The translations under genes and the position numbers were made by a program. From assembly GCA_029879245.1 (NCBI GenBank), contig JAOUQQ010000013.1, positions 1 through 38,418 of the forward strand: a DNA stretch of 38,418 bases. Reading direction: 5' to 3'. Positions 1 through 38,418 of this stretch are shown here, piece after piece. The stretch's first letter is position 1; each line of letters opens with the position of its first letter. A model generated the notes under the pieces. That model was not told the DNA's origin. It made no database searches and saw nothing but the letters and a program-made list of their open reading frames with translations. The DNA comes from Chromatiales bacterium (lineage in GTDB: Bacteria > Pseudomonadota > Gammaproteobacteria > Thiohalomonadales > Thiohalomonadaceae).

Positions 1-38
1 TTATTTGAATGTAAGTCGATTCCGCAATATAGTGTCAT
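1..38 (-). CDS. IS110-family transposase, N-terminal fragment cut by window edge
   Basis: Reading leftward from an ATG at 36-38, the strand encodes MTLYCGIDLHSN before the window ends. The Gly-Ile-Asp-Leu-His-Ser-Asn stretch is the conserved start of IS110/IS1111-family DEDD recombinases, and its Asp (residue 8) is the first residue of the DEDD catalytic set. A GGAGG ribosome-binding site lies five bases before the ATG. Only 12 codons are visible, so intactness, subgroup (IS110 or IS1111) and the far end of the element cannot be judged. DnaQ ends 173 bp upstream and aligns to its usual C-terminus, so the element seems to sit just beyond dnaQ without damaging it. Confidence 0.72.
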   Translation of the reverse strand, partial: MTLYCGIDLHSN

Positions 39-107
39 GGCAGCCTCCAATGAAGTGTTTGTCGCCTTTCATTGTAGCCTCGCCCCGGCGGTGGGGCGGA
101 GGCTGCC
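39..107 (-). promoter_or_regulatory. Folded leader enclosing the transposase ribosome-binding site
   Basis: A perfect 10-bp inverted repeat, GGCAGCCTCC at 39-48 and its complement at 98-107, encloses two smaller hairpins: AATGAA/TTCATT (49-54 with 68-73) and CGCCCC/GGGGCG (81-86 with 93-98). Together they form a three-way junction. On the transposase strand the closing stem contains GGAGG, so in long read-through RNA the start site would be buried. The same structured end could also be part of an IS110 bridge RNA. Folding is visible; function is inferred. Confidence 0.5.
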
Positions 108-211
108 TTATGTTTATCAGGTCTTGCCTTTTGCCTCCACAACCTTCAACAAATCAACAGCCCGTAGATCCGATTTGCGCAGCGCAATCAGAGGAGACTA
201 CATACGTATGA

Positions 212-916
212 TTACCACGCTCCCTGTTCACCACTCCTCTTCTCAATCAACTGCAACATCTGCTGATGCTGCTCCAGCTCCTCGGCAGAGGCACGCACTA
301 CCGGCAGTGGCTGGCGCTGGGTATTGAGCCTGCGGATCTCCTGCTCCGTCTCTCCTGCATCACCTCCGCTGTTAAGCGTAAGGGTGGTCTGCCCCCCGGT
401 CATCGCCAGGTAGACATCGGCGAGGATCTCCGAGTCAAGCAGCGCGCCGTGCAGCTCACGGTGTTCGTTATTGATACCGTAGCGTTTGCACAGGGCATCC
501 AGATTATTCTTCTGTCCCGGGTGCATCTGTCGCGCCATCACCAGGGTGTCGAGCACTGTGCAGAAGTCGACCACCTTGCCATGCTGTGAGCTGATACGAC
601 TCAGCTCGGCATTGATAAACCCGACGTCGAACGGTGCGTTGTGGATGATTAGCTCGGCGCCGCGGATAAAGGCGACAAAGTCCTCTACCACATCGGCAAA
701 GCGGGGCTTATCAACGAGAAATTCATTGGTAATGCCATGAACCTCTATCGCTCCCTGATCGATCTCCCGATCGGGATTGAGGTAGACGTGATAGTTGTTA
801 CCGGTGATACGCCGATTGATCACCTCTACACAGCCGATCTCGATAATACGATGTCCGCTGGCCGGTTCAAGGCCAGTGGTCTCGGTATCAAGAACTATCT
901 TACGTGTACTATCCAT
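212..916 (-). CDS. dnaQ: DNA polymerase III epsilon subunit (3'-5' proofreading exonuclease)
   Basis: This is the proofreading exonuclease of the replicative polymerase core, where it binds the alpha subunit and the beta clamp. At 234 residues it is close to the enterobacterial 243. Exo I is DTET (Asp10, Glu12), Exo II contains Asp97 in HNAPFDVGF, and Exo III has His156 and Asp161 in HGALLDSE, so all metal and catalytic residues are present. The segment QTTLTL at 176-181 matches the clamp-binding motif position (QTSMAF in Escherichia coli). The ATG follows a GAGAGGG ribosome-binding site and lies 16 bp after the rnhA stop, so the two genes are probably co-transcribed. In Escherichia coli they are divergent. 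The C-terminus aligns to its usual end, so the gene is intact. Confidence 0.97.
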   Translation of the reverse strand: MDSTRKIVLDTETTGLEPASGHRIIEIGCVEVINRRITGNNYHVYLNPDREIDQGAIEVHGITNEFLVDKPRFADVVEDFVAFIRGAELIIHNAPFDVGFINAELSRISSQHGKVVDFCTVLDTLVMARQMHPGQKNNLDALCKRYGINNEHRELHGALLDSEILADVYLAMTGGQTTLTLNSGGDAGETEQEIRRLNTQRQPLPVVRASAEELEQHQQMLQLIEKRSGEQGAW

Positions 917-932
917 CTACCCTCTCGTATTT

Positions 933-1376
933 TCAGCTGGCCAGTTCATCAATGCCGCGATTGGCCAACGCATCGGCCAGCTCATTCTCCGCATGACCGC
1001 TGTGCCCCTTTACCCAGTGCCACTTTACCTGATGCGGTGATAGCGCCTTATCGAGACGTTGCCACAGGTCCACGTTCTTTACCGGTTTTTTTGCCGCCGT
1101 TTTCCATCCCCGCTGCTTCCATCCGACTAGCCACTCGGTGATCCCCTGCATTACATATTTTGAATCGGTAGTCAGCTCAATCTGACAGGGGCGGGTCAGA
1201 CTCTCCAGCGCGACAATCGCCGCCATCAACTCCATCCGGTTATTGGTGGTCTGCGGCTCACCACCATGAAGTTGCCTCTCGTGGCCATTGTAGCGCAGCA
1301 CCGCGCCCCAACCACCCGGGCCGGGGTTGCCGCGACAGGCTCCATCGGTATAGATCTCTACCACTTTACTGCTCAT
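933..1376 (-). CDS. rnhA: Ribonuclease HI
   Basis: RNase HI cleaves the RNA strand of RNA-DNA hybrids, removing primers and R-loops in the cytoplasm. The protein has 147 residues (155 in Escherichia coli). The carboxylates Asp11 (in [14 protein letters not shown]), Glu49 (in NNRMELMAA), Asp71 (in TTDSKYV) and Asp135, with His125 in VKGHSGH, give the full catalytic set. The basic handle region around [11 protein letters not shown] is also present. The ATG has an AGGA site five bases upstream. Its start overlaps the end of the methyltransferase gene by 11 bp, so translation is probably coupled; dnaQ follows 16 bp later. Confidence 0.97.
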
Positions 1377-2160
1377 GTTTTCCTCTACCTGCTGAGGTAC
1401 CTGTCACCCCAATCGTCACCAGTTTTCTGCTGTTACGCCACCCGGTTCTGATTGGGGTTAGCGTTGAGACACGTTTTTTAGCCAGCAACACATAAGCACC
1501 TCCGAGTGGAGAACAGAAACGGCCACCCCACCCCTCCATACGTTCAAGTCGTAGCATCGCCGCCTGATGTTGCACCGGGGGACGATAGAAATAGTATTGC
1601 AACTGCACCGTATCAAAGCCGAGCAGACTCAACCAGTCCTTGATCCGCATGGGCGTGAAGAAGTGACCTGACCAGGGGGCATCGCCGCGCCATCCCTGCA
1701 ACAGGCGACGCAGACCGAACTGGCTTAACGGATTAAAACAGGATATCAACAGATGTCCCTCAGGGATTAGTACCCGATCCACCTCACGCAGCAACTGATG
1801 TGGGTCACTCTCATACTCAAGGCGATGGGGGAGAACCACCACATCGATACTGTCACTGGCGATAGGCAGATTTGCAGAGTCGCCACGCAGGTACTCCACC
1901 CCTTCCACATCCCTCAATCCACAATCACACTCATCTACCATCACCATGCGATGAGAAATACGTGACGCCTCAAGAAAACCTCTCCTCCCCTCACCGATCT
2001 GCAGCAGGTGATAGCCAAACAGGCGGGAGATAGCGCCCCGCATCACCGCCTCCTCCCGCTCCAGCACCGCCTGGCCGAGTGGCGTCGTGCACCACTGGCT
2101 CAACGCACGCCGTGCCTGTTCGCTATCTGAGCAGTGATAAGCTTGAAGAAGTCGCTTCAT
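1366..2160 (-). CDS. Class I SAM-dependent methyltransferase (YafS-like position)
   Basis: This is a Rossmann-fold methyltransferase of unknown substrate, about 264 residues from the chosen start. [10 protein letters not shown] is a glycine-poor form of motif [10 protein letters not shown] fits the strand with the acidic ribose-binding residue, and [13 protein letters not shown] the post-I/motif IV segment, followed by [15 protein letters not shown]. The open frame extends 18 codons further, but the internal ATG before [13 protein letters not shown] at 2160 keeps the divergent gloB control region free and is preferred. Its place between rnhA and gloB matches yafS in enterobacteria, which is not firmly characterised. 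The basic tail of about 30 residues has no recognised role. Confidence 0.8.
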
Positions 2161-2170
2161 AGTGTATAAA
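2143..2170 (+). promoter_or_regulatory. Sigma-70 promoter for gloB
   Basis: TTGAAG at 2143-2148 and TATAAA at 2165-2170 are separated by 16 bp. This predicts a start near 2177 and a leader of about 36 bases before gloB. The promoter overlaps the first codons of the divergent methyltransferase gene. Confidence 0.55.
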
Positions 2171-2212
2171 GTGGTCTCACATCCTCTATCTGAGAGTGAC
2201 AGGTTAACCCGC

Positions 2213-2986
2213 ATGATGAAAGTCCATCAACTTAAAGCCTTCGACGACAACTATATCTGGCTCATCGGCTGTGAGGGCCGGCCGGAGGTGGCGATTGTCG
2301 ACCCAGGTGACGAGGAGCCTGTCATCGACTACCTGGAGAGCAATGGGCTCATCCCCGTCCTCATCCTTATCACCCACCATCACGGCGACCACACCGGCGG
2401 GGTAACCGACCTGGTAGAGCGCTACGGGGTGCCGGTCTATGGACCCGCCAATGAGCGCATCCCTGCACTAACCAGGTCACTTAGTCAGGGTGACAGGGTC
2501 AATATTGATGGGTGTGACCTGACACTACAGGTGTTCGACACCCCCGGCCATACCCGTGGCCACATCTGCTACTACGGCCACGGAGCCCTCTTCAGTGGCG
2601 ATACCCTCTTTACCGCCGGTTGTGGACGGCTGTTTGAGGGGACAGCGGAACAGATGTATCACTCACTGGAGCAACTGCGTGCCCTCCCCGATGAGACTCT
2701 GCTCTACTGTGCCCATGAGTATACTCAGGCCAATCTTCGCTTTGCGCGGGTGGCCGAGCCAGAGAATGAAGAGATTGCGGCACGCGCCGCAGAGGTCGAA
2801 TCGTTGCGTCGCCAGCATCGGCCAACTGTACCGGCCGCCATGGCGGTAGAGAAGGCAACCAACCCCTTCCTGCGCAGCCATCAGCCATCACTCATCGCCG
2901 CCGCCGAGTCCTTTGCCAGACGACCGCTCAACACCCCAGCTGAGGTCCTTGCCGTGGTGCGCCACTGGAAAGACACTCTGGATTAA
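2213..2986 (+). CDS. gloB: Hydroxyacylglutathione hydrolase (glyoxalase II)
   Basis: GloB hydrolyses S-D-lactoylglutathione to D-lactate and glutathione, the second step of methylglyoxal detoxification. It is a cytoplasmic metallo-beta-lactamase-fold enzyme of 257 residues. The metal motif THHHGDH lies at 54-60. Other family markers are DTPGHTRGH, FSGDTLFTAGCGR, the late metal ligand in CAHEYT, and the C-terminal substrate-binding segment with TNPFLR. Two ATGs stand in tandem at 2213 and 2216; the first is better spaced from the upstream AGG and was chosen. Family proteins start close to the FDDNYIW segment, so the 17 earlier in-frame codons are not likely coding. mltD follows after 68 bp. 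Confidence 0.96.
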   Translation: MMKVHQLKAFDDNYIWLIGCEGRPEVAIVDPGDEEPVIDYLESNGLIPVLILITHHHGDHTGGVTDLVERYGVPVYGPANERIPALTRSLSQGDRVNIDGCDLTLQVFDTPGHTRGHICYYGHGALFSGDTLFTAGCGRLFEGTAEQMYHSLEQLRALPDETLLYCAHEYTQANLRFARVAEPENEEIAARAAEVESLRRQHRPTVPAAMAVEKATNPFLRSHQPSLIAAAESFARRPLNTPAEVLAVVRHWKDTLD

Positions 2987-3018
2987 AAAATTTCATTAAG
3001 CTATTGTTAATTAAGGGC

Positions 3019-3047
3019 TTGAACTCCTTTCACAGTTTCAATAATAA
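3019..3047 (+). promoter_or_regulatory. Sigma-70 promoter immediately before mltD
   Basis: TTGAAC at 3019-3024 and TAATAA at 3042-3047 have the optimal 17-bp spacing. The predicted start falls at about 3053-3055, on the mltD ATG itself, which has no visible ribosome-binding site. RNA from this promoter would be leaderless or nearly so. Confidence 0.5.
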
Positions 3048-3054
3048 TAGCCGA

Positions 3055-4695
3055 ATGAAATCTACAAATAGACCACGGATTGCACTCGTTGCGCCCTCCA
3101 TCCTGCTCAGCCTGGCGCTAAGCGGTTGTCTCACTCAACAGGCGCTACAGGAGACTGATGAGCAGTCCACCGTCGTTCAACAGACACCCACGCAGGAACA
3201 GACACTCGTAGCCCTGTTTGACCCCAATGAGCCTGCAGCAAGCTGTCACGGCAACTATGACATCTGGAGCCGCATTCGCGACGGATTCCGCCTTGTCGGC
3301 CAGCACACCCATCCGCGCATTGAAAATGATCTCAACTGGTATCGCAGCCATGAAAGTTATCTGGTGAGAATGACAGAGCGTGCCACCCCCTATCTCCACT
3401 TTATTGTCGAGGAGATACAGCGTCGCGAAATGCCACTGGAGATCGCCCTGTTGCCTGTTGTTGAGAGCGCCTACCAGCCCTTCGCCTATTCTCACGGTCG
3501 TGCCGCCGGCCTGTGGCAATTTGTCCCCGGCACCGGGCGCCGTTTTGGGCTGAGCCAGACATGGTGGTATGACGGCCGCCGCGATGTTACCGCCTCCACC
3601 ATCGCCGCTCTGGACTACCTGCAATACCTGCACAAATATTTTGATGGTGACTGGCTCCACGCCCTGGCCGCCTATAACTCAGGCGAAGGCACCGTAAAAC
3701 GTGCCATCAGACGCAACCAGAAAAAGGGCAAACCGACCGACTACTGGTCACTCGATCTGCCCAAAGAGACCGAGGGTTATGTCCCCAAACTGCTCGCCAT
3801 CAGCACTCTGGTTGCCAACCCTGCGGCACAAGGTGTAGCACTAGATACCATTGCCGACACCCCCTACCTGCAGAGTGTCGATGTCGGCTCGCAGATAGAC
3901 CTCGACCTGGCGGCAGAACTTGCCGACATCTCACTTGAGCAGATCTACCGCTACAACCCCGGGTTCAATCGCTGGGCTACCGATCCCAAGGGGCCGCACA
4001 AGCTGATGGTTCCACTTGATAAGGTTGAGCAATTCCAGCAGGCACTGGCGGAGTATCCTGCCGACGAGCGCATCACCTGGAAGCGTCACAAGATCAAAAG
4101 CGGTGAGGTACTCGGTGTTATTGCCGAGAACTACCGCACCAATGCCGATCTTATTCGCAAGGTGAATCGCATCAAGGGTAACAACATCCGCGCCGGTCAA
4201 ACCATAACCATCCCCGTAGCACGTAAAAGCCTTTCTCGATACAGCCTTAGCGCAAACCAGCGTTTGAAGAGTACGCAAAATACTCAGCGCAGCGGCAACA
4301 AGATCGAATATCAGGTTCAGGAGGGTGATACCCTGTGGGACATCGCACGCCGCTACAACGTTGGTGTGCAGCAACTGGCCCGCTGGAACGGCATGGCACC
4401 TCGTGACCCACTCCGCCCCGGCAGCAAGCTGGTGATCTGGGCCAAGGAGGGGGCACAGAAGGTTTCGGCCATCAATCCAGCCACCTTCATACACCCCTTC
4501 GAGCAAAACACCACGCAGCGCATCGGCTACACCGTGCGTAACGGTGATTCACTGGCACTGATATCAGACAAATTTCGCGTCAGCATCAACAACCTGAAAC
4601 GCTGGAACAAGAAGCTCAATGGAAAAAAATACCTACAACCCGGCGACAAGATCACACTCTATGTAGATGTGAGGAAACAGTCTGGGAGTATTTAA
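3055..4695 (+). CDS. mltD: Membrane-bound lytic murein transglycosylase D with three LysM domains
   Basis: MltD cleaves the MurNAc-GlcNAc bond of peptidoglycan, forming 1,6-anhydromuramic ends. It is an outer-membrane lipoprotein: the signal peptide ends in the lipobox LSGC with Cys25 as the lipidation site. The SLT/GEWL-fold domain spans roughly 115-260, with catalytic Glu137 in LLPVVESAY, then GLWQFVPGTG and AAYNSGEG. Three LysM peptidoglycan-binding repeats follow, starting near KIKSGEVLGVIAENY, YQVQEGDTLWDIARRY and YTVRNGDSLALISDKF. At 546 residues it is longer than the Escherichia coli protein (about 450, two LysM). The ATG at 3055 was preferred over an upstream TTG because it begins the signal peptide directly. 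Confidence 0.95.
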   Translation: MKSTNRPRIALVAPSILLSLALSGCLTQQALQETDEQSTVVQQTPTQEQTLVALFDPNEPAASCHGNYDIWSRIRDGFRLVGQHTHPRIENDLNWYRSHESYLVRMTERATPYLHFIVEEIQRREMPLEIALLPVVESAYQPFAYSHGRAAGLWQFVPGTGRRFGLSQTWWYDGRRDVTASTIAALDYLQYLHKYFDGDWLHALAAYNSGEGTVKRAIRRNQKKGKPTDYWSLDLPKETEGYVPKLLAISTLVANPAAQGVALDTIADTPYLQSVDVGSQIDLDLAAELADISLEQIYRYNPGFNRWATDPKGPHKLMVPLDKVEQFQQALAEYPADERITWKRHKIKSGEVLGVIAENYRTNADLIRKVNRIKGNNIRAGQTITIPVARKSLSRYSLSANQRLKSTQNTQRSGNKIEYQVQEGDTLWDIARRYNVGVQQLARWNGMAPRDPLRPGSKLVIWAKEGAQKVSAINPATFIHPFEQNTTQRIGYTVRNGDSLALISDKFRVSINNLKRWNKKLNGKKYLQPGDKITLYVDVRKQSGSI

Positions 4696-4710
4696 TATCA
4701 GATGAATAAC

Positions 4711-4737
4711 AAAAGGCCCGCAATAGCGGGCCTCTTT
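4711..4737. terminator. Bidirectional rho-independent terminator
   Basis: The stem AGGCCCGC / GCGGGCCT closes a short AT loop at 4714-4733. It is followed by a T-rich run on the plus strand and preceded by four A on the same strand, which read as T on the other. It can stop both mltD and the convergent long operon ending at 4760. Confidence 0.85.
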
Positions 4738-4759
4738 ATGCGTAACTTCAGACCCTGCT

Positions 4760-5794
4760 TTACAACGCCAACCGTCCAAATTCCGCCAGTATCATCGACT
4801 CATCAAGTCGCTCATAATCTTCGTGACTGAAGCTCACCATCCCACCACACATCTCATACCAGGCAAAACCTGCTGTCCAGGGGCTGTGCTGGTAGCTGCC
4901 CTGGATGCGGCGCGGCAGGCAGTAACACTCACCCGGCAGGTAGAGCAGGTTGTAGCTCTCCCCTCCGCGGTGCATGGTTTCGATATAACGCCAGGCGGCT
5001 TCGGGCTCGTCAAAGCGCTCTATCCGCGAGGGGTAGGTCTCATTGCCACCATTGTGTTGCCATTGAGGCAGTTGCAACGGTAGCGCCTCATCGCGCAGGT
5101 ACATCTGGAAGTGAAGGTGGTTAACCGAGGCGTAGGCACCGTAGGCGTTATAGGTAAAGCCGACACCGGGCAGGGTCTCGCCCAGCTGGCGCGTTAGTCG
5201 CCACATATAGTGGTGATCACCGTGAGTAAGAAATTGTGGGGCCTCGTGTTCACGTTGTGGCACTAACAGAGCGTGGTAATCGACAAAGGGGAATTTATTG
5301 TAGAGCAGCTCTATCTCACGCCCCTGTAGTTCACCGGACCAGAATGCCTCTTTTCGCAAAAACGGTTTATTGAAATGGAATCCATTAGGCTCGAATGGTT
5401 TGTGCAGGCTCTCGACACGGCTATTGGCCATGCGCGGTGGCCTGAAGGCTCGCAACTGATTGAACTGGATCTCCCATGGCCCGGCAGTACGCCGCTGTGT
5501 AGTTTGCAGGGCATCGAAGCCGATTGCCATCAGCTTGAGGAAAACCAGAACATCGTCATCCGCATCGTTCAGGCTGCGGCCATTACGCAGAGCATCACGA
5601 TAACGTGCGCTGCTCTCTTCAAAACGCTGGCGCAGGGGTTCTGCTAGTGTCTTGTGGAGCTGAGCGTCAAATCCTGCATTGGCACACACCAGAATAAACA
5701 CACCCAACCCATCGTGTTCGCGCAGCATCGTTGCGAGACCATCGACAAAGGCAGTGGAAAAATTCTGTGCTGATGAAAAGATGGATTCGTTCAC
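4760..5794 (-). CDS. HIT/GalT-fold nucleotidyltransferase- or phosphorylase-like protein
   Basis: A 344-residue protein whose central part contains NHLHFQ (His226, His228, Gln230), the HxHxQ active-site form of the branch of the HIT superfamily that includes GalT, Ap4A phosphorylase and GDP-hexose phosphorylase (VTC2/GDPGP1-like). The preceding NKFPFVDYHALLVPQ also fits that fold. The substrate is probably a nucleoside polyphosphate or nucleotide sugar, but this cannot be read from the sequence. The start is GTG at 5794, five bases after a GGGGGA site. It is the last gene of the minus-strand run, 15 bp after the DHH gene and just before a terminator. No signal peptide or membrane segment is seen, so it should be cytoplasmic. 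Confidence 0.7.
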   Translation of the reverse strand: MNESIFSSAQNFSTAFVDGLATMLREHDGLGVFILVCANAGFDAQLHKTLAEPLRQRFEESSARYRDALRNGRSLNDADDDVLVFLKLMAIGFDALQTTQRRTAGPWEIQFNQLRAFRPPRMANSRVESLHKPFEPNGFHFNKPFLRKEAFWSGELQGREIELLYNKFPFVDYHALLVPQREHEAPQFLTHGDHHYMWRLTRQLGETLPGVGFTYNAYGAYASVNHLHFQMYLRDEALPLQLPQWQHNGGNETYPSRIERFDEPEAAWRYIETMHRGGESYNLLYLPGECYCLPRRIQGSYQHSPWTAGFAWYEMCGGMVSFSHEDYERLDESMILAEFGRLAL

Positions 5795-5809
5795 GTTTCC
5801 CCCGTTTTG

Positions 5810-6664
5810 TTACTGCTCTTCCGGCTCCAGATGCAATAGCGTGGTGGGCAGTTGTGTGCCAAAACCGGCGGCATTTTTATGACCACCACCACCAAATTTT
5901 CCGGCGATTTTCGCCACATCCTCACCACCATTACGGCTGGAGCGCAATGACCAGCTACGCTTCTCACCCTTATCCTGATAACCTGCGGCAAAGGGGTGGC
6001 CCTCGGCCAGTTCACCCACCAGTTCACTGATAATAGCACGGGGGCAGTTGACCACTGGTACCTGATAGCCTGCAATGGTGCCGATGACCGCACGCTCCTT
6101 GTAATTGTCGATCATCTCGCGTCGAAAACGGTTAATCGCCTCCCCTTCCTTTAGCAGAGTATTGAAACGTTCATCCGAACTGACCACCTCATGCCATAAA
6201 GCAAAATCGAACGGATAGGACATAAGTGCCGCATTGATGTCTCTGGTTCCATCCAGGTCAAAATTCCAGAGGTCCTGATCCTGAACATGCAACAACAGCT
6301 TTGGTACCGGTTGCTGATGGAGATATTCCCAGGTGATCACCGCACCGGAACGCGACATATCGAAAACAATCTCAAGATTGTCGTACTCAGTCTCAAGTCC
6401 CGCAAGATCTTCCTGTGCACTGATGTGGTGATCGAGCACGATGACCCGCTCTGCAACCTCACACAGTTGCTTCATGATAGGACGCTTATAGGAGAAGTCG
6501 ACCACGTAGACCTCACGAGCGGCACACTCTGGCAGATCTTCACCATGAGAGGCAGGAAAGTACTCAGCCTCGATACTCTGTTTCAGAAAGTAGCGCTGCG
6601 CAGCATAAGCGGCACCAAAACCGTCGAGGCAGTTACCGTGATAAATAATCAGTGGTTGAGTCAT
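5810..6664 (-). CDS. DHH-family phosphoesterase
   Basis: A 284-residue metal-dependent phosphoesterase. The N-terminal motif HGNCLDGFGAA, the acidic VVDFSYKR segment and VLDHHIS (the DHH signature) provide the Mn-binding side. A C-terminal GGGGHKNAAGF is the DHHA1 substrate-binding glycine motif. Relatives act on oligonucleotides, cyclic dinucleotide products or other phosphoesters; this one cannot be assigned to NrnA or another subgroup by eye. It starts at ATG 6664 with a GGAG site upstream, 18 bp after the glycosyltransferase gene and 15 bp before the HIT-like gene, so it is very likely co-transcribed with both. Confidence 0.85.
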   Translation of the reverse strand: MTQPLIIYHGNCLDGFGAAYAAQRYFLKQSIEAEYFPASHGEDLPECAAREVYVVDFSYKRPIMKQLCEVAERVIVLDHHISAQEDLAGLETEYDNLEIVFDMSRSGAVITWEYLHQQPVPKLLLHVQDQDLWNFDLDGTRDINAALMSYPFDFALWHEVVSSDERFNTLLKEGEAINRFRREMIDNYKERAVIGTIAGYQVPVVNCPRAIISELVGELAEGHPFAAGYQDKGEKRSWSLRSSRNGGEDVAKIAGKFGGGGHKNAAGFGTQLPTTLLHLEPEEQ

Positions 6665-6682
6665 TACTACATTTCTCCACAG

Positions 6683-7405
6683 TCACACGTTCGGCCTTTT
6701 GTACCAAAAGCCACACAACACTTTAAAGCGAACAAACCACGGCATAATCAAACACATAACGAGCAGCCCTAGCTGTCTTGCACTAGAGTACCATTGCAAC
6801 TTACGTCCCGATGAGAGTGCCGTGTGCTCCTCAATAATAGAGAATTCCATACCACGTTTGCGCCCCCAGCGGCGCATAGCGCGCGAGAACCAGATCTCTT
6901 CACTCGCATAGACTTTTTGACTAAAGCCACCCACCGCCTCGAAACCCTCACGCAGTGCATAGACGAAGCAGCCTGCTGCCCAGCGACGCTGACGGGAAAT
7001 GGCATTCCAGAGCGCAAGACCAATGCGCATATCCAGTCGTAATTTCTGATCGAATGCTACAAGTACACCACCACCACAGCAGCCGTGCTGAAGATTGTAT
7101 AACGCCTGCTGTAACAGTTCCGGCGTAATAGCGGTATCGGCATCAACGAATATCAGATATCGCCCCTGCGCTACACTAACGCCGGCATTACGCGCCCGTG
7201 AGATCTGATTAATTGGCTCAAACACCACCGCAGCACCGCCCTCACTGGCCACTCGCGCTGTTGCATCGCTGGAGTTGTTGTCTACAACGATCAACTCACC
7301 ATCAAGGGGTGTCGTCGCCATAGCTTGACGCAATGCCGCGAGGGTTTGGGGCAACCACCGCTCCTCATTATAGGCAGGGATAATGATCGAGTAATCGACA
7401 CTCAT
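6683..7405 (-). CDS. Family 2 glycosyltransferase (GT-A fold)
   Basis: A 240-residue inverting-type glycosyltransferase. The start SIIIPAYNEERWL, the ELIVVDNNSSDAT strand and the DxD-like VDADT motif (in YLIFVDADTAI) form the nucleotide-sugar site. ISRARNAG is the usual acceptor-side segment. A hydrophobic stretch near the C-terminus (LGLLVMCLIMPWFVRF) suggests membrane association. Donor and acceptor are unknown. Its ATG overlaps the stop of the thioredoxin-like gene by 4 bp (ATGA type), indicating translational coupling. No polysaccharide cluster surrounds it, so a role in envelope or lipid glycosylation is only a guess. Confidence 0.88.
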   Translation of the reverse strand: MSVDYSIIIPAYNEERWLPQTLAALRQAMATTPLDGELIVVDNNSSDATARVASEGGAAVVFEPINQISRARNAGVSVAQGRYLIFVDADTAITPELLQQALYNLQHGCCGGGVLVAFDQKLRLDMRIGLALWNAISRQRRWAAGCFVYALREGFEAVGGFSQKVYASEEIWFSRAMRRWGRKRGMEFSIIEEHTALSSGRKLQWYSSARQLGLLVMCLIMPWFVRFKVLCGFWYKRPNV

Positions 7406-7791
7406 ACCAGATGTTGTCGCACCCTGCCTTCACTGAGCGATCCGAGATGAACACCCGTTATTCTCTGCCGCTCAACGAAGACGAAGGCGGGGGCACCGCG
7501 GGCATGGAGCCGTGTGGCCAGCTCACCATGCACCAGGGAGTCCAGCGTGACCAGATTACCATGTTCTTTGGCGAGAGCATCGATCATCGGCATCATCTCT
7601 CTGCACGGCTGACAATATGCGCTGGAGAAGTAGATAACCAGCTTTTGACTGTGTAACAGGGCATCGTCTATCACACCTTCCAGTTCGGGCAATGCCCTTC
7701 CCCTCATCATCCTGGCTGAGAGACGAATGTAGACCTGTAACAGTGTAAGCAGTGCGATTAGCAGAAGAGGAATATACTTCGTCCACTCCAT
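7402..7791 (-). CDS. Membrane-anchored thioredoxin-fold protein
   Basis: A short protein of 129 residues. A single N-terminal membrane segment lies at about residues 7-25 (IPLLLIALLTLLQVYI), followed by a thioredoxin-like domain with the redox motif Cys60-Gln-Pro-Cys63 in FSSAYCQPCREM and the cis-proline position in RGAPAFVF. It probably faces the periplasm and reduces or oxidises cysteines there. It overlaps both neighbours (TGATG with yejF, ATGA with the glycosyltransferase gene), so expression should be coupled. The partner protein is not evident; it could serve an envelope enzyme encoded elsewhere. Confidence 0.8.
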   Translation of the reverse strand: MEWTKYIPLLLIALLTLLQVYIRLSARMMRGRALPELEGVIDDALLHSQKLVIYFSSAYCQPCREMMPMIDALAKEHGNLVTLDSLVHGELATRLHARGAPAFVFVERQRITGVHLGSLSEGRVRQHLV

Positions 7792-9413
7792 CAGCTTATC
7801 TCTCGAAACAGTGACGCCTGTAGCAACGTCTCGGTGTAGGGGTGTTCCGGATTGGTAAAGAGTTTATCAGTTGCTCCCTGCTCCACCACACGCCCCTGCT
7901 TCATCACCAGGACCCGGTGTGCTACCGAGCGGATCACCTTAAGATCGTGTGTGATGAAGAGATAACTCATACCGTGGCGTTTTTGCAGATCGCGCAAAAG
8001 AGCTAACACCTGTTTCTGTACTGAAATATCGAGGGCACTGGTCGGCTCATCGAGTAGCACCAGCTTTGGTTCAAGAACCACTACCCTGGCGATGGCGATG
8101 CGCTGTCGCTGTCCGCCGGAGAACTCGTGAGGGTAGCGATGCAGCATGTTCTCATCCAGCCCCACCTCCTCAAGGCCATGTAAGATGCGCTCACGTCGCT
8201 GTCCTGCGCCAAGATAAGGAAAGTGAAGTGCCAGTCCCTCTCCTACGATCTGCTCCACCGTCATGCGTGGTGAGAGCGAGGAGAATGGATCCTGAAAAAC
8301 CACCTGCATATCCTTGCGTAGCGGCCGCAGATCACGCTCACTCATCGCATCGATACGTTCACCGTTGAAATTGATCGCCCCATCACCGTTCTGCAGTTGT
8401 AGCAGAGTCATTCCCAGCGTTGTCTTGCCCGATCCCGATTCACCGACGATACCCAGCGTTTCGCCAGGGCGGAGCTGAATATCGACACCATCCACCGCAC
8501 GCACCTCACCAACCGTGCGACGAAAAAAACCTGACTTGATGGGAAAGATGCACTGCACATTGTTACCCACAAGCAGCGGAGCCTGTTGTTCAAATGCTGC
8601 GAGCTCTTCGTTACTGACCAGCGGTTCAGGCTCACTGGCAAGCAGTTTCCTGGTATAGGGGTGTTGGGGCGATTCAAGTACGGCACTTACCCTTCCCTGC
8701 TCGACCAATTTCCCCCTCTCCATCACGCAAATTGAGTCTGCAAAGTGGCGCACCATATTGAGGTCGTGAGTGATCATCAGTACCGCCATGCCAAACTCCC
8801 GCTGCAACTCATCGAGCAGTTCGAGGATCTGTTTCTGGATTGTCACATCCAGCGCGGTGGTCGGTTCATCGGCGATCAACAGTTTGGGACGACACGCCAG
8901 TGCCATCGCGATCATCACTCGCTGGCGCTGGCCACCAGAGAGCATGTGGGGGAAGGCGTCTATCCGTTTCTCCGGCTCCTGGATCCCCACTTTATGTAAC
9001 AGTCCAATGACGCGTTCACGGGCAGTGCGCGGATCCAGTGCCTCATGTAGCAACAGCGGTTCCATCAACTGTTTACCAATAGGATAGACCGGATTGAGAG
9101 CAGTCATCGGTTCCTGGAAGATCATCGCGATCTCGCGGCCACGAATACCCCGCATCTCCCGCTCACTCTTCTGCAACAACTCTTCACCGTTAAAACGGAT
9201 CGCGCCACTGGCATACTCCGTCTGTGTGGTGTCATGCAGCTTGAGGATCGAGAGGGCAGTCACCGACTTGCCGGAGCCAGACTCCCCAACCAGCGCCAGC
9301 TTCTCACCAGGCTGAATAGTAAAGCTAACACCCTCTACAACGCTCGTTCTATCGCCGCTACGGCCAAAGGCAACGGAGAGGTTCTGGATCTCAAGCAGTG
9401 GCGGTTCTTCCAT
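7791..9413 (-). CDS. yejF: Oligopeptide/microcin C-type ABC importer, double ATP-binding protein
   Basis: This is the ATPase of a YejABEF-type importer, 540 residues with two fused nucleotide-binding domains. Each carries Walker A (GESGSGKS, then GESGSGKT), a LSGGQRQR or FSGGQRQR signature, and Walker B (LLIADEPTT, then LVLLDEPTS). The oligopeptide-transporter insert and the C-terminal PEHPYT segment mark the Dpp/Opp family. An in-frame TTG precedes the ATG at 9413; the ATG, which overlaps the yejE stop as TGATG, is preferred. In enterobacteria this system takes up oligopeptides and the peptide-nucleotide microcin C. Confidence 0.93.
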   Translation of the reverse strand: MEEPPLLEIQNLSVAFGRSGDRTSVVEGVSFTIQPGEKLALVGESGSGKSVTALSILKLHDTTQTEYASGAIRFNGEELLQKSEREMRGIRGREIAMIFQEPMTALNPVYPIGKQLMEPLLLHEALDPRTARERVIGLLHKVGIQEPEKRIDAFPHMLSGGQRQRVMIAMALACRPKLLIADEPTTALDVTIQKQILELLDELQREFGMAVLMITHDLNMVRHFADSICVMERGKLVEQGRVSAVLESPQHPYTRKLLASEPEPLVSNEELAAFEQQAPLLVGNNVQCIFPIKSGFFRRTVGEVRAVDGVDIQLRPGETLGIVGESGSGKTTLGMTLLQLQNGDGAINFNGERIDAMSERDLRPLRKDMQVVFQDPFSSLSPRMTVEQIVGEGLALHFPYLGAGQRRERILHGLEEVGLDENMLHRYPHEFSGGQRQRIAIARVVVLEPKLVLLDEPTSALDISVQKQVLALLRDLQKRHGMSYLFITHDLKVIRSVAHRVLVMKQGRVVEQGATDKLFTNPEHPYTETLLQASLFREIS

Positions 9414-10450
9414 CAACCCTTCCTCGTGTCCATCGCTTCACGCAGCGCCTCACCGATGAAACTCAATAACATCAACAGCCCTACCAGTACGAGGAAGGCG
9501 GAGAGCGAGAGCCACCAGGCATCAAGATTCTCTTTCCCCTGCGCCAGCAACTCACCGATACTAGGTGTACTGGGAGGTACACCAAGACCGAGAAAATCGA
9601 GCGAGGTGAGGGCTAAAATTGCACCACTTAATTCAAACGGCAGAAAGGTGATCACCGGTGTCATCGCGTTGGGCATGATGTGGCGGCGCATAATCGCACC
9701 GTTTGAGAGGCCCAGAGCCCTGGCCGATAACACATAGTCCATATTTCGTCCCTTGAGAAACTCGGCACGCACATAATCGGCCATCCCCATCCAGCCAAAG
9801 ACAGTCAGCAGAAGAATCAGCAAGCCAAGGCTTGGATGAAATATGGAGGCAAGAATGATCAGTAGATAGAGCTTTGGCATAGAGCTCCAGATCTCACTTA
9901 TGCGCTGGCCGACAAGATCGATGCGACCACCAAAGTAACCCTGTATCGCCCCAATCATCATCCCCAGTACAACGATCATCGCGGTCACCGCAAATGCGAA
10001 GATAACCGAAATGCGAAAACCGTAGATCAGCCGTGCCAGCACATCACGCCCTCGGTCATCGGTGCCAAAAAAATTCTGATCAGAAGGGGCCGCTGGATTG
10101 GGTGATCGGGCAAAGTAGTTGATGGTATTGAAATTGTAGGGGTTGAGCGGATAGAGCGCCCAGTTCTCACCTGTCATCAGTTGCTCGCGGATGAAAGGGT
10201 CAAGGTAATCGGTCTCGGTAACAAAATCACCACCGAAATGGGTCTCAGGATAGTTCTTTAACAATGGGAAATAGAGCTCGCCCTGATAGCTGACAATAAG
10301 CGGTTTATCGTTTGAGATCACCTCGGCGAAAAGGCTGATACCAAACAGAATAGCGAGAATCCAGAGACTGATATATCCACGGCGGTTACTCTTAAAGCGA
10401 TGCCAAGCGCGTGCCGCAGCCCCCATCGAAGTAGACTTGTGCCTACTCAT
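9413..10450 (-). CDS. yejE: ABC importer permease
   Basis: The second inner-membrane permease of the YejABEF-type system, 345 residues. It has an N-terminal membrane segment (ISLWILAILFGISLFAEVI) and then a large periplasmic segment containing NYPETHFGGDF, typical of YejE. FFGTDDRGRDVLARLIYG precedes the membrane core. The cytoplasmic coupling helix region reads ALGLSNGAIMRRHIMPNA. The ATG overlaps the yejB stop by 4 bp and is preceded by a G-rich run that probably serves as ribosome-binding site and also encodes the end of YejB. The C-terminus GEALREAMDTRKG matches the family. Confidence 0.93.
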   Translation of the reverse strand: MSRHKSTSMGAAARAWHRFKSNRRGYISLWILAILFGISLFAEVISNDKPLIVSYQGELYFPLLKNYPETHFGGDFVTETDYLDPFIREQLMTGENWALYPLNPYNFNTINYFARSPNPAAPSDQNFFGTDDRGRDVLARLIYGFRISVIFAFAVTAMIVVLGMMIGAIQGYFGGRIDLVGQRISEIWSSMPKLYLLIILASIFHPSLGLLILLLTVFGWMGMADYVRAEFLKGRNMDYVLSARALGLSNGAIMRRHIMPNAMTPVITFLPFELSGAILALTSLDFLGLGVPPSTPSIGELLAQGKENLDAWWLSLSAFLVLVGLLMLLSFIGEALREAMDTRKG

Positions 10451-11505
10451 CTCCCCCCCCCCACCGACTCGAACTGAATACGCGGGTCGACCAGTACATA
10501 GCTGATATCGGTCAGCAGCTTGGCGATGAGCCCCAGTAAGGTGAAGAAGTAGAGTGAACCCATTACCACCGGATAGTCGCGCTTCATCACCGAGTCATAG
10601 GAGAGCAACCCCAGACCGTCGAGGGAGAAGATCGTCTCGATAAGCAGCGAGCTGCTGAAGAAGGCGCCGATGAAGGCGGCGGGAAATCCGGTAATGAGCG
10701 GGATGATGGCGTTACGAAAGACGTGGTGGTACATCACCTCCCGTTCCGTCTGACCCTTGGCGCGGGCGGTCAGCACATACTGTTTGCGCAACTCCTCGAT
10801 AAAGCTGTTCTTGGTAAGCATGGTCATTACCGCAAAGTTGCCCATCACCGCGGCGGTCACCGGCAACACCATGTGCCACAGATAGTCCATCACTCTGCCA
10901 AACCAGGTAAGCTGTTCCCAGTTATCGGAGGTGAGCCCACGCAGAGGGAAAAGATCCCAGAAGCTACCACCACCGAACAGCACCAGCAAAGTAAGACCGA
11001 GGACAAAGCCAGGTATCGCATAACCGATCAGCACAAGGGTGCTGCTCACCACATCAAATGGAGTGCCGTCACGCACCGCCTTGGCAATCCCCAGCGGGAT
11101 GCAGATAAGATAAGTGAGGAAGAAGGTCCACATGCCAAGGCTGATCGAGACGGGGAGTTTGTCGATAATTAGCTCCATCACCGATTTGTGATGAAAGAAG
11201 CTCTCGCCAAGATCAAAGGTGAGATAGTTACCCACCATCTCAACAAAGCGCTGCCAGGCCGGTTTGTCAAAACCGTAGTAGCTCTTTAACTCCTCGAGCC
11301 GCTCCTCATCCAGCCCCTTGGCACCACGATAGAGTCCCTCAATCCCGGCACTCGCCTCACCATGTGTCCCCTGCCCCTGCAACTGCGCCACCAGCTGCTC
11401 TACCGGCCCTCCAGGCACAAATTGAATTATGACAAAGGTAATCAACAGAACACCAAGCAATGTCGGTATCATAAGCAGCAGTCGTTTAAGAATGTAGGCA
11501 GCCAT
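10447..11505 (-). CDS. yejB: ABC importer permease
   Basis: The first permease of the YejABEF-type importer, 352 residues. The family N-terminus AAYILKRLLLMIPTLLGVLL and the FVPGGPVEQ motif are clear, with the coupling segment RAKGQTEREVMYHHVFRNA near residue 245. An in-frame TTG occurs nine bases upstream, but the ATG at 11505 matches the start of known YejB proteins. The last codons lie in a run of ten G (10453-10462), so slippage there would change the C-terminus and remove the stop. The gene begins 5 bp after yejA. Confidence 0.93.
   Translation of the reverse strand: MAAYILKRLLLMIPTLLGVLLITFVIIQFVPGGPVEQLVAQLQGQGTHGEASAGIEGLYRGAKGLDEERLEELKSYYGFDKPAWQRFVEMVGNYLTFDLGESFFHHKSVMELIIDKLPVSISLGMWTFFLTYLICIPLGIAKAVRDGTPFDVVSSTLVLIGYAIPGFVLGLTLLVLFGGGSFWDLFPLRGLTSDNWEQLTWFGRVMDYLWHMVLPVTAAVMGNFAVMTMLTKNSFIEELRKQYVLTARAKGQTEREVMYHHVFRNAIIPLITGFPAAFIGAFFSSSLLIETIFSLDGLGLLSYDSVMKRDYPVVMGSLYFFTLLGLIAKLLTDISYVLVDPRIQFESVGGGR
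10453..10462 (-). repeat. Homopolymer G10 tract at the yejB/yejE junction
   Basis: Ten consecutive C on the plus strand (G on the coding strand) encode the last glycines of YejB and lie just before the yejE ATG. Tracts of this length are prone to slippage in replication and in sequencing. Confidence 0.9.
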
Positions 11506-11510
11506 GTTGA

Positions 11511-13310
11511 TCAATGATTTCCTGCGATTTCACTCCACCAGGTAGTTACTACCCAGCTGGTGGCGTCGTAATAAAGCGGCAAGGTCTCAGGTTGATCAAA
11601 GCGACCACTCCAGTAAGCAACACGGTGGCTGCCGATGAACCAATGAGGTACCAGATACTCACCGTGCAGCAACACTCTGTCCAGTGCGTGGGTGGCGGTT
11701 ATCAGCTCATCACGATTCTTCGCGTAGATCACCCTGTCGACAAGTGCATCGACCACCGGATCTTTAATGCCAAAGAGATTGCGGGTACCGGTCTGATCCG
11801 CCGATGAGGAGTGAAACAGCCCCTTCAGTTCGTTACCCGGCGACTGGGACTGACCAAAAGCGCCCACCACCATGTCAAAATCGAATTCATCCAGACGGCG
11901 TTTATAGAGCGCGGTGTCCACCGTGCGATACTCCACCTCGATCCCCAGCTTGCCAAGATTGCGCGCAAATGGTGCAATAATGCGTTCAAACCCCTTTTGT
12001 GACAGCACTACATCAAAGCGGAAGGGATCACCCCTCTCGTTGCGTAACGTCCCATCCCGATACTCCCAACCCGCATCTTTCAACAGCGTCTTGGCCTGAC
12101 GCAGATTCTGCCGCAGTGATGAGGGGGTTGCCGTTGTAGCAGGTCGCCATATCTGGGTAAATATCTCAGGAGGCAGTTGACTGCGGTAGGGCTGAAGCAA
12201 GGCAAGCTCATCGCCCTCCGGCAATCCCCTGGCTGCAAGTTCACTATTACTAAAGTAGCTATAACACTGCTCATACTGGTTATAGAAGAGTTGACGATTA
12301 GACCACTCAAAATCGAGCGCCAGGGTAATGGCTCGACGCACCCGTTTGTCCTGAAACTTTTCGCGTCTCAGGTTAAATACAAACCCCTGCATCCCAGCAT
12401 TGTTGGAGTGCTTTAACAGGGTTTTGGTAATACGCCCGTCACGAAATTTCGGACCATTATAATCACGCGCCCACTTCTTGGAGTTGTACTCGTGGTTAAA
12501 CGCAAACTCTCCCGCCTTAAAGGCCTCCAGTGCCACGGTGAAGTCACGGTAATACTTATAGGTTATCCTCTCGAAATTGAACATACCCCGACGCACGTTA
12601 AGATCACTTCCCCAGTAGTGGGGATTGAGACGATAGGTGATGTTTTTTCCCAGATCATATTTTTCAATCAGGTAAGGGCCACTGGCAATCGGCTGCTCCA
12701 TCGCTACTTTGTCGAACGGTTTCTCACCCACCCAGTTGCGTGAAAAAATCGGGATCTGTCCCGCCAGCAGATGAAGCTCAGGATTCTGGCGGGAAAACTC
12801 AAAACGCACCGTGCGCTCATCAACCACCACCACACGCTGAATATCACCATAGTAGAAGCGATACTGCGGGTGTCCCTTGTCGCTTATTAACGAATCAAAA
12901 GAGAATTTCACATCGTCTGCCAATACCGCTGAACCATCATTAAAACGTGCGTTCTTGCGAAGTCGGAAGGTGACCGAGAGTTTGTCTGCCGCAAGGGTGG
13001 CATCCTCAGCCAACAGACCGTACTGACTAAATGGTTCGTCCATGCTGGAGACCATCAGGGTCTCAAACATCAGGGGAGAGAGTCCCTCTGCTGCAATCCC
13101 TTTTAGGATATACGGATTGAAGGAATCAAAACTGCCCACCGACGAGAGCACCAGCTCACCGCCCTTCGGCGCATCAGGATTGACGTAATCAAAGTGGGAG
13201 AAGCCATCGAGATACTTTGGTGTGTAGCCCATCGCCTGAGAGCTAGCGGCCGGTAGTTGTCCGCTGTAAACAATCGATGCAGCAAACAGCAACGCGAAGA
13301 ATTGGCGCAT
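11511..13310 (-). CDS. yejA: Periplasmic substrate-binding protein of YejABEF-type importer
   Basis: A family 5 extracellular solute-binding protein of 599 residues (604 in Escherichia coli YejA). A signal peptide spans about residues 1-23, with likely cleavage after QLPAA. Family features include YLDGFSHFDYVNPDAPKGG, NPYILKGIAAEGL, SVTFRLRKNARFNDG and FDFDMVVGAFGQSQSPGNE. It captures oligopeptides or peptide-nucleotide conjugates in the periplasm and delivers them to YejB/YejE. The ATG overlaps the symporter stop (TGATG), so the transporter genes and the symporter gene are coupled. Confidence 0.93.
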   Translation of the reverse strand: MRQFFALLFAASIVYSGQLPAASSQAMGYTPKYLDGFSHFDYVNPDAPKGGELVLSSVGSFDSFNPYILKGIAAEGLSPLMFETLMVSSMDEPFSQYGLLAEDATLAADKLSVTFRLRKNARFNDGSAVLADDVKFSFDSLISDKGHPQYRFYYGDIQRVVVVDERTVRFEFSRQNPELHLLAGQIPIFSRNWVGEKPFDKVAMEQPIASGPYLIEKYDLGKNITYRLNPHYWGSDLNVRRGMFNFERITYKYYRDFTVALEAFKAGEFAFNHEYNSKKWARDYNGPKFRDGRITKTLLKHSNNAGMQGFVFNLRREKFQDKRVRRAITLALDFEWSNRQLFYNQYEQCYSYFSNSELAARGLPEGDELALLQPYRSQLPPEIFTQIWRPATTATPSSLRQNLRQAKTLLKDAGWEYRDGTLRNERGDPFRFDVVLSQKGFERIIAPFARNLGKLGIEVEYRTVDTALYKRRLDEFDFDMVVGAFGQSQSPGNELKGLFHSSSADQTGTRNLFGIKDPVVDALVDRVIYAKNRDELITATHALDRVLLHGEYLVPHWFIGSHRVAYWSGRFDQPETLPLYYDATSWVVTTWWSEIAGNH

Positions 13311-14593
13311 CAGTTGGCCCTGGAATCTTCCTGCAAAATCCCCTCCTCGCCCTGCAGTCTGCCGATGATCACAGCACCGCAGGAGTCGGAGAAGACGTTG
13401 GTCGAGGTGCGCATCATATCAAGGATGCGATCTACGGCGAGGATCAGACCCAGCCCCTCTGCAGGAAGGCCAATCGTGGCGAGGATTATGGAGATCGCCA
13501 CCAGGCTGGCGGCTGGGATACCCGCCACCCCGATTGAGGTAAGTAGCGCAACAACAACGATGGTGAACTGGGTGGCGAATCCCAGCTCGATACCGTAGGC
13601 CTGAGCGATAAACATCGCGGCGACGCATTCGTACAGCGCAGTACCGTCCATATTCACCGTCGCACCCAGAGGCAGGACGAAAGAGCTGGTACGATTGGAG
13701 ACCCCGGCGTTCTTCTCCACACACTCCATGGTGATCGGTAGTGTTGCTGAAGATGAGGCGGTCGAGAAGGAGGTGAGCAGTGCAGGCATCATCGCCCGAT
13801 AGTGACGCAGCGGGTTGACTCCAGCGACAAAACGGAGCAGTAGTGGCATGGTGATAAAGAAATGGAAGGCAAGCGCCAGCACCACACTGAAGAAAAACCA
13901 GAGCAGTGGCACAAAGGCATCGAAGCCGGTGCTGGCCACAACCTTTGCCACCAGCGCGAAGACACCAATGGGTGCGAAACGCATCACCCAGTCGGTGATG
14001 TGCATCATCGTTTCATAGACACCCTGCCAGAAGTTGAACTGTGACTCGGCGTAGGCCTCCTGGATCTTCGTCATGAAAAAGCCGAACAACAGACTGAAGA
14101 AGATCAGACCTAACATCTGCCCATCGGCTGCGGCGCCTACGATGTTGGTCGGCACCATACGCAGAAAGACGTCGACGATATCCCCGGCCCCTTTTCCTGC
14201 CACCTTAGCCTCAATGGCACCTGTATCGGCACTAAAACCGATGCGCTCTTTTACCGGCCCTTGATCATCAACTCCCGGCTGAATCACATTCACCACCACC
14301 AGCCCGATAAGAATGGCGAAGAGGCTGGTGGTGGCATAGTAGAGCAACGTCTTGCCACCGAGGCGCCCTAACGCTCCGCTACTGCCAATACCGGCAATGC
14401 CAACAATGATTGAGGAAACGATAAGCGGGACAATGAGCATCTTTAGTGCATTAAGAAAAAGTGCGCCGAAGAACTCATAGGTAGCGTAGAAAGAGATACC
14501 AAAGAGGGTGGACTCTTTACCGGTAAGCAGCCCTGCAACAATAGCAAGGCCAAGGGCGATCAGGATCTGCCAGTGAAGTTTTAATTTAAACAT
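13310..14593 (-). CDS. Dicarboxylate/amino acid:cation symporter (DAACS family)
   Basis: A 427-residue inner-membrane secondary transporter related to GltP, GltT and DctA. The substrate-site signatures are visible: the serine-rich hairpin STASSSATLPIT, the NMDGTALYE motif (cation and substrate binding), and the AGIPAASL hairpin 2. About eight hydrophobic segments and re-entrant loops fit the family fold. The substrate (glutamate, aspartate or C4-dicarboxylate) cannot be fixed from sequence alone. It starts 30 bp after ppiD and is directly joined to yejA, so it may be part of a nutrient-uptake operon. Confidence 0.9.
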   Translation of the reverse strand: MFKLKLHWQILIALGLAIVAGLLTGKESTLFGISFYATYEFFGALFLNALKMLIVPLIVSSIIVGIAGIGSSGALGRLGGKTLLYYATTSLFAILIGLVVVNVIQPGVDDQGPVKERIGFSADTGAIEAKVAGKGAGDIVDVFLRMVPTNIVGAAADGQMLGLIFFSLLFGFFMTKIQEAYAESQFNFWQGVYETMMHITDWVMRFAPIGVFALVAKVVASTGFDAFVPLLWFFFSVVLALAFHFFITMPLLLRFVAGVNPLRHYRAMMPALLTSFSTASSSATLPITMECVEKNAGVSNRTSSFVLPLGATVNMDGTALYECVAAMFIAQAYGIELGFATQFTIVVVALLTSIGVAGIPAASLVAISIILATIGLPAEGLGLILAVDRILDMMRTSTNVFSDSCGAVIIGRLQGEEGILQEDSRAN

Positions 14594-14623
14594 CTCGGTA
14601 CCTGATCCCCAGTGTAACCGGCG

Positions 14624-16525
14624 TTACTGTTTTCTGACGATTTCCGCTCGCTCCCTCAATCCATTGATTAGAGCCTGTTCTGCGAGATTGGTATTAGCCA
14701 GTTCCAGCTGCTGCTTCACCTTATCTCGGGCGGCCTCATCAGCACTGGCACTATCACCATCTGCCACACTATAAAGTGTTACCAACGCCTGATCTCCATT
14801 CGACATCGTTAACTGCTGATGGCTGACGCTACCCTGCTGTGGATGGGGCATACGGAAGATCGCCTGTACGATAGTTCGATCAATCTCGTTATTATCACGT
14901 GTCAGTGCGGAGTTTCGCTTCCACTCAACGCCCTGTGCACGCGCCAGGCTACTGCCCTCATCTCCCGCCTGCAGTTTGATAAAGGCCTCAGTCGCCTCAT
15001 CCAAAGCCATGGTCCTCCCCTTTTCACCCTTCAGGCTCTCCACAATGGAAGATTTTACCTCGTCGAAGGGGCGTACCGTTTCAGGCTCATGCTCATTGAT
15101 ACGTAATACAACGATGTGATCTCGTGACAACTCAAGACTTTCGCTGTTATTTCCGCGAGCCAGCACATCTTCAGAGAAGGCCGCACCACTGATCTTTGGC
15201 TCAGCTGCAATACCACTCCCACCACTACGAGTGAAAAAATCGCTACTCTTGATCTGCAACTGCAACTGCTCGGCAGCAGCAGCCAGGGTATCGGGTTGCT
15301 CATAAGTAAGGCTGGCCAGTTGGTCCACCTTATTGAAGAAAATTTCGCTAGACATCTCCAGTTGCATTTCACGCTTCAGCTCTTTCGCAACTGTCTCGTA
15401 GGGTTTGGTCTCTCCGCCACGGATATCTTCCAACTTGATGATATGGAAGCCGAAGTTGCTACGCACCACACCACTCACCTGACCCTTCTGCAAGGCAAAG
15501 GTTGCCTCCTCAAAGGCGGCATCCATCACGCCACGGCCAAAGAAACCAAGGTCACCACCATTTCGAGCCGAGCCGGGATCCTGAGACTCCGCTTTTGCCA
15601 GTTCTGCAAAATCTTCACCGTCATTGATACGCTGCAACAGCGCCTCAGCCTTTGCTCGTACCTCATTGAGTGCCGCCTCATCGGCGTCAACGGTAGTCTG
15701 TAGCAGGATATGACTTGCCTTGCGCTCTTCCGGTGTGCGGAAGTTGATCTTCTGGCTCTCATAGCGCTGACGCACCTCCTCCTCAGTTACGCTCATGCCA
15801 GAGGCGATCTCATCGGCCTTAAGTTCCAGATAGTCGATCTTTACCCGCTCAGGCTGCATGAAGCGCGAGGCATTGGTTTCGTAATAACTCCGCATCTCAT
15901 CTTCTGTAAGATCGATATCAGCGCTGAACTTCTCCGCCGCAATCACCATGTATCCGATGTCACGCTGTTGCTGCTGCAATACCAGTTGAGCATCCACTTC
16001 ACTTGGCAATATAATCTCGGTATTTCTGACAAACTCACTCATCTGTGCTGCAAGAAGATCACGACGCACGCGGTTCTCAAACAGCTTGGGTGACATTCCC
16101 TGGCGGGCCAATGCACGCTCATACTCCTGTTGATTAAACTTGCCGTCCACATAGAAGGCATCAATGCTGGTGATGATATCGGCCAGCTGTAGATTGCCAA
16201 TACGCATCCCATTATCGCTGGCGGCCTTAATCAGCAGCTCCTTTTCTATCAACTGGTCAAGGGCCTGCTTTTTTAAGGTCTCTTCAGAAAAGAGATTTTC
16301 AGGGAGTTTGCCACCAAACATCTGCGTCAAACGATCACGTTGTCGCTGATAGGCATTTTGCAGTTGATAGTCACTTATCTTCGCCCCATCGACCTCAGCG
16401 ACACTATTGTCACCACCACCACCAAAGTAGGAGTTAATACCCCACAGGGCGAACGGTACGGAGATCATCCCAACGATGATCCAGGCGAATACCCCTTGGG
16501 CACGATCACGAATTACTTGCAGCAT
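14624..16525 (-). CDS. ppiD: Periplasmic folding chaperone PpiD (SurA-N and PpiC domains)
   Basis: An inner-membrane-anchored periplasmic chaperone of 633 residues (623 in Escherichia coli) that works near the Sec translocon. One membrane segment lies at about 13-32 (VFAWIIVGMISVPFALWGI). A SurA-like N-terminal domain follows, and a parvulin domain spans about 267-365 with RKASHILLQ, GDLGFFGRGVM, and FGFHIIKLEDI. A C-terminal SurA-like half ends the protein. It follows hup and two tRNA genes, the common order in this class. A terminator just upstream separates it from those genes, so it needs its own promoter, which I could not identify with confidence. Confidence 0.95.
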   Translation of the reverse strand: MLQVIRDRAQGVFAWIIVGMISVPFALWGINSYFGGGGDNSVAEVDGAKISDYQLQNAYQRQRDRLTQMFGGKLPENLFSEETLKKQALDQLIEKELLIKAASDNGMRIGNLQLADIITSIDAFYVDGKFNQQEYERALARQGMSPKLFENRVRRDLLAAQMSEFVRNTEIILPSEVDAQLVLQQQQRDIGYMVIAAEKFSADIDLTEDEMRSYYETNASRFMQPERVKIDYLELKADEIASGMSVTEEEVRQRYESQKINFRTPEERKASHILLQTTVDADEAALNEVRAKAEALLQRINDGEDFAELAKAESQDPGSARNGGDLGFFGRGVMDAAFEEATFALQKGQVSGVVRSNFGFHIIKLEDIRGGETKPYETVAKELKREMQLEMSSEIFFNKVDQLASLTYEQPDTLAAAAEQLQLQIKSSDFFTRSGGSGIAAEPKISGAAFSEDVLARGNNSESLELSRDHIVVLRINEHEPETVRPFDEVKSSIVESLKGEKGRTMALDEATEAFIKLQAGDEGSSLARAQGVEWKRNSALTRDNNEIDRTIVQAIFRMPHPQQGSVSHQQLTMSNGDQALVTLYSVADGDSASADEAARDKVKQQLELANTNLAEQALINGLRERAEIVRKQ

Positions 16526-16565
16526 ATCGGCTTATTCCTGATGCCTTCTCTTCTGTTTGAATCTC

Positions 16566-16596
16566 AAAAGAAAAAGGGCGCATAAAGATGCGCCCT
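16566..16596 (-). terminator. Rho-independent terminator of the hup-tRNA unit
   Basis: An 8-bp perfect stem GGGCGCAT/ATGCGCCC (16576-16583 with 16588-16595) is followed on the minus strand by TTTTTCTTTT. It lies 12 bp after the mature 3' end of tRNA-Asp. Confidence 0.9.
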
Positions 16597-16607
16597 GATT
16601 TCAAAAT

Positions 16608-16684
16608 TGGCGGAGCGGACGGGGCTCGAACCCGCGACCCCCGGCGTGACAGGCCGGTATTCTAACCAACTGAACTACCGCTCC
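16608..16684 (-). tRNA. tRNA-Asp (GTC)
   Basis: The full cloverleaf can be folded. The acceptor stem is GGAGCGG/CCGCTCC and the anticodon arm CCGGC-CTGTCAC-GCCGG has GTC at 16648-16650. The T arm contains GTTCGAGC and an encoded CCA ends at 16608. It is 77 bases long and lies 19 bp after tRNA-Val. Confidence 0.97.
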
Positions 16685-16703
16685 GGATCTTACTATTGTT
16701 GTT

Positions 16704-16779
16704 TGGTGGGTGCTGAGGGGATCGAACCCCCGACCCTCGCCTTGTAAGGGCGATGCTCTCCCAGCTGAGCTAAGCACCC
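16704..16779 (-). tRNA. tRNA-Val (TAC)
   Basis: The acceptor stem GGGTGCT/AGCACCC, D arm with AGCTCAGCTGGGAGAGC, anticodon arm TCGCC-CTTACAA-GGCGA with TAC at 16744-16746, T arm GGTTCGATC and encoded CCA are all present (76 bases). Only 17 bp separate it from the hup stop, so it must share the hup transcript. Confidence 0.97.
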
Positions 16780-16796
16780 GATGTCTCAAAGGCGCG

Positions 16797-17069
16797 CTAG
16801 TTTACAGCATCCTTCAGTGCTTTACCAGCCTTGAAGGCGGGTGACTTGGATGCAGGGATATTAATGGTTGCACCAGTCTGAGGATTACGACCAGTACGTG
16901 CCTTGCGGTCACGAACCTCAAAGGTACCAAAACCGATCAGGTTAACAGTCTGACCTTTCTTCAGGGTTTCGGTTACAGCTTCAACCATTGCATCCAGCGC
17001 ACGGCCAGCAGCGGCTTTAGAAATGTCAGCACCTTCGGCAATTGCATCAATCATTTCAGATTTATTCAC
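16797..17069 (-). CDS. hupB: DNA-binding protein HU (HU-beta type)
   Basis: A nucleoid protein of 90 residues that bends DNA as a dimer. [17 protein letters not shown] forms the N-terminal helices. The family signature runs [21 protein letters not shown], and the intercalating proline is in GRNPQTG at the arm tip. The chosen start is GTG at 17069, because a GGGGAG site lies six bases upstream and it gives exactly the usual HU length; an upstream ATG would add seven residues and bury that site. The gene follows lon, the usual order in this class, and leads into two tRNA genes. Confidence 0.95.
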
Positions 17070-17147
17070 AGATATCTCCCCTTCTTCCAATTGGTAGGAT
17101 TATGGTCTTGGTCTAGATTTGTATTAAAGACTTATGACACGACTTAC

Positions 17148-17181
17148 AAAAAACACCACCAAAATATTTTAGACTTGGCGG
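17148..17181 (-). promoter_or_regulatory. Terminator-like hairpin in the hup leader
   Basis: On the minus strand CCGCCAA (17181-17175) pairs with TTGGTGG (17162-17156), including one G-U pair, with a 12-base AT loop. TG and then six T follow (17153-17148). It begins about 12 bases after the predicted hup transcription start, so it could attenuate hup or stop stray transcription. Confidence 0.45.
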
Positions 17182-17199
17182 CAATGAAAACTGCGCAAA

Positions 17200-17228
17200 T
17201 TTATACCAACAGCCTACGGACAGGTCAA
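17200..17228 (-). promoter_or_regulatory. Sigma-70 promoter of hupB
   Basis: TTGACC (17228-17223) and TATAAA (17205-17200) are separated by exactly 17 bp, a near-consensus promoter. The predicted start near 17193 gives a leader of about 125 bases before the GTG. Confidence 0.8.
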
Positions 17229-17314
17229 GCATAGTTACGGTAAATTTCCGTTATTTCTCGCATCTATTACATCTGGCTATGAGCGATTAGTAACTTAGCA
17301 TACTTAGTTCATGT

Positions 17315-17356
17315 AAAACGGCGCTAGCGGGTTTGGTGATATCCCCATCTAGCGCC
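17315..17356 (-). terminator. Terminator after lon
   Basis: GGCGCTAG at 17349-17356 (minus-strand reading) pairs with CTAGCGCC at 17320-17327. The inner part can pair further through G/C runs, and GTTTTAC follows. It lies 11 bp beyond the lon stop. Confidence 0.7.
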
Positions 17357-17367
17357 CTTATATACAG

Positions 17368-19791
17368 TTAGTGGGTATGCAGATTGTTGGGCTTTCCACT
17401 CTCCTGGCTCTTGACAATCTCTGTCACCTCCTCCTCGGATAGCGGTTTTGGTTTACTCACCAGAGCAATATCGATCACCTCATCGATCCACTTTACCGGC
17501 AGGATCTCCAGATTCTCCTTAATGTTGTCAGGTACCTCCTCGAGGTTACGACGGTTCTCTTCAGGGATAATCACGGTCTTAATCCCTCCTCTCGCTGCCG
17601 CCAGTAACTTCTCCTTAAGCCCGCCAATTGGTAATACCTCACCACGCAGGGTGATCTCCCCTGTCATCGCCACATCAGCCCGTACCGGTATACCTGTCAG
17701 TACCGAGACAAGGGCCGTACACATACCGATGCCGGCGCTGGGACCATCCTTGGGAATTGCCCCCTCAGGGACATGCACGTGGAGATCCCTGTTTTCATAG
17801 AAGTCGGGGCGTATGCCAAGCGCCGCGGCACGACTACGCACCACGCTCATTGCCGCCTGAATTGACTCTTTCATCACGTCACCCAGTTGACCGGTAACAG
17901 TGTGTTTGCCTTTACCGGGAACCACAACGGTTTCGATGCTAAGCAGTTCACCACCCACCTCGGTCCAGGCGAGTCCGGTAACCTGACCCACCTGATCTGA
18001 CTCCTCTGCGAGACCAAAGCGGAAACGACGCACACCGAGGAAATCTTCCAGATTGTCACTCGTTACCTTGACAAGCTTTTTCGATTCATCGGAGACCAGC
18101 TCTTTTACCGTCTTGCGACAGATCTTCGCTACATCTCGTTGCAGGCCCCGTACTCCGGCCTCACGTGTGTAGTAACGCACGATATCAAGAAGCGCCTCAT
18201 CACTGATGTCGATCTCACTCTCCTTAAGACCATTGGCCTTGATCTCCTTCGGCACCAGATAGCGACGTGCAATATTGAGCTTCTCATCTTCGGTATATCC
18301 GGCGATACGAATCACCTCCATCCGGTCGAGCAGCGGACCCGGGATATTCATCGAATTAGAGGTGGCGATAAACATCACATCAGAGAGGTCGTAATCGACC
18401 TCCAGGTAGTGATCATTAAACGTATGATTCTGTTCGGGATCGAGCACCTCCAGCATTGCTGAGGCAGGGTCACCACGAAAATCGGAGGCCATCTTGTCGA
18501 TTTCATCAAGCAGGAATAGCGGATTTCGTGTCTCTATCTTGGAGAGGTTTTGAATAATTTTCCCCGGCATTGAGCCAATATAGGTACGACGATGACCGCG
18601 GATCTCCGCCTCATCACGCACCCCACCCAGTGCCATACGCACAAACTTGCGGTTGGTGGCACGGGCGATCGATTTACCCAGAGAGGTCTTGCCGACTCCG
18701 GGCGGGCCGACCAGACAGAGGATCGGCCCCTTGAGCTTCTTCACCCGCTTCTGCACCGCCAGGTATTCAAGGATGCGCTCCTTGACCTTCTCCAGGCCGT
18801 AGTGATCCTCCTCCAGCACCTGCTCGGCCAGGGCCATATCGTGGCGCACCTTGGACTTCTTCTTCCACGGCACCTGCACCAGCCAGTCGATATAGTTACG
18901 CACCACCGTCGCCTCGGCCGACATCGGTGACATCATCTTCAGTTTATTCAGCTCAGCGCTGGCCTTCTCCTTTGCCTCCTTCGACATGCCGGCCTTTTCG
19001 ATCTTCTGCTCCAGCTCCTCCATCTCGTTGGGAGCCTCATCGAGGTCACCCAGCTCCTTCTGGATAGCCTTCATCTGCTCATTGAGATAGTACTCGCGCT
19101 GGCTCTTCTCCATCTGCTTTTTCACGCGACCGCGTATCCGTTTCTCCACCTGCAGCAGGTCGAGCTCAGATTCCATCATCGCCAGCAGGTGTTCGAAGCG
19201 CTCACGCAGATCGGTGATCTCGAGGATCTCCTGCTTCTCATCGATCTTCAGCGCCATATGTGCAGCGATGGTGTCTAGCAGACGATTGGGATCTTCAATA
19301 CCAGAAAGAGAGGTTAGTACCTCGGGCGGCACCTTTTTATTCAGTTTGACATACTGGTCGAACTGATTGAGAACCGAGCGAGAGAGTACCTCGGCCTCGC
19401 GCTCCTCGATGGTCTGTGCCTCAATGACTGTGATCTGAGCCGTAAAATAATCATCCTGCTCAAGAAAGTTGACGATCTTGGCTCGTCTACCCCCTTCTAC
19501 CAGCACCTTAACCGTTCCATCAGGCAGCTTGAGTAACTGCAGGATAGTGGAGAGCGTGCCAATGCGATAGATATCCTCTTCAGTCGGGTCATCCTCGGAG
19601 GCACTTCTCTGTGCTACCAGCAGGATCTCCTTCTCATCCTCCATCGCTGCCTCAAGTGCCTTGATCGATTTGTCTCGGCCGACAAACAGCGGAATCACCA
19701 TATGGGGATAGACCACCACGTCTCTCAGCGGTAGTACGGGAATATTGCGAAGTTGGTCGCTGACCTCTGAAATCTTGTCCTTAGCATCCAT
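17368..19791 (-). CDS. lon: ATP-dependent protease Lon
   Basis: A cytoplasmic AAA+ serine protease that degrades misfolded and regulatory proteins. The protein has 807 residues (784 in Escherichia coli). The LON N-domain begins at [22 protein letters not shown]. Walker A is GPPGVGKTS and Walker B is LFLLDEIDK. The protease domain has the catalytic serine in [10 protein letters not shown] and the lysine of the Ser-Lys dyad in [10 protein letters not shown] basic and acidic C-terminal tail ends in HTH. The ATG has a GAGGTGA site. It follows clpX but has its own promoter. Confidence 0.98.
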
Positions 19792-19880
19792 AGGATGTCA
19801 CCTCTTTAAGGCTGTCGGCATTTGACGCAATCGGAACTGGCTATCAATCACAGAATAACCAAGCGCTGTACTATGTTTTT

Positions 19881-19909
19881 ATTATGAGGAGTAACTACAC
19901 AGGAATCAA
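19881..19909 (-). promoter_or_regulatory. Sigma-70-like promoter of lon
   Basis: TTGATT (19909-19904) and CATAAT (19886-19881) are 17 bp apart, about 90 bp before the lon ATG. I saw no convincing sigma-32 pair (CTTGAAA / CCCCAT) in this gap, although lon is heat-inducible in relatives. Confidence 0.5.
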
Positions 19910-19917
19910 GAACTAGT

Positions 19918-19948
19918 TGGCAGATGTGAGCGACTCTCACATCTGCCA
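19918..19948 (-). terminator. Perfect 13-bp hairpin after clpX
   Basis: TGGCAGATGTGAG and its exact complement close a 5-base loop, nine bases past the clpX stop. No T run follows, so it may be a processing or RNA-stability hairpin, or a terminator that needs Rho. It lies just upstream of the lon promoter. Confidence 0.55.
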
Positions 19949-19957
19949 GTTTATGGG

Positions 19958-21238
19958 CTATTCTGCCGCAGCGGCGTTCTGCTCGTTACTTTTGTAGATC
20001 AACAGTGGCTCAGAGTCGCCTTGAATAACCCCTTCATCAATCACCACCTTACTGACCCCCTCCATCGACGGTAGATCGTACATCGTATCCAGCAGTGTAG
20101 TCTCAAGGATAGAACGCAATCCACGAGCCCCTGTCTTACGATCCATTGCCTTAATGGCTACGGCACGCAGTGCATCATCGCGGAATTCCAGCTCAACATC
20201 TTCCATGTCAAAGAGCTTGGCGTACTGCTTGGTCAGTGCATTCTTCGGCTCGGTAAGGATAGAGATAAGGGCAGTCTCATCCAGTTCCTCCAGTGTGGCG
20301 TGCACCGGCAGACGACCGACAAACTCCGGAATCAGGCCATACTGCACCAGATCTTCCGGTTCAACGCTAAGCAGCGTCTCGGTGTAGGTCTTCTTCTCAT
20401 CCTTGCTCTTCACCTCGGCAGAGAAACCGATACCACCCTTCTCAGAGCGGTTGCGGATCACACGATCCAGACCGGCAAAGGCGCCACCACAGATAAAGAG
20501 GATGTTAGAGGTATCGACCTGCAGAAACTCCTGTTGCGGGTGCTTACGCCCCCCCTGCGGCGGAACCGATGCAACGGTACCCTCGATCAACTTGAGAAGC
20601 GCCTGTTGCACACCTTCACCAGAGACGTCACGCGTAATGGAGGGGTTGTCTGACTTGCGGGAGATCTTGTCGATCTCGTCGATATAGACGATACCGGTCT
20701 GTGCCTTCTCCACATCGTAGTCACACTTCTGCAGTAACTTCTGGATAATGTTCTCGACATCCTCACCCACGTAACCCGCTTCAGTCAGGGTTGTGGCATC
20801 GGCAATGGTGAAAGGTACATTCAGCAGCCGTGCAAGAGTCTCGGCCAGCAGGGTCTTGCCTGAACCGGTGGGACCAATCAGCAGAATGTTGCTTTTGGCC
20901 AGTTCGACATCATCCTTCTTCTGCCCTGCGTTGAGGCGCTTGTAGTGGTTGTAAACCGCTACCGAGAGCACCCTCTTGGCGCGCTTCTGGCCGATGACGT
21001 ACTCATCAAGACTGGCGTTTATCTCGTGCGGGGTCGGGAGTTTACTACCGGCGGTGCCATTAGACTCCTCCTGGATCTCCTCACGGATAATGTCGTTACA
21101 GAGGTCGACACACTCGTCGCAGATGAAGACAGATGGGCCCGCAATCAGTTTGCGTACCTCATGCTGACTCTTGCCGCAGAAAGAGCAGTAGAGCAATTTG
21201 CCGTTGTCGTCGCCTTTGCCGGTCGTTTTATCAGGCAT
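19958..21238 (-). CDS. clpX: ClpX, ATPase subunit of the ClpXP protease
   Basis: An AAA+ unfoldase that feeds tagged substrates to ClpP; 426 residues. The N-terminal zinc domain has Cys18, Cys21, Cys40 and Cys43. Walker A is GPTGSGKT at 122-129, Walker B VYIDEIDK, the pore loop includes GYVGEDVE, and the ClpP-docking IGF-type loop is present as GGIGFSAEV. Sensor 2 is TGARGLRSI. The start ATG lies 113 bp after the clpP stop. That gap has no clear terminator, so read-through from tig-clpP is likely. Confidence 0.98.
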
Positions 21239-21352
21239 CGCCTATTCCCGTTTTGCTATCTATAATGTGAAACATGCAAGGTCTGGCGCCATTTTTCAAC
21301 CCCTAGTTGCCTGTGGGTTGATCTAAGGCACAAACAGCCCTGCACGCTCTAG

Positions 21353-21994
21353 CTAGGCCTCAACCCCTTTGCGGCTCTCAACTACTTGATCAATAAGGCC
21401 ATATTCCGCTGCCTCACTTCCACTCATAAAGTTGTCGCGCTCGGTATCGGCCTGAATGCGATCAATCGGCTGGCCGCTGTGGTGGGCCAGAATGCCATTG
21501 AGCTGCTCGCGGATCTTGAGGATCTCACGGGCATGGATCTCGATGTCGGTGGCCTGCCCCTGATAGCCCCCCAGCGGCTGATGGATCATCACCCGGCTGT
21601 GTGGCAATGCAAAACGCTTACCAGCGGCACCACCGGCCAGCAACACCGCCCCCATACTGGCCGCCATACCGATACACATGGTACTGACCTGCGGCTTGAT
21701 GAACTGCATGGTGTCGTAGATGGCCAGACCGGCGCTAACCGAACCCCCCGGAGAGTTGATATAGAGATGAATATCCTTGTCCGGATTCTCCGACTCAAGG
21801 AACAACAACTGGGCAACGATGAGGTTGGCCATGTGATCTTCCACTGGCCCCACTGCAAATACCACCCGCTCCTTGAGCAGTCTCGAGTAGATATCGTAGG
21901 AGCGCTCACCGCGGGAGGTCTGCTCCACCACCATGGGAATCAGCCCCAGGTTCTGGGTATCCAGCGCACCGCCCATCTTGCCGTTATTGATCAT
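21353..21994 (-). CDS. clpP: ClpP, proteolytic subunit
   Basis: The barrel-shaped serine protease partner of ClpX (and ClpA); 213 residues (207 in Escherichia coli). The catalytic triad is Ser113 in GMAASMGAV, His138 in SRVMIHQP, and Asp187 in [30 protein letters not shown] marks the mature N-terminus, so a short propeptide of about 18 residues is expected to be removed. The ATG has an AGGAA site upstream and lies 27 bp after tig, which supports co-transcription. Confidence 0.98.
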
Positions 21995-22021
21995 TGTGTC
22001 AATTTCCTATGATTTGTCTGA

Positions 22022-23320
22022 TTAACCGCGACCCATGATTTCGTCGAAACTTCCACTCTTCTCGGTCACCTTGGCCTGATCGAAAACCCACTCTACCACA
22101 CTCTCTTCCAGTACCAGACTCTCGACCTGAGAGAGACGACTCTTGTCGCCATAGTACCAGTCGATCACATGCTGAGGCTCTTCGTAGGTAGCAGCAAGCT
22201 CTTCGACCTTGGCACGAACCTTCTCATCATCAGCCTTCAACCCCTGAGCCTTGATCAGCTCAGAGAGGATCAAACCCAGCGATACTCGACGCTGTGCCTG
22301 TTCGATAAACATGCTGCGCTCTAACTGCACACCAGCCTTGCCATCTGGAATGTGCATATGTTGCTGCATCTGGCGCTTCAGGGTCTCGGCCTCCTGCTCC
22401 ACCAGCGCCTGCGGTACCTCAATAGTATTTATCTCCAGCAGCTTATCCATAACCGCCTGTTTGTTACTATCGCTAAGAGCCTGCTTCATCTCACGCTCCA
22501 TATTGCTGCGCACCTCGGTACGTAGCGAGTCGAGGCTGCCATCACCGATACCAAAACTCCTGGCAAACTCTTCATTCAACTCTGGCAGCTTGGAAGCCTC
22601 AACATTATTCACCTTAACTGTGAACTGTACCGGCTTGCCTGCAACCTCCTTATGGGCGTACTCCTCCGGGAAGGCAAGATCCAGGGTAAGCTCATCACCC
22701 GCCTTAGCACCGACCAGGCCATCTTCGAAACCGGCAATCATTCGGCCTGAGCCGATGGTGACGGGAACGTTCTGACCGGAATTACCGCTGAACTCTTCTC
22801 CATCAATGGTGCCCTTGAAGTCAATATTCAAGCGATCATCTTTTGCTGCGGCGCGATCAACCTTCTCCCAGTTGGCACGCTGCTTGAGCAGGGTCTCCAT
22901 CATCTTATCGAGATCGGCATCGCTAACCTCGGCAACACGCTTCTCCAGCTTCACACCCTTGACCTCAGCCAGGGTCACCTCAGGCATCACCTCGAAGGTC
23001 GCGGTATACTCCAGATTTTTACCCGCCTCATTCACGGTAGGCTCAATACTGGGCATCCCGGCTGGTTGCAGTTTCTCCTGACTCACCGCCTCGAAATAGC
23101 TGGACTGAATCAGCTCACCGATCACCTCATCACGCACCTGCTTACCGTATTGCTGCGCCAGCACTCTGGCTGGAACCTTGCCGGGGCGGAACCCCTTAAC
23201 CCGAGCACTGCGGCTCATCTGCTGCAAACGGTTCTTAACCTCATCATCGATACGCTCAACGGGGAGTTCGACGGTCATGCGACGCTCAAGGCCGTTGGTA
23301 CTCTCTACTGAAACCTGCAT
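22022..23320 (-). CDS. tig: Trigger factor, ribosome-associated chaperone
   Basis: Binds nascent chains at the ribosome exit tunnel and has peptidyl-prolyl isomerase activity; 432 residues. The ribosome-docking signature is visible as GFRPGKVPARVLAQQYG in the N-domain. The FKBP-type isomerase domain (about 150-245) contains DRLNIDFKGTIDGEEF and DELTLDLAFPEEY. The helical C-domain forms the cradle. Two ATGs stand in tandem; the second (23320) was chosen because GAGGTG lies five bases before it and because the family begins MQVSVE. It heads the tig-clpP-clpX block. Confidence 0.96.
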   Translation of the reverse strand: MQVSVESTNGLERRMTVELPVERIDDEVKNRLQQMSRSARVKGFRPGKVPARVLAQQYGKQVRDEVIGELIQSSYFEAVSQEKLQPAGMPSIEPTVNEAGKNLEYTATFEVMPEVTLAEVKGVKLEKRVAEVSDADLDKMMETLLKQRANWEKVDRAAAKDDRLNIDFKGTIDGEEFSGNSGQNVPVTIGSGRMIAGFEDGLVGAKAGDELTLDLAFPEEYAHKEVAGKPVQFTVKVNNVEASKLPELNEEFARSFGIGDGSLDSLRTEVRSNMEREMKQALSDSNKQAVMDKLLEINTIEVPQALVEQEAETLKRQMQQHMHIPDGKAGVQLERSMFIEQAQRRVSLGLILSELIKAQGLKADDEKVRAKVEELAATYEEPQHVIDWYYGDKSRLSQVESLVLEESVVEWVFDQAKVTEKSGSFDEIMGRG

Positions 23321-23343
23321 CATTGCACCTCAAAAGCTATGCC

Positions 23344-23446
23344 AGTTCTAACAATAACCCATACTTTGTGAATGGGAACTGTAATGGTAAGTAATATCCA
23401 AAGATATGGACTTCACTCACATCAAACTACGACGTGAGTGTTTTTT
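23344..23446 (+). other. Structured plus-strand segment ending in a terminator-like hairpin (possible small RNA)
   Basis: On the plus strand three hairpins follow each other: CCCAT/ATGGG (23358-23376) with flanking AGTT/AACT, ATATC/GATAT (23394-23407), and CACTCACATC/GACGTGAGTG (23414-23440) followed by six T. The last is a good rho-independent terminator, but no plus-strand gene precedes it. The segment lies antisense to the tig leader. It may be a short RNA or a chance product of the leader structure. Confidence 0.35.
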
Positions 23447-23473
23447 ACATAAAATTCAGTGGGTTACACACAA
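23446..23473 (-). promoter_or_regulatory. Candidate tig promoter
   Basis: TTGTGT (23473-23468) and TATGTA (23451-23446) are 16 bp apart and would give a leader of about 120 bases to tig. The match is moderate. The rest of the gap (23474-23616) shows only small palindromes, including GGTTTGCAAACC at 23528-23539. Confidence 0.35.
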
Positions 23474-23616
23474 TCATGACGTTACAGCTGATTGTGGTAT
23501 AGGGGACACCTGCCCTGAAACCGTATCGGTTTGCAAACCACTCCCGAAAGCGGCATATGATAAATCAGTTCCCGGCAAACATCTATAAATAGTGTCGCCA
23601 CAGGTTATGCAGGTTG

Positions 23617-24663
23617 TTAGCGTGTGGGGCTGCGCAGAATACTCTCCAGCGTGGTGACGCCATCGAGATTGGCACTCCTGGCAAAGCGATCATCGATCAG
23701 CCCCTCAATACTGTCGTTGCTGATGAGGCCATTCTCCACCATCCTGTCGGCAATATCCTGCATCTCGTCGCTACGCGGAATAAACTTGTCAAAAATTATC
23801 CGGTTTTGCGGGGTATTTAACGCATAGTTAACCAGATCGACATCCTGATTCCAGTAGGATGAGGCGATCGTAGCCGCCTCATCTGAGTTTGCTCTGGCCC
23901 ACATGCCCGAGCGTGCCGCCGCCGAGACAAATTGCTGTACCAGCTCAGGGTCCGACTCAATGAGTGAGTTGTTGACAATGACCAGATTACAGATAAAACC
24001 GGGCCAGACATCTTCCACATAATTCAGCAGTGAGGCATGACCCGACTTGAGCGTCTTGGCTGCAAAGGGCTCGCCCACGTAGTAGGCATCGAGGGAACCC
24101 GCAGCCAACGCAGAGGCCATATCTGGTGGGTTCATCTCAACAATGTTGATCTCGCCCTCTAACTTGTATTTTTTGGCCAACGCCAGTGCGCTCAAGTTGT
24201 GGCCAGAAAAGCGAATAGGTACGGCAATTGTCTTGCCGGCCAACTGAGGAAACTCAGTAATATTCAGATCTTTGCGTGTAACCAGGGTACTCTCATGGCG
24301 GTTGCCAATATAGACCAGCTTCACATCCGCCCCCTGCTGACGCAACACAATGGATAGCGGGGCTATCATAAAAGCGGCATCGATCTGGTTGTTGCGTATC
24401 GACTCTGCCATCTCTGAGAACGATGAATATTTAATCGCCTTGTAGCGCACACCCTCACCCGACATGGTCGCCCGGTCCAGCAGCGGCGCCGCCATATTGG
24501 TGATAACCGGCATATAGCCCATGCGAATTATCTTGCGATCTGTGGTCTCAAAATTGAGGTAGTAGTGTGCAAGGCTGATCAGTAACAGCCAGATTGCAGG
24601 GAGTACAACAATTTTGGTGGCCAGGCTGTGGCTAGCCATCGACCAGAATTTATTACGCAACAT
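23617..24663 (-). CDS. ABC importer substrate-binding protein, membrane-tethered (NMT1/NrtA-SsuA type)
   Basis: A 348-residue periplasmic-binding protein of the NMT1/nitrate-taurine group. RMGYMPVITNMAAPLLDRA begins the binding domain; NQIDAAFMIAPLSIVLRQQG, GKTIAVPIRFSGHN and SLDAYYVGEPFA are typical of the fold. The N-terminal hydrophobic segment (IVVLPAIWLLLISLAHYYL, about 18-37) lacks a clear cleavage site or lipobox, so it probably stays as a membrane anchor. The ligand is unknown: nitrate, sulfonates, thiamine precursors or another small molecule are possible. It overlaps the ATPase gene by 11 bp and is the last gene of the chemosensory-ABC run. Confidence 0.85.
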   Translation of the reverse strand: MLRNKFWSMASHSLATKIVVLPAIWLLLISLAHYYLNFETTDRKIIRMGYMPVITNMAAPLLDRATMSGEGVRYKAIKYSSFSEMAESIRNNQIDAAFMIAPLSIVLRQQGADVKLVYIGNRHESTLVTRKDLNITEFPQLAGKTIAVPIRFSGHNLSALALAKKYKLEGEINIVEMNPPDMASALAAGSLDAYYVGEPFAAKTLKSGHASLLNYVEDVWPGFICNLVIVNNSLIESDPELVQQFVSAAARSGMWARANSDEAATIASSYWNQDVDLVNYALNTPQNRIIFDKFIPRSDEMQDIADRMVENGLISNDSIEGLIDDRFARSANLDGVTTLESILRSPTR

Positions 24664-25447
24664 AACTTACCCCAAGCATCAGGAAGATTTGATCGCGCAG
24701 CTCGCGTAACCCCCTCTCTGTTTCGATATTCCTTGGGCGTGCGTAATCGAGTTTCTCAACCATTTTCACCTTGGCAGGGCGCTCTCCCAGGACAACAATG
24801 CGGTCTGCCATTATCAACGCGTCATCAATGAAGTGTGTCACCATCAGTGTTGTTTTCTGATAGTAGGAGTGCATATTAATCACCTCTTCACGGATCTTGA
24901 GGTGAGTCAGATAATCAAGTCCGGTGAATGGCTCATCCATAAACAGAATATCTGGATTGACCGCCAGGGCACGGGCCAGCTCTGCGCGACGCTGCATACC
25001 GCCTGAGAGCTGATGGGGATAGTGGTACTCAAAACCGGTCAGCTCAACAATATCGATAAACTCATGGATACGGTTGTTCTTCTCCTCCTCGTCCTCAATG
25101 TGGCGAAGACCCAGTTCGACGTTCTCCCACACGGAATACCATGGCAACAGACCATTCTGCTGATATACAAAGATGTTGTCCTGGCTGGGTCCATTGATCT
25201 CTTTGTTATTAATCAGAATTCGACCCGCGCTGGCGTTATCGTGACCGGCAACTATGCGCAACAGAGTAGACTTTCCGGCACCGGAAGGCCCAAGGATACA
25301 GACCATCTCTCCCTCTTCGATCTCAAGATCGATGCCGTCAAGCACACAGATCTGCTTACCAGAGTCAGGGACATCATCGGCACTACGCAGTCGTGAACGG
25401 CGCTCGAAGTAACGTTTTTGCAGATTTTCAATCTTAATCTTGCTCAT
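24653..25447 (-). CDS. ABC importer ATP-binding protein (NrtD/SsuB/TauB type)
   Basis: A 264-residue nucleotide-binding subunit. Walker A is GPSGAGKST, the Q-loop lies in VYQQNGLLPW, the signature is LSGGMQRRAELARAL, Walker B is ILFMDEPF and the H-loop is in MVTHFIDDA. GLLPWYSVWENVELGL is characteristic of the nitrate/taurine group. It lies 11 bp after the permease gene and overlaps the binding-protein gene. About 35 residues before Walker A contain an extra basic stretch (RYFERRSRLRSADDV) not common in the group. Confidence 0.93.
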   Translation of the reverse strand: MSKIKIENLQKRYFERRSRLRSADDVPDSGKQICVLDGIDLEIEEGEMVCILGPSGAGKSTLLRIVAGHDNASAGRILINNKEINGPSQDNIFVYQQNGLLPWYSVWENVELGLRHIEDEEEKNNRIHEFIDIVELTGFEYHYPHQLSGGMQRRAELARALAVNPDILFMDEPFTGLDYLTHLKIREEVINMHSYYQKTTLMVTHFIDDALIMADRIVVLGERPAKVKMVEKLDYARPRNIETERGLRELRDQIFLMLGVSYVA

Positions 25448-25458
25448 TTCCGTCTACC

Positions 25459-26226
25459 TTAAGCGCTCAACTTACGCCACTTGATCTCATCGATCTCGGA
25501 AAAGCGGCGCATAATATAGTCGAGCATCAGTCCAATGATGCCAATGGTCGTCATTCCCACCATTACATAGTCCATACGCAGTGCATTGCGAGAGTCGAGG
25601 ATGAGATAACCCAGGCCTGACTGTACGGCGATCATCTCAGCAGCAACCACCACCAGCCAGGCGATGCCGATCGTCATGCGCAGAGCCGTCACAATATCAG
25701 GAAGAATGGCCGGGAAAATAACCTTGGTAAGCACCTCTCTACGGGAGAAGCCAAAATTAGACGCCACCTGAAAGTAGATCGGCTTAATCGAGTGAACCGC
25801 AATAACGGTCGATGTGACCAGCGGAAAAAAACAGGAGAGGAAGATTAAAAATACCGCGGGTTTCTCGCCTATACCAAACCAGAGCATCGCCAGCGGGATC
25901 CATGCAAGCGGAGAGATAGGACGCAAAAACTGGATCAGCGGATTGATGAATTTGCTCAAACGCACCATACGCCCCAGCACAATCCCGAGCGGGATACCAA
26001 TCAGAACCGCAAGGTCAAAGCCTACAGTAACGCGATAGAGACTTGCGACCGAATCACGTATCAACTTGCCACTGGTGATAAGCTCAATCGCACCCTGCCC
26101 TACCATTGAGGGTCCGGGAAAGACCTGTGCACTCCAACCGGTGAGACGTGAAGCCACCTCCCACAGGGTCAGAATAACGGCGAATGATATTATGGAGTAT
26201 CCGTAACGGGACAATAGTAACTTCAT
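25459..26226 (-). CDS. ABC importer permease (NrtB/SsuC/TauC type)
   Basis: A 255-residue BPD-type inner-membrane permease with about six hydrophobic segments. FPGPSMVGQGAIELITSGKL, SPLAWIPLAMLWFGIGEKPAVFLIF and the coupling segment ASNFGFSRREVLTKVIFPAILPDIVTALRM are split characteristic motifs of the nitrate/sulfonate/bicarbonate group. The ATG lies 3 bp after the parA-like stop, with no ribosome-binding site of its own. Translation is therefore probably coupled to the ParA protein, which ties the transporter to the chemosensory genes. Confidence 0.93.
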   Translation of the reverse strand: MKLLLSRYGYSIISFAVILTLWEVASRLTGWSAQVFPGPSMVGQGAIELITSGKLIRDSVASLYRVTVGFDLAVLIGIPLGIVLGRMVRLSKFINPLIQFLRPISPLAWIPLAMLWFGIGEKPAVFLIFLSCFFPLVTSTVIAVHSIKPIYFQVASNFGFSRREVLTKVIFPAILPDIVTALRMTIGIAWLVVVAAEMIAVQSGLGYLILDSRNALRMDYVMVGMTTIGIIGLMLDYIMRRFSEIDEIKWRKLSA

Positions 26227-26229
26227 ATT

Positions 26230-27189
26230 CTACTTAACATTCAGGGCCAATAGCTCATTGGCCAGGGACATGTACTCCTGAGCAGCCTTACTCTCCTTTT
26301 TGTAGAACAACAGTGGTTTTTGCGTAATATGTGACTCCTGAACCGCCCCATCCATTGTCACGACGGTATCGAGTAGATTTCCGGCGTACTTGGACTTTAG
26401 CTTGTTCAATATCACATTCGCAGCGGTGATCTCCTGATTGTACATGGCCACCAGAACCTTATATTTAAGGCCATGACCACGTTTTTCGTTAATCACCGTT
26501 ATCATGCGTATGATATGTTCAACCCCGTTGAGTGAGAGGTACTCAGATTGGGTGGGGATTATAGCCAAGTCCGAGGCCAAAAGGGAGTTCAGGGTGAAAA
26601 AATCCCCCGAGGGGGGAGTATCTATGATGATATAATCGAATTGAGGTTTCACCTCAATCAGCTTCTCGGCCAGCAGGTACTCAAAATCACCCTGTTGCAT
26701 GTGTTTCTTCGCCAGCAGGGCCATCTTACTGTTTGAGGGGAGTAGCGAGACGTTATAATCTGTACTCAAAATATAGTCTGCAAGCTTTGCATCACTGCTG
26801 CCCATCACATCAAAGAAGGACTTGGCACCATGGTGGTGGAGTAGATTGGTGAGGTTGGCCTGAACGTCAAAGTCAACCAGCAGCACCTTTTTACCCTGTG
26901 CCGCAAGAGATACACCCAGGTTCAAACAGGTGCTGGTTTTGGAAACACCGCCCTTCTGGTTACAGACGGTTACCGTCACACAGGGACTATTATCAACAAT
27001 GGGGCGGCGTACCGGTGCAGACTGACCAGACTGAAGGCCTGCCGCAGCAGCCTCTGGGCTATCTTTTTTGACGACTCGAACAACAAAGACATTTTTACAC
27101 TTTACACAGCGCACCTTTGGATCTGGCTTGGTAAAGCGATCCTTGTCGATGTTATATCTTGTCCCGCACTTCGGGCATGTAATAATCAT
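26230..27189 (-). CDS. ParA-family ATPase with N-terminal zinc ribbon
   Basis: A 319-residue fusion. Residues 1-40 form a zinc-ribbon of the MJ0042 type, with CPKC at 5-8 and CVKC at 28-31. A linker of about 28 residues follows, then a ParA/MinD-type ATPase with the deviant Walker A KGGVSKTS at 79-86, Walker A' VLLVDFDVQANLT and Walker B YIIIDTPPS. Such ATPases position chemosensory arrays in Vibrio (ParC) and Rhodobacter (PpfA), so positioning of this array is the likely role. It follows the cheB-like gene by 30 bp and precedes the ABC permease by 3 bp. The zinc ribbon is unusual on a ParA and may mediate protein or nucleic-acid contacts. Confidence 0.88.
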   Translation of the reverse strand: MIITCPKCGTRYNIDKDRFTKPDPKVRCVKCKNVFVVRVVKKDSPEAAAAGLQSGQSAPVRRPIVDNSPCVTVTVCNQKGGVSKTSTCLNLGVSLAAQGKKVLLVDFDVQANLTNLLHHHGAKSFFDVMGSSDAKLADYILSTDYNVSLLPSNSKMALLAKKHMQQGDFEYLLAEKLIEVKPQFDYIIIDTPPSGDFFTLNSLLASDLAIIPTQSEYLSLNGVEHIIRMITVINEKRGHGLKYKVLVAMYNQEITAANVILNKLKSKYAGNLLDTVVTMDGAVQESHITQKPLLFYKKESKAAQEYMSLANELLALNVK

Positions 27190-27219
27190 TTAAATCCTAC
27201 TCACAATTGCGCGGGCGGA

Positions 27220-28281
27220 TCAGGCCACCCCACTTCCTGCTGACTGTTTAACCACATCGATCAGATGAGATGCCAGGTCACTAACTGTAACTATCCTGTC
27301 GACAACGCCACTTTCAATCGCACACTGAGTAAGATTGGGATAGACACAGGTACTGGTCTCCTGCGCAAGGGTAACCCCCCCCAGACGCTGGATCTCGGCA
27401 AAACCCTCTTTTCCGTCGTCACCATGTCCGGTCATCAAAACACCAACCGTATGCCCTTCGAATAACTCTGCCGCAGTACTGAATAAGGTATTAAGTGGCG
27501 CCTGCGAAGACTCACCCTGACGCAACATCGGTTCGTTGTTTTCATTAACATCAACCACCATCGGTACACGTGTTGAGCAGATATAACAGGTTCCCTGTTG
27601 CAGTACGATGTCCCCAATCCCCTCTTCAATTTTCCATGAGGAGAACTGATCAAACTGATTAACAAATTCCGGGATAATCTTCGGCTGAATATCCTGCATC
27701 GCCACGATTGCAGCAGGAATGTCCTGAGGAAGTGATGAGAGTAAACGTATAATTGAACCAGGGCCACCAAGCGTGGTGCCAATCGAGATCAGATAATCGA
27801 GTGACTGATACTGGTAACGGCTACCCAGATTTTCACGCGAATCAACCTTATGCAACTTAACTCGATGGACGTTTTCAAGCTTAATTGATGATGCCAGCTT
27901 TACCCTATCCACCAACTCTGTACGCTGTGTATGGATGTCGGTCGAGATCGCCCCGGATGGTTTCGGCAGAAAATCGACCACACCAAGACGTAGCGCCTCA
28001 AAGGTAATATCACCGTGTGCAAACAGCGAACTGAGCATCACGATAGGTACCGGACACTCGATCATGATGTGGCGCACAGCCTGGATACCGTCCATCACAG
28101 GCATATCGACATCAAGCGTTATCACATCAGGTTTTAACTTTTTAATCTTCTCTACCGCATCCTTTCCGTTACGTGCACTACCGATCACCTCAATCTCATG
28201 ATCGGAATCGAGAATGTCACGCAACGCCTTAACCATAAAGGTGGCGTCATCTACGATGAGAACTTTGATCTTGTTATCCAT
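27220..28281 (-). CDS. CheB-like response regulator with degenerate methylesterase domain (copy 1)
   Basis: A 353-residue REC plus CheB-type protein. The receiver is complete: acidic pocket VDD, phospho-acceptor Asp57 in ITLDVDMP, and Lys107 in LPKPSG. In the CheB domain the nucleophile motif GASTGG reads GTTLGG, placing Thr170 where Ser164 of Salmonella CheB lies. The catalytic His of TQHMP reads Asp197 in MQDIQ. Only the third residue, Asp289 in MTGHGDDG, remains. Methylesterase activity is therefore unlikely unless Thr can substitute, and deamidase activity would be lost as well. It lies 15 bp after cheA. It may act as a phosphorylation-dependent binding or output protein. Confidence 0.88.
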   Translation of the reverse strand: MDNKIKVLIVDDATFMVKALRDILDSDHEIEVIGSARNGKDAVEKIKKLKPDVITLDVDMPVMDGIQAVRHIMIECPVPIVMLSSLFAHGDITFEALRLGVVDFLPKPSGAISTDIHTQRTELVDRVKLASSIKLENVHRVKLHKVDSRENLGSRYQYQSLDYLISIGTTLGGPGSIIRLLSSLPQDIPAAIVAMQDIQPKIIPEFVNQFDQFSSWKIEEGIGDIVLQQGTCYICSTRVPMVVDVNENNEPMLRQGESSQAPLNTLFSTAAELFEGHTVGVLMTGHGDDGKEGFAEIQRLGGVTLAQETSTCVYPNLTQCAIESGVVDRIVTVSDLASHLIDVVKQSAGSGVA

Positions 28282-28295
28282 AATAAAATTCAGGC

Positions 28296-31200
28296 TTATT
28301 GCCTACCCTCATCAATGGCGGCGGCAGGTTTAGATAACCCTTTTCTTCTAATCTTCGACTTCAACAGCTGCGTCTGCTCACGCTGCTTCTTCGCCTGCTT
28401 GTTGGCGGTCATCCGCACCATCTCGTAGACATCGAGAATCAGTGAGATACGACCATCACCGATAATCGTTGCACCAGAGAATCCACTCTTATCCTGTACA
28501 TAATCTGCCAGCGGCTTGATTACCACCTCTTCCTGACCAAGTAGCTCATCAACAACAAATCCGGTACGGGTTCCGCCCACACTCACAATTACAACAAATG
28601 ACTTATCGCCCTGTTTGTATGATGACTGGCCAAACAGGGTAGAGAGGCGGAAGATCGGCAGTGTCTGACCACGTAGATGGATCACCTCTACCCCCTCTAC
28701 GGTCGATGTCTCATCCTTGAAGATACGCACCGTTTCATCTACGTTGGCAAGCGGGATGGTAAAGAGCTCACCACCTACACGAACCATCAACGCGTGAATG
28801 ATCGCCAGTGTCAGCGGAATCTTCAGTCGCATCTGTGTACCCACGCCAACCTTGGAGTCGATCTCCAGGGTTCCGTTGAGTTTCTCAATATTCTTCTTCA
28901 CAACATCCATGCCGACGCCTCGTCCGGAGGTACCGGTGATCTTATCTGCGGTGGAAAAACCAGCAGTCATAATCAGACCAATGATCTCATCATTACTGAA
29001 GCGCTCCATCTCCTCTGCGCTAAAGAGTCCCTTATCGATCGCCTTCTGCCGTACCCTTACCGGGTCGATCCCCTTACCGTCATCGGTAACTTCGATAACA
29101 ATGTGGTTACTCTCCTGATATGCCTCAAGTACCAGAGTACCCTCCGCACTCTTGCCTTTCTCACGACGCTCAGACTCTGTCTCCAGTCCGTGATCGACGG
29201 CATTGCGGATTATATGGATCAGCGGATCAGAGAGTTCTTCTACGATCATGCGATCAAGTTCGGTATCCTCACCCTTGACGACGAGATTGACACTCTTCTC
29301 AATGTTGCGTGTCAGGTCATGCACCAGCCGTGGATAGCGATTAAAGATCTGCGAGATGGGTAGCATACGCATCTTCATCACCCCTTCCTGCAGGTCATTG
29401 GAGGTGCGACCTAGCGAGGCGATCGCCTCACCCAGACGGTAGGTAAAGGTACGTAGCATCTTCACCTCTTTCTGCTCCAGACCCAGCGTGTCTTTAAGGT
29501 GACGTTGCAGATTACGCATCTCGGTTATCAGCTGGTAGAAGTAGGAGCGATCCACAACCAGCTCACCGACCTGATTCATCAGGGTATCGATCTTGTCGGC
29601 GTCTACACGTACGCTCTTCCTGATCTTGGCCTCGGCAGACTCTTTTTTCTTCGCCTCTGTTGCAGCAGCAGCTTTTTCACGCTTCTGTGGCTTCTTGATC
29701 GCCTCAGGTTGCTCCACCGCCTTTGCCTTGTCACCTTTATCACCTGAGACCAGTTCATCAAAGATCTGATTTAATGTATCAAACTCGTCTTTAGTCCCCC
29801 TGGGCATGGAACTCTCGAGGGCCCCTGCAAGGCTGTTGAACAACTGCTCATCAAAGGCGGCGCTTTTCTGTACCGCAGCGGCGCGATCACCTGAAGCCAT
29901 CTTTGCCAGGGTATCTTCAAGACCTCCCTCAACCGGCTCATTGACCACCACCTTGATCGTGACCTCATCAGCACCCAATTCAGGTGCCTGACCAGAGCGC
30001 ATCTGCGGGAACAGTACGGCCAACTCATCCAGGTTATGCTGCATAAAGGCGAGTGAGGTATCTATCCCCATCCGCAATTCATCGCCGGCCTTTTCAATTT
30101 CGTTGAGCCAGATCCGGTAACGCTGTACCAGCTCCACATAATCCATGTAGTTTGCAGAGGAGGTCATCTTCTCAACGATGGCCATACACTGCGACAGGAT
30201 TTCAACCTTATCCGCACCTGCGGCCATATCCTGTAGCTGTGATACGATCTCGTTGTACTGCTCCTGCATGTGAGCAATAAAGATCTCAAACAGCTCCTTA
30301 TCATCCTCCTCCTGATAGAGGGCCTGCGAAACAGTCACAGCAGGTGACACATCACCTCGAGCCGCATTCGCATTATCAAGTTGTGGAGCCACATCGGCTG
30401 AACTTTCTCCATCATCACCCGAGAGTATTGCCTGCAGCTCATCAATCAGATCCTGAATATCTGACTGTTCGTGTTGAGAGCGCTTCAGCTCTTCATTGAG
30501 TGTATTAATACGATCACGTGCAGAGATCAGCGTCTCAATGATCTCAAAACTGGACTCCATTTTTCCGCTACGAAGGAGGTCGAGCAGATCCTCAAGACGG
30601 TGAGCGAGCTGTGAAATCTTATCGAGCCCGATATACTGCGCCCCACCCTTAATCGTATGGATGGGGCGAAAGATATCATTCAACAGATTGAGATCATCGG
30701 GTTGCTGCATTAACTGCAACAGCATCGACTCCATCTCTGCCAGGTGTTCGTCGGCCTCGATTACAAAATCGGGTAGTAGTGACAGGTCAACATCGCTCGG
30801 TGATGATACAGCAGGAGAGTACTCAGGCTCGGGAGAACTCTTCTCTTCACCACCCATGCCAGCCAATTCGGCAAAGGCCTGGGCAACGGAATCACTTATA
30901 TCGGTGCTCTCCTGCCCCTGCTGTGGAATCGTAGTTGCACTTGAAGTAGAGATATCGATCCCGTTTAGCACGGGGAAGAGTTCACGTAACTCCAGCACAT
31001 TTGCGACTAGTGATTCAAGTTCTAAGGCGTCTCCTGCACGGGCACGTGATAGCGCCGCATCAAGGTCACTGAGCCATATCTTGTACCGATGCACCAACTC
31101 AACATAGTCCATGTAGTTGGCGGATGAGCGCATTGATTCGACAACGCCAATCGCTTTCTCTAGTAGTGTGGCTGCATCTCCATCAGCCGTAGTGAGCTGT

Positions 31201-31760
31201 GACAGTAGCGATGCGAGATCGGCATAGTTTTCGGTAAGGTGTAGCTCGAATATCTCATAGAGCTCCCTGTCTTCATCCGACTCATAGGGAGAAGAGACAG
31301 TATCAGAGACTGGAGGCGGGTCTACTCGCTGTACCGTTGAGGTATTCCCCTCATCCTGATCGCCACCATCGCTCTCACCATCAATCCAGAGCGCAAGGCG
31401 ATCTACCAGCTCTTCAACATCTGATTGCTCGGTCTGGGTTGCCTCAAGCTCACTTACGAGGAGTTTAATTCGGTCAGCTGCGCTAATCAGGGTTTCAACA
31501 ATTTGCGCGTTGGAGACCATACGCCCTGCGCGCAGCAGATCCAGCAGGTCTTCAAGACGATGAGAGAGCTGAGAGATTTTTTCCAGGCCAATGTATTGCG
31601 CGCCACCCTTTATCGTATGGATGGGGCGAAAAATATCGTTAAGTACCTCCAGATCATCAGGCTGTTGCACCAGACGAAGCAACATAGCCTCCATCTCTTC
31701 GAGGTGTTCTTCAGCCTCGACGATAAAGTCCGGCAGTAGTGACAAATCGATATTACTCAT
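28296..31760 (-). CDS. cheA: CheA-type histidine kinase with duplicated Hpt / pseudo-Hpt module
   Basis: A 1154-residue chemotaxis kinase. The start at 31760 was chosen because AGGGA lies six bases before it; the ATG two codons earlier touches that site. Numbering uses this start. Two copies of a 320-residue module occupy about 1-300 and 320-590. Each has an Hpt with HTIKGGAQYIGL (His48, His368) and a second helical bundle in which the matching position is Glu (Glu208, Glu530) before S-x-x-S-S-A-N-Y. After a Lys/Ala-rich linker come the dimerisation domain (MNQVGELVVDRS), the ATPase domain (HIIRNAVDHG, DDGKGID, GRGVGMDVV) and a CheW-like domain from about 990. No clear P2 is seen. Confidence 0.94.
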   Translation of the reverse strand: MSNIDLSLLPDFIVEAEEHLEEMEAMLLRLVQQPDDLEVLNDIFRPIHTIKGGAQYIGLEKISQLSHRLEDLLDLLRAGRMVSNAQIVETLISAADRIKLLVSELEATQTEQSDVEELVDRLALWIDGESDGGDQDEGNTSTVQRVDPPPVSDTVSSPYESDEDRELYEIFELHLTENYADLASLLSQLTTADGDAATLLEKAIGVVESMRSSANYMDYVELVHRYKIWLSDLDAALSRARAGDALELESLVANVLELRELFPVLNGIDISTSSATTIPQQGQESTDISDSVAQAFAELAGMGGEEKSSPEPEYSPAVSSPSDVDLSLLPDFVIEADEHLAEMESMLLQLMQQPDDLNLLNDIFRPIHTIKGGAQYIGLDKISQLAHRLEDLLDLLRSGKMESSFEIIETLISARDRINTLNEELKRSQHEQSDIQDLIDELQAILSGDDGESSADVAPQLDNANAARGDVSPAVTVSQALYQEEDDKELFEIFIAHMQEQYNEIVSQLQDMAAGADKVEILSQCMAIVEKMTSSANYMDYVELVQRYRIWLNEIEKAGDELRMGIDTSLAFMQHNLDELAVLFPQMRSGQAPELGADEVTIKVVVNEPVEGGLEDTLAKMASGDRAAAVQKSAAFDEQLFNSLAGALESSMPRGTKDEFDTLNQIFDELVSGDKGDKAKAVEQPEAIKKPQKREKAAAATEAKKKESAEAKIRKSVRVDADKIDTLMNQVGELVVDRSYFYQLITEMRNLQRHLKDTLGLEQKEVKMLRTFTYRLGEAIASLGRTSNDLQEGVMKMRMLPISQIFNRYPRLVHDLTRNIEKSVNLVVKGEDTELDRMIVEELSDPLIHIIRNAVDHGLETESERREKGKSAEGTLVLEAYQESNHIVIEVTDDGKGIDPVRVRQKAIDKGLFSAEEMERFSNDEIIGLIMTAGFSTADKITGTSGRGVGMDVVKKNIEKLNGTLEIDSKVGVGTQMRLKIPLTLAIIHALMVRVGGELFTIPLANVDETVRIFKDETSTVEGVEVIHLRGQTLPIFRLSTLFGQSSYKQGDKSFVVIVSVGGTRTGFVVDELLGQEEVVIKPLADYVQDKSGFSGATIIGDGRISLILDVYEMVRMTANKQAKKQREQTQLLKSKIRRKGLSKPAAAIDEGRQ
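30423..30788 (-). repeat. Second copy of the cheA Hpt-encoding repeat
   Basis: This stretch matches 31383-31748 at a distance of exactly 960 bp (320 codons). For instance ATGGGGCGAA recurs at 30661 and 31621. Divergence at third positions shows that the duplication is old. Confidence 0.85.
31383..31748 (-). repeat. First copy of the cheA Hpt-encoding repeat
   Basis: Partner of the repeat at 30423-30788. The duplication includes the following pseudo-Hpt domain too, which is more diverged between copies but shares the SSANYMDYVELV core. Confidence 0.85.
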
Positions 31761-31852
31761 AACCATTCCCTATCCGGTCAGTGGTTCCGTTCATATTGTT
31801 GTACATTCCCTGTATTACTCTGTATGCAACAGAAAAATTCATGAAATGAACA

Positions 31853-32200
31853 TCAATTGAGGAGATCGAGGATCTCATTCGACTTATGTTTATTGACCAG
31901 GCCAATGACACCCAGACTTACAGCCCTGTCGCGATATTTTTCTTCATTAAGATTGGAGAGGATGAGGATTTGTGCATCAGGATCGATAGCCAGGATCTCC
32001 TGCGCCGCAGTAAAGCCATCCATTCCACGCATCGTAATGTCCATTGTCACCACATCGGGCTTGAGGCTCTTATACATCTCAATCGCCTCGGCACCATCAC
32101 ACGCCTCGCCGACGATGGTGTGACCCGCATTGGTCAACTCCTTGATGATGATCTTGCGCATCATCGCCGAGTCTTCAACTATCAGAACATTTTTTCCCAT
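31853..32200 (-). CDS. cheY: CheY-like single-domain response regulator
   Basis: A 115-residue stand-alone receiver domain that should take phosphate from CheA. The acidic pair is in IVEDSAMMRK, the phospho-acceptor is in VTMDITMRGMDG, the switch serine is in ILILSNL and the conserved lysine is in LVNKHKSN. The last motif has His where Pro usually follows the Lys. No output domain is attached. An in-frame GTG lies just before the ATG at 32200; the ATG fits the family. It lies 23 bp after cheW, and 92 bp without a recognisable signal separate it from cheA. Confidence 0.92.
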   Translation of the reverse strand: MGKNVLIVEDSAMMRKIIIKELTNAGHTIVGEACDGAEAIEMYKSLKPDVVTMDITMRGMDGFTAAQEILAIDPDAQILILSNLNEEKYRDRAVSLGVIGLVNKHKSNEILDLLN

Positions 32201-32223
32201 CACTCAATCTCGGTAGATAGCAT

Positions 32224-32769
32224 CTAATCAACGACAACCATGGTCTCATCCAGCACCATCTCAGTATTCTCCAGGTCACGTAGCATGTTGTATTCATCGT
32301 TAAACAGGACACGGGAGAAGTTGAGGATTACCAGCAGGTGCTGATCCAGCTCACATACGCCCTGTATATATTGACTCTCCAGTCCGGAGATCACGATCTC
32401 GGGGGGCGGCTGCACACTGTCCTCCGATACCTTGATAACGTGTGTTACCTGATCGACGATAAAGCCCACCACCCGGTCACTGATATTCAGAATCAGGATC
32501 CACGCGCGCCTACCCGCACTCTCTTCAGTGTAAAGATAGAGTCGTTTTCGCAGGTCGACGACCGGAATGATATTACCGCGCAGATTGATTACACCCTCAA
32601 CAAACTCGGGTGAGTTGGGTACCGCGGTAATCGTAGCGGAGCGAATAATCTCCTGCACGATAAGGATATCAACACCAAAAGACTCGTCGCCAATATCGAA
32701 GCCGACGAGCTGAAGCATGCCCTCGTCTTCGTTATCATCCGCCTTGTCAAACCCGATTCTTTCCGCCAT
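32224..32769 (-). CDS. cheW: CheW coupling protein
   Basis: A 181-residue scaffold protein linking receptors to CheA. LQLVGFDIGDESFGVDILIVQEIIR, VEGVINLRGNIIPVVDLRKRL and VGFIVDQVTHVIKV follow the CheW two-subdomain fold. An acidic N-terminal tail of about 17 residues and a C-terminal extension of about 20 residues (MVLDETMVVVD) are additions. The ATG has an AGGGGAT site upstream. It lies 76 bp after the receptor gene, and that gap contains a hairpin. Confidence 0.94.
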   Translation of the reverse strand: MAERIGFDKADDNEDEGMLQLVGFDIGDESFGVDILIVQEIIRSATITAVPNSPEFVEGVINLRGNIIPVVDLRKRLYLYTEESAGRRAWILILNISDRVVGFIVDQVTHVIKVSEDSVQPPPEIVISGLESQYIQGVCELDQHLLVILNFSRVLFNDEYNMLRDLENTEMVLDETMVVVD

Positions 32770-32812
32770 AACACTATCCCCTGATAGAGGTACCGTTCAT
32801 CCATATGTAGAT

Positions 32813-32835
32813 GGGGTCGGCAAGCGCCGAACCCC
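32813..32835 (-). other. Hairpin between receptor and cheW genes
   Basis: GGGGT-CGGC pairs with GCCG-ACCCC around an AAGC loop, with one bulged A. No T run follows. It may stabilise the upstream message or partly uncouple cheW expression. Confidence 0.4.
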
Positions 32836-32845
32836 ACCGCAACTG

Positions 32846-35800
32846 TTAGATCTTGAACTGCTGTACCTGTTCAGTAAGGTTTGCAGACTGCTTCTGCAGA
32901 TCCTCGGTTACACTTACTACCACACCCGCACCCTCCACGGTCTGTGATGCGGCCTCCGCGGTCTCGGCCGAGATGGCCGTTACCTTCTGAGAACGGGTCG
33001 CCTGTTCACCGGTCAGGACGTTCATGTCGGTGGAGCGCTGTACCACACCCTCCATCTGTTTGTTGATCTCCTGTACGCTGGCATTGGCCTCGTTAACCAG
33101 ACCGGTGATCTCCTTGGAGAACTCTACCACCTTGTCGAGCGCCTGCTGCGCAGCGACACGACGTTGGCCCTGCTCACCCGCCATACCCCCGATCTCTCCG
33201 GCCAGTACGTTCAGTTCCTGAATCAGGTTCTGTACCTGTCCGGTGGCATCGTTCAGGGTTTGCGCCGATTTCGCGATACCCTCGATCGCCTGCATGTTGA
33301 CTCGACCACCTTCGTCGATTCGCTGCAGTGCCTGTTGTGACATGTCGGAGAGGCGTACCCCCTCGGCTACGCCGGCACTCGAGTCCTTGATGAGCTGGGT
33401 GATCTCCTTGGCAGCCTCAGAGGAGCGCTGTGCCAGTTTACCTACCTCGTCCGCAACCACCGCGAAACCCTTACCGTGCGCACCGGCACGGGCCGCCTCT
33501 ACCGCCGCGTTAAGGGCGAGGAGGTTGGTCTGCTCCGCAATCTCGGTGATTACGTCGATGATTTCAGAGATCTGTTCAGAGGATTCAGAGATGGAGCGCA
33601 TACCATCTACCGTTGCCGCTACTGAGCGGGCTCCCTCCTCAGCGGCCTGCAGTGAGGAGCGTCCATATTCGGTCGCCTGGTTTACCGCACTCTGCATCTG
33701 CGATACCGAGCTCACCATCTCCTGGATAGATTCGGTTACACGCTGCACCATCTGCTCCTGTGACTGGGCGGAGGCCACAACCTTCGCACCGGTCTCACCC
33801 ATCTCGCCTACACGAGCAAGGGTTGACTGTACCTCGGCGTCAGATGATACGGCAGTGGCCGATACCTGCTGCATTTTCTTAAGCAGCTCGGCAATTCGGG
33901 CCTGAGAGGCCTGCGCCGCCTCGGCCTGGTCACCGGTCGCCTTTCTTACCTTACCCGCCGTTTGACCCATCTCACCGATTACCTGAGAGGCCTCCTGGGC
34001 ACGGGCATACTGTTGCTGCGCACGGTTTCTGTTACCAGATGCACGTTTCGCTACGTCACCCGCACTGGCGTCCACCGCAATCGCCGCCTGGCTTACAACG
34101 CCGAAGGCGTCGTGAATCACTCGAAGCATGTTGTTAAGTGAGCCCGACATGGTACCGATCTCATCGCCACTCTCTACCGGTACCGAGAGGGTGAGGTCAC
34201 GCTCGTTCGCGATTCGGGTTACGATGTTCGCCATGTGGATGATCGGGTTCGCTATCTGGCCGGCAACCAGGTAGGCGATGATGATTACCGCGATGATTAC
34301 CACAACCGCGAGTGTCGCCGCTATGATCTGTTGCTGGCGTACTACAGCCAACGCCTCAGACTCATCGATCTCCGCGATGATTACCCAGTCAAAGTCGGTA
34401 TTCATCTCCTCATCCAGACCGACGTGCGACCAGGAGCTGAGTACCGGTGTGCCACGATAGTCGTCGATGATCTCGGTACCGGCGGTGTTGGTAATACCCA
34501 CCTCTACCGCTTTGGTATCTACCTTCTGCTCCAGAATGGTGTTGGCCTTAAAGCGCGACTCGGAACGCATCAGCTTGTCCCAGCCGACCAGATAGGTCTC
34601 ACCGGAGTTACCCAGACCGGTACGCTCCTGCATAACTTCGTCAATGTCACCGGTGGAGAGCTGTACCGCCAGCACCAGCGCCACCTTGTTATCCACGATT
34701 ACAGGCTGTGCGGCGAAGATCGCCGGGGCATCGTTGGAGGGGGCGTACTTTTTGATGTCGGTCAGGCCAAACTCCTTACTGCGCATTACGTCGCGGAAGA
34801 GCTGGCCCAGGTGGGTATCCTTCCACTTGCCGTCGACCAGATTGGTCTGGTAGTCCGCCTCATGGGTTACCGAGTAGAAGACATAGCCATCGGGCGAGAT
34901 GAGGAAGATGTCGTAGGTACCGTAGATCTCCTGATACTTCTGGAAGTAGTCTTTCTCTTCACCCTCGTGCTGTACCTTGAGGATCTCCTCCAGTGCACCG
35001 GTGGTGTGGATCGACCACTTGAGGCCGGGGATATTGATCGGCTGGTAGACCTCAAGCTCATAGACCCCGGTCGAGCCGACCTTATATGCCTCACCCGACT
35101 TACCCTGCTGTGCGGCGGTGATACCGCTACTGCTCTTCTCCTCACCGATCTTTTCCGTTTTAACCACACGGTCACTACGTAGTGATGTCTTGCCTGAGCC
35201 GTCACTACCCACCAGATAGGACTCGAATGTCGATTTCAGGCCCGAGCGTTGCTGAACGGACTCGTTAATGCCCTCACGCGCCAGCTGGAATGCCGCGGCA
35301 CCTATGTACTGACCATCGCTATCGTGCAGCGGAGTAGCAATGAACATCGAATGGTCTTTGGAGGGTTCGTAGTAGGCGAAGTCTTCCAGCACGACCGCTT
35401 CGCCCGCGACAGTACGGGCAAAGGCGCGACCGAGGCCGGAGTTCTTCAGGTTGCCGCGCATCAGGTTGGCACCCAGGTCAGACTCCTTGGTCACGGTGTA
35501 GACCACGTTACCGTCAGAGTCGATGAGAAAGACGTCGTAGAAGTGGAAGTTATCCATAAATACGCGGAAACCCGATTCACGATCCCGACTGAGTTTGCGG
35601 TAGTTTTCAGAGCGTAACCCCTCACGGAACGCCTTGGCGAAGAGCGGCAGACCGGCGGTAAAACGCAGGTTCTGCTTTACGTCGTTGAGGAGGTTGATAC
35701 GGTCAGTGAAGTAGCGCTCCAGATCGTTGCGCTGCAGCGTCTGTATCGCTCGGAGGTTTACGTACGCCTCCTGAGTCAGGGTCGTTGCCGTCTCGTTCAA

Positions 35801-36025
35801 TACCGCAAGGTCAGACTTGGTCTCCTTCATGAAACCGTTGATCTGATTCAGCTTCAGCTGCCGGATAGCGGTAATTTCGTCAAACTTCGACTTTTCCAGC
35901 GCCGCCGCTGACTGGGTAATCATGATTACCGCGCTTACCGCAAAGGGAACCAGACCTACTACCAGGAAGGCCAACATCAGCTTCGAGCGAAGCTTCATGT
36001 TTTTCCACGATACAAGAGCTGCCAT
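32846..36025 (-). CDS. Methyl-accepting chemotaxis-type receptor with two Cache-like regions
   Basis: A 1059-residue inner-membrane receptor. The start at 36025 was chosen because GAGGAG lies seven bases before it; a GTG five codons earlier overlaps that site. TM1 lies at about 14-37 and TM2 at about 566-588. Between them are two Cache-like sensor regions: one with [20 protein letters not shown] (near 164-183) and one with [20 protein letters not shown] (near 372-391). These look like an internal duplication. HAMP follows (about 589-640), then a long coiled coil with the hairpin tip [21 protein letters not shown] (828 onward) that binds CheA/CheW. The C-terminus (QQFKI) lacks a CheR/CheB-tether pentapeptide. 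Ligand unknown. Confidence 0.93.
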
Positions 36026-36082
36026 TGTATTGCTCCTCACTTTTTATAAAACCACCGCCCGACTGGACGGCATATCCATCAA

Positions 36083-36106
36083 CAAAAAAACGATACCAGC
36101 GGTATC
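36083..36106 (-). terminator. Terminator-like hairpin after the second cheB-like gene
   Basis: GATACC-GCT-GGTATC starts two bases after the stop codon, followed by G and seven T on the minus strand. The loop is short (three bases). It would separate the first two genes from the receptor gene, or reduce read-through. I saw no clear promoter between it and the receptor start, apart from TATAAA at about 36046 without a good -35 box. Confidence 0.6.
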
Positions 36107-36107
36107 A

Positions 36108-37166
36108 CTACCCCTGGCGATTACCTAAAAGATCATTCAGTACCGCGGCGATGCGGGAGTCGGACTCAATGTGTCCGACATTTACCCGTGCCATCGCGGC
36201 ATTAATCATGCCCTTACAGAGGGCGGTGTGCTGATCCTGCACGATGGTAGCACCACCCACCCGCTCGATCTCATCGAGCCCCTCAAAACCGTCACTGCCA
36301 CACCCTGAGAGGATAACACCGTAGCTCTCATCCTCCATCACCTCAGCGGTGGAGAAGAACATCATATCTATCGAGCCCTTGCGCGAGGCAAAGGGTGCCG
36401 GGCTTACGTGTAGCACCGGGTCACTCTCATAACGGTGCAGTGTCATGTAGTTGACCCCGGAGTTAAGGTAACAGACACCGGGGCGTACTACCTCATCATG
36501 CTCCCCCACCTTAACCTGCAGCTCACCGTAGCTGTTGAGGTAACGGGCAAAGGCATTAACATGGTGCGGCGCGGCGTAGAGGGTGACCAGATAGGCGGTC
36601 TCACTGTCGGGGCGCAGGTGGGGAATAATCTTGAGCAGGGCACCGTAGCCCCCCTCTGCCGCACCAATGGCAACCACCCGCTTTGCCACCGTTCCACTAC
36701 CAGGCTGCGACCCTGCAGCGGCTACGCCATTCTTACGGCGGATATATTTAATTGCCCCCACCTCGACCTGGCTGGCAAACTCGATCTTGCTGAGAATATC
36801 GGCCGCCTGCTCATCCAGCGCCCCTTCACTCTCAATGGCCGAAGGCTTGGAGATAATGTCGACCGCGCCAAAACGCAAGGCATCGAAGGTGATGGCCGCC
36901 CCCTCTTTGGTCAGGCTGCTGAGCATCACCACCGGGGTGGGGTGTTTAATCATCAGGTGTTTGAGTGCGCTCAGACCATCCATACCCGGCATACTGATAT
37001 CCATGGTGATGACATCGGGCTTGAGTTGCGATATTTGATAGAGCGCCTCGATACCATTCTCTGCCTGACCAACGATCTCGACAGACTCCTCATCTGCGAA
37101 CAGGTCGAGGATGGTCTTTCGCACCAGTGGTGAATCATCAACTATCAGTAGCCTTTGCCGTTTCAT
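36108..37166 (-). CDS. CheB-like response regulator with degenerate methylesterase domain (copy 2)
   Basis: A 352-residue REC plus CheB-type protein. The receiver is intact (VDD, Asp56 in ITMDISMP, Lys107 in ISKPSA). In the CheB domain the nucleophile motif reads GAAEGG, so the catalytic Ser is Ala170. The His of TQHMP aligns to Tyr197 in TLYAAP. Asp292 in LSGCGSDG remains. A Ser-to-Ala change should abolish hydrolysis, so this is a likely pseudo-enzyme. It lies 74 bp after the REC gene and just before a terminator. No strong ribosome-binding site precedes the ATG. It shares little more than fold motifs with the other cheB-like gene, so the two losses may be independent. Confidence 0.88.
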   Translation of the reverse strand: MKRQRLLIVDDSPLVRKTILDLFADEESVEIVGQAENGIEALYQISQLKPDVITMDISMPGMDGLSALKHLMIKHPTPVVMLSSLTKEGAAITFDALRFGAVDIISKPSAIESEGALDEQAADILSKIEFASQVEVGAIKYIRRKNGVAAAGSQPGSGTVAKRVVAIGAAEGGYGALLKIIPHLRPDSETAYLVTLYAAPHHVNAFARYLNSYGELQVKVGEHDEVVRPGVCYLNSGVNYMTLHRYESDPVLHVSPAPFASRKGSIDMMFFSTAEVMEDESYGVILSGCGSDGFEGLDEIERVGGATIVQDQHTALCKGMINAAMARVNVGHIESDSRIAAVLNDLLGNRQG

Positions 37167-37240
37167 TTTGCGCTTTATTTTCAGTTATACCGCGTTTATT
37201 TCCTCACACGTCGCACCGACCGCGTATTGTGAACTAATAG

Positions 37241-37990
37241 CTAACTTAAATACTTTTTCAACTTTTCCAGCAATATTTCGTTCTTGAAGGGCTTGGTAAC
37301 GTACTCATCACTGCCCGACATTCTCCCCTTCAATTTGTCCACCAGTGAATCACGCGAGGTGAGTATGATCACAGGCACCTTGGCGGTGCGGGCATCATCT
37401 TTCATCTGGTGGAAGATCTGGTAGCCGTCGATATCGGGCAGGATGAGATCAAGGATCACCAGGTCTGGCACCTGTACCGCCAGTTGCGCCAGGGCGGTCT
37501 TACCATTCTCTGCCTCAATTACTGCGTAGCCATAATCCTGTAGAAATTTGCACAGCACGATACGGGCAACGCGGCTGTCCTCCACCACCAGGATCTTCTT
37601 CTTGCCAGCATCCGCTGACCTGGGGGTAGGGGTAGGTGTCGCCTGCACCCTGGCCTTTGCCGGGGCATCGGCATCACGTTCAAACATGCGGAACAGGGTC
37701 TGCCCATAGGAGAGAGCGGTCTGCTTGCTGGCCGCAGCCCTGACCTCATCGGTCTGCCCCTCTTTGAAAAAGTATTTGGCCTCGGGGACACGTCTGATCA
37801 GCGGCAGGGCACCTGTCCCCTGTACCGACTTGTAGACCACATCGACCACATCGCCACAATCGAGCACCAGCACCCCACCATCCCCACTCTGCGTCATAAA
37901 GTAGAGAGAGCCGGTCTTGGTATCGGCCTCCAGCTGCTTGACCTGCTGGACGATATGAGACATTGGAACGAAGGCGGCGGAGTCACTCAT
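37241..37990 (-). CDS. PATAN/DUF4388-like domain plus C-terminal receiver protein
   Basis: A 249-residue protein. Residues 1 to about 100 look like a PATAN/DUF4388-type domain (KTGSLYFMTQSGDGGVLVL, then GTGALPLIRRV and KYFFKEG). After a Pro/Thr linker comes a receiver with VVEDSRVAR, phospho-acceptor in VILDLILPDIDG, LTSRD and TKPF, all conserved. Proteins of this kind occur beside Pil-Chp-like and other chemosensory systems, often in surface motility or polarity control. The ATG at 37990 is preceded by a GGGGGTGGG-type region; the 13 upstream codons are considered non-coding. As the first gene of the cluster it may be an output of CheA. Confidence 0.8.
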   Translation of the reverse strand: MSDSAAFVPMSHIVQQVKQLEADTKTGSLYFMTQSGDGGVLVLDCGDVVDVVYKSVQGTGALPLIRRVPEAKYFFKEGQTDEVRAAASKQTALSYGQTLFRMFERDADAPAKARVQATPTPTPRSADAGKKKILVVEDSRVARIVLCKFLQDYGYAVIEAENGKTALAQLAVQVPDLVILDLILPDIDGYQIFHQMKDDARTAKVPVIILTSRDSLVDKLKGRMSGSDEYVTKPFKNEILLEKLKKYLS

Positions 37991-38130
37991 AGGCCCACCC
38001 CCGCGCTGTATTGCCATTTGCACGGACACTGTTTACCCCTCACCTTGGGTATCCTTCCATTTGTTGCCACATCAGCAGTAAACATAACCATTTGATTTAA
38101 CAGAAAATAACTCCTGTTTTCCCAAAGCTG

Positions 38131-38146
38131 TGCCACCTTCATGCCA
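38131..38146 (-). promoter_or_regulatory. Candidate sigma-54 promoter of the chemosensory cluster
   Basis: TGGCATGAAGGTGGCA matches the -24/-12 consensus TGGCACGN4TTGCA at 10 of 12 defined positions, with GG and GC at the required 10-bp spacing. The predicted start near 38120 leaves a leader of about 130 bases. Confidence 0.4.
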
Positions 38147-38218
38147 CCACATCTGCAAAGAGATATCACGACTAGCTGTTAGTTGAGAGAAATTCCCATT
38201 CACTATATTAACAGCCAA

Positions 38219-38237
38219 TGTACACCCCCTGTGAACA
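38219..38237. promoter_or_regulatory. Operator-like imperfect inverted repeat
   Basis: TGTACAC-N5-GTGAACA has 7-bp arms with one mismatch and a C-rich spacer. It is centred about 108 bp upstream of the sigma-54-predicted start, the usual distance of an activator site. Confidence 0.35.
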
Positions 38238-38418
38238 CACTTGCAACAAAAACATAGCAGCAATTGCATTTTAAATATAGTGATTAATTAAGAAGATAGG
38301 CAAATTTCTTAAAGTATAACCATAAACATTAGCTACTGTGGGGTTATGACTCTTCATTCTGCTCTCCTCAATCGTGTGCCAGACGAAAGCCGTAAATAAT
38401 AAAGTGCCCATGTGGGAT

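Follow-up and report, generated by a model that had tools for sequence, protein, structure and literature searches.

Two CheB-like proteins without the catalytic Ser and His in a conserved chemosensory gene cluster

The window analyzed here, 38,418 nucleotides in length, is the whole of contig 106 from the 2.7-Mb, 98% complete genome of a Chromatiales bacterium, and it carries a gene cluster encoding two CheB-like proteins, designated here as CheB1 and CheB2. Predicted structures indicate that both proteins retain the CheB fold while the catalytic residues are gone. Judged from their sequences, they are CheB relatives that have most likely lost catalytic activity. In textbook accounts, the methylation system of CheR and CheB serves as the memory of bacterial chemotaxis. 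Here CheB-like proteins are kept without catalytic residues, and in several of the genomes no CheR was found, which makes the mode of adaptation directly testable.

Triad positions and their conservation

Alignment to the sequence of Salmonella CheB (PDB 1a2o) placed the triad residues Ser164, His190 and Asp286 at Thr170, Asp197 and Asp289 in CheB1, and at Ala170, Tyr197 and Asp292 in CheB2. These are the same residues from which the first-pass annotation had concluded that both proteins lack the catalytic Ser and His. Its description of both receiver domains as complete was also borne out, as the phospho-acceptor Asp, the second acidic Asp, Ser and Lys are all present. AlphaFold models built on orthologue alignments (mean pLDDT 84.6 for CheB1 and 89.0 for CheB2) superpose end to end on the crystal structures of CheB. 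The CheB1 model matches 6ymz with Z 37.0 (rmsd 3.1 over 324 residues) and 1a2o with Z 35.7 (rmsd 3.6 over 332 residues); the corresponding values for CheB2 are Z 40.0 (rmsd 2.9 over 332 residues) and Z 39.9 (rmsd 3.0 over 337 residues). Neither sequence alignment nor structural alignment revealed an intact Ser/His pair at triad-equivalent positions in either copy, and misalignment of the triad was rejected on the agreement of the two alignments. Position 283, which is Met in Salmonella, is occupied by His in CheB1 and Cys in CheB2, neither of which is conserved among orthologues.

Orthologues were collected, as the first-pass annotation had suggested, and they all lack the Ser and His pair and conserve the substitutions. 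Among 25 aligned CheB1 proteins, position 164 is Thr in 15, Ser in 7 and Asn in 3, position 190 is Glu in 23 and Asp in 2, and Asp286 is kept in all 25. Three further CheB1 orthologues have Thr, Glu and Asp, so that Glu or Asp occupies position 190 in 28 of 28. The pocket motif GT(T/S/N)L..P is also conserved in CheB1. In CheB2 (n = 15), position 164 is Ala in 12, His in 2 and Ser in 1, and position 190 is Tyr in 13 and His in 2. Ser164 and His190 occur together in 0/28 CheB1 and 0/15 CheB2 proteins. Ordinary CheB proteins aligned by the same procedure keep Ser-His-Asp in 44/44 and 50/50 cases in two comparison sets (94/94 in total), a contrast beyond what chance would give; the few further entries in this tally are proteins matching via the receiver domain only. 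The receivers are conserved among orthologues of the two proteins.

In a maximum-likelihood tree, CheB1 constitutes a separate group of 25 rows with support 100/100 (ultrafast bootstrap 100), and CheB2 another of 15 rows with support 99/97 (ultrafast bootstrap 99), while 28 canonical CheBs lie on one side of a branch. The tree is unrooted and compatible with one or more origins of the loss. Six distant deltaproteobacterial loci encode three tandem CheB-like proteins adjoining CheA. One copy is sister to CheB1 and one to CheB2, and the third, with a DUF4388-receiver-CheB architecture, groups with third copies from Desulfobacterota loci. None of these copies combines Ser with His at the triad positions, although the alignment is weaker for such distant rows. 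Since these distant copies also lack the pair, the triad loss looks old. Two of these loci, L101 and L103, have neighbouring genes that encode a roadblock protein and a Ras/Arf-like GTPase, apparently in the manner of MglA/MglB.

Two alternative explanations of the substitutions bear directly on these residues. That both copies lack catalytic residues is what would be expected of degenerating, functionless genes in recent decay. Such decay is scarcely credible here and was rejected on the conservation of the replacement residues: the reading frames are intact, the receivers and the fold are conserved, and the copies form separate clades across two phyla. The earlier proposal of retention rather than decay is strongly supported by the same observations. 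The other explanation is that the CheB1 active site was remodelled for a new reaction or ligand using Thr/Ser/Asn170, Glu197 and Asp289. The invariant Glu/Asp at position 190 and the conserved pocket motif would fit this, and residual or altered catalysis is conceivable for the seven CheB1 proteins with Ser at position 164. However, the nucleophile position is mostly Thr, and three orthologues have Asn there, which makes one shared nucleophilic mechanism unlikely, and CheB2 has no comparable residue set; remodelling is thus considered improbable. The residue set of CheB1 from cable bacteria formally resembles a Ser-Glu-Asp triad, and such triads exist in sedolisins.

Gene cluster and its distribution

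The cluster is a chemosensory system by its content, with a methyl-accepting chemotaxis protein (MCP), CheW, the kinase CheA and CheY all present (Table 1). The gene for CheY, flanked by those for CheW and CheA, was absent from the finding of the first-pass annotation. The DUF4388/PATAN identity of the N-terminus of the response regulator upstream of CheB2 is weak only (hhalign probability 35%).

Table 1. Genes of the chemosensory cluster and the adjoining transporter genes in the window.
Feature	Coordinates	Strand	Basis
NMT1-like substrate-binding protein	23617..24663	-	PF13379/PF09084; conserved in orthologous loci
ABC transporter ATPase	24653..25447	-	PF00005; conserved in orthologous loci
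ABC transporter permease (NitT/TauT type)	25459..26226	-	PF00528; kept in orthologous loci, 59-68% identity
ParA-type ATPase, N-terminal MJ0042 zinc ribbon	26230..27189	-	PF13614, TIGR02098; equivalent position in most orthologous loci
CheB1: receiver and CheB domain, Thr170/Asp197/Asp289	27220..28281	-	Pfam PF00072 and PF01339; alignment; AF2 model
CheA: two Hpt, dimerisation, ATPase and CheW-like domains	28296..31766	-	Pfam; orthologues in most orthologous loci
CheY-like single-domain response regulator	31853..32200	-	ORF and motif; REC-only gene at equivalent place in most orthologous loci
CheW	32224..32769	-	PF01584
Chemoreceptor: double Cache sensor, HAMP, long signalling hairpin (210 residues past tip), no C-terminal pentapeptide	32846..36040	-	Pfam
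CheB2: receiver and CheB domain, Ala170/Tyr197/Asp292	36108..37166	-	Pfam PF00072 and PF01339; alignment; AF2 model
Response regulator: N-terminal domain weakly DUF4388/PATAN-like, then receiver	37241..38029	-	PF00072

The cluster, whole or partial, was found in at least 27 loci from Gammaproteobacteria and Desulfobacterota, including cable bacteria. The conserved gene order is regulator, CheB2, MCP, CheW, CheY, CheA, CheB1, ParA, permease, ATPase and binding protein; several of the orthologous loci are truncated at contig ends or miss individual genes. Among 95 related genomes, both CheB-like proteins were found in just one other, a member of the same family (G006; 55% and 44% identity), whose locus shows complete synteny with the window. 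Across 84,980 species genomes, a scan revealed 24 CheB1 loci with 49-61% identity, one of them the G006 contig. They are labelled as Gammaproteobacteria, Methylococcaceae, Chromatiaceae, Competibacter, Desulfobacterales and cable bacteria (Electronema and Electrothrix). A profile search detected CheB1 in five of 369 genomes of the class (~1%), three of which represent further loci. CheB1 was not found in a genus-mate of the window organism, and viral contigs contained no relevant relative, with one receiver-only match.

The genomes carrying the cluster suggest its output. FliG is present in 4 of 25 carriers, compared with 52 of 95 genomes in the set of relatives of the window organism (Fisher p = 0.0006; the two sets are not lineage-matched), and PilT is above the cut-off in 24 of 25 carriers. 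As a correlation, this suggests that the output is probably surface motility, by type IV pilus or gliding, rather than flagella. The genes resembling MglA/MglB beside L101 and L103 point the same way. For cable bacteria, the cluster is a candidate regulator of gliding.

CheR, the receptor and adaptation by methylation

The first-pass annotation had noted the lack of CheR and had proposed that the pathway may not adapt by methylation. No CheR gene is present in the window. The whole-genome search, however, recovered three CheRs on contigs 3, 119 and 91, so that absence from the window does not equal absence from the cell. Two canonical CheBs with intact Ser-His-Asp are also encoded in this genome: one in a receptor-CheR-CheD-CheB cluster on contig 3, and the other in a flagellar-type cheYZA-cheB-mot cluster on contig 152. 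Contig 91 carries a separate Pil-Chp-like cluster. CheR was found in 19 of 24 carrier genomes, and not in the remaining five (L080, L082, L087, L096 and L128), all of them metagenome-assembled genomes (MAGs) of unstated completeness. The carrier genomes are mostly MAGs, in which gene absences may be gaps. Each of L080, L082, L096 and L128 has one or two CheB matches, all of the cluster type, and L082, L087 and L128 have a single CheA, the cluster's own.

The receptor terminates in ...EQVQQFKI and lacks the C-terminal pentapeptide that tethers CheR and CheB, as had been described. Cluster receptors mostly have a C-terminal arm of 210 residues ending in QFK(I/L) without the pentapeptide, and their hairpin tip is AG(A/T/S/V)HG instead of the usual AGE.G. 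The strict methylation motif was found at the usual positions in 0/18 cluster receptors. Several ordinary receptors likewise lack the motif, and absence of the pentapeptide is common among receptors; therefore, these features are only suggestive of a pathway without methylation.

The proposal of methylation-independent adaptation is thus sustained in part: five carriers without a detected CheR, three of them having only the CheA of the cluster, agree with it, while the CheRs and intact-triad CheBs of the window organism make cross-talk possible. According to the cross-talk explanation, the pseudo-CheBs are inert, and CheR and canonical CheB proteins encoded elsewhere in the genome continue to add and remove methyl groups on the receptor. 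The enzymes would be available both in this genome and, as far as CheR is concerned, in most carriers. It is nevertheless an unlikely explanation, as no CheR was found in five carriers, in four of which the only CheB homologues are the degenerate ones of the cluster. Receptors of this class also differ in their longer hairpin, in a tip that reads AGAHGKG in place of AGE.GRG, and in lacking the strict methylation motif at its usual positions.

Proposed roles and comparison with known systems

The preferred reading, which we regard as reasonably probable, is that the cluster represents a conserved chemosensory class with phospho-regulated pseudo-methylesterases, probably for surface motility, and with no adaptation via methylation of its own. 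In this class, CheA would be under the control of the double-Cache receptor, to which the binding protein of the ABC transporter may contribute, and would phosphorylate CheY and both CheB-like proteins. Phosphorylation would open the CheB-like proteins and allow their C-terminal domains to bind the receptor array, or a different partner, with no hydrolysis taking place. CheB1 and CheB2 would thereby serve as phosphate sinks, or else as adaptor/feedback modules that replace methyl-ester hydrolysis. From the gene order only, the probable task of ParA is to place the array, or a partner of the array, within the cell, and the ABC transporter may be either a means of ligand delivery or a regulated target.

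The S164A mutant of Salmonella CheB is inactive, and its binding to a receptor without the pentapeptide is unaltered, while the affinity for a pentapeptide-bearing receptor is lowered only ~2.5-fold (PMC8609364). Thus, loss of catalysis need not deprive a CheB of its phosphorylation-gated binding. By analogy with these binding data, and because the receivers are intact, phospho-regulated adaptor or sink roles are favoured for CheB1 and CheB2. The phospho-regulated scaffolds suggested by the first-pass annotation would be compatible with both lines of evidence. A more far-reaching idea, offered tentatively and with some doubt, is that two CheB-derived pseudoenzymes (three in some Desulfobacterota) take the place of reversible methylation in adaptation or output. 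Once phosphorylated, their domains would work as switches that bind either the array or a pilus/polarity partner, leading to methylation-independent adaptation.

Compared with the known systems, the cluster is rated as a new variant among chemosensory systems rather than a system of a new kind. CheB1 and CheB2 share with the methylesterase/deamidase CheB of Salmonella (1a2o/1chd) and Pectobacterium (6ymz) the receiver and CheB architecture, the fold (Z 36-40), the phospho-acceptor Asp and the Asp286 position. In contrast to canonical CheB, Ser and His are replaced and are never both present in any orthologue, and the window cluster has no CheR. Pil-Chp is similar in that its CheA has more than one Hpt domain, and carriers of the window-type cluster have PilT. 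However, the cluster lacks PilK (CheR), its double-Cache receptor is not PilJ, and it includes ParA and ABC transporter genes; it does not contain the PilG/PilH/PilI/PilJ/PilK gene set. ParA-like proteins, such as Vibrio ParC/ParP and Rhodobacter PpfA, position chemosensory arrays. The likeness to these systems is a ParA-family ATPase gene beside che genes, at the level of the ParA fold; as a difference, the ParA of the window carries an MJ0042 zinc ribbon. No description of this class was found in the open-access literature, which was searched for degenerate, inactive or pseudoenzyme CheB and for CheB with DUF4388. The Dif pathway of Myxococcus, described as CheR-independent (PMC2577667), is similar in that it presumably functions with no CheR; the window cluster differs from it in keeping two CheB-like proteins with receivers.

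Chemoreceptor and CheA architecture

Where AGE.G is usual at the hairpin tip, the window receptor has AGAHGKG, and the tip deviates from AGE.G in all receptors of the cluster. Past the tip, the hairpin arm exceeds in length that of the other receptors seen. After each of its two Hpt domains, the window CheA has a similar helical segment that lacks the Hpt motif, with SSANYMDYVELV repeated. These segments are possibly pseudo-Hpt domains.

Variation in gene content among loci

The cluster versions from Desulfobacterota include a HAMP-domain gene between CheY and CheA. Desulfobacterota loci also encode a third degenerate CheB-like protein, either within the cluster or close by. In the copies covered by the domain scan, this protein carries DUF4388 together with a single receiver domain or two of them.

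In the distant loci L101 and L103, the tandem of three degenerate CheBs and CheA adjoins GTPase, roadblock and HDOD genes. The GTPase/roadblock pair resembles the MglA/MglB arrangement.

Features of the cluster and related loci (L-numbers, loci in other genomes; others, window)
Feature	Locus and positions	Host
Chemoreceptor	32846-36040 (-)	
CheA	28296-31766 (-)	
HAMP-domain protein gene, between CheY and CheA	L099:5373-6086; L097:4609-5340	
PilZ-domain gene, downstream of cluster	L099:14784-15227	cable bacterium
Hemerythrin-domain gene, downstream of cluster	L089:14791-15225	gammaproteobacterium
Third degenerate CheB-like gene	L086, L088, L090, L091, L092, L093, L095, L097, L099, L105	
Ras/Arf-like GTPase and roadblock genes, with HDOD gene	L101:7395-8431; L103:7885-9964	

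Single-genome peculiarities

The CheB1 side of the cluster is present twice in the L095 genome, with the copies on opposite strands. This cluster, of proteobacterial type, is also present at L079, in a record titled Synechococcaceae cyanobacterium SM1_2_3; that MAG has most likely been mislabelled or mis-binned.
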